Positions 1 through 64,000 of a stretch of DNA of 64,000 nucleotides are shown here, piece after piece. Source of the stretch: Immundisolibacter cernigliae (GTDB taxonomy: Bacteria; Pseudomonadota; Gammaproteobacteria; Immundisolibacterales; Immundisolibacteraceae); assembly GCF_001697225.1 (NCBI RefSeq), contig NZ_CP014671.1, positions 806,001 to 870,000 on the forward strand. Direction: 5' to 3'. Below the pieces are notes generated by a model. That model had not been told where the DNA came from and did not search any database. It worked only from the letters and a program-made list of their open reading frames with translations. Within the stretch, counting starts at the first letter, position 1; each line of letters starts with the position of its first letter. The position numbers and the translations under genes were made by a program.

Positions 1-31
1 CGAATCGCGAGACGAATTCCGGGCTGTTCAT
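1..31 (-). CDS. 5' end of an unidentified gene, cut by the window edge
   Basis: Only the first ten codons (MNSPEFVSRF) are visible. The ATG lies 14 bases after the stop of the SDR gene and is preceded by GAAGGAG at good ribosome-binding distance, so it is probably the next gene of the same transcript. Nothing can be said about its function. Confidence 0.6.
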   Translation of the reverse strand, partial: MNSPEFVSRF

Positions 32-45
32 GGCCTTGCTCCTTC

Positions 46-939
46 TCAATAATCGATCTTGATCTGCGGTGCGGGCTCGCCGTACTGGTGCGGCTGCAGC
101 TCGCCGATGGCGTCCTCGGTGGTGATGCCGCTGAACTGGCCAGGCTGCCAGCAGAAATAGCCGGCCCGCGCGCCGCCGTCGAGCATCAGGTCCTGGCCGG
201 TCATGAACGACGATTCGTCGGAGGCCAGAAACACCGCCGCATTGGCGATGTCGCGCGCGTTGCAGAAGCGGCCCAGCGGAATGCCTTTCAGGAAATCATC
301 CGCGGACATCGTGTTGGGACCGTGCAGGCGCGGATTGAGCATCTTGGCCGGGTACTGCCACAGCAGGTGGTCCATGAAGGTGGGGCTGATGGTGTTGACG
401 CGAATCTTGCTGCGCGCCAGTTCCATGGCGGCGCCGCGACAGAAGTTCAGCAGCCCGGCCTTGGCGGCGTTGTAGGCGCTGTTGCCGGCCTCGCCCTGGT
501 GGCCGGCGTCGGACACGATGTGGATGATCGAGCCCGCGATACCCAGCTCGGTCATGGCCCGAGCCGTGTACTTGGTGGTCAGCATGCCGCCGGTCAGATA
601 CCCGTGCAGGCTGCGGTTCCAGTCGTGCAGGTTCATGTCCAGCACCGTGTGGCGGTACTGGTTGCCGACCTGGTTGAACATGATGTCAACACGCCCGTAA
701 TGGCCGACGGCCTCGGCCACCAGGCGCTGGGCGTCGGCCTCCTGCGTGGGATCGCCGACCAGGGCGTGGGCATCAAAGCCCTTGCCGCGCAGGAAGTTCG
801 CGCAGGCCTCGGCGGCTTCGGCCTTGTAGTCGGCCACCGCCACCCGGGCGCCTTCCTTGGCAAACCAGTGCGCGGTGGTGCCGGCAATGTGCGGGCTGGC
901 GCCGAACACCAGCGCCACGCGATCCTGCAAACGTCCCAT
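46..939 (-). CDS. SDR family NAD(P)-dependent oxidoreductase
   Basis: This 297-residue protein is a classical short-chain dehydrogenase. The N-terminal nucleotide-binding turn is GASPHIAG (residues 14-21), a relaxed form of TGxxxGxG. The catalytic serine lies in IHIVSDAG and the Tyr/Lys pair in YNAAK. A C-terminal FMTGQDLMLDGG segment is typical of the family. It sits 10 bases downstream of the extradiol dioxygenase gene, on the same strand, so a role as dihydrodiol or alcohol dehydrogenase in aromatic or alicyclic catabolism is likely. The substrate cannot be read from the sequence. It is followed by another gene with a good RBS. Confidence 0.9.
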   Translation of the reverse strand: MGRLQDRVALVFGASPHIAGTTAHWFAKEGARVAVADYKAEAAEACANFLRGKGFDAHALVGDPTQEADAQRLVAEAVGHYGRVDIMFNQVGNQYRHTVLDMNLHDWNRSLHGYLTGGMLTTKYTARAMTELGIAGSIIHIVSDAGHQGEAGNSAYNAAKAGLLNFCRGAAMELARSKIRVNTISPTFMDHLLWQYPAKMLNPRLHGPNTMSADDFLKGIPLGRFCNARDIANAAVFLASDESSFMTGQDLMLDGGARAGYFCWQPGQFSGITTEDAIGELQPHQYGEPAPQIKIDY

Positions 940-949
940 GGCGGCGTCC

Positions 950-2008
950 TCAGCGGGGCTCGAAAACGGTGGTCACGAAATCGTCGTTGCACACCCATGT
1001 GGGCTGAAAGTCCGCGTGCCGCGGTGCGCCGGCGCCGACTTCGCTCATGGCGCCGGCCAGCACGGTCGGGATCAGCAGCTCCCACTGGGCGTGCGCTTCG
1101 AAGTGCTCGAAATTGAGCTGCTGCGGCCAGGCGCCGTAAGCGCCGCGTCGCCATTGCTCGAACACTGCCCGATCGGCCTCGATGTCCGGGTGGATGCGCC
1201 CCTGCGCCTTGCCGGCGTCGTTGGCGTGCGACCAGTCGGCAGCCGCCACGATGGCCACCCGCCACGGCGAAGGCCGCAGCGCGCGGGCGATCTCAACGCC
1301 TAGGTCGAAGGCCTGTTGCGGCGTCAGCGGCGGGTCGTCACGGGACAGGTCGAGCGGGCTCAGGCCTTCCTCGTCCCGCACCCGGCCGAAACGGAACGGG
1401 TCGATGCCCAGCGGCAGGATCGGCGTGCGGAATTCCCGGCAGTCGAAGTCCAGGTGCACGGCGCCGGCAATGCAGTTGTGACCCAGCCCGCCTGGATGGG
1501 GCGACTTCGGCACCAGGGTGGGTGTCACGCCAGACTCGCCCAGATGCTTGGCAATAGTGGCCGCCGCCTCGGGGTGACCGCGGAATATCTCGGCCCGATC
1601 CGGGTCTTCCTCGAACCAGTTGTCGCGGAAAAACGTCCACAGGTTATACGGCTGAACGCTGACTGCGTCGTGCGTATGCAGCCACCACTGCGGGCGCTCG
1701 GGGCCGGCGAAGGTTTCGTGGACGTCCCGGTACAGCATCAGCAGCAAGTCCGGCCGGAAATCGTCCAGCGCCCGGCGCAGGGTGCGGAACTGGTCGTGCT
1801 GGCGCAACTGGTGCGCCGCCCCGGCCGCGAAGCCCTGATCGGCGCCCCACTCGGCCCGCATCGGCGCCGGCCAGTGGGCCAGATCGCGCAGCGGTGGCTG
1901 GTCGCGCCAGCCCCAGGCCAGGTTGCCCCACAGCACCCACGGCATGTTGGCCGGCTTCATGCGCAGGAACGGAAAATCCGAAACCGTCAGGCCCAGAATC
2001 TCGGCCAT
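950..2008 (-). CDS. Divergent LigB-type (class III) extradiol ring-cleavage dioxygenase family protein
   Basis: The 352-residue product starts MAEILGLTVSDFPF. I chose this ATG because AGGAGG lies just upstream; an ORF extension of 34 residues is low-complexity and Arg-rich. The fold is recognised from the LDDFRPDLLL strand, the GGLGHNC segment and a C-terminal E-x-L-x5-LAGAM helix, which match LigB-family proteins. The position normally holding the first metal His (as in THYP) reads SDFP, and the second (as in SDHF) reads RDVH, so the metal site is altered. It may have unusual metal use or a different reaction. It is divergent from the Rieske gene across about 200 bp and upstream of the SDR gene. 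Confidence 0.75.
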   Translation of the reverse strand: MAEILGLTVSDFPFLRMKPANMPWVLWGNLAWGWRDQPPLRDLAHWPAPMRAEWGADQGFAAGAAHQLRQHDQFRTLRRALDDFRPDLLLMLYRDVHETFAGPERPQWWLHTHDAVSVQPYNLWTFFRDNWFEEDPDRAEIFRGHPEAAATIAKHLGESGVTPTLVPKSPHPGGLGHNCIAGAVHLDFDCREFRTPILPLGIDPFRFGRVRDEEGLSPLDLSRDDPPLTPQQAFDLGVEIARALRPSPWRVAIVAAADWSHANDAGKAQGRIHPDIEADRAVFEQWRRGAYGAWPQQLNFEHFEAHAQWELLIPTVLAGAMSEVGAGAPRHADFQPTWVCNDDFVTTVFEPR

Positions 2009-2209
2009 CGAGCGTGTCCTCCTCTGGATGCGCGCATTCTTGTGTTTGTAGCGACCGGCTGGCGCTCGCTGGCGCCGATGGTAGCAGCCGCTGCGGCGCT
2101 TGGGCTTCACGGCCGGGACAACGCTTGTGGCACACAGACCGTGTTGCTAGGCTGCCAGGCCACGAGCGCACCCGATACCGTCGGCGCCCGTGGAACGGAG
2201 GAGAAAACC

Positions 2210-3397
2210 ATGCAGGTCATCGACGCCCGCGCCGACGCGGCACGCATCAATGAGCTGTTCTATCAGCACATTCCTGAAAGCGGCCTGCGCAACTACTGGC
2301 ACCCGGTGGCACTGTCGCGCGAGATTACCGAGCGGCCATTGGCACGCACGCTCATGGGCGACCCGGTGGTGCTGCTGCGCCGCCAGGGCGTGGCCTACGC
2401 GGTGGCCAACGCCTGCCCGCACCGCGGCACGCAGCTGTCCAAGGGCAGCTGCGAGTTCCCCGGCTCGCGCACGCTGACCTGCCGCTACCACGGCTGGACC
2501 TTCGACGTAGCCGACGGCCGGCTGGTGGCGGCGCTCACCGACGGGCCGGACAGCGCCATCGTCGGCAAGGCGCGCGTACGCACCTACGCGGTGGCCGAGC
2601 GCCAGGGCATCGTGTGGATCTGGCTGGCCGACAGCGCGCCGGTGCCGGTGGAGCAGGACATCCCGCGCGGGCTGCTGGAAGCCAGCGAGGTCCACACCGT
2701 GCGCCGCGTGGCGGCCGGCAACTGGCGCTGGCATGTGGAGAATCCGGGCCTTGGCCACGCCACTTTTCTGCACCGGGATTCGGCCTACATGCGCATGGTC
2801 GACATGTTCGGCTACGCCGAGGGACCGAGCGCCGTGCTGGGCACGGAAGGCGAGGACGGCGAGTGGCTGCTCGACAAGTTCGCCGGCATGGGCAACAACC
2901 GGGAGTATCCGGGCCTGGGCACCTGGCCGCCGAAGCGCTTCGGCGAAGTCATCAAGCTCACCAAGTTCGCCGACGGGCCGCTGGGCGTGAACAGCATCGT
3001 GTCGGTGCGCCTGCCGGGCATCGTGCGGGTGTCGAACTTCCCGATCGGCGGCTCGCTGTACTACGAGTGGTTCGTGCAGACCGATGCCGACCATTACCTG
3101 TATTTCCAGGTCGCCTGCGGCTACCCGAAGACACTGCTGCAGCGGGCATCCTGGCTGGCGCGCTTCTACGGCTGGGGCCGCTGGGCCGGCATGGTGCGCT
3201 TCAACGCGCAGGATCTGAGCATGACCGAAGACTCGCATACCTACGCCAAGCGCCACGGCAGCAACGATCCGGCACCGCTGTACCGGCCGGACGGCTTTCA
3301 GCTCGCCTGGCGCAAGTACGCGCTGGAACAGCTGCGCGGCGGGAAGGTGCCCGAGCTGCGGCCGCAGCCGGCGATCCGGGAAGCGACTTCATACTGA
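2210..3397 (+). CDS. Rieske [2Fe-2S] aromatic ring-hydroxylating oxygenase, large subunit
   Basis: A 395-residue protein with an N-terminal Rieske domain (CPHRG near residue 66 and CRYHGW near residue 90, giving the CxH...CxxH cluster). The C-terminal catalytic domain has the mononuclear iron motif ENPGLGHATFLH. It resembles single-component oxygenases such as phthalate 4,5-dioxygenase and related demethylases, which take electrons from a separate reductase not present here. The start follows GGAGGAG by 6 bases. A much longer upstream ORF extension is antisense to the dioxygenase gene and is not real. Together with the divergent dioxygenase and SDR it forms a small catabolic patch. The substrate is unknown. 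Confidence 0.92.
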   Translation: MQVIDARADAARINELFYQHIPESGLRNYWHPVALSREITERPLARTLMGDPVVLLRRQGVAYAVANACPHRGTQLSKGSCEFPGSRTLTCRYHGWTFDVADGRLVAALTDGPDSAIVGKARVRTYAVAERQGIVWIWLADSAPVPVEQDIPRGLLEASEVHTVRRVAAGNWRWHVENPGLGHATFLHRDSAYMRMVDMFGYAEGPSAVLGTEGEDGEWLLDKFAGMGNNREYPGLGTWPPKRFGEVIKLTKFADGPLGVNSIVSVRLPGIVRVSNFPIGGSLYYEWFVQTDADHYLYFQVACGYPKTLLQRASWLARFYGWGRWAGMVRFNAQDLSMTEDSHTYAKRHGSNDPAPLYRPDGFQLAWRKYALEQLRGGKVPELRPQPAIREATSY

Positions 3398-3467
3398 TCG
3401 TCGGCGCCAGCGGAATCCCTGGCCCGACCTCGTCGTGCCAGGGTCGGCAGCGGGTGCCATGAGCGCG

Positions 3468-3490
3468 TGGAGGCTAGGGCCTCAATCGAA
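3468..3490. other. Distal att site (displaced 3' end of tRNA-Cys)
   Basis: TGGAGGCTAGGGCC is an exact copy of the 3' terminal bases of the tRNA-Cys gene, then two mismatches, then AATCGAA. It is the distal island boundary. The surrounding stretch 3398-3813 holds no convincing gene: it contains this att core and, from 3546, two tandem decamers likely to be integrase arm sites. I see nothing else in it. Confidence 0.8.
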
Positions 3491-3545
3491 TATGCGCAGG
3501 AAACCCGCATGGTTGCGCAATTCATCGAACAAATTACCGATGAAA

Positions 3546-3567
3546 TGCCCCCAAATATGCCCCCAAA
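3546..3567. repeat. Tandem TGCCCCCAAA decamers, candidate integrase arm-type sites
   Basis: TGCCCCCAAA occurs at 3546-3555 and again at 3558-3567. A third exact copy lies at 15648-15657, between the integrase start and the tRNA att site. All three lie just inside the island ends in the same orientation. Short direct repeats flanking the core are the expected form of arm sites for the N-terminal domain of P4/lambda-type integrases. Confidence 0.5.
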
Positions 3568-3813
3568 ATAGTTTGGTGCCGGCGTGACTCTTGCCCACAC
3601 GACATAAGTGCTGGGTAGGGGCGCTATGGGCAGGCAGTGGCATAGAGCACCCGAGTTGTGTGGCTGCCGCCTTTGCATCTCGCGCGCGTGCGCGGCGGTT
3701 GTTGCAGCCCCTCTACCCCTCGCCTGCGCGCGGGCTGTGTCTACCCTGCCGACAGAAGGTGTAGAAAGCTGCGCCTCGTGCCCGCGGACAGTGCTAAGGG
3801 GGTGCAGGCGATC

Positions 3814-4116
3814 TCAGCGGCGTTCTGCGTGCTCGCCGCGGCCCGGCCCACGGCCCCGCGCGAAGCTGCCGACCTCGTTGTCGTCTGGGAGTGCCAAGCA
3901 CGCCAGTGAAGACCCCGGGCGCCGCGGGTATAAGAACGGCAGCAAGTCGCCGTAAATGCGCACCCGCAGTTCACATGGCGTTTCGGCGTCCTGGGCGATC
4001 TCCACCAGCGCCGCCATCGGGTCGCAGCCGCGATCTTCAAGCCGCTCGGCCAGGGCCGCCGTGGGCGTGTTGGGCGTGCCTTTCTGGCGTCCGCCAGTCT
4101 TGTAGCCGGCTGCCAT
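3814..4116 (-). CDS. Small phage-type protein (GRQKGTPN family)
   Basis: The 100-residue product begins MAAGYKTGGRQKGTPNTPTA, the characteristic N-terminus of small proteins found near terminase genes of prophages and islands. Its middle part ends YGDLLPFLYPRR, recalling the common ...YxxPKRK segment of those proteins. The C-terminal 30 residues are Gly/Arg-rich and not recognised. It is the last gene at the distal end of the island. Function unknown; a DNA-packaging accessory role is a guess from family context. Confidence 0.6.
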   Translation of the reverse strand: MAAGYKTGGRQKGTPNTPTAALAERLEDRGCDPMAALVEIAQDAETPCELRVRIYGDLLPFLYPRRPGSSLACLALPDDNEVGSFARGRGPGRGEHAERR

Positions 4117-4379
4117 GTCCTGCCTCGGTCTACTTTAGACACCCGCGCGGGCAGGGGAAGCCTGTACCGCACCCGCGGCCATAGTGCCCGAAACGCCGCG
4201 CTCCCCTGATACCCCGCTGACGTATATTCGCCCTGCTGTGCGCGCTCCAGGGAGTGTCTTCGAATGAACAAGCATCAGAAGCAGGTGCTGATCCTATGTG
4301 CGGCCATCCTGTTGGCAATGTTGCTGTTCCCGCCGTTCCAGGTCCAGGTTCGGGGGACCGCGTTCAACATGGGGTATCA

Positions 4380-5351
4380 CTACCTGTCACGTCCCGGCCG
4401 ATTATTTGGCCTTCGATGAAACAGCTCCGGTTTTGAAGCGTACCAGTGCTGAAGCGCTTGAGCCGGAGTCTGGGCGTTCAGTGCCTTCTGCGGCAAGTGG
4501 TGGTTGTAGAGCGTGACATAGCGGTGCAGGGTCTGCTCCAGGTCCTCGCTGGACCTGAAGTGGTGCGTGCGCAGCAGGTCCGCGATGCGCCCGTTGAAGC
4601 GCTCGACCATGCCATTGGTCTGCGGGTGGCGCGGGGGCGTCAGACGGTGCTCGATGCCCAGTTCCTGGCACAGGCGATCGAACTCATGCGTCCCGGTCGG
4701 GGCCCGCGCCCGGCTCCCGAACAGCCGGTCCGTGAACTCGGTGCCGTTGTCGGTGAGCAGGCGCGTGATGCGCACCGGGCAGGCCGTGGCCAGGGCACTG
4801 AGGAAGGCGCGCGCCGAGCGCGCGCTCTTGTCGGCTTTCAGGGCCACGTAAACCCAGCGGGTGGCCCGATCGATGGCCACGAACAGGAACCGGCGCCGGT
4901 CCTCGTCGGCCATCTGCGGCAGGTACTTCACGTCGACGTGCACAAAGCCGGGCACGTAGGTCTTGAAGGTCTTGCTGACCGCTTTGTCCGGCGCCGGGCG
5001 CAGGGCGCGCAGGTTGCCCACGCCGTGGCGGCGCAGGCAGCGGTCCAGCCCGGAGCGGGACACGTCCGGACACAGGAACTCGCGCGTCACCGCCAGCAGG
5101 TCGTCCAGCGGCAGCAGCAGGGCCCGGCGCAGGTAGACCACGATCGCCTCCTGGCCGGGGGTCAACGTCGTTTGCAGGCGGTGCGCGGTGTGCGGCCGGT
5201 CGTAGACATCCGGGCGCCGCTTCCATTTGTAGATCGTCGGCTCGGTGACGCCAAAGCGGCGGGCCAGCACCGCCACCGGCTCATCACTGGCCGCGATCTG
5301 CGCCCGCACGTGGGGCGTGGTGCGGGCTTGTTTGTGCAGTGCAATCAGCAT
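4380..5351 (-). CDS. IS481-family transposase (copy 1)
   Basis: A 323-residue transposase with an N-terminal helix-turn-helix (AVLARRFGVTEPTIYKWKRR) and an integrase-type catalytic core. The DDE residues lie in HVDVKYLP, LLTDNGTEF and NGMVERFNGR. The reading frame runs off the left end of the element: its stop codon (TAG) is formed by the target duplication rather than by the IS itself. The gene lies antisense to the RDD/Sel1 gene it disrupts. Confidence 0.92.
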   Translation of the reverse strand: MLIALHKQARTTPHVRAQIAASDEPVAVLARRFGVTEPTIYKWKRRPDVYDRPHTAHRLQTTLTPGQEAIVVYLRRALLLPLDDLLAVTREFLCPDVSRSGLDRCLRRHGVGNLRALRPAPDKAVSKTFKTYVPGFVHVDVKYLPQMADEDRRRFLFVAIDRATRWVYVALKADKSARSARAFLSALATACPVRITRLLTDNGTEFTDRLFGSRARAPTGTHEFDRLCQELGIEHRLTPPRHPQTNGMVERFNGRIADLLRTHHFRSSEDLEQTLHRYVTLYNHHLPQKALNAQTPAQALQHWYASKPELFHRRPNNRPGRDR

Positions 5352-5464
5352 GCGGACACCTCCCGATCAACCGCTTTCCCGTCCCCTGCCAGCTCCCGGA
5401 ACACCTCGCGCGCCAGCAGCAGCGGGGACCGAGACGGAACTATATGATGATCCGGGATGGAACA
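4385..5464 (-). mobile_element. IS481-family insertion sequence, copy 1
   Basis: The 1080-bp element runs TGTCACGTCCCGG...GGGATGGAACA, with imperfect terminal inverted repeats sharing TGT and a TCCCGG core. It is flanked by the 6-bp target duplication ACTACC (4379-4384 and 5465-5470). An apparently identical copy, at constant offset 27,531, lies at 31916-32995 with a different duplication, so both arose by transposition. Confidence 0.92.
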
Positions 5465-6927
5465 ACTACCTCGCGGAACCACCACGTCGGGGCAGTATCC
5501 CGGCGTCCGTGAACACCCAAATGCTGCTGGTGCAGTGGGTAGGGGTGGCCCTTCTGGGCGCGGTGGCTGTCCTGCTGCTCAAAGATTCGCCGGACCGGGG
5601 CGATGCAGCACGTGGACCGGCCACGTCGGCCCCGTCGCCCCTATCGCCAGCTGCACCGGCTGCACCGCCGCCGGTTAATCAAAGTCGAAGCTTTCTGGGC
5701 GGGCATCATCACCCGTGGCGGCGGTACTTTGCCCGCATGATTGACTCGATCCTCTTTGTGACCACCTTGATTTTCTTCGTGGAATTTTTGATGGGCCTGA
5801 TGATGGGCCTGACAGGCGTCACGTTGCCCGACATCTTGCATCTTATCAACACCCCCGGTGGACAATTCTGGTTGGTTATCCTCGCGCTCTTTTTGATGAT
5901 CCCGGTCGAGGCAGCGCTACTTTCTCAGTTCAAGACCACGCCCGGAAAATGGCTGTTCGGCATAGAAGTGGCCAATCCCGATGGGGAGCCCTTGTCATCC
6001 GAAGATGCCAGAAGGCGCAGTCTCGACGTATGGGTGAAAGGTCTGGGCCTGGGCATCCCAATCGTGTTGATTGTCCCAATGATGCTCGCCTATAGGCGGC
6101 TCACCCGGACCGGAACGACGCTGTGGGATACGTCCTGCCATGCGGTGGTAACGCATCGAAGCTGGACACCGGCACGTGCAATTGGTGCCATCGCCACAAC
6201 GCTATTTGTATGGGTTTCGTTTGGGCTGATCACTCAGGAATCGCCGACGCCCAATCAGGCGGTCCAAGAGACATCGAGGGCAACAATACTGAATGACGAA
6301 GAATTCCTCGGCGCGATGAAATTTGCCAAGCGTGAGTCCACCGAGCGCATCCCATATGAAGAAGGGGTCAAGCGGCCCAAGGGCGAGACAGAGCCAGCCG
6401 GGCGTGACCTGCTGCCGCATTTGAAGCCCAAGGAGCCAAAGGCGACCGCAACCGCGACCAGCGAAGACGGCTGGGCCGCTTATGAGCGCGGTGACTACGC
6501 GACGGCCTTGAGGGTATTCAGAACGCTCGCCGAGCGGGGAGATACGAATGCCCAGAACAGCCTCGGAGTCATGTACAACAACGGCATAGGCGTAACCACA
6601 AACCATGCCGAGGCCGCCAAGTGGTACCGCCTGGCCGCGGAGCAGGGCAATGCGTATTGCCAAAACATGCTGGGGTTCATGTATGGCAACGGGGAGGGCG
6701 TGGCTCAAGATCGTGTGCAGGCTTACAAATGGCTTGAGCTCGCTGCGACACTTCTTCCCGCGTCAGACGCGGCAAACCGAAAGATCGCGGTCGAGAACCG
6801 AGACCTCGTCGCTACGTTGATGACGCCGGCCGAGCTCGCCGAGGCGCAGCGGCTCGTGAGGGAGTGGAAGCCAGTTGTTGGCCGCGTGCCGAATCCGTAG
6901 CCGCCCAGATCAAAAAGCGCGCAGCCC

Positions 6928-7491
6928 TCACCGTTGGCGTATTTTGTCCATTGTCATGTCGAACTCTTGCTGGCGCTGTTTCGACCTGATGGCGTGCTGC
7001 TCAGCGATCGTCCTCCGGCGGTCACGATCAACCTTGCGCTCCAAACGCTCTACGCGCTTCTCCACCTCGCTCTTGGGCGGTAGGCCAGCTCTCCTGCGTT
7101 CGATGCGGTCAAGTTCGTCGGTAGCGAACCGTCGATGCTGTGCGTCCACCGCCACTTCGCTCCAGGTCTGGTTGAGTCCCTTGCCGTTGCCCTGCGCCAT
7201 GCGCCGCAATTTCTTGACGTACTCATCCTCTGCCTGGATCGCCCGCTTCTGCTGAAGCTGCGCCGCCTCCGCAGCGTTCTTAGCCTTGATTCGATTCGCC
7301 TGCTCGATAAGCAGGCTCGGCGCCGGAGCGGCACCATAATCTATTGGTCGCGTCCTCCAACGCTGTTCGACCTCAACATCGCTCGGGCATTGGCTGGCGA
7401 ATTGCGTGACGCCGTTCGCGTCCTTCCACTGACAGACTTGCGCCTGCGCCGTCCCGGCGAGCAGCAGCGTTGCAACGATAAGTCCTTTCAT
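6928..7491 (-). CDS. DUF4124-type periplasmic protein
   Basis: I start the protein at MKGLIVATLLLAGTAQAQ, a clear signal peptide; an ATG eight codons upstream gives a polar N-terminal extension and is less likely. The mature part opens QVCQWKDANGVTQFASQCP, a DUF4124-like motif. It is followed by a long, highly charged, probably coiled-coil region (about residues 60-187, rich in Arg, Lys, Glu and Gln). Such proteins are secreted or envelope-associated with no known reaction. It is convergent with the RDD/Sel1 gene and belongs to the island's accessory cargo. Confidence 0.7.
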   Translation of the reverse strand: MKGLIVATLLLAGTAQAQVCQWKDANGVTQFASQCPSDVEVEQRWRTRPIDYGAAPAPSLLIEQANRIKAKNAAEAAQLQQKRAIQAEDEYVKKLRRMAQGNGKGLNQTWSEVAVDAQHRRFATDELDRIERRRAGLPPKSEVEKRVERLERKVDRDRRRTIAEQHAIRSKQRQQEFDMTMDKIRQR

Positions 7492-7657
7492 TCCGCTGCC
7501 CCAGGATGTTGCCACGGCAAAAGTTCTACCGCATTACAGTAAGCCCGGCAAGCAGCCGGGGAAGCGCGCTGACATCGGAACGTCGCGCCATTGGCGTCAA
7601 ACGCCTCAACATGACTCAGGAGATTTTGGGTTCGCAGCGTTAGCCTAAGCTATCCGA

Positions 7658-8023
7658 TCATGGGGTCCGCTTTTTCTTCGGCCGCAATCCGTTCAGAGCA
7701 GCGCGCTGCTTGCCTTCAGGGGTCAGCGGCCCGGTGCTGAGGCCACCATGGAACCGGCAGCGGCCCGACTCGTACAGGTCGATGCGCTTGCATGGCGTGC
7801 CGGCGCGCGTCTTGGCGCCGCAAGTCAGGCTGCGCAGCTCGTCCGGCAGACGCGGGCAATCCGGCGGCCTCGGTTCCACCGCCCTCGGGCCTTTGAAACC
7901 GCCCTGCGCCCATCGAAGGAGCGCGTCGTGGTAAACGTCCTGCCGCCGCCGGTAATCCTCAGACAAGCGTTTGTGCTCGATGAAATGGGCACGCCAACGT
8001 CGGCGGCGAGTAGCCTCACTCAC
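7658..8023 (-). CDS. HGGxSTG-domain phage/island protein
   Basis: The 121-residue product has a C-terminal block CRFHGGLSTGPLTPEGK, the signature of the small HGGxSTG proteins common in prophages and integrated islands, often near terminase genes. Two upstream cysteines (LTCGAKTRAGTPCKR) may form a zinc site with the CRFH motif; that is an inference. The N-terminal half is basic. It follows the terminase-small-subunit-like gene on the same strand, which supports a packaging-associated origin. No biochemical function is known to me. Confidence 0.75.
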   Translation of the reverse strand: MSEATRRRRWRAHFIEHKRLSEDYRRRQDVYHDALLRWAQGGFKGPRAVEPRPPDCPRLPDELRSLTCGAKTRAGTPCKRIDLYESGRCRFHGGLSTGPLTPEGKQRAALNGLRPKKKRTP

Positions 8024-8086
8024 GTTCGCTCGGACGGCTTATCTTGACTTGGCCCGGCAGGGCCAGGGCAGAAACGCACGGCGGCT

Positions 8087-8437
8087 TTATTCGCGGGGCC
8101 GCACGATCCGGCGCGTGACGACGACCTCGATCGGCTTGGCGCCGCCCTCAACGACGTAGCGCTCGCGGTACTTTCCAGGCCGGCGGGCCTTGAGAAGGAA
8201 GATCAGCAGAAGGTCGCTGGAGTCCTCAGCACGCTGTAGGGCAACGTCTTCCAGCTTGTCTGTGCCTTCCTCGATGGCCGCGTCAGTGCGCTCCAGGAAC
8301 TCTGGATCATCGTTCCGCCAGGCATAGAACGCAGTGCGCCCCAGGCCAGCAGCCCTACACGCAGCGGCCGCGCTCTTGCCATTGGCCAACGCGGCGCATA
8401 CCGCATCAGCGTTTTTAGGGGTCCGGATGGTTCGCAT
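8087..8437 (-). CDS. Terminase-small-subunit-like HTH protein
   Basis: A 116-residue protein with an N-terminal helix-turn-helix ([20 protein letters not shown]) followed by a conserved segment DLLLIFLLKARRPGKYRER. This pairing is typical of phage small-terminase or terminase-like DNA-binding proteins. No large terminase or portal gene follows, unlike in a complete phage. Satellite elements are known to carry a small terminase alone to redirect helper packaging, so this gene is central to the satellite reading. Assignment rests on motif recognition only. Confidence 0.65.
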   Translation of the reverse strand: MRTIRTPKNADAVCAALANGKSAAAACRAAGLGRTAFYAWRNDDPEFLERTDAAIEEGTDKLEDVALQRAEDSSDLLLIFLLKARRPGKYRERYVVEGGAKPIEVVVTRRIVRPRE

Positions 8438-8510
8438 TTATCACGCCCTCGCGTAGTTATCTTCAAACTCAAGCCCGCGGATAGCCGCATCAAGCGCCGC
8501 CAGTTCACCG

Positions 8511-8978
8511 TCATCGACCCAGCGCCACGCGGGGGCGGTCGGTCAGGCTAGGTGCCGGCAACTTGGCCGCTTCAGCCTCAAGGAAGGCGCGGGCATCGGC
8601 CATGCCGTCCGGTGAACGCCGTGCCCAGGCGGTGAAGTCAGCACGATCAGCCTGCGTCCACTCGTAGAACGCCGACACCCTGCGCAGCATGGCGTCTAGG
8701 TCGGCCGGCCAGTCCACGGCAGGGCGTGGCATCGGTTCGGGCTCGCCAGTCTCGACGCGGCCGTCCGGGTGCCGGTAGCCTTTGCCGTAGCTGTGCAGCA
8801 CCTTGCCGGGTTCCTCCTTGGCCAGCAGTTGCAGCAGCTCGGGCTTGTGCTCGCGCAGGCCGGCCAGCAAGTCATCGGTGACGGCCTCGACCGGCCCCTC
8901 GTAAATGACTCGGTCGCCGCGAACCTCGAACACAAGCCCGCGGGCCAGCGCCGTCGACAGCAGATCGGCGGCCGTCAA
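8511..8978 (-). CDS. TubC-like N-terminal docking-domain protein of the island replication operon
   Basis: The 155-residue product starts with a domain (LLSTALARGLVFEVRGDRVI ... LLAGLREHKPELLQLL, residues 5-52) resembling the TubC N-terminal docking domain, frequently found in small island proteins next to primase genes. The C-terminal half is unassigned and acidic. Its ATG overlaps the stop of the Toprim/ATPase gene (ATGA), so it is translationally coupled to replication. Role unknown; an adaptor in the replisome is an inference. Confidence 0.65.
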   Translation of the reverse strand: MTAADLLSTALARGLVFEVRGDRVIYEGPVEAVTDDLLAGLREHKPELLQLLAKEEPGKVLHSYGKGYRHPDGRVETGEPEPMPRPAVDWPADLDAMLRRVSAFYEWTQADRADFTAWARRSPDGMADARAFLEAEAAKLPAPSLTDRPRVALGR

Positions 8979-10876
8979 AACGCACCCCGTGCCTTGGCAT
9001 ATTCATCGGCGGTGCAGCCCCGAAGACCGCCATCGTCACCGCGAAGACCGCCAAGACCCTGAGCGGTGGCGGCCTTCGCTGAAACCCGCTCCACAAAAGG
9101 GCTTGTGGCTTCACTTTCAGCGAAGGCCGCCACGTCATCTGGTGTTGGCGGCGTTCGGTGGCGGTCTTTGTCGGTGTGGCGGTCTTCGTCTGCGGGCAGT
9201 TCCCATGACCAGCGTGCTTCGTCGCCGAATCCATGCTTGCGCGCCATCACCCCGAGCGCCTTTTTTGCCCTCTCGATCGTGCGCCACGCGACACTGTCAG
9301 CGCGCGCCAGGTGCTTCAGTTCTTTGGATGCCACCGCGCCGGCAGCGAGCGCGTCCCGAAGCCATGCCTCGGCCTCGCCGCGCTGCGGTGCGTCATCTTC
9401 GCCGCGCTCGCTGCCACGGCTCTCGATGGCCGCCAGCGCCGCGCCCGCCGTCATCGTCACTCGCTCGCTACCCCACGCCACTTGGGAGGTGTGAATGTCG
9501 CCCACGGTCGCCGCCTCGATCCTGTACGCCAGGCCGTCGCCATCCGGCCCGATGTTATTTTTCACCGGCAGGAACAGCCGACGGTCCGGGTCCGCGGGGT
9601 CCTTGGCGACGATGAACGCGGCACGCGCGGCAGCCACGAAGGCCAACGAGCCCGTGACTCGGGATAACGCGTCGGCGCCGCCGCTTTTGTTCAGGTGAGA
9701 CACGGCCACCACGGCCACGTCGTACTTCGCCGCCAGCGCCGCCAAGGGCGCCAGCACGGCGCGAACCTCAGCGTTTCGGTGGCTATCGGTGGCGCCCAGG
9801 TAAGCCGTGATCGGGTCGATGACGACCAGCCGCACGTCGCCGATGGTGTCGATAAGATCGGCCAGCGCGTCCAGGTCGCGGGTCAGGTCGAAGCCCCGCT
9901 CGAAGGGCCTGCCCTCGCGGTCTGCGGCGCGTACAGCGTCAAGCACGTACACGCGGGTCAAGACGGCGCCAGCAGCTTCCAGGCGCGGCCTCAGCGTGTC
10001 GGCGGCATCATCTTCGGCGGTCAGGAAAATGACGCTGCCAGACCCGGCGCGTGAGCGGTCCACCGGCCATAGCCCGCCGCTGGTGACGACGGACGCCATG
10101 CTCGCCGTGATTTGAGACTTGCCCAGGCCCGGCATGCCGGCCACGATGGTCAGCTTGCCGCGCGCGATGCGGCCGGGCCACAGCCACCGAACCGGCACCG
10201 ACTTGATGTCGGCCATGCATCGGCTCACGTGGCGGGGCGTTTGTGGCTCAGCGGTCTGGTGCGGCAGGCACGGCAGGCACGGCAGCGCCAACACGTCGTC
10301 GGCCGTGGCGCCCGGATTGACTGCCAGCCAGTCCACGGCGTCGCCCTTGGGGTCCAGATCGAGCGCGGCAACGTCGATCACGCGCACGGTGCAGCCGAGC
10401 GCCCGCAGGCGCTCAGCCACGTCGACGGCGTACTGCTGGCCGGGTTCATCGTTGTCCGGCCAGATAGTGATGGCGCGCCCGGCAAGCGGGGACCAGTCGG
10501 CCGCGGCAGCCGATCCGGCACCGCCTGACGTGGTGGCGATAAGGCTGGCCTTCACCAGCGCGTCGGCGCAGCCCTCACCCTCGACAACGAAGACCGGTGC
10601 ATCGGGATGGCCGGCTATTTCGTGAAGGCGATAGATCGGCTTTCCTTCATCGAACGCCGGTTCGCCCATCACGAATTCGCCGCCTTCCAGGTGCATCGGC
10701 CTGATCCACTTCTCGCCGGTCGCCGGGTTATTTGCCCGCATGCGCCAGAAAAGCGCGTCGCCGCTTTCGTCGGTGTAGCAGTGCAGCGCCTGCGGCTGGA
10801 ATCCATCCCGGATGGCCCCAGCGGAAAACCGACGCGCGGCTTGCTGTGGCGTCTCGCGCTCGATGACGGCGCTCAT
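8975..10876 (-). CDS. Toprim primase / RepA-like AAA ATPase (island replication protein)
   Basis: I chose the ATG at 10876, which overlaps the stop of the zinc-finger gene (ATGA); this gives 633 residues. An N-terminal Toprim-like region holds VFVVEGEGCADAL and ITIWPDNDEPG (about residues 93-165). A central RecA/RepA-type ATPase domain has Walker A GMPGLGKSQ and a Walker B-like strand VRLVVIDPI, with VAVVAVSHLNKSG after it. The C-terminus is a variable linker. With the preceding CHC2 zinc finger it makes a split primase-helicase as in satellite and plasmid replication modules. It should allow autonomous replication of the excised island. Confidence 0.88.
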   Translation of the reverse strand: MSAVIERETPQQAARRFSAGAIRDGFQPQALHCYTDESGDALFWRMRANNPATGEKWIRPMHLEGGEFVMGEPAFDEGKPIYRLHEIAGHPDAPVFVVEGEGCADALVKASLIATTSGGAGSAAAADWSPLAGRAITIWPDNDEPGQQYAVDVAERLRALGCTVRVIDVAALDLDPKGDAVDWLAVNPGATADDVLALPCLPCLPHQTAEPQTPRHVSRCMADIKSVPVRWLWPGRIARGKLTIVAGMPGLGKSQITASMASVVTSGGLWPVDRSRAGSGSVIFLTAEDDAADTLRPRLEAAGAVLTRVYVLDAVRAADREGRPFERGFDLTRDLDALADLIDTIGDVRLVVIDPITAYLGATDSHRNAEVRAVLAPLAALAAKYDVAVVAVSHLNKSGGADALSRVTGSLAFVAAARAAFIVAKDPADPDRRLFLPVKNNIGPDGDGLAYRIEAATVGDIHTSQVAWGSERVTMTAGAALAAIESRGSERGEDDAPQRGEAEAWLRDALAAGAVASKELKHLARADSVAWRTIERAKKALGVMARKHGFGDEARWSWELPADEDRHTDKDRHRTPPTPDDVAAFAESEATSPFVERVSAKAATAQGLGGLRGDDGGLRGCTADEYAKARGAF

Positions 10877-11232
10877 AGCACGCTCCATGCGCCGAGCGCC
10901 TTTGCTGCCTCGACGAATCCCATGACGTGCCGGCGCCGATGGAATGAAAGGACGTCCCCGCCGCTGGCACCGCAGGCCATGCACTTGAAGCCGCCCGTTT
11001 CAGAGTGAACGCGCAAGCTCGGCCGTGTGTCCTGGTGGAACGGGCAAACCGCGTCACGCCATGCGCCGCGGCCGGATAGCCGAATTCCCTCGGCCGCGTA
11101 ATACCCCAGCGGCTCGGGCAGCAAGTCGCGCCGAAACTCGCCGCGCGAGTCGGATCGACCCCCGTAAAGCGCACTCCATTGATAAGCCCCGCCACGGCCA
11201 CCGCCGTGTGCGGGGTTTTTTCCGGCGGCCAT
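10873..11232 (-). CDS. CHC2 zinc-finger primase subunit
   Basis: The 119-residue protein carries a DnaG-type zinc ribbon: CPFHQDTRPSLRVH followed by FKCMACGASGGDVLSF (about residues 63-97). That is the template-binding module of primases; the catalytic Toprim part is encoded by the next gene. Its ATG shares one base with the upstream stop (TGATG) and its stop overlaps the next start (ATGA), so the three genes are tightly coupled. Confidence 0.85.
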   Translation of the reverse strand: MAAGKNPAHGGGRGGAYQWSALYGGRSDSRGEFRRDLLPEPLGYYAAEGIRLSGRGAWRDAVCPFHQDTRPSLRVHSETGGFKCMACGASGGDVLSFHRRRHVMGFVEAAKALGAWSVL

Positions 11233-11459
11233 CAGGCGTTCTCGCCGGTGGCGAGCTTTTCGAGAAACTCGCGAATATCGCCCCAGCGGTACAGGGTGGA
11301 ACGGTGGCGCCGCTGGACCGGTTGTGGCGCTTCGCCACGGCGTACGGCCTCATTGAACGCCGTGCGCCCCATGGGCACCGGGCCGTGCGGCCGATGCACC
11401 TCGACGGCATGGATCAAAGCCTCATCCGGCAATGTTCGATAATCGAGCATTTTCGCCAC
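11232..11459 (-). CDS. AlpA-like excisionase/regulator
   Basis: A 75-residue protein with a winged-helix pattern (VPMGRTAFNEAVRRGEAP ... STLYRWGDIREFLEKL), as in AlpA or excisionase proteins that bind promoter and att DNA of islands. It is the first gene of the coupled replication operon and follows AAGGTGG. The upstream stretch 11460-11594 holds the likely promoter. By analogy it would activate integrase or replication and promote excision. Confidence 0.7.
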   Translation of the reverse strand: MAKMLDYRTLPDEALIHAVEVHRPHGPVPMGRTAFNEAVRRGEAPQPVQRRHRSTLYRWGDIREFLEKLATGENA

Positions 11460-12059
11460 CTTTGTTCATAGGCTGCCAACAGCGGCAGGTGGCGCAAGTC
11501 TGGGGCCGGCGGGCTATATCACAGGTGCCAGAAGTGGGATGGATTTGCCCTCCAATTGAACATGTTAGAACCGGTGCATTTTTGTTCGCTTATCTCACAC
11601 CTTCTCTGCCAAGGCCTCTTTTTTGAAGGCGCTCACCTGCTTCGTGATCGACACCTTGTCTGGATTCATGACCTTCAGTGCGGTCACCTCACAGATGAGC
11701 GCGGGAGGGGCGTCGCCGAAGAGCCTTATCGCGAGCACTGCAAGTAGTTCGACGTACTTCCTGTCGTTCGTAAATTCATCAGTGCGGGGTCGGCGCTTAA
11801 CTGTGGTGAGTGCGTGCAATCGATCGAGCGCTTGCAGGAACGTGTCCACTTCTGGGCACTTAATACCGGCCTCCTTGAATAGCGTGGTTTTCTTCGCGAT
11901 GTCTCGCAATGCCTTTGCAGCGGCAGCGGCTTTAATTCGTTCATCTGCGCGAGGTGCCGGCTTGTTCTTCCTGCTCATTACTCTCACGGCCCAACCAGCG
12001 AACAGCCAAAAGCGAAGGATCGCAAGATCGTCTACAAATTTCGAATCGTGCTTTCTTAG

Positions 12060-13279
12060 GGAAACGCTGATTTATTCCCTCCCGTTGGAGGCATGAGACC
12101 TTGGTCCTGAGACAATGTGACCTGGTCCGCAGCGGTGGTGAGCAGACGTCATGCAAACGAGCTTTTCCGACCTCGAGTACGCCGGCAAGAAGAAGCAGAC
12201 GCGCCGCGAGCGCTTCCTGGCGCAGCTGCAGGCGGTGACGCCGTGGGCGCAGCTGGAGGCGGCGCTGGCGCCGTTCTACCCGGCCGGCAAGGGCCCGGGC
12301 CGCCCGCCGCTGGGGCTGTCGCGCATGCTGCGCATGTACGTGGCGCAGCAGTGCTTTGGGCTGTCGGACGAGGGCATCGAGGACGCCGTGTACGACAGCC
12401 ACGCCATCCGCTGCTTCATCGGCATCGACCTGGCCCGCGAGGCGGCGCCGGATGCGACCACGCTGCTGAAGTTCCGCCGCCTGCTGGAAGATCAGGGTCT
12501 GAGCCGGGTGATCTTCGAGACGATTCGCGATCACCTGGCCCGCCAGGGCCTGCTGCTGCGTGAGGGCACCCTCGTGGATGCGACGCTGATCGCCGCCCCG
12601 CCGTCGACCAAGAACCGCGACCGGGCGCGCGATCCGGACATGCATCAGGCCAAGAAGGGGAACCAGTGGCACTTTGGCATGAAGGCGCACATCGGGGTCG
12701 ACCTGGACTCGGGGCTGGTGCACACGGTGCTGACCACGCCGGCCAACGTCAACGACGTGACCCAGGCGCACGCCCTGCTGCACGGGCAGGAAACGGACGC
12801 GCTGGGCGATGCCGGCTACCAGGGCGTAGCCAAGCGCCCGGAGAATCGGGACACGCCGGTCACCTGGCACGTGGCGCTGCGCCCGGGCGTGCGCCGGGCC
12901 CTGCCCGATGACGCGCTGGGCCGCCTGCAGGAACGGATCGAACAGGTCAAGGCGAGCCTGCGGGCCAAGGTCGAGCATCCGTTTCACATCATCAAGAACC
13001 TGTTCAAGCACCGCAAGGCGCGTTACCGGGGGCTGGCCAAGAACCAGGCGCAGCTGTTCACGCTGTTCGGCCTGGCCAACGTGGTGATTGCCGGCTGGCG
13101 CCTTCGGGCGCGGCACACCCTCCGTGCGTCCTGAGGGAGCCCAAAACCGGAATATCCGGCCAGAACACGCACATTGGCCCGATCCACACCCGAAAACGGG
13201 CCGTTTTTCCCCAGGGGCGGTCACGCGTCAGCGCCGTCATGTCCATAGCGCTGGTTTCGGGGGATTGATCAGCGTTTCC
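12060..13279 (+). mobile_element. IS5-family insertion sequence
   Basis: A 1220-bp element with terminal inverted repeats starting GGAAACGCTGAT (left 12060, right complementary, ending at 13279). The 4-bp target duplication TTAG lies at 12056-12059 and 13280-13283. TTAG fits the YTAR target preference of the IS5 family. The insertion splits an island gene. Confidence 0.9.
12151..13134 (+). CDS. IS5-family transposase
   Basis: The 327-residue transposase has the N-terminal DUF772-like region (RMLRMYVAQQCFGLSDEGIE) and a DDE core: GTLVDATLI, DALGDAGYQG and AKVEHPFHIIKNLFKHRKAR. The segment KKGNQWHFGMKAHIGVD is typical of IS5 transposases. All three catalytic positions are present, so the enzyme should be active. 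It is encoded opposite to the gene it disrupts. Confidence 0.93.
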   Translation: MQTSFSDLEYAGKKKQTRRERFLAQLQAVTPWAQLEAALAPFYPAGKGPGRPPLGLSRMLRMYVAQQCFGLSDEGIEDAVYDSHAIRCFIGIDLAREAAPDATTLLKFRRLLEDQGLSRVIFETIRDHLARQGLLLREGTLVDATLIAAPPSTKNRDRARDPDMHQAKKGNQWHFGMKAHIGVDLDSGLVHTVLTTPANVNDVTQAHALLHGQETDALGDAGYQGVAKRPENRDTPVTWHVALRPGVRRALPDDALGRLQERIEQVKASLRAKVEHPFHIIKNLFKHRKARYRGLAKNQAQLFTLFGLANVVIAGWRLRARHTLRAS

Positions 13280-13724
13280 TTAGCTTCTGTATCCGATTAA
13301 ATGTCTTGAGCCCTTCTATTATGGCAGGCTGTTCCTTCATCCAAGCGAAAGCGGGGAACCGCCTCAGCCATAAATAAAGTTGGGCCACTCGTCCTGCCCG
13401 ATCACCCCCCAAGCGTTCAGTCACCTCGAAGGGCGCCGGTTCCCCGTTCAAGAGATCCGCGAGCGTCTCGGGGTGGGGGCGCGGTTTAGGCGGTGCGGAA
13501 AGTCGAGGATTCCTCAGCACGCCGCTCGGCGCAGGCGGTGGATTAGCGGCTTTCTCGCAGGATTCCAGAAAGAAGAGAAGTTGATCCAATTGCTCAGAAG
13601 TCGGTTTCAGCGCCATGCGCGCACCCTCGCCCTTGTAGAAGGCCGCGCCAAGCCGGCAGGATGTCCGGCTTTTCGCCCCCTCGGGCTAGGCGCGGCAGAC
13701 AATCAGACTTCGCGGCAGCTGGCG

Positions 13725-14003
13725 CTAGGCGGCTTCCAGACGCACCACGATGCGCGCGCCGGTGGCTTCGGCATAGCGACGCAGGGTGGCGAGGCTTGGG
13801 CGCACCCGCCCGCCTTCCAGGCGAGCCACGGCGGTCTGCTGGGTGCCCATGCGCTCGGCCACCTGCGCCTGCGTCAGGCCGGCACGGGCGCGGGCCTCGA
13901 TCAGTTGCGCAATCAGCGCGAATTCATCTTCCAGTGCGTCGTACTCGGCCCGGACTTCCGGGTTGCGCAGCAGGGCTTTCTTCAGATCGGCGTGGGTCTT
14001 CAT
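13725..14003 (-). CDS. XRE-family antitoxin (HigA-like)
   Basis: A 92-residue protein with a helix-turn-helix (LTQAQVAERMGTQQTAVARLE, about residues 43-63). It overlaps the toxin gene's stop by 4 bases (ATGA), so it is the second gene of the pair, in the HigBA order (toxin first). It should neutralise the toxin and repress the operon. Confidence 0.88.
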   Translation of the reverse strand: MKTHADLKKALLRNPEVRAEYDALEDEFALIAQLIEARARAGLTQAQVAERMGTQQTAVARLEGGRVRPSLATLRRYAEATGARIVVRLEAA

Positions 14004-14326
14004 GGCTCAAGTTCCTTCAGTCGTTTTCTGGCGGTTTCCAGGCTACGCGGCGGGGTCTTCTGGGTCTTCTTCACGAAGACATGCAGGACCACCACCCGGC
14101 GGCCGGTAGCTGTGACGTAGATCGCACGGGCGATGCCGTCGCGGCCGGTGATACGCAGTTCCCACAGCTTGCCTTCCAGGTGTTTGATGTGGGGTGCCCC
14201 GATGCGGTCCAGGCCGTGGGCCTCGATCAGGTCGGCCAGCCGCAGGTAGCGGGCTTGCATGTCGGCGGGCAGGGCCTTGATTTCGGCCTCGACCTCGGCG
14301 TTCAGGGCATGGACTGTCCAGTGCAT
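14000..14326 (-). CDS. HigB/RelE-like toxin (phage Gp49-like)
   Basis: The 108-residue protein matches the Gp49/HigB-like toxin family: KHLEGKLWELRITGRDGIAR, then AIYVTATGRRVVVLHVFVKKTQKTP. The family comprises ribosome-dependent or free mRNA endoribonucleases. The C-terminal KKTQKTP stretch with nearby Arg residues is the usual active-site neighbourhood. It lies between the integrase and the rest of the island, a common position for addiction modules that stabilise such elements. Confidence 0.88.
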   Translation of the reverse strand: MHWTVHALNAEVEAEIKALPADMQARYLRLADLIEAHGLDRIGAPHIKHLEGKLWELRITGRDGIARAIYVTATGRRVVVLHVFVKKTQKTPPRSLETARKRLKELEP

Positions 14327-14344
14327 TATAACGTTAATGTTATA
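14327..14344. promoter_or_regulatory. Inverted-repeat operator abutting the toxin start codon
   Basis: TATAAC-N6-GTTATA is a perfect 6-bp inverted repeat ending one base before the toxin ATG. It is strongly AT-rich against its surroundings, so it may act as both promoter -10 region and antitoxin operator. Its position leaves no room for a normal RBS, suggesting a leaderless transcript. Confidence 0.5.
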
Positions 14345-14368
14345 GAAGGCGGTACGGACAACTGTCGG

Positions 14369-15604
14369 TCATGCACCCCTCAGCAACGGCACCACGTCGG
14401 CGCCCTGCTTGAGTCCACCCAGATAATCCGCCCACGCCTGCATCATCCGGCGCCGTTCGGGCAGGTGCTGTGCCCAGTCGTAGGCGCTTTTGACCTTGTT
14501 GCGCTCGGTATGGGCAAGCTGGCGTTCGATGATGTCGGACGGCCAGCTTTGTTCGTTCAGCGTGGTGCTGGCCAGCGTGCGGAAGCCGTGGCCGGTCATC
14601 ACGTCCTTGTCATAGCCCAGCCGGCGCAGGGCGGCGTTTACGGTGTTCTCGCTCATCGGCCGGTCGGCGCTGCGGGCACCGGGGAACACATACCGACCGC
14701 GCCCGGTCAGCGGGTGCAGCTCGCGCAGGATGGTGACGGCTTGGCTGGCCAGCGGCACCACGTGCGGGGCGCGCATCTTCATCTTGGCGGCCGGGATTCG
14801 CCACTCGGCGGCGTCCAGGTCGATTTCGGCCCACTCGGCGCGGCGCAGTTCGCCAGGACGCACGAACACCAGCGGCGCCAGCCGCAGGGCGCAGGCGGTG
14901 ACAAAGCTGCCCGTGTAGCCCTCCAGGACGCGCAGCAGCTCGGCTATCGCCTTGGGATGAATGACCGCGGCGTGGTGACGCTTGCTGGCCGGCGGCATGG
15001 CGCCGCGCAGGTCGCCGGACGGGTCACGCTCGGCGCGGCCGGTGGCCACGGCATAGCGGAACACGGCGCCGCAGTTCTGGTGCGCCCGGTGCGCCGTTTC
15101 AAGGCGGCCGCGGGCCTCGATACGGCGCAGCACGGCCAGCAGCTCGGGTGCAGTGATCTTGCCCACCGGTCGGGCGCCGATCCAGGGGAACACGTTCAGC
15201 GTCAGGCGCTGCAAAATCCGGGCGGCGTGCTCCTTCGTCCAGGTCGGCGAGAACTTGGCGAACCACTCGCGGGCCACGGCCTCGAAGCTGTCCGCGTCCT
15301 GCGGCAGCGTGTTCTTCGTCAGCTTGCGGTGCTCGCCCGGGTCGATGCCTTGGGCCAGCAGGCGGCGGGCCTCATCGCGGCGCTGGCGGGCCTCTGCCAG
15401 CGTGATGCTGGGATACACGCCGAGGGCCAGGCGCTTTTCCTTACCCCTGAAGCGGTACTTCAGGCGCCACCACTTGCCCCCAGTGGGGGCAACTTCCAGG
15501 TACATCCCCCCGGCGTCGCCAATCTTGTAGGGCTTCGGCGTGGCGGCGCCGTCGGGCTTTACGCCAGGCTTGGCGTTGCGGACTGCTGCGTCGGTCAGGG
15601 GCAT
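14369..15604 (-). CDS. P4-type tyrosine integrase (DUF4102 arm-binding domain)
   Basis: The start at 15604 (MPLTDAAVRN) has GAAGGAG at the right distance; earlier ATG or GTG starts do not. The 411-residue protein has an N-terminal arm-binding DUF4102 domain (GMYLEVAPTGGKWWRLKYR, RLALGVYPSITLAEAR), a SAM-like core-binding domain, and a catalytic domain. Catalytic positions are the Arg in VRPGELRR, HGFR for the His-x-x-Arg box, a His in QLAHTE, and Tyr in SAYDWAQH, followed by the usual RRRMMQAWADYL. It lies directly inside the tRNA-Cys att site and should catalyse integration and excision of the island. Confidence 0.93.
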   Translation of the reverse strand: MPLTDAAVRNAKPGVKPDGAATPKPYKIGDAGGMYLEVAPTGGKWWRLKYRFRGKEKRLALGVYPSITLAEARQRRDEARRLLAQGIDPGEHRKLTKNTLPQDADSFEAVAREWFAKFSPTWTKEHAARILQRLTLNVFPWIGARPVGKITAPELLAVLRRIEARGRLETAHRAHQNCGAVFRYAVATGRAERDPSGDLRGAMPPASKRHHAAVIHPKAIAELLRVLEGYTGSFVTACALRLAPLVFVRPGELRRAEWAEIDLDAAEWRIPAAKMKMRAPHVVPLASQAVTILRELHPLTGRGRYVFPGARSADRPMSENTVNAALRRLGYDKDVMTGHGFRTLASTTLNEQSWPSDIIERQLAHTERNKVKSAYDWAQHLPERRRMMQAWADYLGGLKQGADVVPLLRGA

Positions 15605-15647
15605 TGGGGGCATCTCCTTCGCGCGTGGCGGTAGATGTCCCCGTTTG

Positions 15648-15657
15648 TGCCCCCAAA
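15648..15657. repeat. Third TGCCCCCAAA decamer, candidate integrase arm site
   Basis: Exact copy of the two decamers at 3546-3567, placed between the integrase start and the tRNA-Cys core site. Confidence 0.45.
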
Positions 15658-15767
15658 TTTCCCGGCTGTCAACGGTTGCAAGCGGCACTAAGCGACCCCA
15701 TGAAAGGGGAAAAACCTAGTGTTTATGCGGGTTTCCGGCGCTATGCGGCGCCATGCGAACGGTGGGA

Positions 15768-15790
15768 TGGAGGCTAGGGCCGGAATCGAA
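15768..15790. other. Proximal att site within the tRNA-Cys 3' end
   Basis: The 3' end of tRNA-Cys including the encoded CCA (TGGAGGCTAGGGCC on the plus strand), two bases, then AATCGAA. It is repeated at 3468-3490 with two mismatches. Insertion leaves the tRNA intact. Confidence 0.8.
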
Positions 15791-15841
15791 CCGACGTACG
15801 CGGCTTTGCAGGCCGCTGCATGACCACTCTGCCACCTAGCC
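15768..15841 (-). tRNA. tRNA-Cys (GCA)
   Basis: A 74-base cloverleaf read on the minus strand. The acceptor stem is GGCTAGG/CCTAGCC followed by TCCA, the anticodon loop CTGCAAA gives GCA, and the T arm contains GGTTCGATTCC. It is the integration target of the island. It pairs with tRNA-Gly downstream of pgsA, a frequent gammaproteobacterial order. Confidence 0.95.
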
Positions 15842-15889
15842 GGGGCCAGAAACGACTGGCCGCGCACGGGGCGCGGCCAGGAAAAGACG

Positions 15890-15965
<76 letters not shown>

Positions 15966-16007
15966 CCGAATGGGGACGCGGATTGTCGGCGCCGGGGCGG
16001 CGCGCTG

Positions 16008-16573
16008 TCAAGCCTTGCGCAGGCTGGGCCAGGCGGCTTTCAGGTACATGGCCATGGACCACAGCGTCAGCGCTGCCGCCACGTAGAAGCACGCCACGCC
16101 CAGCTCGTAGACGGGCAGGCCATACAGTTTGTGTTCGTACAGCAGCAGGCTGATGGCGATCATCTGCAGGGTGGTCTTGGTCTTGCCGATGCTGGACACG
16201 GCGACCTGCGCCCGCTCGCCGATCTCGGCCATCCATTCGCGCAGCGCCGAGACGGTGATCTCGCGCCCGACAATGACGATGGCCGGCACGGCCATGTAGC
16301 TGTGCGGGTGGCCCTGCACCAGCAGCACCAGCGCTGCGGCGACGATCAGCTTGTCGGCCACCGGGTCCAGAAACCGCCCGAACGGCGAGGTCTGGCCCAG
16401 GCGACGGGCGAGGTAACCGTCCAGCCAGTCGGTCAGCGAGCTGACCAGGAACAGCACCGCGGCGGCCGGCCGGCCCCAGGCAGTCGGCAGGTTGTAGCAG
16501 ACAACCACCAGCGGGATGGCGCCGATGCGCGCCAGGGTGAGCACGTTGGGCAGGTTCAGCAGGCGCCGGCTCA

Positions 16574-16574
<1 letters not shown>
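16008..16574 (-). CDS. pgsA: CDP-diacylglycerol--glycerol-3-phosphate 3-phosphatidyltransferase
   Basis: The 188-residue inner-membrane enzyme makes phosphatidylglycerophosphate from CDP-diacylglycerol and glycerol 3-phosphate, the committed step to phosphatidylglycerol and cardiolipin. It has the CDP-alcohol phosphotransferase signature DGYLARR...G...D...D (DGYLARRLGQTSPFGRFLDP) near residue 55 and about five membrane segments. Its ATG shares a base with the uvrC stop (TGATG), so it is coupled to uvrC. The uvrC-pgsA-tRNA arrangement is common in gammaproteobacteria. Confidence 0.96.
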
Positions 16575-18393
<1,819 letters not shown>

Positions 18394-18397
<4 letters not shown>

Positions 18398-19041
18398 GGT
18401 GCCGGTTCGATCAGGTCGCGGGCACTGGCCAGCGCGGCGGTGAACATGGCCGCGTCGATGCGGCCGGTCTGCACGTTGTAGCGGCTGGTGTGGTAGCTGT
18501 CGACCAGCCAGCGGCCGCCCGGCAGCGGGTGGCGGGCGCTGTGGGCAAACCTGAACCGGCTGGGCTTTTCACCGAGTGCCCGCAGCACCGCCTGGTGGGC
18601 GATATGGCCCAATGCCAGCACCACGCCGCCCGGCGGCAACTGCGCCAGCTCGGCGCGCAAAAAGGCGTTGCAGGTGCTGATTTCTTCCGGCAGCGGTTTG
18701 TTGGCCGGCGGCAGGCATTTGACGGCATTGGCGATGCGGCAGTCGAACAGTTGCAGGCCGTCGCCCGCGGCCAGCGATTCCGGCGCGCTGGCGAAGCCGA
18801 GGGCATGCAGGCCGCGGTACAGCAGCAGGCCCGCGTAGTCGCCGGTGAACGGCCGGCCGGTGCGGTTGGCGCCGTGCATGCCGGGCGCCAGCCCGACGAT
18901 CAACAAACGCCCGCCGGGAGGCCCGAAACCCGGCACCGGCGCGGCAAAGTAGTCCGCGCGCTGCGCGCGCACGCCATCGAGAAAATCGGCCAGACGCGGA
19001 CAGCGCCGACAGGCGGGATCGTGCAGCGCGGTGGCGGTCAT
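18394..19041 (-). CDS. Family 5 (UDGb-like) uracil-DNA glycosylase
   Basis: A 215-residue protein with motif A GLAPGMHGANRTGRPFTGD, diagnostic of family 5 glycosylases, and motif B HSARHPLPGGR near the end. Cysteines at CRRC (residues 12-15), KCLPP and CNAFL fit the 4Fe-4S cluster of families 4 and 5. Such enzymes remove uracil, and often hypoxanthine or xanthine, from DNA. It overlaps uvrC by 4 bases, forming a small repair operon. Confidence 0.9.
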
Positions 19042-19146
19042 TGGACGTTACGGGCTGGCCGGTGTGCGGACAGTTTGCCAGAGGCCACGCACGCGGACGG
19101 ATTCGCGCCCGCGCCGGGTGCGTCTGACTGGCGCGCGGCGCTGGCC

Positions 19147-20016
19147 TTATTCGATGTTCTGAATCTGCTCGCGCATCTGTTCGATCAGGACCTTCAGGCC
19201 GACGGCCGCCTGGGTGATTTCCATGTCGATGGCCTTGGAGCCGACGGTGTTGGCTTCGCGCCCGAGTTCCTGCATCAGAAAGTCCAGCCGCCGGCCGACG
19301 GCGCCGCCTTTGTGCAGGCTGCTGCGGATTTCCTTGACGTGGATGCCGATGCGGTCGAGCTCCTCGGCGATGTCGCCTTTCTGGGCGGCCAGCACCAGTT
19401 CCTGTTCCAGGCGGGCCGGTTCAACGGGCACGCCCAGCGCCGCGATGCGCTCGCGCAGCTTGTCGCGCCAAGCCTCGCGGATGGCGGGGATGCGCTCGCC
19501 GATTTTCGTGGCCAGTTCCAGCACGCCGGCGGCGCGTTCCTCGATCAGCTCGGCCAGGCGATCGCCTTCGCGGCGGCGGGTGGCCTTCAGCTCGCCAAAG
19601 GCGGCCTGCAGGGCGTGCATGGCTTCGTTTTCCAGCGTTTCCTGGTCGGCGCCGTCGGCGGACTTGACCACTCCCGGCCAGCGCAGCAGGTCGAGCGGGT
19701 TCAGCGACTCGGTGTGCGCGCCCAGGTGATCGCGCACCCGCATGGCGGCACTGATCACGGCCTGCAGCGCCGGTTCGTTCAGCTCCAGACTGGCGGCCTC
19801 GACGGGCGGCACGTAGCGCAGGCCGATGTCCACCTTGCCGCGGCTCAGTTCGCGGTTGGCCAGGTCACGCACGCGCGATTCCAGGCCGCGCAGTGTGTCC
19901 GGCAGGCGCAGCGATAGTTCCAGGTAACGGTGGTTCACGCTGCGCAGTTCCCAGGTGAATTCGCCCAGCGGCCCGCTGCGGCTGCTGCGGGCAAAGGCGG
20001 TCATGCTGGAAATCAT
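19147..20016 (-). CDS. yicC: YicC-family endoribonuclease
   Basis: I start at MISSMTAFARS, which matches the conserved YicC N-terminus; an upstream in-frame start adds an unlikely Pro/Arg-rich stretch. The 289-residue protein has the N-terminal YicC domain (FTWELRSVNHRYLELSLRLP) and the C-terminal DUF1732 domain (RLDFLMQELGREANTVGSKA, ending LIEQMREQIQNIE). Members are RNases affecting small-RNA turnover and stress adaptation. It is divergent from rph across about 175 bp, an arrangement seen in many proteobacteria. Confidence 0.93.
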   Translation of the reverse strand: MISSMTAFARSSRSGPLGEFTWELRSVNHRYLELSLRLPDTLRGLESRVRDLANRELSRGKVDIGLRYVPPVEAASLELNEPALQAVISAAMRVRDHLGAHTESLNPLDLLRWPGVVKSADGADQETLENEAMHALQAAFGELKATRRREGDRLAELIEERAAGVLELATKIGERIPAIREAWRDKLRERIAALGVPVEPARLEQELVLAAQKGDIAEELDRIGIHVKEIRSSLHKGGAVGRRLDFLMQELGREANTVGSKAIDMEITQAAVGLKVLIEQMREQIQNIE

Positions 20017-20191
20017 GGGCGGTTCCGGGTTCGGGCGGGGCGGCCAAGTGTAGCGGACGGGCCGCATGGCTCTGCGGCTGGCCCGCGGGCTGCCGGGCTA
20101 CAATGGCCGCCCTCTTGGCCGTCCATGCCGCAACCTGCGGTGCTCGCCGGCGGTCAGTCGATCCCCTGTTTTCCCACTTCAAGGACACGCC

Positions 20192-20908
20192 ATGCGCCCG
20201 AGCGGCCGTCGGCCGGACCAGTTGCGTCCGGTCACCATCACCCGTCAGTTCAGCAAGTACGCCGAGGGTTCGGTGCTGGTCAGTTTCGGCGACACGCGGG
20301 TCATCTGCACCGCCAGCGTCGACGAGCGCGTACCGGGCTTCAAGCGCGGCAGCGGCAGCGGCTGGGTGACGGCCGAGTACGGCATGCTGCCGCGCGCCAC
20401 CCATACCCGTAATCAGCGCGAGGCCGCCAATGGTCGCCAGGGCGGCCGCACGCTGGAGATCCAGCGCCTCATCGGCCGCGCGCTGCGGGCGGTGGTGGAC
20501 CTGTCGGCGCTCGGTGAGCGCACCATCACGCTCGACTGCGACGTGATCCAGGCCGACGGCGGCACGCGCACGGCGGCCATCACCGGCGCCTACGTGGCAC
20601 TGGTGGACGCTGTGGCCAGCCTGCGCAAGCGCCGGGCCATCACGCGCGATCCCATCCACGGCGCGGTGGCGGCGGTGTCGGTGGGCATCTTCGCCGGGCA
20701 GACGGTACTGGATCTGGACTACGCCGAGGATTCCACCGCCGAGACCGACATGAACCTGGTCATCAACGACGCCGGCGCCTTCGTCGAAATCCAGGGCACG
20801 GCCGAGGGTCACGCCTTCCGCGCCGAGGAGCTGGCGCAGTTGATCGCGCTCGGTCAGCAGGGCGTGGCCGAGCTGATCGCCCTGCAGCGGGCGGCGCTGG
20901 CCGGCTGA
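20192..20908 (+). CDS. rph: Ribonuclease PH
   Basis: The 238-residue phosphorolytic exoribonuclease trims tRNA 3' ends. It begins [16 protein letters not shown], with [18 protein letters not shown] and [18 protein letters not shown], and has the catalytic region [19 protein letters not shown]. Full family length. Its stop TGA shares a base with the rdgB ATG, so the two are coupled. Confidence 0.97.
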
Positions 20909-21504
20909 TGCGCCTGGTGCTGGCCAGCGGCAACCGCGGCAAGCTGGCCGAGCTGCGCGGGTTGCTGGGCGATCTGCCGCTGAGTTTGCAGGCGCTCGGC
21001 GATTTCACCGCCGAGGCAGCCGAGGAAACGGCGCCCAGCTTCGTCGAGAACGCCATCCTGAAGGCCCGCCATGCCGCCGCCGCGTCCGGCCTGCCGGCGC
21101 TGGCCGACGATTCCGGGCTGGAGGTGGATGCGCTGGCTGGCGCGCCGGGCGTGCACTCGGCCCGCTACGCCGGGCCGGCGGCGGATGATGCCGCCAACCG
21201 GGCCAGGTTGCTCCAGCAACTCGCCAATGTACCGGCGGATCAGCGCACGGCGCGTTTTCGCTGCGTGCTGGTCTACCTGCGCCATGTCGCCGATCCGTGG
21301 CCGCAGATTTTCAGCGGCACCTGGGAAGGCAGGATTGCCCTGACCGAAGCCGGCCAGCACGGTTTCGGTTACGACCCGCTGTTCTGGCTGCCCGAGCACG
21401 GCTGCACGGCGGCGCAGCTGGACCCGGCCGACAAGGCGCGCCTGAGCCACCGTGCCCAGGCGGCGCAGGCGCTGCGGGCGTTCCTGCAGGCGCAGCTGGC
21501 CTGA
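20908..21504 (+). CDS. rdgB: XTP/dITP pyrophosphatase (RdgB/HAM1)
   Basis: The 198-residue house-cleaning enzyme hydrolyses dITP, XTP and ITP to monophosphates. The N-terminal LVLASGNRGKLAEL, the metal/catalytic ADDSGLEVDAL and the C-terminal HGFGYDPLFWLPEHG are all conserved. Translationally coupled to rph (TGATG), the usual rph-rdgB pair. Confidence 0.97.
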   Translation: MRLVLASGNRGKLAELRGLLGDLPLSLQALGDFTAEAAEETAPSFVENAILKARHAAAASGLPALADDSGLEVDALAGAPGVHSARYAGPAADDAANRARLLQQLANVPADQRTARFRCVLVYLRHVADPWPQIFSGTWEGRIALTEAGQHGFGYDPLFWLPEHGCTAAQLDPADKARLSHRAQAAQALRAFLQAQLA

Positions 21505-21523
21505 GGTCAGTCGGCGCTGCGCT

Positions 21524-22324
21524 TCAGCCGCGCCGCACGAATTCCAGCGCGAACTTGCTGCCCAGGTACGCCAGCGCCAGCAGGGCAAAGCCGGCCAGGG
21601 TCCAGCGCACGGCGGTGCGGCCGCGCCAGCCGGCGCGGCGGCGGCCAATCAGCAGGGTGCCGATCACCAGCCAGGCGCCGATCGAAAGCGCCGTTTTTTC
21701 AAGCAGATGCGGCGCAAAGATGTCGCCCAGGAACAGCACCCCGGACAGCAGCGCCAGCGTCAGCGCGGCAAAGCCGAGCCCGAGCAGCTGGAACAGCAGC
21801 CGTTCCATGTCGCCCAGCGGCGGCAGTGCGCGCAGCACGCCGCCGGGCGTGTGCTGGCGCAGGCGCGAATCCTGGTAGGCCATGACCAGGGCCTGCAGGG
21901 CCGCCAGCGCCAGCAGGGCATAGGCGCTCAGCGACAGCGTGACGTGCAGCGCCAGCGGCAGCATGTCGACCGCCGGCAGCGGCGTCGAATGGTCCGGCAG
22001 CAGCATCAGCAGCACCGACAGTCCCGCCAGCGGCGCCAGCACGACGCCCAGGTTGTCCACCGAACGCAGGATCGAGATGCCCACGAACAGCAGCATCACC
22101 GCCGCCGCCAGCAAGGACACCGCATTGCCGAAACCCAGCGCCAGCGCCGGCCCGTCGGCGATCGTCGTGCGCAGCAGCCCCAGGTGCAGCAGGCCCAGCA
22201 GCGCTGCCGCGGCCCGCAACGCAAGGCGCGTGCCGCTCGCCGGCCGGCGCAGCTGCCAGACGTAGCCGGCGCCAAGGCCCAGGTAGGCCACGGCGAGCAG
22301 GATGGACAGGGCGTTGAAGGACAT
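21524..22324 (-). CDS. ypjD: YpjD/CcsA-type inner-membrane cytochrome assembly-like protein
   Basis: A 266-residue protein with about eight membrane segments. Its pattern (N-terminal TM pair, LLRTTIADGPALALGFGNAVSL, LHVTLSLSAYALLALAALQA, then FLGDIFAPHLLEKTALS) is that of the YpjD branch of the CcsA/CcmC superfamily. The exact biochemical role of YpjD is unclear; heme handling is inferred from the superfamily. It is convergent with rdgB (20 bp apart). The usual partner ffh is not in the adjacent sequence. Confidence 0.82.
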   Translation of the reverse strand: MSFNALSILLAVAYLGLGAGYVWQLRRPASGTRLALRAAAALLGLLHLGLLRTTIADGPALALGFGNAVSLLAAAVMLLFVGISILRSVDNLGVVLAPLAGLSVLLMLLPDHSTPLPAVDMLPLALHVTLSLSAYALLALAALQALVMAYQDSRLRQHTPGGVLRALPPLGDMERLLFQLLGLGFAALTLALLSGVLFLGDIFAPHLLEKTALSIGAWLVIGTLLIGRRRAGWRGRTAVRWTLAGFALLALAYLGSKFALEFVRRG

Positions 22325-22459
22325 GCGGCGCGGCTAGCAACGGTGGGCGAGCCATTCTACTGGAGGCCCGGCCGGGCCTCGTGGCGATGATCGCCCGGCA
22401 TAACCGGGCCTCTACAGCCAGCGATTTTGGCAGCGCGTCCCGGCGCTCCGGTTGCCGCC

Positions 22460-23179
22460 TCAGGCGGCGTGGGTCAACCGATGTTCCCGGCGCGGCGTGC
22501 CGGACAGGTGCAGCAGGTCGGCGCTGTGCAGCAGCAGCCTGTCGTCGCCGAGGTCGGCGGCGGCCAGACTGGCCAGCACCGCCGGGTTGCTGTCGATCAT
22601 GGCGATGACGCGTTCGCCACGCTGCTCGGCCTGCGTTATGGCCGACAGCTTGCTCGCGCCGACATCGTCTCGCCAGCCGTGCGGCGTGAACCAGGCCAGT
22701 TCGTCGACGAACCGCAGGCGGCTGTCCGATGCCAGGTCGTTCAGGCAGCGCAGCGTGTCCTGGCGCAGGAACTCCGGACGCGCGGAGTTGATGCCGACCG
22801 CCGTGCGCGGCTGCTCATTCAGCCAGGCGGCCAGGCCCAGCAGGCCGCGGTAGGGCGCGTGGGCGAGGCGGGCAATCTCGCCGCAGCGGCGCTTGTGCTG
22901 GAACCAGGCGAGCACTTGCGGCTGTTCGTCGGCCGGCACCCGGCAGTGTTCCAGGATGGCTTCGATGCCACGTCCGAACGGATCGAGTGTGCCCGGATCA
23001 AGAGCACTGAAGTGGGAGCTGGCATGGTTGGCGTCGTAGGCGCGCAGCAGGCCGGTCAGCGCCAGGCGCATGTCCAGGAACGTGTCGTCGACGTCGAACA
23101 ACACCAGCAGGCGTTGGTTTGGAAAGCGCTGCAGGCTGCGCTCGTGGTGGCTCAGCAGCGCGCGGGTCCAGTCGCGCAT
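22460..23179 (-). CDS. HAD-superfamily hydrolase
   Basis: The 239-residue protein carries HAD motif I as LLVLFDVDDTFLD (residues 22-34), a motif II-like stretch AVGINSARPE, and a C-terminal acidic motif VIAMIDSNPAVL. I chose ATG 23179 (MRDWTRALLS) because upstream codons lie in the maf promoter region. Substrate unknown; phosphatase activity is expected from motif I. Divergent from maf. Confidence 0.72.
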   Translation of the reverse strand: MRDWTRALLSHHERSLQRFPNQRLLVLFDVDDTFLDMRLALTGLLRAYDANHASSHFSALDPGTLDPFGRGIEAILEHCRVPADEQPQVLAWFQHKRRCGEIARLAHAPYRGLLGLAAWLNEQPRTAVGINSARPEFLRQDTLRCLNDLASDSRLRFVDELAWFTPHGWRDDVGASKLSAITQAEQRGERVIAMIDSNPAVLASLAAADLGDDRLLLHSADLLHLSGTPRREHRLTHAA

Positions 23180-23241
23180 GGTCGGTATCCTCGTTCGGCT
23201 TGGGGCATGGGCGCATGCTGGAGGGCGCCGGTTAAACTTTG

Positions 23242-23847
23242 ATGACCCCAATCGATTTGGCAGCAACCTTCATGCCGCAGCTGGTACTTGCCTCGACCTC
23301 GCCGCGCCGCCGTGAACTGCTGGCCCAGCTTGGCGTGAATTTCGAGGTGCTGGCCATGGCGGTCGACGAGCAGCCCTTGCCGGGAGAACTGGCGGCCGAC
23401 CATGTATGCCGGCTGGCGCTGGCCAAGGCGCGCGCGGCCGCAGCGCAGCTCGGGCCGCAGGCCTGCGTGCTGGGCGCCGACACGGTGGTGGTGCTGGACG
23501 GGGAGATTTTCGGCAAGCCGGTCGACCGGGACGCTGCGGCCGCCATGCTGCGCCGCCTGTCCGGGCACACGCATACGGTGCTCAGTGCCGTGGCGCGTGT
23601 GCAGGGCGGTGCCCACGTCGTGCGCCTGAGCGAGAGCGAAGTGACGTTTCGAACCCTGTCGCCGGCCGAGATCGCGGCTTACTGCGACACCGGCGAGCCG
23701 CTCGACAAGGCTGGCGCCTACGCCATCCAGGGCCGGGCGGCGGCGTTCATCCGGCATCTTGAGGGCAGCTACTCGGGCGTGATGGGTCTGCCGCTGTTCG
23801 AGACCGCCGATCTGCTGGCCGGCGCCGGGGTGCTGGTCAGGGACTGA
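23242..23847 (+). CDS. maf: Maf-family nucleoside triphosphate pyrophosphatase
   Basis: About 201 residues. It has the Maf signature [18 protein letters not shown], the acidic strand [18 protein letters not shown] and the [13 protein letters not shown] segment, all typical of YhdE-type Maf proteins that hydrolyse dTTP, UTP and modified nucleotides. The start is uncertain: ATG 23242 or ATG 23272 (MPQLVLAST), and the shorter form fits the family N-terminus better. Divergent from the HAD gene. Confidence 0.93.
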
Positions 23848-23889
23848 GGGCGCCGTGCGTCGATGCCATGCCGGATCACCCGGCTGCCA

Positions 23890-24564
23890 TCAGCCGCCGG
23901 TGGGGCTCAGGATGATCTCCACGCGGCGGTTCTGCTGGCGACCGTCGGCGGTTTCGTTGGACGCGATGGGTTGGGTTTCGCCATAACCGAGGGTGGTCAT
24001 GCGGCTGCTGGCCACGCCGCGGCCGGACAGATAGCTCGCGACGGCCTGGGCACGGCGCTCGGAGAGCTGCTGGTTGTAGCTGTCCGAGCCGGTGCTGTCG
24101 GTATGGCCGTTGATCTGCACCCGGGTGTCCTGGTATTCGGCGATGGTGGCGGCCACCTGATCCAGGGTGCTGTGGAAGGCGGGCGTGATCTGGGCGCTGT
24201 CGGTGGCGAAGGTGACGTGCCCCGGCATGTTCAGGATCACGTTATCGCCCTGGCGCGACACCTCCACGCCCGTGCCGGCCGTCTGCTGGCGCAGCTTTTC
24301 TTCCTGGTTCTGCATGTACTTGCCGACCCCGGCGCCGATGGCGGCACCCGCTGCCGCGCCGATGGCGGCACGCTGGCCGCGGTCACCGCCGCTCACGCCG
24401 CCGAGCACGGCGCCCGCGGCCGCGCCGATGGCGGCGCCCTTGCCGGTCCTGGACATCTCGCGCTGGCCGGTTTCGGGGTTGGTGGCGCAGCCGGCGACCA
24501 GCAGTGCGGCCAGGAATGCGGCCAGCCCGGGGGCGGCCGGACCATGAAAGCGTGTCTTGAACAT
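23890..24564 (-). CDS. OmpA-family peptidoglycan-binding lipoprotein with glycine zipper
   Basis: The start at 24564 follows GGAGAT. The 224-residue product has a lipoprotein signal ending LLVAGC (lipobox Cys near residue 27). A glycine-zipper region with repeated GAAIGAAAGA (about 45-85) can span or pack in membranes. A C-terminal OmpA domain carries NGHTDSTGSDSYNQQLSERR (peptidoglycan-binding site). It anchors outer membrane to cell wall, like YiaD-type proteins. It is downstream of the flavinylation operon, with a 91-bp gap, probably a separate unit. Confidence 0.92.
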   Translation of the reverse strand: MFKTRFHGPAAPGLAAFLAALLVAGCATNPETGQREMSRTGKGAAIGAAAGAVLGGVSGGDRGQRAAIGAAAGAAIGAGVGKYMQNQEEKLRQQTAGTGVEVSRQGDNVILNMPGHVTFATDSAQITPAFHSTLDQVAATIAEYQDTRVQINGHTDSTGSDSYNQQLSERRAQAVASYLSGRGVASSRMTTLGYGETQPIASNETADGRQQNRRVEIILSPTGG

Positions 24565-24655
24565 GAATATCTCCGCGAGCGAGTCACCATTGACCGAGCA
24601 GTTGGACCGCGGCGGATCGCGCTTGTTGTCTTGTGCCGGCCGTGTGGCCGCGAGT

Positions 24656-25150
24656 TCACACGCCAGGCCGATGCTGGCCGGCGCGTTCATCGACAAGCCG
24701 CACGCGGCGTGCACCGATGATGTGGGCCAGCACCAGTGCCGGTAATGCCAGGCCCAGAACCCAGTGGCTGACCGACACCCACGGGCGCGCCATTTCATCG
24801 GCCACGTAGTACAGCGCCCAGCCGCCGAGGGCCAGCAGCCCGCAGGCGGCGAGCAGTACGAGCCCGCTGATTCGCCGACGGCGAGGTCGCCAGGCAGGCC
24901 ACACGTGCATCGGCAGCAGTGCGCCAAGACCGAGCAGCGCCGGCAGGGCCAGCAGGCCGTGCAGGCGCATCAGCCAGGCTTCCAGCGGATGGTGCTCGGG
25001 GCCGAACGGTCCCTCCACGCGCAGCCAGGTGTGCAGCACCAGCCAGGCGGCGCCGGTGATCAGCAGCAGCAGGCAAAGGCCATATACCGCGCGCCGGCCG
25101 AGCGGCCCGAGGCGCGGACCCAGCAGCGTGTAGCGTGGGCCGGGTTTCAT
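24656..25150 (-). CDS. Four-helix membrane protein of the flavinylation operon (possible b-type cytochrome)
   Basis: A 164-residue protein with four predicted membrane segments (GLCLLLLITGAAWLVLHTW, HGLLALPALLGLGALLPMH, SGLVLLAACGLLALGGWAL, HWVLGLALPALVLAHII). Histidines at both ends of helices 2 and 4 (RLHG/PMHVW and SHWV/LAHI) could ligate two b-type hemes. That is an inference; no family name is certain. Its start overlaps apbE by 4 bases (ATGA), tying it to the flavoprotein pair. It could pass electrons across the membrane to the periplasmic flavin domain. Confidence 0.7.
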   Translation of the reverse strand: MKPGPRYTLLGPRLGPLGRRAVYGLCLLLLITGAAWLVLHTWLRVEGPFGPEHHPLEAWLMRLHGLLALPALLGLGALLPMHVWPAWRPRRRRISGLVLLAACGLLALGGWALYYVADEMARPWVSVSHWVLGLALPALVLAHIIGARRVRLVDERAGQHRPGV

Positions 25151-26010
25151 GCGGCGGGCAGCAGCAGGGCCTGCGCCTGCAGGCGGCGCAGGACAGGTTC
25201 GCAGGCGGCCGGATCGATGGCCAGCGGTTTGGTCAGCGCGTCGGCGTAAAGGCAGGAACGGGCCAGCACGGTCACGCTGCCGGTCGCCGCACAGGCCCGC
25301 CCGCGGCGCGGGTCGACCAGCGGCGAGCGCCAGGTCTGTCCGTGCCGGCGGCGGGTGTCCGCCACGCAGCTGGTCGCCACGGCGCCCTGCAGCAGCGGCG
25401 GCAGCAGCCGCAGCCGGGCCGGAGCGGCCGGATCGCGCACGCCGATCCGGCGCGGCTCGCGGCCGTAAAAGCGCAGGTCACCGCCGGCGTTCACACAGGC
25501 CTGCGGCACGCCGGCCCTGCGCAGGCTGGCGATGGCCAGATCCACCGCATAGCCCTTGGCGATGCCGCCGAGGTCAATCAGCAGCGGGCGCGCGAAGCGC
25601 ACCATGCCGTTGGTGCCAAGGCGGATGTCGCGCCAGTCGCCGGTCGTTTCCGTGCTGTCCGGCAATCCGGGCAGATAACCCCAGCGCACCAGTGTCGGCG
25701 CGACGGTCACGTCGAAGCGGCCATCCGTGAGCGCGCTCAGCCGGCAGGCCGCGCGCAGCACACGCCGCAGGTGCCCGCTCACCGGCACCGGGCCGGCGTG
25801 CGCCGCGCGGTTCAGGCGCGACAGCTCGCTATCCGGTTCGTGAAAGCTCATCCGGCCGTGTACCTGCGCCACGGCCCTGAAGGCGCGGTCGATGGCCCGT
25901 GCAAGCTGCGCCGGCGGCAGGCCGGTCGCCTCGATGCCGACCAGCGTGCCCAGCCACGGCTGCGCCCGGCGCAATGCGCCGGTCAGTGACTGCGTCAGGG
26001 GAGCATTCAC
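25147..26010 (-). CDS. apbE: FAD:protein FMN transferase (ApbE)
   Basis: The 287-residue enzyme transfers FMN from FAD to a Thr in target proteins. Family motifs are RFDVTVAPTL, LLIDLGGIAKGYAVD, CVNAGGDLRFYG and the metal/FAD site ADALTKPLAID. It starts with GTG overlapping the stop of the FMN-binding gene (GTGA). No lipobox is seen, unlike many ApbE proteins, so its export is unclear. The target is almost certainly the SGAT motif of the upstream gene. Confidence 0.94.
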   Translation of the reverse strand: MNAPLTQSLTGALRRAQPWLGTLVGIEATGLPPAQLARAIDRAFRAVAQVHGRMSFHEPDSELSRLNRAAHAGPVPVSGHLRRVLRAACRLSALTDGRFDVTVAPTLVRWGYLPGLPDSTETTGDWRDIRLGTNGMVRFARPLLIDLGGIAKGYAVDLAIASLRRAGVPQACVNAGGDLRFYGREPRRIGVRDPAAPARLRLLPPLLQGAVATSCVADTRRRHGQTWRSPLVDPRRGRACAATGSVTVLARSCLYADALTKPLAIDPAACEPVLRRLQAQALLLPAA

Positions 26011-26555
26011 GGCGCAGCGCCGAGCAGCGCGCGGTGGGTGGCCAGCAGGCGCCGCACACCATCGGTCAGGTGACGGCAGGACAGCGTGGCGCCGCTGATG
26101 TTCTGGATGTCGCGCCCGAGCTTGACCGCATCGCTCGCGTCCTTGCCCAGGAACTGCGCCCGCCAGCGCGGCTGGCGCACTTGGTCGCCGTGCGTCTCGC
26201 GGTAATCGAGGATTTCCACACCCGCCACCTGGCCATCGGCCGTGACCGCCAGCGCGTAGGTGATGAACTCATGCTTGCCGTAGACCTGATCCACGAACAG
26301 GTGGCCGAGCAGCGTGTCGCCTGCCATGGCGCGCCACACCTTGGGTTTGCGGTTGACGACGCGGGTATCGCTGGCCTGTTCGATGGCGCGCACCTGTTCG
26401 GCCGTGAGTTCGACCGCTTCCGCGGCGTAGCCGGTCCCGGTCGGGAACAGCAGCCGCTGCGCCTGTTCGATGCTCAGGTATTGCGTGGCCTGCGCCGCCA
26501 GTGGCGTGACCAGCAACGGGACGGCGAGCCACGGGGAGGGCAGCGGGCGGGACAT
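26007..26555 (-). CDS. Periplasmic FMN-binding-domain protein, ApbE target
   Basis: A 182-residue protein beginning with a signal peptide (MSRPLPSPWLAVPLLVTPLA). The C-terminal FMN-binding domain contains NISGATLSCRHLTDGVR; the Thr of SGAT is the expected covalent FMN site. It has ALAVTADGQVAGVEILDYRE upstream, as in NqrC/RnfG/NosR-type domains. It is the first gene of a coupled operon with apbE and a membrane protein, and lies 20 bases from a Fur-like palindrome. Likely role: extracytoplasmic one-electron carrier, possibly in metal reduction. Confidence 0.9.
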   Translation of the reverse strand: MSRPLPSPWLAVPLLVTPLAAQATQYLSIEQAQRLLFPTGTGYAAEAVELTAEQVRAIEQASDTRVVNRKPKVWRAMAGDTLLGHLFVDQVYGKHEFITYALAVTADGQVAGVEILDYRETHGDQVRQPRWRAQFLGKDASDAVKLGRDIQNISGATLSCRHLTDGVRRLLATHRALLGAAP

Positions 26556-26575
26556 GGCGGCTATGCTGCCCTTGA

Positions 26576-26590
26576 TGCGAATGATTCGCA
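26576..26590. promoter_or_regulatory. Fur-box-like palindrome upstream of the flavinylation operon
   Basis: TGCGAATGATTCGCA is a perfect 7-1-7 inverted repeat. It resembles the Fur consensus TGATAAT-n-ATTATCA in layout and in the central AAT-n-ATT. It lies 20 bp upstream of the FMN-domain gene start (minus strand) and about 140 bp upstream of ccmG, well placed to repress the operon when iron is plentiful. Confidence 0.6.
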
Positions 26591-26732
26591 ATGTTTGGGA
26601 CTTGATACGCCTCAAGCCCGGCCCGAAAGCACCGCTGCGGCGACCTGTGTTCGCGGCAATCCCGGGTCGGCCGGCATAATTGCGCCCCGGCCGGGCATGT
26701 CCCGCTCCTGTCGACAGATCAACCATCGCTTC

Positions 26733-27257
26733 ATGAAACTCTGGCGTCTGCTTCTTCTGCCCGCGCTGGCGCTGCTGCTGGGTGCGCTGGCGCTCGGCCT
26801 GCGGCACGATCCGAAGCAGATTCCCTCGCCGCTGGTCGGCAAGCCGCTGCCGGCCATCGCGGGCGAGACACTGGACGGGCAGCCGGTCGATCTGGCCAAG
26901 GCCGGACAGGGCGGGCCGCTGCTGATCAACGTGTGGGCCTCGTGGTGCGAGTCCTGCGCCGTGGAGCATCCGGTGGTGGTAGCGGCGGCGCGGCAGTTCG
27001 GTGACCGGGTGACCTTCATCGGCCTCAACTACCGGGACAAGCGCGAACTGGGCGAGGCCTGGCTGGCCGAGCGCGGCAACGCCTACCGCTGGTCGTTCTT
27101 CGATCCCGAGGGCCGCGCCGGCATCGAACTTGGCGTGTACGGCGTGCCGGAGACCTTTTTCGTGGCCGCCGACGGCACGCTGCTGGCCAAGCACGTCGGG
27201 CCGCTCGACACGGACAGCCTGCGCGGCTACCTCAAGACGCTGTTCGGGGTGAGCTGA
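26733..27257 (+). CDS. ccmG: Cytochrome c biogenesis thiol reductase CcmG/DsbE
   Basis: The 174-residue periplasmic thioredoxin-like protein has one N-terminal membrane anchor (LLLLPALALLLGALALGL) and the active site WASWCESC. Later it has the cis-Pro region YGVPETFFVAADG. It keeps apocytochrome c CXXCH cysteines reduced for heme ligation (system I). Its stop shares a base with the ccmH start (TGATG). It heads a ccmG-ccmH-ccmI run; ccmA-F are not in the window. Confidence 0.95.
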   Translation: MKLWRLLLLPALALLLGALALGLRHDPKQIPSPLVGKPLPAIAGETLDGQPVDLAKAGQGGPLLINVWASWCESCAVEHPVVVAAARQFGDRVTFIGLNYRDKRELGEAWLAERGNAYRWSFFDPEGRAGIELGVYGVPETFFVAADGTLLAKHVGPLDTDSLRGYLKTLFGVS

Positions 27258-27643
27258 TGCGCGGGCTTGTGATTGCGCTGCTGCTGCTGGCGCCGCTGGC
27301 ATGGGCTGATGTGGTCAGCGAAGACCCGCAGCAGCGGCAGATGCTCGAAATCGCCGAAAAACTGCGCTGCGCGGTGTGCCAGAACCAGTCGGTGGCGGAG
27401 TCGAATGCCGAACTGGCGCAGGACATGCGCCGGATCATCGTCGAGCAACTTGCCGCCGGGCGCAGCGAGGCCGAGGTCATCGACTACTTCCGCGCCCGCT
27501 ACGGCGATTTCGTCCTCATGCGACCCCCGCGGCAGGGTTCGGGCGCTCCGCTGTGGTGGGCGCCGTGGGCGATCCTGGCGGCGGCCGGCGGCGGGGCTTT
27601 CATCTACCTGCGCAGGCGCCTGCGCGCTCAGGAGCGTTCGTGA
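27257..27643 (+). CDS. ccmH: Cytochrome c maturation protein CcmH
   Basis: The 128-residue protein has a signal peptide (MRGLVIALLLLAPLAWA), the defining LRCAVCQNQ redox motif, and a C-terminal membrane anchor (WAILAAAGGGAFIYL) followed by Arg-rich residues. It accepts electrons from CcmG and reduces apocytochrome c. Its stop overlaps the GTG start of ccmI. Confidence 0.96.
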   Translation: MRGLVIALLLLAPLAWADVVSEDPQQRQMLEIAEKLRCAVCQNQSVAESNAELAQDMRRIIVEQLAAGRSEAEVIDYFRARYGDFVLMRPPRQGSGAPLWWAPWAILAAAGGGAFIYLRRRLRAQERS

Positions 27644-28701
27644 CAGCACTCGTTCTGACCGGCCTGGCGGTGCTGGCCGCGGTGGCCTGGCTGGTGCTGC
27701 GCCTGCCGTCGCCGATAACTGCCACCGACACCCTGGCGACACGGCGCGCGCAGTTGCAGGCGAGCCTGGACGAGCTGGCCCGCGCCCGCGCCGACGGCAT
27801 GCTGGACGAGGCGAGCTTTGCCGACGAACAGCGTCGCCTGCAGGCCGACATTGCGGCCCTGGCGCAGGCCGGCCCGGCAGCGGCGCGGACCGCGTCGCAG
27901 CCCGGCAGCCGAGGATGGCCGTTCGCGCTGGCGGTATTTGTCCTGCTGCCGGCCGCGGCCGTGGGGCTGTATGGCTATTTGCAGGGTCCGTTCTGGCAGC
28001 AGCTTGATGCCGCGCAGAAGGCTCCGGATGCCGCCGCGGCGCCGGTCGATCCGGCGGCCATGGTGGCGCGGCTCGAAGCGCGTCTGGCCAAGGACGGCAG
28101 TGATCCCGAAGGCTGGCGGCGCCTGGGCCGCTCCTACGTCGTGCTCGGCCGCCCGGCCGACGCGCGGCGTGCCTACGACCGCGCGGCGCAGCTGGCGCCG
28201 GACGATCTGACGCTGCTGGAAGGCTACGCGGACGCCGCCGAGCCCGGCGTGGCTCCGCCGCCCGGCATCGCGGCCATGATCGCCACCGTCGAGCAGGGCA
28301 TCCTGGCCACGCCGGACGATCCGCGTGCCTGGGTGCGCGCCGGCTTTGCGCGCAGCATGCAGGGCGACCGCAGCGGCGCCCGCGACGCCTACGCCCGTGC
28401 TCACGAACTGGACCCGCAGCGCCCGGAAGTGCTGGCCGCGTATGCTGCCAGCGAGTACGCCCTGAACCCGCAGCAACCCAGCGCGCGGGCGGTGGAACTG
28501 TACGAGCGCCTGCTGAAGATCAACCCCGACAACGGCTCCGCGCTGTGGGTGCTCGGCCAGGCCGCGCAACAGGCCGGGCAGCCTGCCCAGGCGCGCGAGC
28601 ATTGGCAGCGCCTGCTGGGGCTGCTGCCGGCCGATTCGCCGATGCGGGCGCAGGTGCAGCGGGCGATCGACGCGGTAACGGGAGGCGCTGGGGCGCCGTA
28701 G
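27640..28701 (+). CDS. ccmI: Cytochrome c biogenesis protein CcmI (TPR)
   Basis: Starts at GTG 27640, overlapping the ccmH stop (GTGA); 353 residues. It has two membrane segments (about 2-20 and 93-113) enclosing a cytoplasmic loop, then a periplasmic TPR domain (GWRRLGRSYVVLGRPADARR, PRAWVRAGFARSMQGDRSGA, GSALWVLGQAAQQAGQPAQA). CcmI chaperones apocytochrome c to the CcmFH ligase. The divergent C-terminus is Ala/Gly-rich. Confidence 0.93.
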   Translation: MTALVLTGLAVLAAVAWLVLRLPSPITATDTLATRRAQLQASLDELARARADGMLDEASFADEQRRLQADIAALAQAGPAAARTASQPGSRGWPFALAVFVLLPAAAVGLYGYLQGPFWQQLDAAQKAPDAAAAPVDPAAMVARLEARLAKDGSDPEGWRRLGRSYVVLGRPADARRAYDRAAQLAPDDLTLLEGYADAAEPGVAPPPGIAAMIATVEQGILATPDDPRAWVRAGFARSMQGDRSGARDAYARAHELDPQRPEVLAAYAASEYALNPQQPSARAVELYERLLKINPDNGSALWVLGQAAQQAGQPAQAREHWQRLLGLLPADSPMRAQVQRAIDAVTGGAGAP

Positions 28702-28711
28702 CCCAGGGGAC

Positions 28712-28743
28712 CTCGAAAAACCACTCCCCTGCGGTTTTTCGAG
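28712..28743. terminator. Perfect 11-bp inverted repeat after ccmI, terminator-like
   Basis: CTCGAAAAACC (28712-28722), a 10-base loop, then GGTTTTTCGAG (28733-28743). It starts 10 bases after the ccmI stop. There is no following T-run, so it may be a processing or bidirectional hairpin. A further GGTTTTTCGAGG copy lies near 28841. The stretch 28702-28944 holds no other feature I can identify. Confidence 0.5.
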
Positions 28744-28944
28744 AACGTCTTTCGCGGGGGGGCCGAGAATGACTCACGCCATTTCAATTGCTTGCGCTAT
28801 TCATGCGTTGGGGCATGGATGCCCCAAAGGGCGCCTCGCAAGGTTTTTCGAGGTGCCATCAAGTCCGCGGCTGAATGTGGAAGCGCAACTGCGCTGAGCC
28901 ATGGGGTTCCGTTTCGAAAGCCAATCAGCCGATCCGTGCACAGC

Positions 28945-29826
28945 CTAGTGCGGCGTAATCCGCAGCACCCGGTTGGCACGCGATTCGGCCAGGTACAGGC
29001 CGCCATCGGGCAGCAGGACAATGCCCTGCGGCTGGCGCAGGCGACGCGCAATGGTGCGCTGCCTGCCGTCCGCGATGCGCACCAGCTTGCCGCTGCGCAC
29101 GCGGCTGATGACCGCCCACAGGCTGCCGTCGGCGCCGCAGGCGAGCTGGTCGATGCCGCGCAGGTCTTCTGCCAGCACTTCAAGGCCGGCCGGGCCGTGG
29201 GCCAGGATGCGGCCGGTGCCACTCTCCGCAATGCCGATGCGCCCGTCCGGCAGATTGCACAGGCCTTTGGGGCTGCTGAGGCCGTCCACCAGCACCGCCG
29301 GTTCGGCGCCCTCGCGCAGTACCCAGAGCCGGCCGGCCGAGACGCCTTGCGCCACCACCGTGCTGCCGTCGGGACGTCGCAGCAGACCTTCCGGCTTGTC
29401 CATGCGCGCCAGCACGCGCAGCCGCGCCGTGGTCGTGTTGTAGGCCATCACGCGGCCATCCGGATCGGTTTCGCTGACCAGCACGCTGTCGTTGAGGGCC
29501 AGCAGGCCATCCGGTTCGCCGAAGTCGCCGAACACGGTTTTCGGGCCGTCCGGGGTCAGTTCCACCAGCAGGCCGGGGATGGTTTCGAGCGCCACGTAGC
29601 GCAGCCGCCCGTCGGCGCCCAGGGCCAGGCTGGCGGGTCGGGACAGGCGGATTTTGTCGGTGATTTTCCAGCCGTCACGCACGTGCAGCGGCCAGCGGGC
29701 GCCGTAGTACACGCCGCCGACCAGCGCCAGGATCAAGGCCAGGGAGGCGAGCCGGCGGACGCGCCGCAGGCGGTTGCGGCGGCGTCGGTCCGGAGCCGAG
29801 CGTCGATTGACATCTTTCGAAACCAT
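28945..29826 (-). CDS. Membrane-anchored SMP-30/NHL-like beta-propeller protein
   Basis: I start at MVSKDVNRRSAP (29826), 293 residues. A basic N-terminus (RRRRNRLRRVRR) precedes one membrane anchor (LASLALILALVGGVYYGA). The rest is a six-bladed propeller built of repeats such as GEPDGLLALNDSVLVSETD, SSPKGLCNLPDGRIGIAES and QPQGIVLLPDGGLYLAES, as in SMP-30/gluconolactonase and strictosidine-synthase-like proteins. Possible lactonase, but metal ligands could not be assigned. Convergent with ccmI and divergent from the catabolic remnant. Confidence 0.78.
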   Translation of the reverse strand: MVSKDVNRRSAPDRRRRNRLRRVRRLASLALILALVGGVYYGARWPLHVRDGWKITDKIRLSRPASLALGADGRLRYVALETIPGLLVELTPDGPKTVFGDFGEPDGLLALNDSVLVSETDPDGRVMAYNTTTARLRVLARMDKPEGLLRRPDGSTVVAQGVSAGRLWVLREGAEPAVLVDGLSSPKGLCNLPDGRIGIAESGTGRILAHGPAGLEVLAEDLRGIDQLACGADGSLWAVISRVRSGKLVRIADGRQRTIARRLRQPQGIVLLPDGGLYLAESRANRVLRITPH

Positions 29827-29957
29827 GGGTCGGTATGCCTTGCGGTCTGGGACGTGGGGATAGTAGGGGCACGGCATGCCGCGGGCACCCTGGGTTACCG
29901 GGCACCGCGCACAAGACTATCCTGTCACTTCTGGAGGTACAGAACGGGGAGAACGCC

Positions 29958-30302
29958 ATGCTTTCGACCAAAGATAACGAACGCCTGACCAGAATCGGGC
30001 CGGGCACACCGGCCGGAGAACTGCTGCGCCGTTACTGGCAGGCTCTGTGTCCGGTCGCGGATCTGTACCCGGACGTGGAGGCCGACCGCCGCCTGCGCGC
30101 CGATCTCGATACCGGCGCCTGGACCCGCTGGGGCGAACTCACCCGCCAGACCATCGAAGACGCAGGCCAGCACGAGGTGCTGAACTGGATTTGTCTGGCC
30201 GGTGCCATGGCGGCCATCGGGCACCACGCGCGGGTCGTCGACTTCGTGGAAAGCTGGGTGTTCAACTCCAGCAAGTGTTTTGCGCTGTTCGCGCCGGCCT
30301 GA
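29958..30302 (+). CDS. Chimeric ORF: Rieske oxygenase N-terminus fused to extradiol dioxygenase C-terminus
   Basis: Residues 1-36 (MLSTKDNERLTRIGPGTPAG, then ELLRRYWQ) are the N-terminus of a phthalate-dioxygenase-like Rieske protein. From residue 37 the sequence (YPDVEADRR, GAWTRW, EVLNWICLAGAM, DFVESWV) aligns with the last 80 residues of LigB-type dioxygenases; compare HPDIEADRA, GAYGAW and VLAGAM in the protein encoded at 950-2008. Both the Rieske cluster and most of the dioxygenase are gone, so it cannot have either activity. It looks like an in-frame deletion product. It keeps a GGGGAGAA RBS and sits 23 bp upstream of a complete LigB gene. Confidence 0.75.
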   Translation: MLSTKDNERLTRIGPGTPAGELLRRYWQALCPVADLYPDVEADRRLRADLDTGAWTRWGELTRQTIEDAGQHEVLNWICLAGAMAAIGHHARVVDFVESWVFNSSKCFALFAPA

Positions 30303-30325
30303 AACAGACCGACAGGAGACCGCTC

Positions 30326-31270
30326 ATGGCCGACATCGTTGCCGCCTTCGGGGTGAGTCACGCCGCGTTCATGGTGCGCGCCTGGGATCAGGCCAGCCCG
30401 GCCCAGCGCGCCGCCGTGGGCGACGGTTACAAGGCCATGGCCACCCGGCTGCGCGCGGCGCGCCCGGACGTGGTGCTGGTGGTGGCGTCGGACCATTTCC
30501 GCAGTTTTTTCCTGGACCACATGCCGGCGTTCTGTCTGGGCGTCGGCACGCGCAGCGTGGGCTGGGGCGATGGCGGCCTGCCGCGCTACGAACTTGCCGT
30601 GCACGACGGCCTGGCGCGCGGCCTGCTCGAAGGCCTGATCGCGCGCGGTCACGACCTGGCATTCGCGCGCAACCTGCCGCTCGACCACGCCTTCATGACG
30701 CCGGTGCACCTGCTGTTTCCGCAGGCGGACCTGCCCATCGTGCCGCTGTTCCAGAACTGCGTGGCCCCGCCGCTGCCCAGCGTGGGCCGCTGCCTGCAAC
30801 TGGGCGCTGCGCTGCGCAGCGTGCTGGCGGACCTCGAACCGGGCCTGCGCGTGGCCCTGATCGGCACCGGCGGGCTGTCGCACGAAGTGCCGCTGCATGA
30901 CTGGCGCACCCTGCCCGACGACGAAACCGGCCAGGCGTGGCTGGCGTTCATGTCCGCCGGGCGCGCCGGCGCGGACCCGGAAACCGGCAAGCGCATCGCC
31001 GCCGAGGTGGACCGCTGGGGTCGCGAGGGCCTGGGCCGCATCGATGAAGAATTCGACCGCGAACTGCTCGCCTGGATGCAGGCCGGAACCTACACGCGTC
31101 TCGCTGATCTGGACGCCGCCACCATCGCCCGGCGCGGCGGCAACGGCGGCCAGGAAATCCGCAACTGGGCCACGGTGATGGGCGCCGTGCCGGACACCCA
31201 CGGCGAGGTGCTGTTCTACGAAGCCGTGCCGCAGTGGCTGACCGGCGTGGCGGGCGTGGCCTTCGGGTGA
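30326..31270 (+). CDS. LigB-type (class III) extradiol dioxygenase, catalytic subunit
   Basis: A 314-residue non-heme Fe(II) dioxygenase of the protocatechuate 4,5-dioxygenase beta / DODA family. Expected metal ligands are present: GVSHAAF (His12), ASDHFRSF (second His) and QEIRNW (Glu, near residue 273). The catalytic His lies in GTGGLSHEV. The start follows AGGAGA. It differs from the 950-2008 protein, which has lost these ligands. A small alpha subunit (LigA type) is not seen; the preceding ORF is a deletion chimera. The substrate is probably a catecholic ring. Confidence 0.9.
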   Translation: MADIVAAFGVSHAAFMVRAWDQASPAQRAAVGDGYKAMATRLRAARPDVVLVVASDHFRSFFLDHMPAFCLGVGTRSVGWGDGGLPRYELAVHDGLARGLLEGLIARGHDLAFARNLPLDHAFMTPVHLLFPQADLPIVPLFQNCVAPPLPSVGRCLQLGAALRSVLADLEPGLRVALIGTGGLSHEVPLHDWRTLPDDETGQAWLAFMSAGRAGADPETGKRIAAEVDRWGREGLGRIDEEFDRELLAWMQAGTYTRLADLDAATIARRGGNGGQEIRNWATVMGAVPDTHGEVLFYEAVPQWLTGVAGVAFG

Positions 31271-32882
31271 GCGGCCCTCGGCGGTCCCGCCACCGAGGTA
31301 TCCGCGGCGCGGCTTGCCGGTCCGATTGGACCGACAGGCTTGCCTGCTCCTTGCTGCTATCGCGGCCGCGAAGTACTCGCGCGTCAGCCCGACGATCACC
31401 GCGGTAGTCGGCGGTGACGCCGCCGGTTTCGTCGCTGCGGGTCGGCGCGCCGTACGGATCATAGTCGTACGACGCCAGCACCTGGCCGTCGCCCATGCGC
31501 AGGTCGCGGATGGAGCCCAGGTGATCCTCGGCGTAGAAGGCAGCCACATCGCCCGTGGCCGACACGGCCAGCTCGCCCTCGTCGTAGTAGCGGCGGGTCA
31601 CCGTGTCGGCGCCGTCGCGCGCCTGGCAGATACGCTCGCCGCACCACAGGTACCGCGTTTCGGTGGCGGTGGTGCCGTCGGTTTCGACGATCGCGGTGCG
31701 CCGGCCGAAGGCGTCGTAGCGGAACGACGTGGATTGACCCGTGCCGGTATGGCCGATGCGCACCAGGCGTTGCTCGGCATCGTAGGCGTAGGTGCGTGTG
31801 CCGTCGTCGGTGAGGTTGCCGGCGGCGTCGTGGACGAAGGCGTGGGCGTTGCGCAGGTCGATTTGGTTCAGGGTGTTGTAGGTGCTGGTGGTAGCCGTGT
31901 TGGGGTGACGGTAGGTGTCACGTCCCGGCCGATTATTTGGCCTTCGATGAAACAGCTCCGGTTTTGAAGCGTACCAGTGCTGAAGCGCTTGAGCCGGAGT
32001 CTGGGCGTTCAGTGCCTTCTGCGGCAAGTGGTGGTTGTAGAGCGTGACATAGCGGTGCAGGGTCTGCTCCAGGTCCTCGCTGGACCTGAAGTGGTGCGTG
32101 CGCAGCAGGTCCGCGATGCGCCCGTTGAAGCGCTCGACCATGCCATTGGTCTGCGGGTGGCGCGGGGGCGTCAGACGGTGCTCGATGCCCAGTTCCTGGC
32201 ACAGGCGATCGAACTCATGCGTCCCGGTCGGGGCCCGCGCCCGGCTCCCGAACAGCCGGTCCGTGAACTCGGTGCCGTTGTCGGTGAGCAGGCGCGTGAT
32301 GCGCACCGGGCAGGCCGTGGCCAGGGCACTGAGGAAGGCGCGCGCCGAGCGCGCGCTCTTGTCGGCTTTCAGGGCCACGTAAACCCAGCGGGTGGCCCGA
32401 TCGATGGCCACGAACAGGAACCGGCGCCGGTCCTCGTCGGCCATCTGCGGCAGGTACTTCACGTCGACGTGCACAAAGCCGGGCACGTAGGTCTTGAAGG
32501 TCTTGCTGACCGCTTTGTCCGGCGCCGGGCGCAGGGCGCGCAGGTTGCCCACGCCGTGGCGGCGCAGGCAGCGGTCCAGCCCGGAGCGGGACACGTCCGG
32601 ACACAGGAACTCGCGCGTCACCGCCAGCAGGTCGTCCAGCGGCAGCAGCAGGGCCCGGCGCAGGTAGACCACGATCGCCTCCTGGCCGGGGGTCAACGTC
32701 GTTTGCAGGCGGTGCGCGGTGTGCGGCCGGTCGTAGACATCCGGGCGCCGCTTCCATTTGTAGATCGTCGGCTCGGTGACGCCAAAGCGGCGGGCCAGCA
32801 CCGCCACCGGCTCATCACTGGCCGCGATCTGCGCCCGCACGTGGGGCGTGGTGCGGGCTTGTTTGTGCAGTGCAATCAGCAT
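30948..32882 (-). CDS. IS481-family transposase (copy 2), frame running on into RHS fragment
   Basis: Residues 1-322 equal the copy 1 transposase, with the HTH and DDE residues intact. The frame has no stop inside the IS. Here the flanking CCTACC does not supply one, so the ORF continues for 322 more codons, first through the RHS remnant in its native frame, then as noise antisense to the dioxygenase gene. The functional transposase corresponds to about 31916-32882. Whether the readthrough protein is active is unknown. Confidence 0.8.
   Translation of the reverse strand: MLIALHKQARTTPHVRAQIAASDEPVAVLARRFGVTEPTIYKWKRRPDVYDRPHTAHRLQTTLTPGQEAIVVYLRRALLLPLDDLLAVTREFLCPDVSRSGLDRCLRRHGVGNLRALRPAPDKAVSKTFKTYVPGFVHVDVKYLPQMADEDRRRFLFVAIDRATRWVYVALKADKSARSARAFLSALATACPVRITRLLTDNGTEFTDRLFGSRARAPTGTHEFDRLCQELGIEHRLTPPRHPQTNGMVERFNGRIADLLRTHHFRSSEDLEQTLHRYVTLYNHHLPQKALNAQTPAQALQHWYASKPELFHRRPNNRPGRDTYRHPNTATTSTYNTLNQIDLRNAHAFVHDAAGNLTDDGTRTYAYDAEQRLVRIGHTGTGQSTSFRYDAFGRRTAIVETDGTTATETRYLWCGERICQARDGADTVTRRYYDEGELAVSATGDVAAFYAEDHLGSIRDLRMGDGQVLASYDYDPYGAPTRSDETGGVTADYRGDRRADARVLRGRDSSKEQASLSVQSDRQAAPRIPRWRDRRGPLTRRPRPPRRSATAARLRRTAPRRGCPARRPSPWPSCGFPGRRCRRAGRWWRRPDQRDACRFRPASRRAVRGRILHRCGPGPRDPSGPPRRRCACRFPGPRRRARRT
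31363..31401. repeat. 39-bp exact copy of the symporter gene 3' end
   Basis: Identical to 43952-43990, which encodes the symporter C-terminal stretch VIVGLTREYFAA. Here it abuts the broken end of an RHS fragment, exactly as RHS debris sits near the symporter tail at 43.6-43.9 kb. It records a past rearrangement between the two places. Confidence 0.8.
31402..31906 (-). pseudogene. RHS core fragment, truncated at both ends
   Basis: Minus-strand translation gives RHS core sequence (STYNTLNQIDLRNAHAF, YDAEQRLVRIGH, RYLWCGERICQARDG, YYDEGELAVSATGDVAAFYA, EDHLGSIRDLRMGDG, ending TGGVTADYRG). It lines up with 35892-36398 of the first orphan module at roughly 90-95% by eye. It lacks the final core (RDPIGE...NPxNxxDPxG) and any toxin tip. 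The left end joins the 39-bp symporter duplicate and the right end is cut by IS481 copy 2. Confidence 0.85.
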
Positions 32883-32995
32883 GCGGACACCTCCCGATCA
32901 ACCGCTTTCCCGTCCCCTGCCAGCTCCCGGAACACCTCGCGCGCCAGCAGCAGCGGGGACCGAGACGGAACTATATGATGATCCGGGATGGAACA
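31916..32995 (-). mobile_element. IS481-family insertion sequence, copy 2
   Basis: Appears identical to copy 1 (4385-5464) over 1080 bp. It is flanked by its own 6-bp target duplication GGTAGG (31910-31915 and 32996-33001). Same orientation as copy 1, so recombination between them would delete 27.5 kb including uvrC and pgsA. Confidence 0.93.
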
Positions 32996-33000
32996 GGTAG

Positions 33001-33058
33001 GAACCCCAACGAATCCGGCTACCAAGCGTTGGGGTTCGTTCCTCACCCCAATCTACGC
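33001..33058. repeat. Palindromic intergenic repeat (ACCCCAAC / GTTGGGGT type)
   Basis: GAACCCCAACG (33001-33011) pairs with CGTTGGGGTTC (33027-33037), followed by CCTCACCCCAATCTACG. This resembles short palindromic repeats scattered between genes in many gammaproteobacteria. It lies just beside the IS481 copy 2 insertion. Confidence 0.55.
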
Positions 33059-33065
33059 GGGCTTG

Positions 33066-33542
33066 CTATTGGGATAACATCCAGCTATATGCAATATGAT
33101 GAGCAGAGTTGAGTACAAGGAATCTGTATCTGTTCACCAAGTCATTGCAAACATAGAATTCCACCGCTACGTCTGATCGCATCCATTCTATGGCCTCACG
33201 AACATCCAACCGCTTTGCTATGTCGCCGTTCGCTGGAAACCTGACATCATTTTTGGCGATTGCCTTACACCATTTACCTAATCCTTCCATTGGTTTCACG
33301 GACCGGAATCTCAACCATGTTTCGTTAGTGTCGATGTTATGAGTCTCAGATATCTCGAAGGAGTCATTCGGCAACCAAATCGGCAGCCATTTTCCCTCGC
33401 CGATTGCGTTAGCTTTTTTCGCCTCATTGTACGAGATGTATTGAGATGTCTTCGTTTCACTGGCAGCCATTACGCATAGAATAAATATCGTTACAAACAC
33501 GAATCCCGTCACACAAATACCAACAATCGTTCCGAGGCGCAT
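33066..33542 (-). CDS. Putative immunity protein for the serum-amyloid-A-like RHS tip
   Basis: The 158-residue product starts with one membrane segment (MRLGTIVGICVTGFVFVTIF), then an extracytoplasmic domain with LPIWLPNDSFEISETHNID and WLRF, ending with a cysteine-containing region. It begins 7 bases after the stop of the RHS tip, in the position of a cognate immunity gene. It is clearly more AT-rich than the surrounding chromosome, as is usual for imported toxin/immunity cassettes. No sure family name. An ORF extension upstream to 33725 overlaps the tip and is not used. Confidence 0.65.
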   Translation of the reverse strand: MRLGTIVGICVTGFVFVTIFILCVMAASETKTSQYISYNEAKKANAIGEGKWLPIWLPNDSFEISETHNIDTNETWLRFRSVKPMEGLGKWCKAIAKNDVRFPANGDIAKRLDVREAIEWMRSDVAVEFYVCNDLVNRYRFLVLNSAHHIAYSWMLSQ

Positions 33543-33549
33543 TTTTTTC

Positions 33550-34047
33550 TCAAAATTGCGGAGGGAAACTTCCACCCGGGCGATAAGGTGCACAAAGCAA
33601 GCGACAATCCCCCTTTGGATTTGAAGCTCCTTGATTTCGACCAAAGACGTTGACCAGCTGATCTGCAGCTGAATATCCCGGTGGATCGCCTTGAATATTC
33701 TGGTCGAACCATTCTCGAGTGTCACTCATCAGGCAGGCGGTAGCCTTCCCGCTTGGTCCTCTCTGAGCCGCTTCACAATTGGCCCGACAATGAAAATATT
33801 TATCTTGGTTCGTCCAGCCCGCATGACTGCCACCTACGCCGTAAGTTGCATCCATCATGTCGGCATAACTTTGGACAAAATCAGCGACCGCAGCAGGGTT
33901 TCCAGGAAACGTTCCTGGAGCCGGAGGACGGTATCCTGGTGTACCGCTGCCCATTAGGCCATTGGGGTCAACATAATTAATCGGACTATTCCCCACATAC
34001 GCATATAGATTAGCGTTCTCAAATCCGAAGTGCAACACAGTTTTCAA
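33550..34047 (-). CDS. Truncated RHS 3' module with serum amyloid A-like C-terminal domain
   Basis: The ORF opens in the IS30 end (TTG codon) and enters RHS sequence at NANLYAYVGNSPINYVDPNG, the end of an RHS core. After a Pro/Gly linker, residues 80-157 form a tip domain with DKYFHCRANCEAAQRGPSG, SDTREWFD, DQLVNVFGRNQG and YRPGG. These match in order the conserved blocks of vertebrate serum amyloid A (DKYFHARGNYDAAQRGPGG, SDxRE, ADQxANxxGR, YRPxGLP). Four extra cysteines distinguish it. The RHS body is missing, so this is a silent tip cassette unless recombined. Confidence 0.8.
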   Translation of the reverse strand: MKTVLHFGFENANLYAYVGNSPINYVDPNGLMGSGTPGYRPPAPGTFPGNPAAVADFVQSYADMMDATYGVGGSHAGWTNQDKYFHCRANCEAAQRGPSGKATACLMSDTREWFDQNIQGDPPGYSAADQLVNVFGRNQGASNPKGDCRLLCAPYRPGGSFPPQF

Positions 34048-35104
34048 TGAAGGCTGGGTGAAGGTTGATGAGCATTGGCCAGGGTCTGCGCGAAGACCTG
34101 CAGCGGCGTTTGCCAGTCGTGAATCGCCCGGGGTCGGGTCTTGAGGCTGTCGGCGATGGCATCGAGTTCGGCTTGCGTGTGGATCGACAGGTCAGTGCCC
34201 TTGGGCAAGTATTGGCGCAGCAGCCCGTTGGTGTTCTCGCAGGTGCCGCGCTGCCACGGGCTGTGGGGGTCGCAGAAGTAGACCTTCACGCCCGTCTGCG
34301 CGGCCAGCTCGGCGTGTCTGGCCATCTCCTTGCCCTGGTCATAGGTAAGGCTCTGGCGCAGCGGTGCGGCGATCGAATTCAGCTTGGCAGAAAAGCCTGC
34401 CAGTGCCGAGGCCGCCGTAGCATCACTCATCTTGGCCAACAGCACCAAGCGGCTGGTGCGCTCGACCAAGACGCCCACCGAAGATTGGTTGCCCGCGCCC
34501 TTGATGAAGTCGCCCTCCCAGTGGCCGGGCATCACCCGGTCGTTGACCTCGGGCGGACGCACGTGAATGCTGACCATCGCAGGAATCCGGCCGCGCCGAT
34601 CGGCGCCGCGCGTGCGCGGCAGGCGCGTGCTGCGACCGTGGCGCAGGCAGGCGATCAGCTGGCGGCGCAGTTCGCCACGCGGCTGGGCGTAGATCGCGGT
34701 GTAGATCGTTTCGTGGGACACGTGGCGTTGCGCCTCGTTGGGGTAGACGCGTTTGAGGGTAGCGGCAATCTGCTGCGGGAACCCTTTCCAGTCCAGTAAG
34801 GTGCGCACGATGCCCCAGGACACGGAGTGCGCACTGAGCTTGCGCGGTGGCCGGGTGGCGGCCCGCCGTGCGGTGCGCAGCCCATGGGCGGCTTCACTGC
34901 TGTAGCCCGTGTCGGGCGAGTGGTTGCGGGCCAACTCGCGGCTGATCGTGGAGGGCGAGCGATCCAGTGTGCGGGCCATGGCCCGCACACTGGCCCTCAG
35001 CCGGGCCATGCCGGCAATGACGACCCGCTCTTCAGGCCGCAGCTGCGTATACGAGGGTTGTTTTTCCATGGCAACACCTTACTCCGGGTGAGGTGTTGCA
35101 CTTC
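34027..35104 (-). mobile_element. IS30-family insertion sequence
   Basis: About 1078 bp bounded by the 12-bp inverted repeat GAAGTGCAACAC (34027 inward, and its complement ending at 35104). No target duplication is evident. The RHS body expected upstream of the tip is absent, which suggests an IS-adjacent deletion. The left end carries TTGAAA facing the RHS tip, a possible outward -35 element. Confidence 0.85.
34044..35069 (-). CDS. IS30-family transposase
   Basis: The 341-residue transposase has an N-terminal HTH (RASVRAMARTLDRSPSTISR) and the IS30 DDE core: GHWEGDFIKG, LTYDQGKEMA and SPWQRGTCENTNGLLRQYLPKGTDL. All are intact, so it is probably functional. Confidence 0.95.
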   Translation of the reverse strand: MEKQPSYTQLRPEERVVIAGMARLRASVRAMARTLDRSPSTISRELARNHSPDTGYSSEAAHGLRTARRAATRPPRKLSAHSVSWGIVRTLLDWKGFPQQIAATLKRVYPNEAQRHVSHETIYTAIYAQPRGELRRQLIACLRHGRSTRLPRTRGADRRGRIPAMVSIHVRPPEVNDRVMPGHWEGDFIKGAGNQSSVGVLVERTSRLVLLAKMSDATAASALAGFSAKLNSIAAPLRQSLTYDQGKEMARHAELAAQTGVKVYFCDPHSPWQRGTCENTNGLLRQYLPKGTDLSIHTQAELDAIADSLKTRPRAIHDWQTPLQVFAQTLANAHQPSPSLH

Positions 35105-35122
35105 AAACTTGAAACCGCCACC

Positions 35123-35401
35123 CTATTCGGAAACTCGCCATTCAAAAATATGCTTAAAATCTTCGTAACAGTTAATACATATCCAATGATAGTTATCACT
35201 AGTTACGTACCCTTCCCTCTGAGCTTCTTCTTCCGTTCTAGATAGCTTCGTTCCGCAGAACTCGCAGTGATCATGGTCCCAGCCAGCGCGATAAGGTTCA
35301 TATAGCTTCCTATATAAGCTCACACCCTTCAGATATTTTTCCTGGCCCTGCAACCTCCAGTCCATCATGATCTTAATCCTATTTTGCCTCTGTCGTTCCA
35401 T
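35123..35401 (-). CDS. Zinc-ribbon-like immunity protein for orphan RHS tip
   Basis: I start at MERQRQNRIKIMMDWR (35401), 92 residues, overlapping the RHS tip stop by about 20 bases; an upstream extension overlaps the tip coding further. It contains HDHCEFCGTKLS and YHWICINCYEDFKHIFEW, giving a CxxC...CxxC zinc-ribbon pattern typical of a common small immunity family next to RHS and CDI toxins. It should neutralise the PIGPHWDY-type tip encoded just upstream. Confidence 0.75.
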   Translation of the reverse strand: MERQRQNRIKIMMDWRLQGQEKYLKGVSLYRKLYEPYRAGWDHDHCEFCGTKLSRTEEEAQREGYVTSDNYHWICINCYEDFKHIFEWRVSE

Positions 35402-37427
35402 CTGGAAATAGCCTATACCATTTTCCAGTCGCATCTCGATAATCCCAGTGTGGCCCAATAGGTGGCTCATGGCTTAAGTCCGGCCTTAAAATTTCTTTGG
35501 TAGTTGGATTGTAATAATTTCCCTCTTTACTGCCAGGCTGAGCACCTGACTTTCCTCGCCATTCATATTCTGGAGGGCATTGTTTCGGATTACTTCCGGG
35601 ATAAGGTGGCCGTGTGACCGGTGTCGGGAAGCTTGGCGCCTTGAGCCCTGGAGACGCTGGCAGTCTAGCGCCTCCGCCACCGCCGGGCGAATATATAGAC
35701 CAAGGAGGCGGATCATTAACAAGGCCCAGATCATCTACGAAGTTAATTGGATTATTTTCTACGTACGCATAAAGATTAATCCCACCCGCCTCCCCGATCG
35801 GATCCCGGGACACCCACCGCCCGTAAGCCGAACTGTACCCCCGGTAATTGGCCAAGTACAGCCCGCTGGGGGCGTGGTGGACCAGCCCGGCGTAGCGGTA
35901 GTCGGCAGTGACGCCGCCGGTTTCGTCGGTGCGCATGGGCGCGCCGTACGGGTCGTAGTCGTACGACGCCAGCACCTGGCCGTCGCCCATGCGCAGGTCG
36001 CGGATGGAGCCCAGGTGGTCCTCGGCGTAGAAAGTGGCCACATCGCCCGTGGCCGACACGGCCAGCTCGCCCTCGTCGTAGTAGCGGCGGATCACCGTGT
36101 CGGCACTGTCGCGCGCCTGGCACAGGCGCTCGCCGCACCACAGGTAGCGTGTTTCGGTAGCGGTGGTGTCATCGGTTTCGATGACCGCGGTGCGCCGGCC
36201 GAAGGCGTCGTAGCGGAATTCGGTGGATCGGCTGGTGCCGGTATAGCCGATGCGCAGCAGGCGTTGCTCGGCGTCGTAGGCGTAGGTGCGCGTGCCGTCG
36301 TCGGTGAGGTTGCCGGCGGCGGCGTGGACGAAGGCTTGGGCGTTGCGCAGGTCGATCTGGTTCAGGGTGTTGTAGGTGCTGCTCGCCGTGCCGGTTGGGG
36401 TCTGCTGGCCGAGCAGATTGTCGGCGGCGTCAAGATCGTAGGCGTACGTACCGCCGGGGCTGGCCAGCGCCTGGGTGAGGCGGTCGGCCGGGTCGTAGTG
36501 GTACTGCCAGGTGCGCGTATCAGTGCCGGCCACCGATTCGGTCTGGCTCAGGAGGCGGTTTTCGGGGTCGGTGAGGTAGGCATAACTGCGCGGCAGGGCA
36601 CTCGGGGCCGCGCCCGCGGCGCCGCCCAGGTGCGCGATGCCGGTCAGGCGGCGGTCGTGCAGGTTGTCGGCGTACTGCCAGGTGCTGACCAGCGTGGCCG
36701 CGCTGCGGCGCTGGATGCCGTAGGCGTGGCCGATGCCGGTGCAGGTGTTGTGCTCGGCGGCGTGCTCGTTGCGCACGCTTCCCGGACAGGCGGCGACGGC
36801 GTTGCCGACCACGCTGCGGCGGGTGCGCTGGTCGGTGGCGCCCAGATACTCGTAGGCGAACTCGGCCAGTGGCGTGGCGTGGCCGACCAGACGGCCGAGC
36901 ACGTCGTAGGCGTAGGTGTCCGCGACGGCATCGACGGTGCGGGTCTGTACGCGGCCCAGCGCGTCGTAGGTGTAGGCCAGCGTATCGTTGGCGAAGGGAC
37001 CGTCCTCCTGCGCCAGGCGCAGCGCGCCCGGGCTGCCGGCCGGGTGGTAGGTGTAGGCGGTGGTGCCGTCGCCGTCGATGCGCTGGCTCAGGCGCGGATA
37101 TGACGGGTCGTAGGTGAAGCGCAGCGGCGCGGTCGGTTCGAGCGCGCTTGCGTAATCGACGGCGCTGACGCGGTCGTCGCGCGCGTAGGCGTAATCGGTG
37201 CGCTGGCCGAGCGGGTCGGTGCGGGATTTCAGGCGTGCCGTGCTCGGCTCGTAGGCGTAGGTCTCGCGGCTGCCGTCGGCATACACGCGCGCCGTGGGCC
37301 GGCCCTGGAGGTCGCGCTCGAAGGTGGTGAGGTTGCCGTTGGGGTCGGTCAGGGTCTTGAGCACTCCGTCGGCGTAGTGGCCGTAGCGGGTGGTGCGCCC
37401 GGCCGGGTTGGTGGTCGAAAGGTTCAT
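35379..37427 (-). CDS. Orphan RHS module, 5'-truncated, with PIGPHWDY-type toxin tip
   Basis: A 682-residue ORF consisting of the 3' half of an RHS gene. It has YD repeats (YADGVLKTLTDPNGN onward), the hyperconserved core EDHLGSIRDLRMGDG and RDPIGEAGGINLYAY, and a C-terminal tip of about 110 residues ending GNYYNPTTKEILRPDLSH, PIGPHWDYRD, WYRLFPDG. This tip motif recurs in polymorphic toxins; I do not assert its enzymatic activity. There is no N-terminal signal or C39 domain and no RBS before ATG 37427, so it is probably unexpressed. About 750 bp are identical to the intact gene. Confidence 0.85.
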   Translation of the reverse strand: MNLSTTNPAGRTTRYGHYADGVLKTLTDPNGNLTTFERDLQGRPTARVYADGSRETYAYEPSTARLKSRTDPLGQRTDYAYARDDRVSAVDYASALEPTAPLRFTYDPSYPRLSQRIDGDGTTAYTYHPAGSPGALRLAQEDGPFANDTLAYTYDALGRVQTRTVDAVADTYAYDVLGRLVGHATPLAEFAYEYLGATDQRTRRSVVGNAVAACPGSVRNEHAAEHNTCTGIGHAYGIQRRSAATLVSTWQYADNLHDRRLTGIAHLGGAAGAAPSALPRSYAYLTDPENRLLSQTESVAGTDTRTWQYHYDPADRLTQALASPGGTYAYDLDAADNLLGQQTPTGTASSTYNTLNQIDLRNAQAFVHAAAGNLTDDGTRTYAYDAEQRLLRIGYTGTSRSTEFRYDAFGRRTAVIETDDTTATETRYLWCGERLCQARDSADTVIRRYYDEGELAVSATGDVATFYAEDHLGSIRDLRMGDGQVLASYDYDPYGAPMRTDETGGVTADYRYAGLVHHAPSGLYLANYRGYSSAYGRWVSRDPIGEAGGINLYAYVENNPINFVDDLGLVNDPPPWSIYSPGGGGGARLPASPGLKAPSFPTPVTRPPYPGSNPKQCPPEYEWRGKSGAQPGSKEGNYYNPTTKEILRPDLSHEPPIGPHWDYRDATGKWYRLFPDGTTEAK
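36629..37378. repeat. 750-bp direct repeat (copy in orphan RHS module)
   Basis: Matches 39348-40097 without a difference in the lines compared, with sharp divergence at both ends. Same orientation, offset 2719 bp. See the copy in the intact gene. Confidence 0.85.
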
Positions 37428-37448
37428 GGGCCGGGGTTACCCATTCGA

Positions 37449-37470
37449 CGGATTACGCTTTGCTAATCCG
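37449..37470. repeat. Hairpin CGGATTA...TAATCCG in the spacer before the orphan module
   Basis: A 7-bp perfect stem with an 8-base loop, of the kind often seen in scattered intergenic palindromes. The stretch 37428-37615 between the immunity gene and the orphan module holds nothing else I recognise. Confidence 0.5.
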
Positions 37471-37615
37471 CCCGCGGGCTGGGCCATGTCAGCCCAATAC
37501 AGGCGATGAAACAATGGCAACGCTCACACTCACAATTGTCTCTTAAACGGGTGGTGAATCGTCCGGGATGCGAAAGCTACGCTTGCTGGGCAGGTAACCG
37601 ACAACGTAGCTGTGC

Positions 37616-38014
37616 TCACGATTGTTTCGCGCGCTTTGAGTGTCGTGAATAGAAAAGGACGACTTGCCGAAAAAATCCATCAAACAATATAGGACTACTG
37701 ACGAAAATAGCTTGTATTAAACCGATCCCCAGTACCGACGACAGCGGCAAAGATGACACATCCCGATAGAACCAAGATTGATCGCCGAGCACGGCAGCAA
37801 TGAATAAAGCTAAGTAGACAACGGACAAGGGGACGACAGCCAAGAAAGGTAAGGCGAATCTTGATGAGACATACGCGGTCAACCACCAGCCAACGAGCAC
37901 GGCGTAAGCCGATGCGGCACTCATTCCCTCAGCAAGCGCCCTCGTCCCGAAGTAACCAATACCCCAACTAATAGCACCAATCAGTGCGCCCGCCAGAGTT
38001 CGCCGATCAATCAT
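37616..38014 (-). CDS. Membrane immunity protein for the L,D-transpeptidase-like RHS tip
   Basis: A 132-residue protein with about four membrane segments (LAGALIGAISWGIGYFG, AYAVLVGWWLTAYVSS, FLAVVPLSVVYLALFIAAVL, VLGIGLIQAIFVSSPIL). It overlaps the RHS stop by 4 bases (ATGA), so expression is coupled to the toxin. A membrane location suits protection against a periplasmic cell-wall toxin. No family name recognised. Confidence 0.7.
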   Translation of the reverse strand: MIDRRTLAGALIGAISWGIGYFGTRALAEGMSAASAYAVLVGWWLTAYVSSRFALPFLAVVPLSVVYLALFIAAVLGDQSWFYRDVSSLPLSSVLGIGLIQAIFVSSPILFDGFFRQVVLFYSRHSKRAKQS

Positions 38015-41000
38015 TTGACGACCACCGGCACTCGGCCATCGGGGTCGCCCAGAATGTCTTTCAAGAGTTGGTCAGTTTGACTATTTCCAAACGTGCCACC
38101 GCCAATGTCAATGCACCCTGCCGATCCGGAGTAGCGGCCACCATGGAAGAAGAATCCTGACCGACCATAGGTGTTCGTTCCCGGCTGGGGTATTAACGGC
38201 GCACGCCAGTCACCCCAATCTCCGCGCAGGTTTCGCAGGATGTCGCCGGCCCAACCAGGATTGGTTAGCTGATTTGTGTAAAGCGTGTAGTCGCCGCGGG
38301 GGATCGGACCTCTGTCTTTTGTTGATACATCGCACTCGCAGTTGGGTCGTCCTGACGATGCCGGCATGTTGTACGGGCCACGCCCTTGGACTTCCGGGTC
38401 GACGATAACGACCCCTCGCGCTGTGTCAAACGTAATTGACGTCAGGCCCAATGGATCAATTCGGCTAATCGGCCTATTCCCCACATACGCATACAAATTC
38501 ACCCCACCGGCCTCGCCGATCGGGTCGCGGGACATCCACCGCCCATTGTCGGCACTGTACGCCCGGTAGTGCGCCAGGTACAGGCTGCTGGGGGCGTGGT
38601 TGACCAACCCGGCGTAGCGGTAGTCCGCACGCACGCCGCCGGTTTCGCTGCTGTGGGTGGCGCCGTACGGATCGTAGTCGTACGACGCCAGCACCTGGCC
38701 GTCGCCCATGCGCAGGTCGCGGATGGAGCCTAGGTGATCCTCGGCGTAGAAGGCGGCCACGTCACCCGTGGCGCTGACGGCCAGCTCGCCCTCGTCGTAG
38801 TAGCGGCGGGTCACCGTGTCGGCGCTGTCGCGCGCCTGGCAGATGCGCTCGCCGCACCACAGGTAGCGTGTTTCGGTAGCGGTGGTGCCGTCGCTTTCGA
38901 TGACCGCCGTGCGCCGGCCGAAGGCATCGTAGCGGAATTCGCTGAATCGGCCGGTGCCGGTATAGCCGATGCGCACCAGGCGTTGCTCGGCATCCCAGGC
39001 GTAGGTGCGCGTGCCGTCGTCGGTGAGGTTGCCGGCGGCGTCGTGCATGACCGGCTGGCCGCTGTGCTGCACGATCTGGTTCAGGGTGTTGACGGTGCTG
39101 GTGGTACTGCTGGCCGGGGTCTGGATACTGAGCAGGTTGTCGGCAGGGTCGAGGTCGTAGGCGTACGCGCCGCCGGGGCTGGCCAGCGCCTGGGTGAGGC
39201 GGTCGGCCGGGTCGTAGCTGTACTGCCAGGTGCGCGTATCAGTGCCGGCCACCGACTCGGTCTGGCTCAGGAGGCGGTTCTGGGCGTCGGTGACGTAGGC
39301 ATAGCTGCGCGGCAGAGTGCTCGGGTCCGCGCCCGCGGCGGCGCCCGGGTGCGCGATGCCGGTCAGGCGGCGGTCGTGCAGGTTGTCGGCGTACTGCCAG
39401 GTGCTGACCAGCGTGGCCGCGCTGCGGCGCTGGATGCCGTAGGCGTGGCCGATGCCGGTGCAGGTGTTGTGCTCGGCGGCGTGCTCGTTGCGCACGCTTC
39501 CCGGACAGGCGGCGACGGCGTTGCCGACCACGCTGCGGCGGGTGCGCTGGTCGGTGGCGCCCAGATACTCGTAGGCGAACTCGGCCAGTGGCGTGGCGTG
39601 GCCGACCAGACGGCCGAGCACGTCGTAGGCGTAGGTGTCCGCGACGGCATCGACGGTGCGGGTCTGTACGCGGCCCAGCGCGTCGTAGGTGTAGGCCAGC
39701 GTATCGTTGGCGAAGGGACCGTCCTCCTGCGCCAGGCGCAGCGCGCCCGGGCTGCCGGCCGGGTGGTAGGTGTAGGCGGTGGTGCCGTCGCCGTCGATGC
39801 GCTGGCTCAGGCGCGGATATGACGGGTCGTAGGTGAAGCGCAGCGGCGCGGTCGGTTCGAGCGCGCTTGCGTAATCGACGGCGCTGACGCGGTCGTCGCG
39901 CGCGTAGGCGTAATCGGTGCGCTGGCCGAGCGGGTCGGTGCGGGATTTCAGGCGTGCCGTGCTCGGCTCGTAGGCGTAGGTCTCGCGGCTGCCGTCGGCA
40001 TACACGCGCGCCGTGGGCCGGCCCTGGAGGTCGCGCTCGAAGGTGGTGAGGTTGCCGTTGGGGTCGGTCAGGGTCTTGAGCACTCCGTCGGCGTAGTAGC
40101 CGTAGCGGGTGATACGCCCGGCCGGGTCGGTAACCGCAGTCAGGTTGCGCACGGCGTCGTAGGTGTAGGTGGTGGCGCGGCCGAGGCGATTGGTGCGGGT
40201 GGCCAGGTCCAGCTTGTCGTAGGTGGAGGTCTCGCTGGTGCCGTCGGGATAGGTGACCTGCGTCAGCCGGTCCAGGGCGTCATACGCGAAGGTGACGGTG
40301 TGGCCCTCGGAGTCGGTGCGGCTCGCCACCCGGCCGAAGGCGTCGTAGGTATAGGCCCATGCGGTGGTCCCGGCGGGGTTCACCTCGCGCGTGAGCTGGC
40401 CGAGCGGGTCGTACTCGTAGCGGGTGACTTCGCCCAGCGGGTTGGTGCGCGTGAGCAGTTGTCCGGCGGCGTTGTAGGTGTAGGTGGTGACCTGGCCGGC
40501 GGCGTCGCGCACCGTCAGCGGCCGGTGCTGGGCGTTCCAGGTGATCTCGGCCAGCGTCTGCTCGCCGCTGGGGGTGACCTGCGCGACGCGCGTCAGGTCG
40601 ATGCCGTTGGCGGCGTAGGTGTAGCGCGTCTCGCGCCCGACCGGGTCGACGGCGCGTAGGGGCTTGCCCATGGCGTTGTAGTCGTAGCGGTGCAGCTGGG
40701 TGCTGCCGTCGTCCAGCACGCGGGCGATAGCGGAGGGATAGTCGAGGGTGCCGGCCATGACATTGGAGTGCCAAGCATTCGATTCCTGGCCGGGATACGA
40801 GAACCATACCCGCCGCTCCTGGGGCTGTTTGAGGCTTTCCAGGGTGTACCAAGTCTTGCTGCCATCCGGAGAGTGCGTCCAGTGCTTGATGCGCGCCTTG
40901 GTGTAGTCCCCGGGCGACAGCGCTTGGGCATGCTTGTTCCAGTAGGCAGTGTTGCGCTCGTTGATATAGGCGTTGTACACGGATACGGTCAAACCGCTGG

Positions 41001-42969
41001 GCACCACTGATTCGGAAAATGGCACGCCCGGCGTGTCGTGACGATAAACCACCACCTCTTTTGCCCCCAACGGATCGGTAATTTCAAGACTGCGATACGT
41101 CCCGCTTTGGGCGGCTACAAACTGCGTGGTCCCATACGGCGTGGTCAGGGCGGTGATGAAGCTGCCGGCGTCGTAGGTGAAGCTCGACACCAGGCCCAGG
41201 ACGTCGGTGATACTGACCAGGCGGCCGCTGGCGTCGTAGGTGAGCTGCGCGCTGCGGCCAAACGGGTCGGTGACGCGCGTCAGCAGGAGTGGCTTGGCAG
41301 CGAGTTCGTAGTCGAAGGTGGTGACCCGGCCGGTGGCGTCGGTGAGTGTAGTCAGACGTAGCTGACTGTCGTAGGCCAGGGTGACGGCGTTGCCGGCCGG
41401 GTCGATGAGCTGGCTCAGGAACAGCCGGCGCGGGTAGGCGCTGGCGCCGCTCGACTGGGCGTAAACCTCCACGCTGCCGTCGGCCAGGCGACGCTCGTAG
41501 CTGACGGCGCCGCCCTGCGCGACCAGGCGCACCAGTTGCGCGGCGTCGCGCGTTTCGGCCGTGAACGCGCCGGTGGCGGCGCTGTAGCCGCCGTACAGCA
41601 CCGCCCCGCCACCAGCCACGGCGCGCAGCACGCTGGCGCCGGGCACTGCCGGGTCGTCCTGGATGTACGACAGCCAGTTCAGGGTCCACTTCGGACCGAG
41701 GTTGAAGTAGCCGAAGGTGGCCGGCTGGTAGGCCTCGCGCTGGTTGTAGGTGAAGGTGACCTCGGCCGACGGCCCGCGCGCCGGCCGGTAGCCGACCGGC
41801 GTGTCGCGCAGGTTCAGGCTCACCACCATGCCGTGCACGTCGTACTGGACCAAGCCCGGCGCAGTGCCCTTGTCGTTGCAGGTCTTGGGACACTCGGTCT
41901 CGTCCTTGGGAGTGGTGGCACCCGGCTCGCTGCTGCTGGTGTAGCCCATGCCGCGCGGGGTCTTGGCCTCGGCCAGGCTCACCGGCCGCCAGGGCTGGCC
42001 GGCGGCGGTCTCTTTCGGCACCAGAAAATAGCCGCTGGCCTCGGCGTCCAGCGCCCGGCGGCTGATCCGCAGGTCGGTGCCGAAGGTGGGGTCCTTCAGG
42101 TGCAGGCGGCCGCCCTCCTCACCGACGATGGCGGCAAAGTGCGTGACCTTCCAGTGCACGATGGAGGGGATGGGGATGGGCTCGCCCGGCTGGCGCTTGA
42201 CCAAGCGGTATTTCAGATCGGCCTTGTCGGCCAGGCGCGCCACCTGCGCCAGCGTGACGCCGCCCTGCGGCGAGCGGTAGGCGTCCAGAAAGGCCACCCG
42301 CTGGGCCTCGGCACCCTGCGCCAGCAGCAGGTTCTTCAGCGCCATCGGCCCGCACAGGTAGGCGACGCCGGGGTTGTTGCGCATCTGCCACAGGCCCTCT
42401 TTGGCGCCGGCCAGGGCTTCGGTGGCCGGACCGGTCAGGGCGCGCCCGCCGACCTCCTCGAACAGCTCTTCCAGACGGTCGGCATGGCCCAGCCGAGCGT
42501 GCATGCGGATCAGCTCGCCAACCGCCCGATCGATCAGCGGCCGGATGGCCGGATCGGTGACCGCCCGGCCCTGCGCCCAGGCTTGCTCCCAGGCGTCGAT
42601 GGCGCGCGAGAAATAGCCGTGGTGGTAGTAGGTCAGCCCCAGATTGGTGAGCAGCGCCACCCGCCAGGGGGAGTTGGGGTGGGTGGCCAGGTAACCTTCC
42701 AGGGCGCTGAGGTTTTCCGGTTGCGCCTGGCGCGCGTAGGCGTCGAGCGCGGTGCTCAGGTCCGCATCGTCGGCTGCCGTGGTCGGACCGCTGGGCAGCA
42801 GCAGCTCGGCAAAGCCGGATATTCGGCGGTCGGCGAGGGAAGGCACGGCGCGGTCGGCCGCCATGGCGGAACCTGCTCCCGCCAGTGCGAACATCAGCCC
42901 AAACAGCCACGTCCGCCGCCACGCCGTGTCGCCGCGCCCCCCAGCCGTCGCCCGCAACCGCTGTTCCAT
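38011..42969 (-). CDS. RHS polymorphic toxin: C39 peptidase - RHS barrel - L,D-transpeptidase-like tip
   Basis: The 1652-residue protein starts after GGGAGGAT. In order: signal peptide (about 20-38), TPR-like helices (90-175), a C39-type peptidase domain (200-320) with Cys206 (YLCGPMAL), His277 (KVTHFAAI) and Asp293 (LKDPTFG), RHS/YD repeats (about 380-1500) ending ISRIDPLG, and a tip (1509-1652). The tip contains GPIPRGDYTLY and GFFFHGG...GSAGCIDI, the His1609/Cys1619 pattern of DUF2778/Tlde1-like L,D-transpeptidases that damage peptidoglycan. No VgrG, PAAR or TcB partner is in the window. The C39 domain may process the protein or aid release. Confidence 0.88.
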   Translation of the reverse strand: MEQRLRATAGGRGDTAWRRTWLFGLMFALAGAGSAMAADRAVPSLADRRISGFAELLLPSGPTTAADDADLSTALDAYARQAQPENLSALEGYLATHPNSPWRVALLTNLGLTYYHHGYFSRAIDAWEQAWAQGRAVTDPAIRPLIDRAVGELIRMHARLGHADRLEELFEEVGGRALTGPATEALAGAKEGLWQMRNNPGVAYLCGPMALKNLLLAQGAEAQRVAFLDAYRSPQGGVTLAQVARLADKADLKYRLVKRQPGEPIPIPSIVHWKVTHFAAIVGEEGGRLHLKDPTFGTDLRISRRALDAEASGYFLVPKETAAGQPWRPVSLAEAKTPRGMGYTSSSEPGATTPKDETECPKTCNDKGTAPGLVQYDVHGMVVSLNLRDTPVGYRPARGPSAEVTFTYNQREAYQPATFGYFNLGPKWTLNWLSYIQDDPAVPGASVLRAVAGGGAVLYGGYSAATGAFTAETRDAAQLVRLVAQGGAVSYERRLADGSVEVYAQSSGASAYPRRLFLSQLIDPAGNAVTLAYDSQLRLTTLTDATGRVTTFDYELAAKPLLLTRVTDPFGRSAQLTYDASGRLVSITDVLGLVSSFTYDAGSFITALTTPYGTTQFVAAQSGTYRSLEITDPLGAKEVVVYRHDTPGVPFSESVVPSGLTVSVYNAYINERNTAYWNKHAQALSPGDYTKARIKHWTHSPDGSKTWYTLESLKQPQERRVWFSYPGQESNAWHSNVMAGTLDYPSAIARVLDDGSTQLHRYDYNAMGKPLRAVDPVGRETRYTYAANGIDLTRVAQVTPSGEQTLAEITWNAQHRPLTVRDAAGQVTTYTYNAAGQLLTRTNPLGEVTRYEYDPLGQLTREVNPAGTTAWAYTYDAFGRVASRTDSEGHTVTFAYDALDRLTQVTYPDGTSETSTYDKLDLATRTNRLGRATTYTYDAVRNLTAVTDPAGRITRYGYYADGVLKTLTDPNGNLTTFERDLQGRPTARVYADGSRETYAYEPSTARLKSRTDPLGQRTDYAYARDDRVSAVDYASALEPTAPLRFTYDPSYPRLSQRIDGDGTTAYTYHPAGSPGALRLAQEDGPFANDTLAYTYDALGRVQTRTVDAVADTYAYDVLGRLVGHATPLAEFAYEYLGATDQRTRRSVVGNAVAACPGSVRNEHAAEHNTCTGIGHAYGIQRRSAATLVSTWQYADNLHDRRLTGIAHPGAAAGADPSTLPRSYAYVTDAQNRLLSQTESVAGTDTRTWQYSYDPADRLTQALASPGGAYAYDLDPADNLLSIQTPASSTTSTVNTLNQIVQHSGQPVMHDAAGNLTDDGTRTYAWDAEQRLVRIGYTGTGRFSEFRYDAFGRRTAVIESDGTTATETRYLWCGERICQARDSADTVTRRYYDEGELAVSATGDVAAFYAEDHLGSIRDLRMGDGQVLASYDYDPYGATHSSETGGVRADYRYAGLVNHAPSSLYLAHYRAYSADNGRWMSRDPIGEAGGVNLYAYVGNRPISRIDPLGLTSITFDTARGVVIVDPEVQGRGPYNMPASSGRPNCECDVSTKDRGPIPRGDYTLYTNQLTNPGWAGDILRNLRGDWGDWRAPLIPQPGTNTYGRSGFFFHGGRYSGSAGCIDIGGGTFGNSQTDQLLKDILGDPDGRVPVVVK
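39348..40097. repeat. 750-bp direct repeat (copy in intact RHS gene)
   Basis: Corresponds to about 250 YD-repeat residues that are identical in the orphan module (36629-37378). Recombination between the copies would delete 2719 bp and put the orphan tip and its immunity gene on the intact RHS body, keeping frame. Confidence 0.85.
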
Positions 42970-43570
42970 AGCCCATCCTCCCTGCTACCACATGACGCGC
43001 CGAGACATGACGCCCGACAGGCCAGGTTCAACGCTGTATATATAGGGAATTTATTACAGTTATGTGTCTTTTTGGACACTCGCTGCGTACCGCCCCGGGA
43101 ACCTGACCAGCTTCCCGAGAGCAACGTTCTCGGCCCGCCGGAGTGGCTACTGCATCCGCAGCACCGGCGGATCGGTCAGATGCAGCGCTCCTCTGGCCAC
43201 GGAGCCCAGCAGCGCACCGCCGACGTCGGCCCAGACCGCGAGTGCCATCACGATCGCGTGCAGCGTGGCCGGCAGCGAATTCGGCGACCCTTGCGGCCAC
43301 CTCGCCCACCACGACGTGCGATTCGACCTGCAGCCCGCCCGCAGTCAGCACGGACCACGCCGGCTCCAGCGTTGTCCGGAGCCCCTCGCCGGCAATAGCC
43401 TTCGGGCGCTGCTGGCACTCGAGGTCGAAGGCTCATTCCGGCGCTGGCGCTACACGCCGGGAACGCCGAAAGAAACAAATGAAAAAAACGGGTGCGAGCG
43501 CAGCCTTCTGGCGCGCATTCGCCGCTACAGCCTGGAAACGCGCGATCGCGCCGGTCCGCAAGGCCGAATA
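42970..43570. other. Spacer upstream of the intact RHS gene
   Basis: This 600-bp stretch contains the RHS RBS and an AT-rich segment (43035-43080) with TATATATA and a small hairpin GTGTC/GACAC on the minus strand, a plausible promoter region. From 43085 to 43570 I find only overlapping open frames of poor quality and no recognisable protein. Confidence 0.4.
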
Positions 43571-43834
43571 CGCGCGTTTCCTGCGCCGCTGGCAGAGCCT
43601 CACCGCGCCACGGCAGGCAGGTTTCAGTGCCGGTGGCGCCGTCGCTTTCCAGAATCCGCCGGCGCCGGCCGTCGTAGCGAAAGCGGCAGGTGAGCGTGTT
43701 GGGCAGCCAGGCGACGACGGTGACCAGGCGGTTTGTGCATCGTGGCGGTAGGTCCACTGCGCGTCGGCAGCCGGGTTGCCGGCGGCGTCGTGGATCGGGG
43801 CCTGGTTGGTCAGGTTGTCGGCCGGATCGTTTTT
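43571..43834 (-). pseudogene. Decayed RHS fragment
   Basis: Two frames of the minus strand together give RHS-like sequence: DPADNLTNQAPIHDAAGNPA, then after a frame change FRYDGRRRRILESDGATGTE and WRGEALPAAQETR. These correspond to DPADNLL, MHDAAGNLTDDG, FRYDAFGRRTAVIESDG and WCGERICQARDS of the intact gene. It is frameshifted and much more diverged than the other modules. Confidence 0.7.
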
Positions 43835-43934
43835 GGTATCGACGAGTCTGCTAGCCAGTGGCCAGAACCAGCCGGTCGGTGGTCGGAAGTTGCCGGGCCC
43901 AAGGTTACCCGTACGGCAAACCGCGCCTTGCCGA

Positions 43935-45290
43935 TCAGCCCGACGCGCGCTCGGCCGCGAAGTACTCGCGCGTCAGCCCGACGATCACCGGGCTGAGCAG
44001 CAGTATCGAGATCAAATTGGGAATCGCCATCAGGGCGTTCAGGGTGTCGGCCACCAGCCAGGCGAAGTCCAGGCTGAGCACCGCCCCGAAGAACACCATC
44101 ACGGTCCATAGAATCCGAAACGGCTTCTCGGACACCGTGCCGACCAGGTATTCCCAGCATTTCTCGCCGTAATAACTCCAGCCAAGGATGGTGGTGAAGG
44201 CGAACAGGGACAGCGTTACCGCCAACAGGTATTTGCCGATGCCCGGCATCCCGGCCTCGAAGGCGGCGGAACTCAGAACCGCACCGGTTTCGCCGGAGGT
44301 CCAGACACCGCTGACCATGATCGCCAGGCCGGTCATGGTGCACACGATGAGGGTGTCGATGAAGGTGCCCATCATGCCGATCAGGCCGGAATAGACCGGG
44401 TTGCTGGTGGCACCTGCAGCCTGCGCGATGCCGGCCGTGCCCAGGCCGGCTTCATTGGAGAAGATGCCGCGCGCCACGCCTTTCTGGATCGCCATGATGA
44501 CCGTGGAACCCAGAAAGCCGCCGGTGGCCGCAGTCGGATTGAAGGCCTGCGTGAAGATGATGGCGAAGGCGCCCGGAATGCGGTCGGCGAACACATAGAG
44601 CACCACCCCCACGCAGCCCATGTACAGCAGGCACATGAACGGCACCAGGTATTCGGCGACACGCCCGATGCGCCTGATGCCGCCCAGCAACACGGCCCCC
44701 GTAATCACAGCCAAAGCGACGCCGGTCACCCAGGTCTGGATGCCGAAGGCGTTGTGCATCGCGCTGGAGATGCCGTTGGCCTGCACCATGTTGCCGATGC
44801 CAAACCCCGCCAGGCCGCCGAAAATCGCAAAGGACGTGCCCAGCCAGCGCCAGCGTTTGCCAAGCCCGTTCTTGATGGCGTACATGGGGCCGCCGGCGTG
44901 TTCGCCGTTGGCGTCCACCTCGCGGTATTTCACCGCCAGCACGACCTCGGCGTATTTGGTGGCCATGCCGACCAGGGCCGTCATCCACATCCAGAACAGC
45001 GCCCCCGGCCCGCCGACGGCGATGGCCGTGGCCACGCCGGCAATGTTGCCGGTGCCGATGGTTGCCGACAGGGCCGTCATCAGCGCCGCGAAAGGCGAAA
45101 TCTCGCCCTCGCCGGCGGCGCCCGGTTGGCGGCTTTTCCACACCATGCGAAATCCGTAACCGATCTTGAAGATCGGCATGAAGCCAAGCCGCAGCTGCAG
45201 ATACAGGCCCGTGCCCAGGATCAACACGATCATCGGTACGCCCCAGACGATGCCGTTCAGGGCGGTGAAAAATTCGTTCAGGTAGTGCAT
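43935..45290 (-). CDS. Alanine/glycine:cation symporter (AGCS) family protein
   Basis: A 451-residue transporter with about 11 membrane helices. The start at 45290 (MHYLNEFFTALNGIVWG) is the family's normal N-terminus. Signatures are GTGNIAGVATAIAVGGPGALFWMW, split here as GTGNIAGVATAIAVGG and PGALFWMWMTALVGMATKY, plus GIFSNEAGLGTAGIAQAA. Members import alanine or glycine with Na+ or H+. It ends in VIVGLTREYFAAERASG, of which 39 bp are duplicated at 31363. RHS debris lies just downstream. Confidence 0.94.
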   Translation of the reverse strand: MHYLNEFFTALNGIVWGVPMIVLILGTGLYLQLRLGFMPIFKIGYGFRMVWKSRQPGAAGEGEISPFAALMTALSATIGTGNIAGVATAIAVGGPGALFWMWMTALVGMATKYAEVVLAVKYREVDANGEHAGGPMYAIKNGLGKRWRWLGTSFAIFGGLAGFGIGNMVQANGISSAMHNAFGIQTWVTGVALAVITGAVLLGGIRRIGRVAEYLVPFMCLLYMGCVGVVLYVFADRIPGAFAIIFTQAFNPTAATGGFLGSTVIMAIQKGVARGIFSNEAGLGTAGIAQAAGATSNPVYSGLIGMMGTFIDTLIVCTMTGLAIMVSGVWTSGETGAVLSSAAFEAGMPGIGKYLLAVTLSLFAFTTILGWSYYGEKCWEYLVGTVSEKPFRILWTVMVFFGAVLSLDFAWLVADTLNALMAIPNLISILLLSPVIVGLTREYFAAERASG

Positions 45291-45575
45291 TTCGCGCTCG
45301 TGTTGGCCCGGAAAAATCGCGCACCCGCTGTCCGGGCGGCGGGCAGTTTGCCGCAAGAATCGGGCCGGCAGACGCGCAATCGCCCAGCACAGCCGGGCTC
45401 CCACAGTTTTCCCATCGCCCAGCGAATCAGCAGCTTGCAGCCACGGATTCCGACGGCGCATTCCGGTCTACTGGGAAAGTAGGCGGCTTCGCCGGTTCCC
45501 TCGGCCCACGCGGTGGTCGCCGGAGTCGGCGCAGGACCCCAGCAGCGCATGATGCTCGGGTCTGCTTGCCGACCC

Positions 45576-47144
45576 TCAGTCGCCGGCCAGCAGCGCGCGC
45601 AGTCCCTTGCGGCTGACCTTGCCGGTGTTGCCCTTGGGCAGTTCGTCCATGAAGCGGTACTCGCGCGGGCGGGCATAGGACGCAAGGTCCGTTTCGTGCA
45701 CGAAGGCGTCGAGATCCTGCTCGGTGACCGCGCCGCGCCGCACCACACAGGCCACCACGCGCTGACCCCAGCGCGCATCCGGGACGCCGATCACCGCCGC
45801 CTCGCTGACCGCCGGATGGCGCATGACAGCGTCCTCGACGACGCTGGGCAGGATGTTGATGCCGCCGGAAATGATCATGTCGTCGATCCGCCCGCGCAGG
45901 TACAGGTAGCGGTCGGCGTCGATCATGCCCATGTCGCCGGAATGCCACCACGGGCCCTCGAACACCTTGCGCGCCAGCTCCGGCCGATACCAGAAACCGA
46001 CCGCCACCGACGGGCCGCGGATCAGCACCTCGCCCTCCTCGCCCGGCGGCAGCACGTCGTCGGCGCTGCCACCGGGCTTGATGATGCGGATGTCGCCGTT
46101 GAGCATCGGCCGCCCGACGCTGTCGATGCGCGACTCGTCCTCCAGGTCGTGCGGGAACATCACCGTGCCGGCCGAGCAGGAGCCGGACTCGGTACTGCCG
46201 TAGATGTTGAAGATGTTGGGCGAGATGCGCGCCTTGATCTCGCGCAGCGTGGCCGTGTCCATCGGCTCGCCGGCAAAGCCGGCCGACGTGATCAACGACA
46301 GATCGTAGCCTTCCAGGCCGTGGCGCAGCAGCATGCGCCACATGGTCGGGGCCAGAAAGGCATGCGTGCAGCGCTCGTCCTGCACCGCCTGCAGGAAGCC
46401 CTGCGCGTCCCAGTGCGGCATGAACACCACCTTGGCGCCGGCGTTGATCACCGGCAGGGTCACGTTGTACCAGCCGATGAACGCCGTCGACATCATGTTG
46501 CACATGGCGTCGGACGGCATCATGCGCCACAGATAGCTGCCCCCGCGGGCGCCTTCCATGAGCGTGCGGTTGCTGTGCATCACACCCTTGGGCAGACCAG
46601 TGGTACCCGACGACAGGGCGATGATGGCCGTGTCGTGCTCGTGGATCTCCATCGGCTCGAAGTCGAGGCGATAGCCTTCCAGATCGCGCGGCAGGACCGG
46701 ATCGCTGCCGGCAGTCAGCTGCTCCGGCGGCGTGTGCGGCGACACGATGCGCACAAAGCCGGTCACCAGCCGCTTGCGTTGCCGCAGCTCGTCGGCCACG
46801 CCGGCAAAGGCACCGTCGTAAACCAGTACCCGCGGCGAGAGCTGTTCCAGTACGCCGCTGAGCGTGCCGACCGACTCTCGCACGTGCAGCGCCGCCGGGA
46901 TCGCCCCCAGCTCGATGGCGCCAAACAGCGCCACCACATGCTGCACGGAGCCGACCGTCATCAGGGCAACGCGATCGCCCTTGCGCACGCCCAACTGGTG
47001 GTACAGCGCGGCGCAGCGCAGCACTTGCTCGCGCAGCCGCGGGTAGGTATAGCGAAACAGGCCGTCCACCACCCGCTCGCCCTGCGGGAACCAGTCCGCC
47101 GCACGGTGCAGCATGTCCCGTGCGGTCACATCACGTGTCGCCAT
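45576..47144 (-). CDS. AMP-dependent acyl-CoA synthetase/ligase
   Basis: Start chosen at 47144 (MATRDVTARDML) after GGGAGG; 522 residues. The adenylation motifs are complete: ALSSGTTGLPKGVMHSN (P-loop-like), NIYGSTESG, WWHSGDMGMID, LRGRIDDMIISGG and the C-terminal catalytic Lys in LPKGNTGKVSRKGLR. It activates a carboxylic acid to its CoA ester via an acyl-adenylate. The substrate is unknown. It is divergent from a CaiB/BaiF CoA-transferase, so both may serve CoA-linked catabolism of aromatic, terpenoid or steroid acids. Confidence 0.92.
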   Translation of the reverse strand: MATRDVTARDMLHRAADWFPQGERVVDGLFRYTYPRLREQVLRCAALYHQLGVRKGDRVALMTVGSVQHVVALFGAIELGAIPAALHVRESVGTLSGVLEQLSPRVLVYDGAFAGVADELRQRKRLVTGFVRIVSPHTPPEQLTAGSDPVLPRDLEGYRLDFEPMEIHEHDTAIIALSSGTTGLPKGVMHSNRTLMEGARGGSYLWRMMPSDAMCNMMSTAFIGWYNVTLPVINAGAKVVFMPHWDAQGFLQAVQDERCTHAFLAPTMWRMLLRHGLEGYDLSLITSAGFAGEPMDTATLREIKARISPNIFNIYGSTESGSCSAGTVMFPHDLEDESRIDSVGRPMLNGDIRIIKPGGSADDVLPPGEEGEVLIRGPSVAVGFWYRPELARKVFEGPWWHSGDMGMIDADRYLYLRGRIDDMIISGGINILPSVVEDAVMRHPAVSEAAVIGVPDARWGQRVVACVVRRGAVTEQDLDAFVHETDLASYARPREYRFMDELPKGNTGKVSRKGLRALLAGD

Positions 47145-47322
47145 CGCGCCTCCCGGGATGGCGAATTTCCATTCGCCCAACCGTTCGTTTAGCATGAATC
47201 TTGCGCATGCAGGCGGTGAGCGTCAACCGGCGCCGATTCGATGACGGGCGCGAAAGGCCCGTCGTGATGCCGGCTCGGGGCGACGTGCCAAGCACCGGAA
47301 CGACACACCAGCGAGGGGACTG

Positions 47323-47430
47323 ATGGCGCGGGACGAATTCCGTCGCGAGCATTGGTACATCGACCTGGCACTCGTCGGCACCGCCATCGGCGCGGGCGAC
47401 CAGCGCATCATGGCCGCCGGCATCACTTGA
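47323..47430 (+). CDS. Possible 35-codon ORF or gene remnant
   Basis: ATG 47323 after GAGGGG, reading MARDEFRREHWYIDLALVGT and ending MAAGIT. It has the composition of real protein and may be a relic of a larger gene. Nothing else is visible in the 47145-47470 spacer apart from the promoters expected for the two divergent flanking genes. Confidence 0.25.
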   Translation: MARDEFRREHWYIDLALVGTAIGAGDQRIMAAGIT

Positions 47431-47470
47431 CGCGGCGCACGAACGCACATCGACACCCCGGGAGCAAGGC

Positions 47471-48622
47471 ATGGGACCGCTGCAAGGCATCAAAGTCATC
47501 GAAATGGTCGGCCTGGGGCCGGGCCCGCTGTGCGCCATGATGCTGGCCGACATGGGCGCGGAAGTGATCCGCATCGACCGGCCCGGCGGCAACATGTTCA
47601 GCGGCGCCAAGGCCGACCTGCTGGGGCGAAACCGCAAATCGATCGCCGTGGACCTGAAGCACCCGGACGGCGTCGCCACCGTGCTGCGGCTGGTCGAACA
47701 GGCCGACGCCCTGCTGGAGGGCTTTCGCCCCGGCGTGATGGAGCGCCTGGGCCTGGGGCCGGACACATGCCTGGCCCACAACAAGAAGCTGATCTATGGC
47801 CGCATGACCGGCTGGGGCCAGGACGGCCCGATGGCGCAGGCCGCCGGGCACGACATCAACTACATCGCCCTGGCCGGCGCGCTGCACGCCATCGGCGAGA
47901 AAGGCGGCAAGCCGATCCCGCCGCTGAACCTGATCGGCGATTTCGGCGGCGGCGGCATGTTCCTGGCCTTCGGCATGGTCTGCGGCCTGCTGGAGGCGCA
48001 AAAATCCGGCCTGGGGCAAGTCATCGACTGCTCCATGGTCGAGGGCAGCGCCGTGCTGATGGGCATGTTCTACGCCATGCACCAGGCCGGAATGTGGAAG
48101 GACGAACGCGGCAGCAACATGCTCGACGGCGCCTCGCACTACTACAACACCTACGAGACCGCCGACGGCAAATGGGTGTCGGTCGGTGCCATGGAGCCGC
48201 AGTTCTACGCCACGCTGGTGCGGGAAACCGGCGCCGATCCGCAGCTGTTCAAGAACCAGCACGACGCCAGGGCCTGGCCGCAACTGAAAGCCGAGCTGGC
48301 GCGCATCTTCAAGACCCGAACCCGCGATCAGTGGTCGAAGCTGCTTGAAGGCGGCGACGCCTGCTTCGCGCCGGTGCTGTCACTGGCCGAGGCACCCCAC
48401 CATCCGCACAACGTGGCCCGCGAGAGCTTCATCGAGGTCGACGGCATGCTGCACCCGGCGCCGGCGCCGCGCTTCAGCCGCACCCGGCCGGAACTCAAAC
48501 ACGGCCCGCGTCCGGTCGGGGCGGACACCGATCAGGTTCTCGCGGACTGGGGTTTTGAGGCGGCGCAGATTGCGCGGCTGAAGGCGACTGGCGCCGTTTC
48601 GGCCGCGCAGACCAAAGATTGA
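47471..48622 (+). CDS. CaiB/BaiF family CoA-transferase (alpha-methylacyl-CoA racemase-like)
   Basis: A 383-residue family III CoA-transferase fold protein. It opens PLQGIKVIEMVGLGPGPLCAMML and has LLGRNRKSIAVDLKHPDG, LIYGRMTGWGQDGPMAQAAG (with the catalytic-region GHDINY) and DCSMVEGSAVL. The GHDINY form, with Asp after His, matches alpha-methylacyl-CoA racemases, which epimerise 2-methyl-branched acyl-CoAs in isoprenoid and sterol side-chain degradation. Racemase rather than transferase activity is therefore the preferred guess. Divergent from the acyl-CoA ligase. Confidence 0.88.
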   Translation: MGPLQGIKVIEMVGLGPGPLCAMMLADMGAEVIRIDRPGGNMFSGAKADLLGRNRKSIAVDLKHPDGVATVLRLVEQADALLEGFRPGVMERLGLGPDTCLAHNKKLIYGRMTGWGQDGPMAQAAGHDINYIALAGALHAIGEKGGKPIPPLNLIGDFGGGGMFLAFGMVCGLLEAQKSGLGQVIDCSMVEGSAVLMGMFYAMHQAGMWKDERGSNMLDGASHYYNTYETADGKWVSVGAMEPQFYATLVRETGADPQLFKNQHDARAWPQLKAELARIFKTRTRDQWSKLLEGGDACFAPVLSLAEAPHHPHNVARESFIEVDGMLHPAPAPRFSRTRPELKHGPRPVGADTDQVLADWGFEAAQIARLKATGAVSAAQTKD

Positions 48623-48693
48623 TTCAAGGCGCAGCCATCGGCATCCGGACGGTTGGCCGACACCCACCCGGGGCAGGGGGCCGTTAGCGGCAA

Positions 48694-50865
48694 TCAGCCG
48701 CGCGCGCCCCGCTCGGTGATTTCCACCTCTTCCACGTGCGTGACGGACGTCAGGCCGCGCCGGCGCAACAGGGCCTCCAGACTGCCAGCGCCGGTCGCGT
48801 CAGGCGTTGGTTCCGATTCGGCTGCGGCCGGCGTTTTGGGCTCGTCTACAAGGCCTGCACGCTCGTCCGCGGCCTCCAGCCGCGCATCGTCGCCGGCCGG
48901 CGCATCGTCCGCGGGCTGCGCCGGCTCGCCGTCGCCCTGGCCGGGCAGGGCCAGCGGGACGACATCGTCGGCTTCCAGCTCCTCAGCGAGGTCTTCCAGG
49001 CTCACCACTTCTTCCCGTGCCGGCGCTTCGGAACCAGGCGCCACAACATCCTGCCCCGCGGTGTCAGGCGTTGCACCCGGCGCCCTGGGTGCCGGTTCAG
49101 CGGCCGCCACCAGGCGGACCGACGGCACCGGCGCACCCAGATCGACGACGCTCACGCCACTGGCCGGCGGCGGGTCCTGAACGTGGGCGCCGAGCAATTC
49201 GTCAATCGCGGATTCTTCCTGCCAGTCCCACACCGGCTGCCCGGCCTGGGCGCGATCCAGAATCTGGTCCAGCGTGTCCAGGAACGCCTCCTGCTCGAAC
49301 ATCGACACGCCAACCTGGTCCATGCCCTGGCGCAGCCGACGCAACATGCGCGGACGCAGTTCGGCGAGGCGCTGCTGCGCGGAGCCTTCCTTGGGGCCAA
49401 GACTCCACAGCAGCGCGTCCAGCGTGGCCAATGCTTGCTGCCAGGGCGAAGCGTCGGCGCCGTGGCGCTCCAGACAGTCCACCAGATACTGCTTCCAGTG
49501 CGTGCGCAGGAATGCGTCCACCGGGTCCGGCAGGCGCCCGACCTGGTGCCGCCGCTCGGCCAGTTCCTTCTCGGCCCGGGTCGCCAACAGCTTGCGATGC
49601 GACTGCGCGGTTTGTGCCGGATCCGGGGATGGCAGGGACAACGTACGCAAGTCCGCCAGACCGGTTTCGGCGGCGGCGGCGAATGCCCTGTGATCGTCCA
49701 TGCAGGCTTCGCCGACGCTGTCGATCAGCGCTCCGAGCAGTTCCTGCTGCGGCACCGTCGGCGGCTCCTGCCAGCCGCGGGTGACGGCGATCAACTGATC
49801 GAAAAAGCGCCGGCCAAGATGCGAGCGGCGTGCCAGCACGGCGCGATCGCGCAGCGCCAGGCGCAGGAACGGGATCTGCAGCCGGGCAATCTGCAGGCGC
49901 GCCGACACCGGCACCGCACTGTCGGTGAACAATCCGTCGAACAGCAGCGCCACCATGTCCAGCACCATCTGCTGCGACAGATCCCCGCCGACACCCGCGG
50001 CATCGGCCGGCCGAGTGGCGAAACGAGCAAGATCGATCGAAGCCGACCGACTGCGGCTGCCCGGCTGATCGTGCTGCTGCAGGGTGGCCAGCAGCTTCAT
50101 CGCCTCACCGCCCTTGGCGGTCTCACCGTTGCCCGCCAGCGCGCGCTGAATCAGGTCGTTCAGGTCAAACTCGGGCGAACCCTGATCCATATCCGCCGGC
50201 TGCGCCTGCAGCGGCGGCAGGTCGCTCAGGGTGGCTGGCAAGCCGCGGGTCGCACTCAACGCAGGCGTCATCAGGGCGCTCGCCAGGGCGCGGTAGATCG
50301 CGGGCAGGGCCACGCCCACGTGGCGCTCGAAGAACTTCAGCACCACCAGCCGCACGGCGGGATCCGCTGGCGTGTCCCGACTCGCGGACTCAAACGCGGC
50401 GAACACCTGACGCGGTCCGATGATCTCGTCGCCGTCCGGCACGCCCGCGGCAAGCGCCAGACCGTCGCGAACTTCGCGCAGCGCGTCGGCGCATTCGGTT
50501 TCGGCCCGCCTCACGGCGGCGGTCAACGCGATGACCTCGCTGCGATCCTGCCCGCTCAGCTGGCGCTGCGCAGGGCCATCGCCACGCTCCAGGCCCTGCC
50601 AGCAGGCGAGCAAGCGGTCTGTGAAGCGGCTCTGGACGGTGTCCCGGCCAAGGCGAAGTTCGCGGATGGCGTCGAAGTAATTGCCCCGCTCCAGATCGTC
50701 GTCGGCCGACTGCGCCAGCCCGAACAGGGCATCGTCGAGTTTGCCGAGCATGGCCGCAAAAGCAGCCTGCACGGCCGCCAGGAAGGCGTCGCGCGCCGCG
50801 GCAAGCACAGACACATCGTCGTCGCCCGCGCCGCCGCCGGTCGTGGTCGAATTGCGGGAACTCAT
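48694..50865 (-). CDS. DUF1631 family protein
   Basis: The 723-residue protein belongs to the DUF1631 family of large, mostly helical proteobacterial proteins. Recognised features are FGLAQSADDDLERGNYFDAIRE near the N-terminus, LVVLKFFERHVGVALPAIYR, and the later LLATRAEKELAERRHQVGRL / LRTHWKQYLVDCLERHGADA region. The C-terminal 150 residues are acidic and Ala/Pro-rich, with low complexity. Function is not established; it lies 39 bp downstream of a PilZ gene on the same strand, hinting at c-di-GMP-linked regulation. Confidence 0.85.
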   Translation of the reverse strand: MSSRNSTTTGGGAGDDDVSVLAAARDAFLAAVQAAFAAMLGKLDDALFGLAQSADDDLERGNYFDAIRELRLGRDTVQSRFTDRLLACWQGLERGDGPAQRQLSGQDRSEVIALTAAVRRAETECADALREVRDGLALAAGVPDGDEIIGPRQVFAAFESASRDTPADPAVRLVVLKFFERHVGVALPAIYRALASALMTPALSATRGLPATLSDLPPLQAQPADMDQGSPEFDLNDLIQRALAGNGETAKGGEAMKLLATLQQHDQPGSRSRSASIDLARFATRPADAAGVGGDLSQQMVLDMVALLFDGLFTDSAVPVSARLQIARLQIPFLRLALRDRAVLARRSHLGRRFFDQLIAVTRGWQEPPTVPQQELLGALIDSVGEACMDDHRAFAAAAETGLADLRTLSLPSPDPAQTAQSHRKLLATRAEKELAERRHQVGRLPDPVDAFLRTHWKQYLVDCLERHGADASPWQQALATLDALLWSLGPKEGSAQQRLAELRPRMLRRLRQGMDQVGVSMFEQEAFLDTLDQILDRAQAGQPVWDWQEESAIDELLGAHVQDPPPASGVSVVDLGAPVPSVRLVAAAEPAPRAPGATPDTAGQDVVAPGSEAPAREEVVSLEDLAEELEADDVVPLALPGQGDGEPAQPADDAPAGDDARLEAADERAGLVDEPKTPAAAESEPTPDATGAGSLEALLRRRGLTSVTHVEEVEITERGARG

Positions 50866-50904
50866 ACGCCAGGTCGCAGTGAAACGCGCTTCACGGCACG
50901 AGAC

Positions 50905-51255
50905 TCATTCGAAACAGCGCTGCCAACGCGCCAGATCGTCGCCCGGTACCGGCATCAGCTGAATCCCGTGCAGGTAGTCGGGCACCACCGGCCGCGACCA
51001 GCGCACCTCCCCGCACAGGAAGAACTTGCCGGGCAAGCCGCTCACATTGACCCACAACTCGAGCCGCACGCCGGGCGCCAGCTCGCGGTCCAGCCACAAA
51101 CCAAGACCACCGGCCGAGACATCGCAGGTGCGCGACGGCAGGGTGGCTCCGGCAAGCTCGGGGGCGCCAACGGCACTGACGATCTGCACCAATAGCCGCT
51201 CGTCACGTGATCGACGCCGGTTGGTTCGTCGATCGGCCTCTTCCGACTCGGACAT
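50905..51255 (-). CDS. PilZ-domain protein
   Basis: I start at MSESEEADRRTNRRRSR (51255), after AGGCGG; 116 residues. The c-di-GMP-binding residues are the RRRSR box near residue 12 and DVSAGGLGLWL (D-x-S-x-x-G). A beta-barrel follows, ending GIQLMPVPGDDLARW. It likely senses c-di-GMP. It precedes DUF1631 and may be cotranscribed with it. Confidence 0.87.
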   Translation of the reverse strand: MSESEEADRRTNRRRSRDERLLVQIVSAVGAPELAGATLPSRTCDVSAGGLGLWLDRELAPGVRLELWVNVSGLPGKFFLCGEVRWSRPVVPDYLHGIQLMPVPGDDLARWQRCFE

Positions 51256-51349
51256 GTTTCCGCCTGAGATCAGTCTGATCGAAGATGTCATGAGAATCCT
51301 ACACCGCTCCTGCCGCATGGTCTGCGTATCGGAACGTGGCAGCAAAACT

Positions 51350-52033
51350 TTACGCGCCCGTCGACGCAAGCGCATGGGCTGCACGCGTGGTCTGTGGCAA
51401 ACGATAGCGACCGGTGCATGCCATGACCCATTCGACCGCTCGCTCCAGACTCAACCGATGTCCCACCGAGACATAGATCGGCCTTACGCCGACCCGGCTG
51501 CGCAGCACCGCGCCGATCACCTCGCCGCGATCGTGCAGCGGCACCCAGGCACCGCGCCGGTCAGGCACCGGGTCATGCGCACCGACCAGGCGGGTCTTGG
51601 CCACGCCGATGGTTGGCAGCCCGGTCAGCACACCCAGATGGCAGGCAATGCCGAAGCGGCGTGGGTGCGCCAGGCCCTGGCCGTCCACCAGCAGCAGGTC
51701 CGGCAGCTCGGCCAGACCCGCCAGCGCCGCGAGGACCGCCGGCAGCTCGCGAAACGACAACAGGCCGGGAACATACGGAAACGCAACCGGCAGCTCGGCC
51801 ACCGCCTGCTCGACCGGCCGCAGGTCCGGGAACGACAACACCGCCACGGCCGCCCGGGCGATCTGGCCGCCGCCCGGAAAACCGACGTCCACGCCAGCCA
51901 CCCGCCGCACGCTGCCGACATCGTCCACCCGCAGGACGCGGCCGGCCAGCTCGCGCTGCAGTGCAATGGCCTGCGCGGGGGTTTGCGGCCAGGGCAGGTC
52001 GGTCGCAATGCCGATGCTATCCTCGCTCACCAT
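51350..52033 (-). CDS. nfi: Endonuclease V
   Basis: The 227-residue deoxyinosine-specific endonuclease cuts one base 3' to hypoxanthine. Catalytic-region motifs: AGVDVGFPG (first Asp), [44 protein letters not shown] and [13 protein letters not shown]. Length fits the family. Its ATG lies within the same CATG tetramer as the start of the divergent thioesterase gene, so each 5' region lies inside the other gene. Confidence 0.94.
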
Positions 52034-52481
52034 GTCCGAGCCTGAAACCCCATCTGCGCTGGCCGCGGCTGTTTCACGCGCGCTCTACGCCCGCGACACC
52101 GCCGCCCGGCACCTGGGCATCGTGGTTCAGCACTGTGGCCCCGGGCAGGCGGTGCTGACCATGACCGTCCAGGATGCGATGCTCAACGGCCACGGCATCT
52201 GCCACGGCGGCTTCATCTTCAGCCTGGCCGACACCGCCTTCGCCTACGCCTGCAACAGCGGCAACGAGCTGACCGTCGCCCAGCATTGCAGCATCGATTT
52301 CCTGCGCCCGGCGCGTGCCGGCGAGCAGCTGACCGCTACTGCCAGGGAAGTCACGCGTCGCCCGCGCAGCGGCGTTTATGACGTCACCGTGTGCGCTGAG
52401 GATGGCGACACGATCGCCCTGTTTCGGGGTCTGTCGCGCAGCCGGCCTGGGACGCCGGTGATCGACGACGCCCCGCCCTGA
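52032..52481 (+). CDS. Hotdog-fold thioesterase (PaaI-like)
   Basis: A 149-residue hotdog protein with [22 protein letters not shown] (given here as NGHGICHGG and [11 protein letters not shown]), the PaaI-type active-site loop with catalytic Asp in LADTAFA, and [17 protein letters not shown]. PaaI enzymes hydrolyse hydroxyphenylacetyl-CoA and similar esters as rescue enzymes of the phenylacetate pathway; no paa genes are in the window, so the substrate is open. Its start codon overlaps that of nfi head to head. Confidence 0.88.
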
Positions 52482-52491
52482 GCGGCACGCC

Positions 52492-53274
52492 TTACAGTCC
52501 CTGCGCCTTGGCGGCGTCCCACAGCGCATCCAGCTCGGCGAGTGTGCAGTCCTCGGCCTGCCGGCCGGCGTCGCGCAGTGCATCTTCGATATAGGCGAAG
52601 CGGCGCTCGAACTTGGCATTGCCGCGGCGCAGCGCGTCCTCGGCGTCCACCTTCAGGTGCCGCGCCAGGTTGGCCATCACGAACAGCAAATCGCCCAGTT
52701 CATCGGCCACGGCGTCGCGGTCGCCCTGCGCCAGGGCATCGCGCACCTCGGCCAGTTCCTCGTCCAGCTTATCCAGCACCGGCGCCAGGTCCGGCCAGTC
52801 GAACCCGACCCGCGCCGCCCGCTGCTGCAGCTTTTGCGCGCGCTGCAGCGCCGGCAGGGCCAGCGCCACGCCGGCCAGCACACCGCCCTGCGGCGCCCGC
52901 TCGGCGCGTTCGGCAGCCTTGGCCGCTTCCCAGGCGGCCGAGCGCTCGGCGTCCGTGTTGAACACCGCACCCGCGAACACGTGCGGATGGCGACGCAGCA
53001 GCTTGTCGCAGATGCCGGCCGCGACGTCCTCGAAATCGAACAAGCCGGCCTCCTGCGCCATTTGCGCGTGGAACACCACTTGCAGCAGCAGGTCGCCCAG
53101 TTCCAGGCGCAGATCGTCGAAGTCCTCGCGCGCGATGGCGTCGGCCACCTCGTAGGCTTCCTCCAGCGTGTAGGGCGCGACGCTGGCGAAATCCTGGCGC
53201 AGATCCCAGGGACAGCCTTCCTGCGGGTGACGCAGGCGGGCCATGAGTTCGAGCAGACGGCGGGTGTGTTGCAT
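52492..53274 (-). CDS. mazG: Nucleoside triphosphate pyrophosphohydrolase MazG
   Basis: A 260-residue tandem MazG protein. The first domain has CPWDLRQDFASVAPYTLEEA and EELGD-type LRLELGDLLLQVVFHAQMA. The second has FDWPDLAPVLDKLDEELAEV and DELGDLLFVMANLARHL. It hydrolyses non-canonical NTPs and can lower ppGpp indirectly. Start 53274 (MQHTRRLLEL) preferred. It is convergent with the thioesterase gene (10 bp gap). Confidence 0.96.
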   Translation of the reverse strand: MQHTRRLLELMARLRHPQEGCPWDLRQDFASVAPYTLEEAYEVADAIAREDFDDLRLELGDLLLQVVFHAQMAQEAGLFDFEDVAAGICDKLLRRHPHVFAGAVFNTDAERSAAWEAAKAAERAERAPQGGVLAGVALALPALQRAQKLQQRAARVGFDWPDLAPVLDKLDEELAEVRDALAQGDRDAVADELGDLLFVMANLARHLKVDAEDALRRGNAKFERRFAYIEDALRDAGRQAEDCTLAELDALWDAAKAQGL

Positions 53275-53416
53275 GGCGGGCATTATCGGGGCGGGCGACG
53301 ACAGGCGTCAGCCCGATTCAGGCCTGTGAAAATATTACATTTCAAAAACAGCACGTTAATAAATCTGCAACAAACCATCTTCAAACTGGCCGCAATTTCA
53401 TCCAGGGGGTACCTGA

Positions 53417-54217
53417 ATGTCGCCAGCAAAACGCCAGCCCCGGCACTACCGCACGGTATGGATTTCCGATGTCCATCTGGGTTTCCGGGGCTGCCGGGCA
53501 GACTTCCTGCTGGATTTCCTGCATCAGGTCACCTGCGACCGGCTGTACCTGGTCGGCGACATCATCGACTTCTGGAACATGCGCCGCGGCCTGTACTGGC
53601 CGCAGGCGCACAACAACGTGGTCCGAACCCTGCTCGGCAAGGCCAAGCACGGCACCGAGGTCATCTACGTGCCGGGCAACCACGACGAGCTGCTGCGCGA
53701 GCACGACGGCCTGCAGATGGGCAACCTCAGCATCCGCAGCCGGGCCATCCACGAAACCGCCGACGGCCGCCGCCTGCTGGTGATGCACGGCGACGAGTTC
53801 GACAGCGTGGTGCAGTGCAGCCGCCTGCTCGCGCTGGCCGGCAGCCAGGCCTACGCCCTGCTGCTGCGCGCCAACCGGCTGGTCAACTTCGTGCGCACCA
53901 AGTTTGGCCTGCCCTACTGGTCGCTGGCCGGGCACCTGAAGCACAAGGTGAAAAACGCCGTCAATTTCATCTCCAACTTCGAGTCCGCGGTGGCGCTGGC
54001 GGCCCGCAAACACGGCGTCGACGGGGTCGTGTGCGGGCACATCCACCGCGCCGAGATCAGCGTCGCCGGCGGCGTGCTGTACCTGAACTGCGGCGACTGG
54101 GTGGAGAGCTGCACCGCCCTGGTCGAGCACGGCGACGGCAAGATCGAACTGCTGCACTGGTCGGATCAACAGCACGCACTGAAGGCCGAAGCCGCCGTGC
54201 CGGCGCTCGCGGCATGA
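53417..54217 (+). CDS. LpxH-like UDP-2,3-diacylglucosamine diphosphatase family phosphoesterase
   Basis: The 266-residue calcineurin-like enzyme has all metal motifs: WISDVHLGF, LVGDIIDFWNMRR, VPGNHDELLRE, VMHGDEFD and VCGHIHRAEI. It resembles the COG2908 group that includes LpxH, but is the longer form commonly paired with a glycosyltransferase. True LpxH function in lipid A synthesis is not proven. It is preceded by an AT-rich spacer (53327-53371), likely its promoter, and AGGGGGT. Its stop overlaps the glycosyltransferase start (ATGA). Confidence 0.85.
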   Translation: MSPAKRQPRHYRTVWISDVHLGFRGCRADFLLDFLHQVTCDRLYLVGDIIDFWNMRRGLYWPQAHNNVVRTLLGKAKHGTEVIYVPGNHDELLREHDGLQMGNLSIRSRAIHETADGRRLLVMHGDEFDSVVQCSRLLALAGSQAYALLLRANRLVNFVRTKFGLPYWSLAGHLKHKVKNAVNFISNFESAVALAARKHGVDGVVCGHIHRAEISVAGGVLYLNCGDWVESCTALVEHGDGKIELLHWSDQQHALKAEAAVPALAA

Positions 54218-55272
54218 GGATCGTGCTGGTCAGCGACGCCTGGGAACCGCAGATCAACGGCGTCGTCACCACCCTCAAACGCACCTGCGAGGAACTCACG
54301 GCACTCGGCCATACGGTGGAGGTGATCGGGCCGAACCGCTTTCGCACCCTGCCCTGCCCCGGCTACCGGTCGATCCGCCTGGCGCTGTTGCCGGGCCGGC
54401 GGCTGGCGCAGCTGCTGGACGGACTGGCGCCGGATGCCATCCACATCGCCACCGAAGGTCCGCTCGGCCAGACGGCACGGCGTTACTGCCTGAACCGTGG
54501 CCTGGATTTCACCACCGCCTACCACACGCAGTTTCCGGAATACCTGGCGCTGCGCACGCCGATTCCGGCGCGCTGGACCTACGCTGCGGTGCGCCGCTTT
54601 CATGCCCCGGCCGCGCGCACCATGGTCGCCACCGCTTCCCAGCAGACCCTGCTGGAGGAGCACGGCTTCGAGCACCTGGTGCGCTGGAGCCGCGGCGTGG
54701 ACACCACGCTGTTCAGGCCGCAGGACAAGAATTTCCTGCTCGCGCCGCGACCGATCGCCATGTACGTCGGCCGGGTGGCGGTCGAGAAGAACCTCGACGC
54801 CTTCCTGGCGCTGGACCTGCCGGGCAGCAAGTTCGTGGTCGGCGACGGGCCGGCGCTGGCCGGCCTGCGCGAGCGCTACCCGACGGTGCGCTTCACCGGC
54901 TTCAAGCATGGCGAGGAGCTGGCGCAGCACCTGGCGGCGGCGGACGTGTTCGTGTTCCCCAGCCGCACCGACACCTTTGGCCTGGTGCTGCTCGAGGCGA
55001 TGGCCTGCGGCGTGCCGGTGGCGGCCTTCCCGGTCACCGGTCCGAAGGACGTGGTGCTGCCCGACGTGACCGGGGTGCTGCATGAGGATTTGGGCCGCGC
55101 CGTCCGGCAAGCCCTGCGCCTGGACCCGGTCGCCTGCGTGGCGCACGCCAAGGCGTATTCGTGGCGCAACGCCACGCTGCAGTTCCTGACCAACCTGGCG
55201 CCATTGAGACAACCGGCCACGCCTGCTGCCGCGCCCTACGCCGGTCCTGATCAGCCAAGCACGGCCCGATAG
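54214..55272 (+). CDS. GT4-family glycosyltransferase
   Basis: A 352-residue GT-B glycosyltransferase. The N-terminal domain has VLVSDAWEPQINGVVTTLKR and TTAYHTQFPEYL. The C-terminal nucleotide-sugar domain has AMYVGRVAVEKNLDAFL, FVVGDGPALAGLRERYP and FPSRTDTFGLVLLEAMACG, the E-x7-E motif. It is closest in pattern to mannosyl- or sulfoquinovosyl-type transferases acting on lipids. Coupled by 4-bp overlap to the phosphoesterase, so both probably act on one envelope lipid. Its 3' end overlaps the convergent epimerase by 22 bp. Confidence 0.9.
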   Translation: MRIVLVSDAWEPQINGVVTTLKRTCEELTALGHTVEVIGPNRFRTLPCPGYRSIRLALLPGRRLAQLLDGLAPDAIHIATEGPLGQTARRYCLNRGLDFTTAYHTQFPEYLALRTPIPARWTYAAVRRFHAPAARTMVATASQQTLLEEHGFEHLVRWSRGVDTTLFRPQDKNFLLAPRPIAMYVGRVAVEKNLDAFLALDLPGSKFVVGDGPALAGLRERYPTVRFTGFKHGEELAQHLAAADVFVFPSRTDTFGLVLLEAMACGVPVAAFPVTGPKDVVLPDVTGVLHEDLGRAVRQALRLDPVACVAHAKAYSWRNATLQFLTNLAPLRQPATPAAAPYAGPDQPSTAR

Positions 55273-56087
55273 CCCTCGCGCCAGCTCGGGTATTCAAAGC
55301 GAAACCCGCTGGCCAACAGACGCGCATTGCGACAACGGCGGTTGGCTGCGGGCGGCGGCGGCGCGGACTCGGGCGCCGGCACGCCGATCCAGGCAGCCAG
55401 TTCACGCAGCAACTCGGCCTGGTCCGTGGGTTCACAGTCCACACCCAGGTACAGCGGCGCCGGATCGGCCAGTCCCAGCAGGTGCACGATGGCGCGGGCG
55501 GCATCGTCACGGTGCATGCGGTTGCTCCAGCGCGGCGGCCCGCATGCACAGCGCGCCCGTCCCTCGCGCAGGCTGCGCAGCAGCGGCCCTTCCCCCGCGC
55601 CGTACAGCCCGGCCGGGCGCAGCACCAGTCCGGGCAGGCCGCTGTCGCGCAGCATGCATTCGGCGCGCAGCAGACTGGCCGTCTGCGCGTCATGGGCGCT
55701 GACGGGCGAGTCCTCGTCCACCCAATTGCCGTCCTGCTGCGCATACGGCCGTGTGCTGGTAATCAGCAGCACACGCTGCGGCGGCGTTTCAGCGGCGCAC
55801 AAGGCGGCCAGTAGATTGCCCCAGGCCGTTTCATAGACAGCGCCGTAGGCAGCGGCATCGCCGCTGTCCGGGGCGGCGCAGAACACGACCTGATCGACTC
55901 TCGGCAAACGCGGCACGCCGACCGCAAGGTCAGCCGCCAGAGCCTGTACCCGCTGTGGCAGTGCCCGCGCCTGCCGCCGCAGGCCGATGACCTGCCGGCC
56001 CTGCTCAAGCAGCAGGCGCGCCAGCCGGCCACCCAGATCGCCACAGCCGGCGATCAGCACCGTGCGGGGTATTTGGCGGCTGTCCAT
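55251..56087 (-). CDS. NAD(P)-dependent epimerase/dehydratase-like (YeeZ type) protein
   Basis: The 278-residue extended-SDR-like protein begins with a Rossmann motif TVLIAGCGDLGGRLARLLL, continues with VFCAAPDSGDAAAYGAVYE and LLITSTRPYAQQDGNWVDE, and has LRPAGLYGAGEGPL. Such YeeZ-like proteins lack the usual YxxxK and have no proven reaction. It is convergent with the glycosyltransferase. Confidence 0.8.
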   Translation of the reverse strand: MDSRQIPRTVLIAGCGDLGGRLARLLLEQGRQVIGLRRQARALPQRVQALAADLAVGVPRLPRVDQVVFCAAPDSGDAAAYGAVYETAWGNLLAALCAAETPPQRVLLITSTRPYAQQDGNWVDEDSPVSAHDAQTASLLRAECMLRDSGLPGLVLRPAGLYGAGEGPLLRSLREGRARCACGPPRWSNRMHRDDAARAIVHLLGLADPAPLYLGVDCEPTDQAELLRELAAWIGVPAPESAPPPPAANRRCRNARLLASGFRFEYPSWREGYRAVLG

Positions 56088-56275
56088 TCAGTGCCTCTGT
56101 CGGATTTACGCGAGCCGGTCGGCAACGCAGGTGTCACGCCGCTGGGTTAATCTACTTCGACACACAAACCGTTGGTCCGAACCGGCAGCTTGCGTGCACA
56201 CCCCACTTGCCAGCCTGTCGCCCGACCCCCGGCGGTCGGTCCGCGACCAGGAACACACGACCCGAGGAGTCTTCC

Positions 56276-56884
56276 ATGAAGCTTTACTACACCCCTGGTG
56301 CCTGTTCCATGGCCCCGCACATCGCCCTGCGCGAAGCCGGCCTGAGCTTCGACCTGGAAAAGGTCGACCTGATGGGCAAGAAGACCGAAACCGGCGCCGA
56401 TTTCACCACCATCAACCCGAAAGGCTACGTGCCGGCCCTGCAGCTGGACAACGGCCAGGTGCTGACCGAGGTCGGCGTGCTGCTGCAGTACATCGCCGAC
56501 CAGAAGCCGGCCAGCGGCCTGGCGCCGGCCGCCGGAACCCTGGAGCGCTACCGTCTGATGGAGACGCTGAACTTCATCGCCACCGAGCTGCACAAGAGCT
56601 TCGGCCCGCTGTTCAACCCGGCCTCCACCGATGAGGCCAAGAAAGCCGCCATCGACATGATCGGCAAGCGTTTCGGGTATCTGGACCAGCAACTGGCCGG
56701 CAAACAATACCTGCTCGGCGACACCTTCACCGTGGCCGACTGCTACTTCGGCACCGTGCTCGGCTGGTGCCAGTACGCCAAGCTGGACCTGTCGCCGTGG
56801 CCGGCCATCGGCGCCTATGCCGGGCGCGTGATGTCCCGCCCGGCCGTACTCGAGACGCTGAAGGCCGAAGGCCTGATGGGCTGA
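56276..56884 (+). CDS. Glutathione S-transferase
   Basis: A 202-residue beta-class-like [23 protein letters not shown] (with the Cys10/Ser11 active-site region), [20 protein letters not shown] and the C-terminal helical domain with [20 protein letters not shown]. It conjugates or binds glutathione for detoxification or aromatic catabolism. RBS GAGGAG. A strong terminator follows. Confidence 0.95.
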
Positions 56885-56908
56885 CAGCAAGACCGAAGGG
56901 TCTGCGAG

Positions 56909-56945
56909 AACCGGCCCTGCCGTCACGGCGGGGCCGGTTTTTTTT
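56909..56945 (+). terminator. Rho-independent terminator after the GST gene
   Basis: AACCGGCCCTGCCG, a 3-base loop, then CGGCGGGGCCGGTT followed by eight Ts in all. A textbook hairpin 24 bases after the stop. Confidence 0.92.
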
Positions 56946-57047
56946 GGCCTGTCGAGACCCGGCTCGTACCCACGCCGGGGAGCGGCCCGGCAGCCTGCTA
57001 GAATTTTGCTCCCCCGCCCGCCCCACCCATTCGCGCAGGAATCGGCT

Positions 57048-58808
57048 TTGCGTTCACTGCTCCAGTCCCTTATCGCCCGGGCCCTGACCCGGCTGCACGA
57101 GGACGGCGTTCTGCCGGACGTGTCGCCCCCCGACAAGGTGCACATCGAGCGGGCCCGCGACAAGGCTCATGGTGATTTCGCCAGCAACGTCGCCATGACG
57201 CTCGGCAAGGCTGCGCGCACCGCGCCGCGGGCATTGGCCGAGCGCATCGTCGCCGCCCTGCCGGCAACGGACGCCGTCCTGCGCGTGGAAATCGCCGGTC
57301 CCGGTTTCATCAACTTTCATTTGCAGCCGACCGCACAACTGGGCGTGCTGCTGGACGTGCTGGCCGCCAGTGACGCCTATGGCCAAAGCCGGATCGGCAA
57401 CGGCCAGCGCGTGCAGGTGGAGTTCGTGTCCGCCAACCCGACCGGCCCGCTGCACGTGGGCCACGGCCGCGGCGCGGCGTACGGGTCGAGTCTCGCCAAC
57501 CTGCTGAGCACGGCCGGTTTCGAGGTCGAGCGCGAGTACTACGTCAACGACGCCGGCCGCCAGATGGACATCCTGGCCGTCAGCGTCTGGCTGCGCTACC
57601 TGGAGTTCCTGGGCCAGGAACTGCCCTTCCCGGCCGGCGCCTACCGCGGCGATTACGTGCGCGCCATCGCCGCCGCGCTCGAACAGCATGTCGCCGACGG
57701 TTTTCGCAGGACCGCCAGCGAGGTACTGGATGGCCTGCCGCCGGACGGCCCGCAGGGCGGTGATGTCGACCAGTATCTGGACGCGCTGATCGCCCGCGCC
57801 AAGCTGCTGCTGGGCAGTGTCGATTACGGCCGCCTGCACCGCCACGGCTGCGACACCATCCTGGCCGACATCGACGACGACCTGAGTGCGTTCGGCGTCA
57901 GCTTCGATCGCTGGTTTCGCGAGAGCAGCCTGGTCGACAGCGGCGCGCTGGACCGCGCCATCCAGGCCCTGCGTGCCGGGGATCACCTGTACCAGAAGGA
58001 CGGCGCCTGGTGGTTTCGGGCCACCGCCTTTGGCGACCGCCAGGACCGGGTGGTCATCCGCGAGAACGGCGAGCCGACCTACTTCGCCAGCGATGTCGCG
58101 TATCACCTGGACAAACTGAACCGCGGCTTCGACCGCATCATCGACATCTGGGGCGCCGACCACCACGGCTACATGGACCGCATCCGCGCGTCCCTGCGTG
58201 CCCTGCACGGCGATGACTCGCCGCTGACCGTGCTGCTGGTGCAGTTCGCGGTGCTGTACCGCGGTCTGGAGAAGGTCTCCATGTCCACTCGCAGCGGCGA
58301 GTTCGTCACCCTGCGCGAGCTGCGCGACGAGGTCGGCAGCGACGCGGCGCGGTTTTTCTACGTGCTGCGCAAGTGCGACCAGCACCTGGACTTCGACCTC
58401 GAACTGGCGCGCTCCAGCAGCAACGACAACCCGGTCTACTATGTGCAGTACGCGCATGCGCGCATCGGCGCGGTGCTGCGCCAGCTCGCCGAGCGCGGCC
58501 TGAAGTACGAACAACCCGCGCCCGAGGCGCTGGCCCTGCTGGCCGAACATCCGGAGCTGGATCTGGCCGCCGCGCTGGCCCGTTACCCGGAACTGATCGA
58601 AAGCGCCGCCCTGGCCCATGAGCCGCACCAGATCGCCTACTACCTGCGCGAGCTGGCCGGACTGTTTCATGCCTACTACAACAACCATCCCTTCCTGGTG
58701 GACGACGCCGACCTGCGCAACGCGCGCCTGGCGCTGGTGCTGGCCGTGCGTCAGGTGCTCAGGAACGGCCTGCGCGTGCTGGGCGTATCCGCCCCGGAGC
58801 AGATGTAA
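57048..58808 (+). CDS. argS: Arginyl-tRNA synthetase
   Basis: I choose the TTG at 57048 (then [15 protein letters not shown]), because AGGA lies about 10 bases upstream and the N-terminus then matches ArgRS proteins; it gives 586 residues. Present are the HIGH-box variant HVGHGRG within [25 protein letters not shown], the KMSKS-equivalent [10 protein letters not shown] and the C-terminal anticodon-binding DALR domain ([17 protein letters not shown]). It charges tRNA-Arg. Its TAA shares a base with the next ATG. Confidence 0.97.
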
Positions 58809-59455
58809 TGGCCACCAAGCGACGCGGCGCGCAGCGCGCCGGAGCCGGCGCCGTCTGGGCGCGGGGCTTTTTCACGGGGCTGGCCAGTGGCGGCCTGGCG
58901 GCGGCGGTTGTCTATTTTTCGGTGCTCAGCCCGGACCCGGCGGCCATAGCCGACGCCACCCCCAAGGCGGCCGATGCCGCCAAGACCGTCAGCGGCCCCA
59001 AGCCGAAGTTCGAGTTCTACACCATCCTGCCGGAACTCGAAGTGCCGGTGCCCGACCAGCCATCCGGGGAGGCACGTCAGGCCAGCGTGCCACCGGCGCT
59101 GCAAACCCCGCCGCCGCCCATTCAGGGAACGGTCGCGCCGGGCGCCGCGGGTGCGCCCAGGCAGGCCCTGCCTGCGCCACAGGCACTGCCGCCGGCAACA
59201 CCGCCCGCCAGCACCGGCGGGCGCTACATCCTGCAGGCCGGCTCGTCGCGCAACGGTGCCGACGCCGAGCGCCTGCGTGCGAGCCTCGCCCTTCAGGGCA
59301 TGGTGGCGCAGGTGCAGCCGGTCAACATCAACGGCGAGACCTGGCACCGCATTCGGGTCGGACCGTTCGCGTCGCGCACCGAGGCAGACGCCGCCCAGCG
59401 CCAGCTGCACGGCGCCAAGATCAACACCATGCTGCTGGAACTGCGTGCGCCCTGA
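58808..59455 (+). CDS. SPOR-domain cell-division-type protein (FtsN-like)
   Basis: A 215-residue protein with a basic cytoplasmic tail, one membrane anchor (GFFTGLASGGLAAAVVYFSV), a KFEFYTILPELEV segment typical of the argS-linked FtsN-like family, a Pro/Ala-rich periplasmic linker, and a C-terminal SPOR domain (GGRYILQAGSSRNGADAERL ... IRVGPFASRTEADAAQ). SPOR domains bind denuded septal peptidoglycan. The argS-SPOR pair, overlapping by one base, is conserved in gammaproteobacteria. Confidence 0.92.
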   Translation: MATKRRGAQRAGAGAVWARGFFTGLASGGLAAAVVYFSVLSPDPAAIADATPKAADAAKTVSGPKPKFEFYTILPELEVPVPDQPSGEARQASVPPALQTPPPPIQGTVAPGAAGAPRQALPAPQALPPATPPASTGGRYILQAGSSRNGADAERLRASLALQGMVAQVQPVNINGETWHRIRVGPFASRTEADAAQRQLHGAKINTMLLELRAP

Positions 59456-59521
59456 AACGCAGCCGCCACATCGTCCCCTTATCGTTAACCGTTTCGACCC
59501 GCCCCGGAGACCCTCGCCGCC

Positions 59522-60004
59522 ATGATTACCCAGACCCCCACCCTGCACGCCTTCGTGTCCGGCCGCAGCGAGGGCTTCACGCCGCTGAACGCCTTCGACG
59601 GCGCGCTGCTCGACGCCGGCGTCGGCAATACCAACCTGGTCAAGATGTCGTCCATCGTGCCGCCGGCCACGCGCGAAGTGGCCGTGGCCGACATGCGCCT
59701 GCCGCCTGGCGCACTGGTGCCGATCGCCTATGCGGCCATGGAATCGGACATCCCCGGCTCGATGATCTGCGCCGCCGTGGCCGCAGCCTGGACGCATGAC
59801 CCGGCCAAGCCGGGCCTGATCATGGAATACCACTCCCACGGCCACCGCGAGGACGCCGAGCGCGTGGTGCGGCGCATGGCCGAGGAAGGCATGAAGATGC
59901 GCGGCTGGGAAATCCGCGAATTGAAATCGCTGGCCGTCGACATGCAGGTGGAGAAGATCGGCTGCGTGTTCGCCGCCGTCGTGCTGTGGCACCACGAGGC
60001 CTGA
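59522..60004 (+). CDS. Pyruvoyl-dependent arginine decarboxylase
   Basis: A 160-residue protein of the archaeal/chlamydial-type PvlArgDC family. The self-cleavage site is in GNTNLVKMSSIVPP, where the Ser-Ser bond splits to form the pyruvoyl group. Other conserved parts are GALVPIAYAAMESDIPG and GLIMEYHSHG. It makes agmatine, the first step to putrescine. It lies 3 bp upstream of spermidine synthase, so it feeds polyamine synthesis. Confidence 0.93.
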   Translation: MITQTPTLHAFVSGRSEGFTPLNAFDGALLDAGVGNTNLVKMSSIVPPATREVAVADMRLPPGALVPIAYAAMESDIPGSMICAAVAAAWTHDPAKPGLIMEYHSHGHREDAERVVRRMAEEGMKMRGWEIRELKSLAVDMQVEKIGCVFAAVVLWHHEA

Positions 60005-60007
60005 GCC

Positions 60008-60847
60008 ATGCTGGACGACACCTGGTACACCGAACAATGGGCCGGCGAAGGCAGCGCCATCTCCCTTGAGCTGAAGGAACAAATCCACGACTTCCAGTCG
60101 CCCTACCAGCGCGTGGAGGTGTTCCAGACCACGCGCTTTGGCAAGCTGATGACGCTCGACGGCCTGGTCATGGTCACCGAGCGCGACGAATTCGTGTACC
60201 ACGAGATGCTGGTGCACCCGGCCATGTTCACGCACGCCGACCCCAAACGCGTGCTGATCATCGGCGGCGGGGACTGCGGCACCCTGCGCGAGGTGCTCAA
60301 GCACGACAGCGTGCAGCAGGTGGACATGGTCGAGCTCGACCAGGCGGTCACCGAGGCGGCGGCGCTGCACTTTCCGACCCTGCACGCGGCCAGCTTCGAC
60401 CCGCGCGCGCGGCTGTATTTCCAGGACGGCATCGCCTGGGTGGCGGATGCCGAGCCGGGCAGCTACGACGTGATCCTGATCGACTCCACCGACCCGGTCG
60501 GGCCGGCGCAGGGGCTGTTCAGCGTGGACTTCTATCGCAACTGCCAGCGCGCGCTGGCGAGCGGTGGCGTGCTGGCGGCGCAGAGCGAATCGCCGCTGTT
60601 CCATGCCGACCTGATCCGCGCCATGCAGCGCGACCTGAAAGCCGCCGGCTTCAACGACGTCGCCACCGTGGATTTCCCGCAGTGCACGTATCCGTCCGGC
60701 TGGTGGAGCGTGACCATCGGCGCGCGCGACGGCTCGGCCAGCACCTTCCGCGGCGAAGGCGGTGCGCCGCCGACGATTGCCAGCCGCTACTACAACGCCG
60801 CCCGCCACCGCGGCGCGCTGGCGCCAGCCCAGTTCATGCTCGGCTGA
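60008..60847 (+). CDS. speE: Spermidine synthase
   Basis: A 279-residue aminopropyltransferase: [40 protein letters not shown] (binding loop), [17 protein letters not shown] and the C-terminal [10 protein letters not shown]. It transfers aminopropyl from decarboxylated SAM to putrescine, releasing methylthioadenosine. AdoMet decarboxylase is not in the window. Confidence 0.97.
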
Positions 60848-60888
60848 AACGGCCGCTTCCTCACGCAATCACCAGGAGTTCATCCCCG

Positions 60889-61806
60889 ATGACAGCCATC
60901 AAGCGCGTCACCAAGGCAGTTTTCCCGGTCGCCGGCCTTGGCACACGCTTCCTGCCGGCCACCAAGGCGAACCCGAAGGAAATGCTGCCGGTGGTCGACA
61001 AACCGCTGATCCAGTACGCGGTCGAGGAAGCGGTGGCCGCCGGCATCACCGAGCTGGTGTTCATCACCGGACGCAGCAAGCGCGCCATCCCGGATCACTT
61101 CGACACTGCCTACGAACTCGAAGCCACGCTCGAGAAAGGCGGCAAGAACGACATGCTCGAACTGGTGCGCAACATCACGCCACCGAACGTCACCTGCATC
61201 TACATCCGCCAGGCGGCGCCGCTGGGCCTGGGGCACGCCGTGCTGTGCGCAGCGCCGGTGGTGGGCGACGCGCCGTTCGCGGTGCTGCTGGCCGACGACC
61301 TGATCGCCGCCCGCGACCCCGGCCTGCACACCGCCACCTGCCTGAAGGACATGATCGAGGTCTACAACCAGCGCGGCGCCAGCATCATCGGCGTCGAGGA
61401 AATCCCGATCGAGTTCTCGCGCCGTTACGGCATCGTCAAGCCGCGCGCGGTGGGCAACGGCCTGTACGAGGTCGACGACATCGTCGAGAAGCCGGCCCCG
61501 GAAGACGCCCCGTCCAACCTGGGCGTGGTCGGCCGCTACGTGCTCACGCCGCGCGTGTTCGATCTGCTGCGCGCCACCCAGCGCGGCGCCGGCGGCGAGA
61601 TCCAGCTCACCGACGCCTTGGCCGAGCTGATCCGGTTCGAACGCCTGTTCGCCTACAACATCCCCGGCCACCGCTACGACTGCGGCAGCAAGCTGGGGTA
61701 TCTGGAAGCCACCATCGAGTACGGCCTGCGCCACCCGGAGCTCGGCGAGGACTTCAAGCAATTCCTGCTCGAGCGCGCCAGCGAGTCTTTCGAGCCGCGA
61801 TCTTGA
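60889..61806 (+). CDS. galU: UTP--glucose-1-phosphate uridylyltransferase
   Basis: A 305-residue nucleotidyltransferase making UDP-glucose. It has [49 protein letters not shown] and the C-terminal [28 protein letters not shown] 9 bases before ATG 60889. Its stop overlaps the TTG start of the next gene. Confidence 0.97.
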
Positions 61807-62360
61807 GCGACGCGCTCGCCGCCGAGGCCTGGGCGGTTTACCGCGCCGCCGAGTGCCTGTATGACGAGACGACCGTGCGCGGCGCGGTCGATCGCCTGGC
61901 CGGCGAGGTCACGGCAGCGCTGGCCGGCCACAATCCGCTGCTGCTGTGTCCGATGACCGGCGGCGTGGTGCTGGCCGGCCACCTGCTGCCGCAGCTCGAC
62001 TTCCCGCTGGAGTTCGATTACATCCACGCCACGCGCTACGCCGGTGCGCTGCGCGGCGGGGAACTGACCTGGAAAGTCACGCCCACGGCCGAACTGGCCG
62101 GGCGGCATGTGCTGATCGTGGACGACGTGCTCGACCGCGGCATCACGCTGGCCGCGCTGGTCGATTTTTGCCGGCGCGAGGGCGCCGCCAGCGTGCATAG
62201 CCTGGTACTGGTCGATAAACGCTGCCGGCGCGAGGCCGCCATCGAGGCCGATTTCGTCGGTCTGTCCACGCCCGACCGCTACCTGTTCGGCTGGGGCATG
62301 GACTACAAGGGCTATCTGCGCAACGTGCCGGGCATCTACGCCGTGGCGGAGGCACCGTGA
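61803..62360 (+). CDS. hpt: Hypoxanthine-guanine phosphoribosyltransferase
   Basis: Start TTG 61803 overlaps the galU stop (TTGA); 185 residues. The PRPP-binding motif is [17 protein letters not shown], with [19 protein letters not shown] upstream and the C-terminal [14 protein letters not shown]. It returns hypoxanthine and guanine to IMP and GMP. Next to methylthioinosine phosphorylase, which releases hypoxanthine. Confidence 0.94.
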
Positions 62361-63157
62361 TCGCGATCCTGGGCGGATCGGGTCTGGACCGCTGGCCGCA
62401 ACTGGGCACGCTCACGCCGCAGTCCGTCAGCACGCCCTATGGCGAGCCGGCGGCGCCGCTGCTGTGCGGTCGGATCGACGGCATCGCGGTGTGTTTTCTG
62501 CCCCGTCACGGCGCCGCTCACAGCCTGCCGCCGCACCGCATCAACTACCGCGCCAACCTGTGGGCGCTCAAGCAGGCCGGCGCGCGCGCCGTGGTGGCGG
62601 TGGCAACCGTCGGCTCGATCCCGGCCCACATCCCGCCCGGCGCCCTGGTGCTGCCGGACCAGATCGTGGACTACACCCACGGCCGCGAAGCGACCTTCTT
62701 CGACGGCGATTGCCTTGATGACGCAGGCAGCCGTGTCGAACACATCGAATTCACCGAGCCCTACGACGCCGGCCTGCGCGCCGCGCTGCTGGCTGCGGCC
62801 AGTGACGCCGGCATCGCGCTGATCGACGGCGCCACCTATGCCGCCACCCAGGGTCCGCGCCTGGAAACCCGCGCCGAAATCGACCGCCTGGAGCGCGACG
62901 GCTGCCACATCGTGGGCATGACCGGCATGCCCGAAGCCGCCCTGGCGCGGGAACTTGCCCTGCCCTACGCCTGCCTGGCGGTAGTCGCCAACCGCGCTGC
63001 CGGCCGCGGCGGCAGCAGCCTGCTGGCCGAAATCGAACAGCATCTGGCCGGTGGCATCGCCGCCGCCCAGCGGCTGCTGGTGGCCGCCCTGCCGGGCCTG
63101 GCCGCCACCTGCCAGCCGGACCCGGGCACCGCCCCGGCACCGGGGAACCCCCTGTAG
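62357..63157 (+). CDS. S-methyl-5'-thioinosine phosphorylase (MTAP/PNP family)
   Basis: GTG start overlaps the hpt stop (GTGA); 266 residues. Family features are AILGGSGLDRWPQL, PRHGAAHSLPPHRINYRANL and DGATYAATQGPRLETRAEID. The purine pocket reads VVANRAAG, with Asn where adenine-specific MTAPs have Asp, favouring a 6-oxopurine such as methylthioinosine. That suits its neighbour hpt. It would recycle the methylthio by-product of spermidine synthesis after deamination elsewhere. Confidence 0.88.
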   Translation: MIAILGGSGLDRWPQLGTLTPQSVSTPYGEPAAPLLCGRIDGIAVCFLPRHGAAHSLPPHRINYRANLWALKQAGARAVVAVATVGSIPAHIPPGALVLPDQIVDYTHGREATFFDGDCLDDAGSRVEHIEFTEPYDAGLRAALLAAASDAGIALIDGATYAATQGPRLETRAEIDRLERDGCHIVGMTGMPEAALARELALPYACLAVVANRAAGRGGSSLLAEIEQHLAGGIAAAQRLLVAALPGLAATCQPDPGTAPAPGNPL

Positions 63158-63267
63158 CCCGGCTGTGCCGGGCGATGATGAGCACACACACCGGTACGGC
63201 CTCAAGTCCGTGCGTCCGCTGCCGATAGATGTTGTCGGTAGGCCCGGCGCCAGCGTGTGACGGGCGA

Positions 63268-63957
63268 ATGACCAGTTACTACAGGGCGCGACGCATGATC
63301 CTGCTGACGAGCGAGGACGCCTCGTTGATGGACCGCTGGGCGGTGGCTGTGGGCGGACGCGGCACGCTGATCCGGCGCGTGAGCCTGCTTGCGGAAGCCG
63401 AGGGCGCGCTGGCCGGACGCCGCCCCGATGTGATGCTGCTGGACCTGTCGCTGGGCGATTTGTCCGGTCCGGCTGGTATTGCAGCCCTGCTCAGCTTCAG
63501 TCCAGCGACGCACCTCATCGCGCTCAGCCACCAGCCCAACGACGAGGAGGGCATCGCCGCCCTGCGTGCCGGCGCCCGCGGCTACTGCAACGCCTACATC
63601 GACCCGCGTCTGCTGGCCAAGGCGGTCACCACGGTGCAAAACGGCGAGGCGTGGGTCGGCCGGCGCCTGACCGACCGGCTGGTGGCACTGGTCGGGCAGA
63701 ACGCGCCCGTGCAGGTGGACACCGACAGCAGCATCGACCTTGACCTGCTCACCGCCCGCGAGCAGCAAATCGCACTGCAGATCGGCATGGGCAGCAGCAA
63801 CAAGCTCATCGCCCAGCGCCTTGGCATTACCGAGCGTACCGTCAAGGCGCATCTGGGCTCGGTGTTCGCCAAGCTCGGCGTGCATGACCGCCTGCAACTG
63901 GCGCTGCTGGTGACCGGTCGGATGCAATACACCAGCCCCACCACGCCGGTGTGCTGA
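63268..63957 (+). CDS. LuxR/NarL-family response regulator
   Basis: Starts at MTSYYRARRMILLTSED (63268); ATG 63295 is also possible. 229 residues: an N-terminal receiver-like domain with RPDVMLLDLSLGDLSGPAG (phospho-acceptor Asp in LLDLS) and ALRAGARGYCNAYI, and a C-terminal GerE-type HTH with LTAREQQIALQIGMGSSNKL and ERTVKAHLGSVFAKLGVHDR. No sensor kinase is adjacent, so its signal and targets are unknown. Confidence 0.9.
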   Translation: MTSYYRARRMILLTSEDASLMDRWAVAVGGRGTLIRRVSLLAEAEGALAGRRPDVMLLDLSLGDLSGPAGIAALLSFSPATHLIALSHQPNDEEGIAALRAGARGYCNAYIDPRLLAKAVTTVQNGEAWVGRRLTDRLVALVGQNAPVQVDTDSSIDLDLLTAREQQIALQIGMGSSNKLIAQRLGITERTVKAHLGSVFAKLGVHDRLQLALLVTGRMQYTSPTTPVC

Positions 63958-64000
63958 GCGCGGGCACGCGTAGCCAGAATCAGCGGCCATGAGCTGCTGA

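Follow-up and report, generated by a model that had tools for sequence, protein, structure and literature searches.

What does a cell gain from three overlapping genes that encode an exported flavoprotein, the enzyme that would flavinylate it and a small membrane protein, when a Fur-like palindrome stands at their head? The question is raised by a locus of Immundisolibacter cernigliae (GCF_001697225.1, contig NZ_CP014671.1), for which we analyzed a stretch of 64,000 nt (positions 806,001-870,000, forward strand), here called the window. The genes lie on the minus strand in the order FMN_bind, ApbE, membrane protein: an FMN_bind periplasmic protein of 182 aa with an ATG start (PF04205; 26007..26555), an ApbE FAD:protein FMN transferase of 287 aa (PF02424; 25147..26010) whose GTG start overlaps the FMN stop codon (GTGA), and a four-helix membrane protein of 164 aa, a putative two-heme cytochrome b (24656..25150), whose ATG overlaps the ApbE stop codon (ATGA). 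Each junction is an overlap of 4 nt, so that the coupled three-gene operon described in a first-pass annotation of this DNA was found in place. A promoter scan of the operon found no sigma-70-like promoter, and a terminator scan saw one terminator-like site against 0.8 expected. Our reading, to which we give a probability of roughly two in three, is that the three genes constitute an electron relay under Fur control that crosses the inner membrane, serves iron assimilation and ends in ferric reduction.

The FMN_bind protein scored 41.4 bits against PF04205 (cut-off 22, E 2e-10), and its profile matched RnfG and NqrC chains in the PDB, with RnfG as the best match (best E 3.8e-10); the AlphaFold model has a mean pLDDT of 84. 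Its N-terminus is a hydrophobic segment ending in an AxA-type site, giving a signal peptide at approximately residues 1–23 (MSRPLPSPWLAVPLLVTPLAAQA). A hydrophobic N-terminal segment is also present in the FMN proteins of relatives, among which only that of locus L054 carries a twin-arginine pair in this region. Like RnfG and NqrC, the protein combines an FMN_bind domain with an acceptor motif, but it differs from them in being exported with a cleavable-looking signal. The SGAT acceptor that had been proposed lies at residues 154–157 (26085..26096, minus strand), and S154, G155, A156 and T157 are invariant in 28/28 aligned sequences (alignment A2). FMN is predicted to be esterified to Thr157, an assignment that we make by presumed analogy with NqrC. 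Outside that alignment, a relative on a Sphingomonas plasmid (L109, 4929-5456) has SGGT instead of SGAT. At residues 157–162 (TLSCRH) a Cys stands three residues past the acceptor Thr; this Cys is a common though not universal feature of the family, and the His two residues after it is nearly invariant.

The neighbouring ApbE scored 163.1 bits against PF02424 (cut-off 25.6, E 1e-47). By sequence, both elements of an ApbE flavinylation system are therefore present, namely an ApbE transferase domain and an FMN_bind substrate with an SGA(T/S) acceptor. The search of the genome found this one ApbE gene and no FMN_bind protein other than that of the window, which makes them look like a dedicated pair.

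The membrane protein was modelled as four helices (16–41, 55–87, 93–116 and 122–159) with a mean pLDDT of 90.1, in agreement with the four-helix protein claimed before. Four histidines stand out. His64 (codon 24959..24961) and His82 (24905..24907) in TM2, and His129 (24764..24766) and His143 (24722..24724) in TM4, all on the minus strand, were each conserved in 35/35 homologues; when four plasmid relatives were added, His64, His82 and His129 were found in 39/39 and His143 in 38/39; the one exception, a protein that keeps the 14-residue spacing, looks by eye like a misalignment. Of the ‘paired histidines’ noted previously, H64/H82 and H129/H143 proved invariant, whereas the adjacent H53/H54 did not. 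Two invariant His in TM2 and two in TM4 provide the bis-histidine pairs predicted for a b-type cytochrome, as would be expected of a minimal, putative two-heme cytochrome b, and their placement presumably resembles that of the ligands on helices B and D of cytochrome b/b6 (bc1). The Arg-rich N-terminus, the stretch between TM2 and TM3 and the stretch after TM4 would, by the positive-inside rule, lie in the cytoplasm. This topology would place H64/H129 at the periplasmic side and H82/H143 at the cytoplasmic side, with His129 as the predicted heme-ligating partner of His64 and His143 as that of His82.

When the model was compared with known structures, heme-binding four-helix proteins took 12 of the 15 highest rows (de novo 4D2 proteins, hydrogenase cytochrome b, superoxide oxidase and cytochrome b6), although structural Z-scores of 10–12 are commonplace among helical bundles. 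Foldseek returned no match in the PDB at E 0.001 or better, and a PDB sequence search gave one match at chance level (E 0.91). The protein matches no Pfam model at cut-off and no NCBIfam model at 0.1. Prokaryotic cytochrome b561/superoxide oxidase (PF01292) is similar in being a four-helix heme membrane protein (5oc0, Z 10.8), but the window protein, at 24.9 bits, falls under the Pfam cut-off of 30.1. Among the 35 homologues, 17 match PF01292 and 3 match DUF4405 (PF14358) at E 0.01 or better, the latter weakly (best 6e-5); the window protein has no DUF4405 match at 0.01. PepSY, MsrQ, NapH, DsbD and NQR/RNF-like domains are absent from the window protein (Pfam, E 0.1), and none appears at 0.01 among the families listed for the homologues. 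FoxB/PepSY is also absent among the structural matches listed, which excludes nothing.

Flavinylation systems have been described with five membrane donor classes, and PepSY-type clusters of Shewanella and Caulobacter are Fur-repressed (PMC8238504). A Caulobacter DUF2271-DUF4198-ApbE cluster is listed among iron-responsive genes (PMC3751524), and DUF4405 cytochromes and the ferrosome protein FezC were later added as apbE-linked small membrane cytochromes (PMC11334425). The window module resembles the PepSY-like/DUF2271/ApbE clusters in the predicted pairing of ApbE-dependent extracytosolic flavin electron transfer with a heme membrane protein, and the published clusters are linked to iron reduction as well as Fur-repressed (PMC8238504). 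It differs in that its proteins have no PepSY, DUF2271 or DUF4198 domains, its putative cytochrome is a four-helix protein bearing two His on each of TM2 and TM4, its substrate is of the FMN_bind type and its ApbE is leaderless. With DUF4405 and FezC it shares a small, here putative, membrane cytochrome with four central His beside apbE, and FezC is iron-linked; DUF4405 is, however, reported with six transmembrane helices and FezC as a homodimer (PMC11334425), whereas one four-helix chain of the window protein carries all four His. The portions of PMC8238504, PMC11334425 and PMC3751524 available to us contain no combination of four-helix cytochrome, FMN_bind protein, DUF6662 barrel and leaderless ApbE; the supplements may list such clusters. 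A search by title and abstract found no paper describing the set of FMN_bind, ApbE and four-helix protein with iron genes, and a literature search for DUF6662 found no papers. The flavinylation class is known in outline, and the membrane protein is, as far as its sequence tells, of an unnamed kind; it would add a probable membrane donor class to these systems, tied to Feo-type uptake by gene neighbourhood and operator sites.

The case for iron control begins with the palindrome. A perfect 7-1-7 palindrome upstream of the operon had been claimed, and TGCGAATGATTCGCA, a putative Fur box, is present at 26576..26590, 20 bp upstream of the FMN start codon. It occurs as an exact copy only once in the 3.24 Mb genome, and in the window nothing else matches it with fewer than three mismatches. 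Such a site could belong to another regulator or be a chance palindrome: it agrees at just 10/14 positions with TGATAATNATTATCA, which we take to be the Fur consensus, and matches with up to three mismatches occur in the window at chance level. We regard this as highly improbable, given where the near-copies lie. A degenerate Fur-like pattern with at most one mismatch hit four places in the whole genome, and a backward control pattern hit none. The four are the window palindrome itself, a site approximately 126 bp before feoA-feoB, a third approximately 50 bp 5' of bfd-bfr, and a last one, presumably there by chance, within coding sequence that by eye is of the tolQ/tolR type. A further site, two mismatches from the window palindrome, lies approximately 92 bp before a hemP match that is followed by tonB and exbB. 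The suggested Fur motif scan has thus returned near-copies before feoAB, bfd-bfr and hemP-tonB-exbB of the same genome, and graded Fur-like forms such as TGCGAATCATTATCA stand at the operon heads of relatives. Another two-mismatch place, at 2470153, overlaps an open frame. The FUR family is represented in the genome by one gene, whose product scores 187 bits against the NCBIfam Fur equivalog (cut-off 146) and is a true Fur. The operon is probably switched by Fur.

Absence of the palindrome from relatives had been named as one of the observations that would speak against this regulation. The palindrome is kept in the same-genus genome G001, and Fur-like sites head the operons of more distant relatives, which we collected as 35 related loci matching the FMN protein in a scan of genome contigs. 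By tblastn, ApbE was found in 32/35 of these loci, the membrane protein in 32/35 and the whole triad in 30/35; the upstream outer-membrane gene encodes a DUF6662-type barrel in 30 loci and another porin type in 4 (n=35). A search for the DUF6662 barrel gave no match in the window’s genome or 19 relatives, and the positive control of that search also went unmatched. Iron genes are frequent nearby, with Pfam support for representatives: FeoB and HemP each occur in 14 loci, Bfd in 9, Bfr in 7 and FeoA in 5, while 2 loci have a second ferritin-like protein and 1 has FTR1. At least one iron gene lies near the module in 26/35 loci, and the other 9 have none within the stretch examined, some being shortened by contig ends.

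For the sites themselves we used a matrix made by hand from the presumed consensus, with a score threshold of 18, and defined zones as the 250 bp upstream of iron, barrel or porin genes (9.1% of the sequence). Sites scoring at least 18 fell in the zones in 33/51 cases, across 24/35 loci, and outside them in 18/51; the binomial value of 2e-22 for this enrichment is not a true probability, since the matrix was made post hoc, with the window site already known, and the loci are related. A plain count of sites with at least 10/14 matches to the presumed consensus gave the same picture (41/75 sites in zones, 23/35 loci). By our own reading of the output, a site stands at the hemP, barrel or porin gene leading into the FMN gene in 21/35 loci. 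No Fur-like site of note lies immediately 5' of the FMN gene in the 35 relatives, which is not a refutation because this gene usually follows close behind the barrel or porin gene and the sites are at the operon head. The neighbours in relatives (26/35 loci) suggest a link to iron stronger than the first-pass annotation could have known, and its proposal of an iron-regulated extracytoplasmic flavin shuttle gains support from the own-genome sites, the true Fur and these neighbours, all of them genomic evidence. Feo uptake has both Fur-like sites in this genome and the gene neighbourhood in relatives in common with the module, which differs from it in having no transporter and would supply Fe(II) to FeoB.

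The relay could be iron-regulated and run the other way, or serve another partner, for example by oxidising periplasmic Fe(II) or superoxide into the quinone pool. The E. coli superoxide oxidase puts electrons into this pool, and the top structural rows include superoxide oxidase (5oc0). The relatives include Sulfuriferula, Sideroxydans and Thiobacillus, genera with Fe- or S-oxidising members, and a copy on a Methylocystis plasmid adjoins copper-oxidase and ferritin-like genes. Yet FeoB, HemP and Bfd as neighbours, together with Fur-like control, indicate iron shortage, and a Fur-repressed Fe(II) oxidase would be on at the wrong time, so that we consider a reversed relay unlikely.

No iron gene adjoins the module in the window itself, where it is flanked by a DsbE/CcmG gene and an OmpA-like gene (the latter named by eye). 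The DsbE/CcmG gene (at 26733) runs divergently from the module and is followed, within 26733-28701, by CcmH- and CcmI-like genes (both named by eye); the Fur-like box lies in the upstream region common to the module and this gene, as does an FNR-like box described below. The divergent arrangement would suit a general periplasmic reductant shuttle for cytochrome c maturation or other redox work, under iron control only through the heme need of the cytochrome. That explanation seems to us very unlikely: the recognised neighbours in relatives are iron genes and outer-membrane proteins, and if heme demand were the reason, one would expect induction under ample iron and no box in common with feoAB and hemP.

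The second box is the FNR-like inverted repeat TTGATACGCCTCAA at 26602..26615, its centre 25.5 bp from that of the Fur-like box; it agrees at 9/10 positions with what we take to be the FNR consensus. A 9/10 version lies at the same place in G001. The genome holds 55 FNR-like places against 6 for a control pattern, and six Crp/FNR-type HTH matches above cut-off. One of the FNR-like places adjoins the Fur-like site of feoA, in the same order relative to transcription as at the module, and E. coli feo is under FNR and Fur. Among the 35 relatives only 2/51 Fur-like sites have an FNR-like neighbour, so the box appears to be a local feature.

Returning to ferric reduction as the preferred reading, the relay would work as follows. 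The four-helix protein would act as a minimal two-heme cytochrome b, with one heme held by His82/His143 near the cytoplasm and the other by His64/His129 near the periplasm, and would accept electrons, with quinol as the likeliest donor. In the exported FMN_bind protein, ApbE would link FMN to the threonine of SGAT. Electrons would then pass from quinol to the cytoplasm-near heme, the periplasm-near heme and the covalent FMN, and the reduced flavin would reduce periplasmic ferric iron or a ferric chelate, the ferrous product entering through FeoAB by way of FeoB. When iron is replete, Fe-Fur on the palindrome would shut the operon off, and an FNR-type regulator may raise its expression at low oxygen. 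In relatives, the barrel or porin may admit iron species through the outer membrane. In this scheme we infer the heme, the covalent FMN, the electron donor and direction, the substrate and the binding of Fur and FNR. It would suggest a function for a ‘hypothetical’ membrane protein and for DUF6662.

The transferase is the part that does not fit. Most ApbEs are secreted, and one cytosolic bacterial ApbE serves a soluble fumarate reductase (PMC12052999, as far as available to us). Location was judged by hydropathy alone. By this measure the window ApbE has no signal peptide and no hydrophobic segment ahead of its catalytic domain, and so lacks the signal peptide or lipidation site of a canonical extracytosolic ApbE. 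The first-pass annotation had mentioned neither this nor the FNR-like box, and the outer-membrane partner in relatives was beyond its view. No signal-like hydrophobic stretch was seen in the ApbE of the window or of 34 other loci examined in which it adjoins the FMN gene, and in these proteins just 5–25 residues or so precede the conserved LGT-type motif. Extending the frame 5' reads through the FMN gene out of frame and encodes no leader. The ApbEs of four annotated plasmid relatives likewise have no signal peptide by hydropathy. The sole high hydropathy value came from L062, where the frameshifted FMN gene runs into the ApbE frame; at this locus (4001-4409) the FMN gene is split over two frames, a frameshift or assembly error.

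A leaderless ApbE does not fit periplasmic flavinylation of an exported substrate and, as a prediction from sequence, counts against the proposed relay. With an exported substrate, either ApbE would get out of the cytosol along an unrecognised path, or FMN would already be attached to the precursor ahead of export. It is possible, though doubtful, that the second alternative defines a widespread and unnamed class of flavin ferric reductase, made of a DUF6662 barrel or porin, an exported FMN_bind protein, a two-heme cytochrome of four helices and an ApbE acting on the precursor inside the cytosol. Were this so, flavinylation would come before secretion, unlike the described periplasmic route of ApbE; a chain already carrying flavin would have to go through the Sec machinery, and the cell would need no flavin exporter. 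The site at which an exported protein is flavinylated becomes a sharp question here, and a genome in which one ApbE and one FMN_bind protein were found is a clean setting for it.

Because the 35 loci had come by way of the FMN protein, a second search was seeded with the membrane protein alone. It matched 8/275 genomes of the class, including the window’s genome and one of the same genus. Six strong matches lie outside the genus, in 5 genomes, and 4 of them have the whole triad; in L101 the membrane protein stands alone, and in L104 its neighbour is a weaker FMN_bind match and ApbE is missing. One further match (L107 in G069, E 4.9e-5) has no module neighbours and, being probably false, was set aside. 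Among annotated plasmids 8 records matched, of which 5 were opened. Four of these have a barrel or unnamed gene followed by genes for an FMN-binding protein, an FMN transferase and a ‘hypothetical protein’, the last being the public name of the membrane protein in all four; the fifth plasmid is unannotated, and tblastn recovers all four parts from it.

Some of the 35 loci vary the arrangement. In L051, L055 and L059 the FMN gene has no detected ApbE beside it, and L059 is also without the membrane protein. Two loci, L033 (3989-5148) and L039 (4007-5167), carry two FMN_bind genes in tandem with the Fur-like sequence TGAGAACAATTCTTA between them.

What the first reader, a model, noticed from the sequence alone, without database searches (positions are those of the whole stretch)
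38011..42969. RHS toxin with N-terminal C39 peptidase and L,D-transpeptidase-like tip
A complete C39 triad (Cys206, His277, Asp293) sits behind a signal peptide and TPR helices, ahead of the RHS barrel. Bacteriocin transporters use C39 domains to cut leader peptides, so this domain may self-process the RHS protein or release the tip. The tip has the His/Cys pattern of DUF2778/Tlde1 peptidoglycan toxins. A signal peptide instead of PAAR/VgrG linkage points to a delivery route other than classical T6SS.
Basis: partly seen in the sequence, partly recalled or inferred. Interest (0 to 1): 0.75.

Follow-up and report, generated by a model that had tools for sequence, protein, structure and literature searches.

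The report
Secreted RHS toxin with C39 protease
A bacterial RHS toxin is made with a secretion signal and a built-in cysteine protease of the kind that normally trims bacteriocins, which probably cuts its own front part off; the same design recurs in at least two bacterial phyla and appears not to have been described.

Summary
ORF 42969..38011(-) is an intact 1652-aa RHS protein: signal peptide, TPR-like helices, C39 peptidase domain (C206/H277/D293), RHS cage with the canonical C-terminal autocleavage motif, and a Tlde1-type L,D-transpeptidase tip (H1609/C1619). Profile searches and AlphaFold/Foldseek (best matches: C39 protease 6mpz; Tlde1a 7uma) support both domains. A multi-span membrane protein, probably immunity, overlaps the stop codon by ATGA. 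Downstream lie orphan tip cassettes (Ntox37, SAA-type) and two transposases. The complete genome lacks the T6SS sheath gene but has a T2SS.

The TPR-C39-RHS architecture is a family found in Acidobacteriota (13 of 347 genomes) and sporadically in Gammaproteobacteria (Burkholderiales included). Directly behind the C39 fold is a conserved motif resembling the double-glycine leaders C39 enzymes cut: V330-S-x-x-E334-A-x-x-V-W-G340-x-G342, followed by a variable linker. C206, G340 and G342 are kept in 21/21, 20/21 and 19/21 active-type members. In one clade of seven, C206 is Ser and residue 342 is Cys or Ser.

Best explanation: a Sec/T2SS-exported polymorphic toxin whose C39 domain cuts itself and the TPR part off the RHS cage. 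This is inferred, not shown. Release of the tip by C39 is unlikely.

The parts
38011..42969 (-). RHS polymorphic toxin gene, 1652 aa, intact; GGAGG ribosome-binding site about 9 nt upstream of the ATG
   Evidence: Pfam/NCBIfam
42856..42969 (-). Signal peptide, residues 1-38 (RR ... LFGLMFALAGAG-SAMA/AD); Sec or Tat not resolved
   Evidence: sequence; hydrophobic segment in the same place in nearly all relatives
42373..42771 (-). TPR-like helical region, residues 67-199
   Evidence: AlphaFold model helices; TPR folds among Foldseek hits; Pfam TPR_2 E 0.016
42007..42360 (-). C39 peptidase domain, residues 204-321; Cys206 at 42352-42354, His277 at 42139-42141, Asp293 at 42091-42093
   Evidence: Pfam PF03412 E 7.2e-7; Foldseek 6mpz E 1.6e-4; triad conserved
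41944..41982 (-). Leader-like motif, residues 330-342 (VSLAEAKTPRGMG); predicted self-cleavage site at or next to Gly342
   Evidence: family alignments
41857..41943 (-). Variable, low-confidence linker between C39 module and RHS cage, residues 343-371
   Evidence: alignment conservation 0.26; pLDDT below 50 from about residue 346
38443..41856 (-). RHS/YD cage, residues 372-1509, ending in autocleavage motif DPIGEAGGVNLYAYVGNRPISRIDPLGL (1482-1509)
38014..38442 (-). Tlde1-type L,D-transpeptidase tip, residues 1510-1652; His1609 at 38143-38145, Cys1619 at 38113-38115
   Evidence: Pfam PF10908; alignment with 17 viral-contig homologues, invariant H/G/S/G/C; Foldseek Tlde1a 7uma
37616..38014 (-). 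Candidate immunity protein, 132 aa, multi-span membrane protein, start overlaps the toxin stop (ATGA)
   Evidence: same arrangement behind four toxin homologues
35379..37427 (-). Orphan RHS cassette: core 92.6% identical to the main gene over 1669 bp (37412-35744), different tip (Ntox37, E 5e-9)
35123..35368 (-). Small ORF behind the Ntox37 tip, candidate immunity gene (no family match)
34044..35069 (-). IS30-type transposase inserted in the cassette array
   Evidence: Pfam rve + HTH_38
33550..34047 (-). Second orphan tip, SAA-type (PF00277 E 9e-23), core truncated at the transposase
33066..33542 (-). ORF behind the SAA-type tip, candidate immunity gene with one N-terminal hydrophobic segment
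31401..31893 (-). RHS core fragment (88% identical to the main core), behind a second transposase

Best explanation
This is an antibacterial RHS polymorphic toxin exported through the general pathway (signal peptide, then probably the type II secretion system), not by T6SS. Its N-terminal TPR-C39 module is a self-processing pro-region: after export the C39 domain binds the leader-like stretch directly behind itself (residues 330-342) and cuts at or next to Gly342, which separates the TPR-C39 part from the RHS cage. The cage carries the L,D-transpeptidase tip and releases it by the usual RHS aspartyl self-cleavage near Leu1509. The tip then attacks peptidoglycan in the target periplasm. The producer, whose own periplasm the toxin must cross, is protected by the cage and by the overlapping membrane immunity protein. 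Shown: the domains, predicted folds, conserved residues, family distribution, absence of a T6SS sheath gene and presence of T2SS genes. Inferred: export route, cleavage, site and order of events, toxicity and immunity.
For: Catalytic residues in 21 active-type members from several phyla: C206 21/21, H277 21/21, D293 19/21. Leader-like motif directly behind the fold: E334 20/21, G340 20/21, G342 19/21 (one Ala, one shifted AGD), with V330, A335 and V/I338, against a linker of mean conservation 0.26. C39 enzymes recognise hydrophobics at -12, -7 and -4 (consensus also has E at -8) before GG/GA/GS, bound as a short helix (PMC6363468); the model has a short helix at residues 332-335. A clade of seven (support 98/99) has Ser at 206 and also Cys or Ser at 342 in 7/7, with His and Asp kept. 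L085 has a signal peptide but no module, and its mature chain would begin close to the equivalent place. No T6SS-type N-terminal cleavage motif PVxxxxGE, but the C-terminal motif is intact. In T6SS Rhs proteins, N-terminal cleavage occurs and matters for toxicity (PMC8636562, PMC11461821). No VipB gene; GspD and GspL over cut-off with GspC/GspI matches beside them. T2SS-dependent RHS bacteriocin precedent: Bcn-A (PMC7259588).
Against: Residue 341 is usually Lys or Arg, and the register fits the canonical leader one residue off if Gly342 is P1. The oxyanion Gln is Pro200, although PMC6363468 itself doubts that Gln's role. Conservation of the motif could be structural: it forms part of the confidently modelled region. 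The Cys-to-Ser clade is a single evolutionary event. In the window itself the hydrophobic at 338 is Pro and W339 is Arg. No experiment shows cleavage.
Confidence: 0.5

Rival explanations
1. The C39 domain is a peptide-binding or structural domain rather than a working protease. It anchors the toxin on the surface or guides secretion, and the motif behind it is its structural C-terminal edge.
For: Zhang et al. 2012 (PMC3482391) describe inactive N-terminal transglutaminase-like domains after a signal peptide in RHS toxins and propose anchoring. A whole clade of seven here has Ser in place of Cys. The oxyanion Gln is absent.
Against: C206 and H277 are kept in 21/21 divergent members and D293 in 19/21, unlike the degenerate transglutaminase-like domains. 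Even the Ser clade keeps His and Asp in 7/7. Residue 342 changes together with residue 206.
Confidence: 0.25
2. The C39 domain is an active protease that works in trans, on a partner protein or in the target cell, rather than on itself.
For: C39-like domains occur as C-terminal toxins (Tox-PLC39 in PMC3482391), and CDI papain-like toxins are among the Foldseek hits. Some Acidobacteriota carry two C39-RHS genes in tandem, and in several loci a large RCC1-repeat protein lies immediately upstream.
Against: It is N-terminal and constant, not in the variable tip position. The window locus has no such partner. The leader-like motif is in cis.
Confidence: 0.13
3. The C39 domain releases the C-terminal tip from the cage (one of the first reader's two suggestions).
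For: It is the only recognisable classical protease domain in the chain.
Against: The tip boundary has the complete RHS aspartyl-autocleavage motif (PMC8636562). No leader-like sequence is evident at the tip boundary. C39 lies at the N-terminal end of the cage.
Confidence: 0.04
4. The locus is a decaying remnant and the protein is not used.
For: Degenerate RHS fragments, a truncated SAA-tip cassette and two transposases surround it; two sampled same-genus genomes lack the N-terminal module.
Against: The main gene is intact over 4959 bp with all catalytic residues and a coupled downstream gene; orphan cassettes are usual around RHS loci.
Confidence: 0.08

Closest known systems
T6SS Rhs effectors (Photorhabdus laumondii Rhs1, Acinetobacter Tse15)
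   Same: Tripartite plan: N-terminal part, RHS cage, encaged C-terminal toxin; C-terminal DPxGL aspartyl autocleavage; a cleavage between N-terminal part and cage (PMC8636562, PMC11461821)
   Different: N-terminal part is signal peptide + TPR + C39, with no PAAR hit; N-terminal cleavage motif PVxxxxGE absent; no VipB gene in the genome
RHS toxins with N-terminal inactive transglutaminase domain (Zhang et al. 2012, PMC3482391)
   Same: Signal peptide, papain-like-superfamily domain, then RHS repeats and a polymorphic tip
   Different: Here a C39 domain with the full C-H-D triad and a conserved leader-like motif behind it, plus TPR-like helices
C39 peptidase domains of bacteriocin ABC exporters (LahT, PCAT1, ComA)
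   Same: Pfam family, predicted fold, triad; leader-like motif
   Different: Not fused to an ABC transporter; oxyanion Gln replaced by Pro; presumed substrate in cis; motif G-x-G instead of G-G
Tlde1a, T6SS L,D-transpeptidase effector of Salmonella (PMC9638812)
   Same: Pfam domain, predicted fold, catalytic His/Cys pattern
   Different: Tip of an RHS protein; shorter His-to-Cys spacing (HGGxxxGSAGC); no T6SS in the genome; multi-span membrane immunity candidate
Bcn-A of Xanthomonas perforans (PMC7259588)
   Same: RHS-family antibacterial protein; activity lost in a T2SS (xpsD) mutant
   Different: No C39 domain seen in the passages of that paper I read; different genes around it

Membership tests
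RHS polymorphic toxin | YD/RHS repeats with Rhs-associated core and PxxxxDPxGL boundary | tested here: met
RHS polymorphic toxin | Variable tip, adjacent small gene, orphan tip cassettes with near-identical core | tested here: met
   92.6% identical core over 1669 bp with Ntox37 tip
RHS polymorphic toxin | Toxicity neutralised by the neighbouring immunity gene | not testable with these tools
   only arrangement and membrane spans seen
Peptidase C39 | Pfam PF03412 above gathering cut-off | tested here: met
   29.5 bits against 22; relatives L036-L038 above cut-off, L039 at 19.1 bits just below, contig-edge fragment L040 no hit
Peptidase C39 | Papain-like C39 fold | tested here: met
   AlphaFold + Foldseek 6mpz, E 1.6e-4
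Peptidase C39 | Catalytic Cys-His-Asp | tested here: met
   C206, H277, D293
Peptidase C39 | Oxyanion Gln at C-6 | tested here: not met
   Pro200; Gln's role questioned in PMC6363468. So described as a divergent C39-type domain, not a canonical exporter C39
Peptidase C39 | Cuts after a double-glycine-type leader | tested here: inconclusive
   leader-like motif in cis with G-x-G
C39 exporter (PCAT/AMS) | C39 fused to ABC transporter membrane and ATPase domains | tested here: not met
   no ABC transporter domains in the chain
Tlde1 / L,D-transpeptidase | Tlde1_dom above cut-off and matching fold | tested here: met
   31.2 bits against 30.1; 7uma E 2.3e-5
Tlde1 / L,D-transpeptidase | Catalytic His and Cys conserved with homologues | tested here: met
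   invariant in 18 sequences
Tlde1 / L,D-transpeptidase | L,D-carboxypeptidase / transpeptidase activity | not testable with these tools
   needs assay
T6SS Rhs effector | PAAR/VgrG N-terminus | tested here: not met
   no such domain in Pfam or NCBIfam scans
T6SS Rhs effector | T6SS in the genome | tested here: not met
   no VipB PF05943; E. coli control found
RHS toxin with inactive N-terminal transglutaminase domain | Loss of catalytic triad residues | tested here: not met
   triad intact here; a related clade has Ser for Cys
T2SS-exported RHS toxin (Bcn-A-like) | Signal peptide and T2SS genes present | tested here: met
T2SS-exported RHS toxin (Bcn-A-like) | Secretion depends on the T2SS | not testable with these tools
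   needs a gspD knockout

The most novel reading that the evidence does not exclude
A family of exported RHS toxins uses a bacteriocin-type C39 protease as a cis-acting pro-region that cuts at a built-in leader mimic. One branch has changed both halves together: nucleophile Cys to Ser and cut-site Gly to Cys/Ser, with His and Asp kept. That branch would be a natural serine-type C39 or a switched-off lock.
Probability: 0.4. Interest if true: 0.75.

Novelty: new variant of a known kind. Interest (0 to 1): 0.6.

Why it matters
How RHS toxins without a T6SS leave Gram-negative cells, and how they are matured, is largely open. A C39 protease moved from ABC exporters onto a signal-peptide RHS toxin, with its presumed cut site in the same chain, gives a directly testable processing step (one Cys mutant, one Gly mutant). 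It also offers a marker for finding T2SS-route RHS toxins in soil and groundwater bacteria.

Tried and rejected
T6SS delivery: rejected. C39 as tip-releasing protease: unlikely. Known name for the architecture: the only paper in the library holding both 'C39' and 'RHS repeat' is Zhang 2012, which lists C39 as a toxin domain, not as this module. Viral contigs with the N-terminal module: none. Tip and immunity on plasmids: only distant stand-alone Tlde1-domain proteins; no immunity homologue. RHS N-terminal part in 318 class genomes: only the window genome and G098. Conserved partner gene: only an RCC1-repeat protein in some Acidobacteriota, not in the window. Defence-system library: no match. 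Active-site distances in the model: coordinates not available.

Full report
OBSERVATION. The ORF is at the stated coordinates, 1652 aa, uninterrupted, in a closed 3.24-Mb genome where the N-terminal module is single-copy. Pfam places Peptidase_C39 at 206-321 and Tlde1_dom at 1548-1622, both over their curated cut-offs, with 14 RHS repeats between; NCBIfam places the Rhs-associated core at 1432-1509.

FOLDS. An AlphaFold model of residues 66-416, built on six relatives, is confident up to about residue 345 (mean pLDDT 75.1 overall; blocks up to there 76-95). Its best PDB matches are the LahT C39 protease with bound leader (6mpz); PCAT1 and a C39-like domain follow among the next hits. A profile search of PDB sequences also finds 6mpz and ComA. 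A model of the tip on 18 sequences (mean pLDDT 79.4) matches Tlde1a first, and every hit with a good score is an L,D-transpeptidase-fold enzyme.

FAMILY. A single-sequence search of 369 genomes of the class found one other convincing carrier, G098, at 57% identity. A scan of GTDB contigs added Aquabacterium, a Pseudomonadales MAG, a Blastocatellia MAG, and fragments in Methyloprofundus and Terriglobia. With a profile, 13 of 347 genomes of the phylum of the Blastocatellia MAG (Acidobacteriota) have it, some with two or three copies, but only one of 349 in the order of Aquabacterium has the full module; 7 of 159 genomes in one further order match the profile, one of them weakly over the C39 part only. 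The tree puts the window with G098, G1012, Aquabacterium and Pseudomonadales sequences in a well-supported group (100/99). The patchy occurrence in Proteobacteria suggests horizontal transfer (inference).

THE LEADER-LIKE MOTIF. Behind the last C39 strand lies W327-x-x-V330-S-x-x-E334-A-x-x-V/I-W-G340-x-G342, then a linker variable in length and letters, then the RHS start. In 21 active-type members E334 is kept in 20, G340 in 20 and G342 in 19 (one Ala; one with the small pair shifted), while the linker averages 0.26 conservation. C39 proteases bind leaders through hydrophobics at -12, -7 and -4, as a short helix, before Gly-Gly/Ala/Ser (PMC6363468). The motif has hydrophobics with this spacing and the Glu, and a helical turn in the model, but Lys/Arg at 341 means the match is one residue off if Gly342 is P1; in the window itself positions 338-339 are Pro-Arg instead of the usual Val-Trp. 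A supported clade of seven (98/99) carries Ser at 206 in all seven, keeps His277 and Asp293 in all seven, and has Cys (5) or Ser (2) at 342. The pair changed together once and then stayed; this is a single event, so it supports rather than proves coupling. A relative without the module (L085) has a signal peptide directly before the RHS start.

DELIVERY. T6SS sheath protein VipB is absent from the complete genome while the E. coli control is found. Two secretins exist: PilQ and GspD; the GspD gene lies among genes matching gspC, gspI and gspL. Nearly all family members have a hydrophobic leader (exception L037). An RHS bacteriocin whose activity requires the T2SS is known (Bcn-A, PMC7259588). 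Sec/T2SS export is therefore the most economical reading, not shown here.

TIP, IMMUNITY AND CASSETTES. The tip boundary has the complete RHS autocleavage motif. The next gene overlaps the stop (ATGA) and encodes a multi-span membrane protein; four homologous stand-alone toxins (L087, L088, L089, L094) are also followed at once by small membrane proteins without evident sequence similarity to it, as expected for immunity to a periplasmic enzyme. Downstream, a core copy 92.6% identical over 1669 bp carries an Ntox37 tip, and a further remnant carries an SAA-type tip cut by an IS30-type transposase. Such copies allow tip exchange by recombination, as is well known for RHS loci (own knowledge).

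CONCLUSION. What it works like: an RHS toxin with N-terminal self-processing, comparable in logic to T6SS Rhs proteins, where cleavage between N-terminal part and cage matters for toxicity (PMC8636562, PMC11461821), but with a C39 protease in place of the built-in Asp/Glu mechanism. What it is a member of: RHS polymorphic toxins (met); C39-type domains in a divergent, transporter-free form; Tlde1-type tips by profile and fold. T6SS effector membership is rejected. Prior work lists C39 as a toxin domain and inactive transglutaminase domains at this N-terminal position (PMC3482391); I found no description of an active-triad C39 module there, within an open-access library only.

Noticed in passing
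L078, L082, L083, L117-L120 (C39-RHS relatives): One clade has Ser for the catalytic Cys, with His and Asp kept in 7/7, and Cys or Ser for Gly at the predicted cut site; possibly a serine-type or locked C39 domain.
   Followed up: partly
L075, L078, L082, L083, L117, L118: A very large protein lies immediately upstream of the C39-RHS gene, in L075 and L082 only a few bases apart; the two scanned (L075, L118) are RCC1-repeat plus CHB_HEX_C/Fn3-associated proteins and the others are similar to them by BLAST.
   Followed up: partly
L073, L079, L080: Two C39-RHS genes in tandem, a shorter one before a longer one; some long ones end without a tip, and a further large ORF follows in L079-L081 (Ig-like and RHS sequence in L081).
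   Followed up: partly
window 33550-34047: RHS tip with a serum-amyloid-A domain (PF00277, E 9e-23); a 2025 paper on the lipocone superfamily (PMC12419801) mentions SAA together with Rhs and toxin domains.
   Followed up: partly
window 43952-43990 and 31363-31401: A perfect 39-bp direct repeat, part of the end of the Na/alanine symporter gene, brackets the RHS region.
   Followed up: partly
window 43583-43794: Degenerate RHS core fragment upstream of the toxin gene.
   Followed up: partly
window 30948-32882: Second transposase (integrase core) fused in frame to an RHS core fragment.
   Followed up: no
L036, about position 11135: The closest relative's RHS gene has a frame break inside the core; the core continues in another frame.
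   Followed up: no
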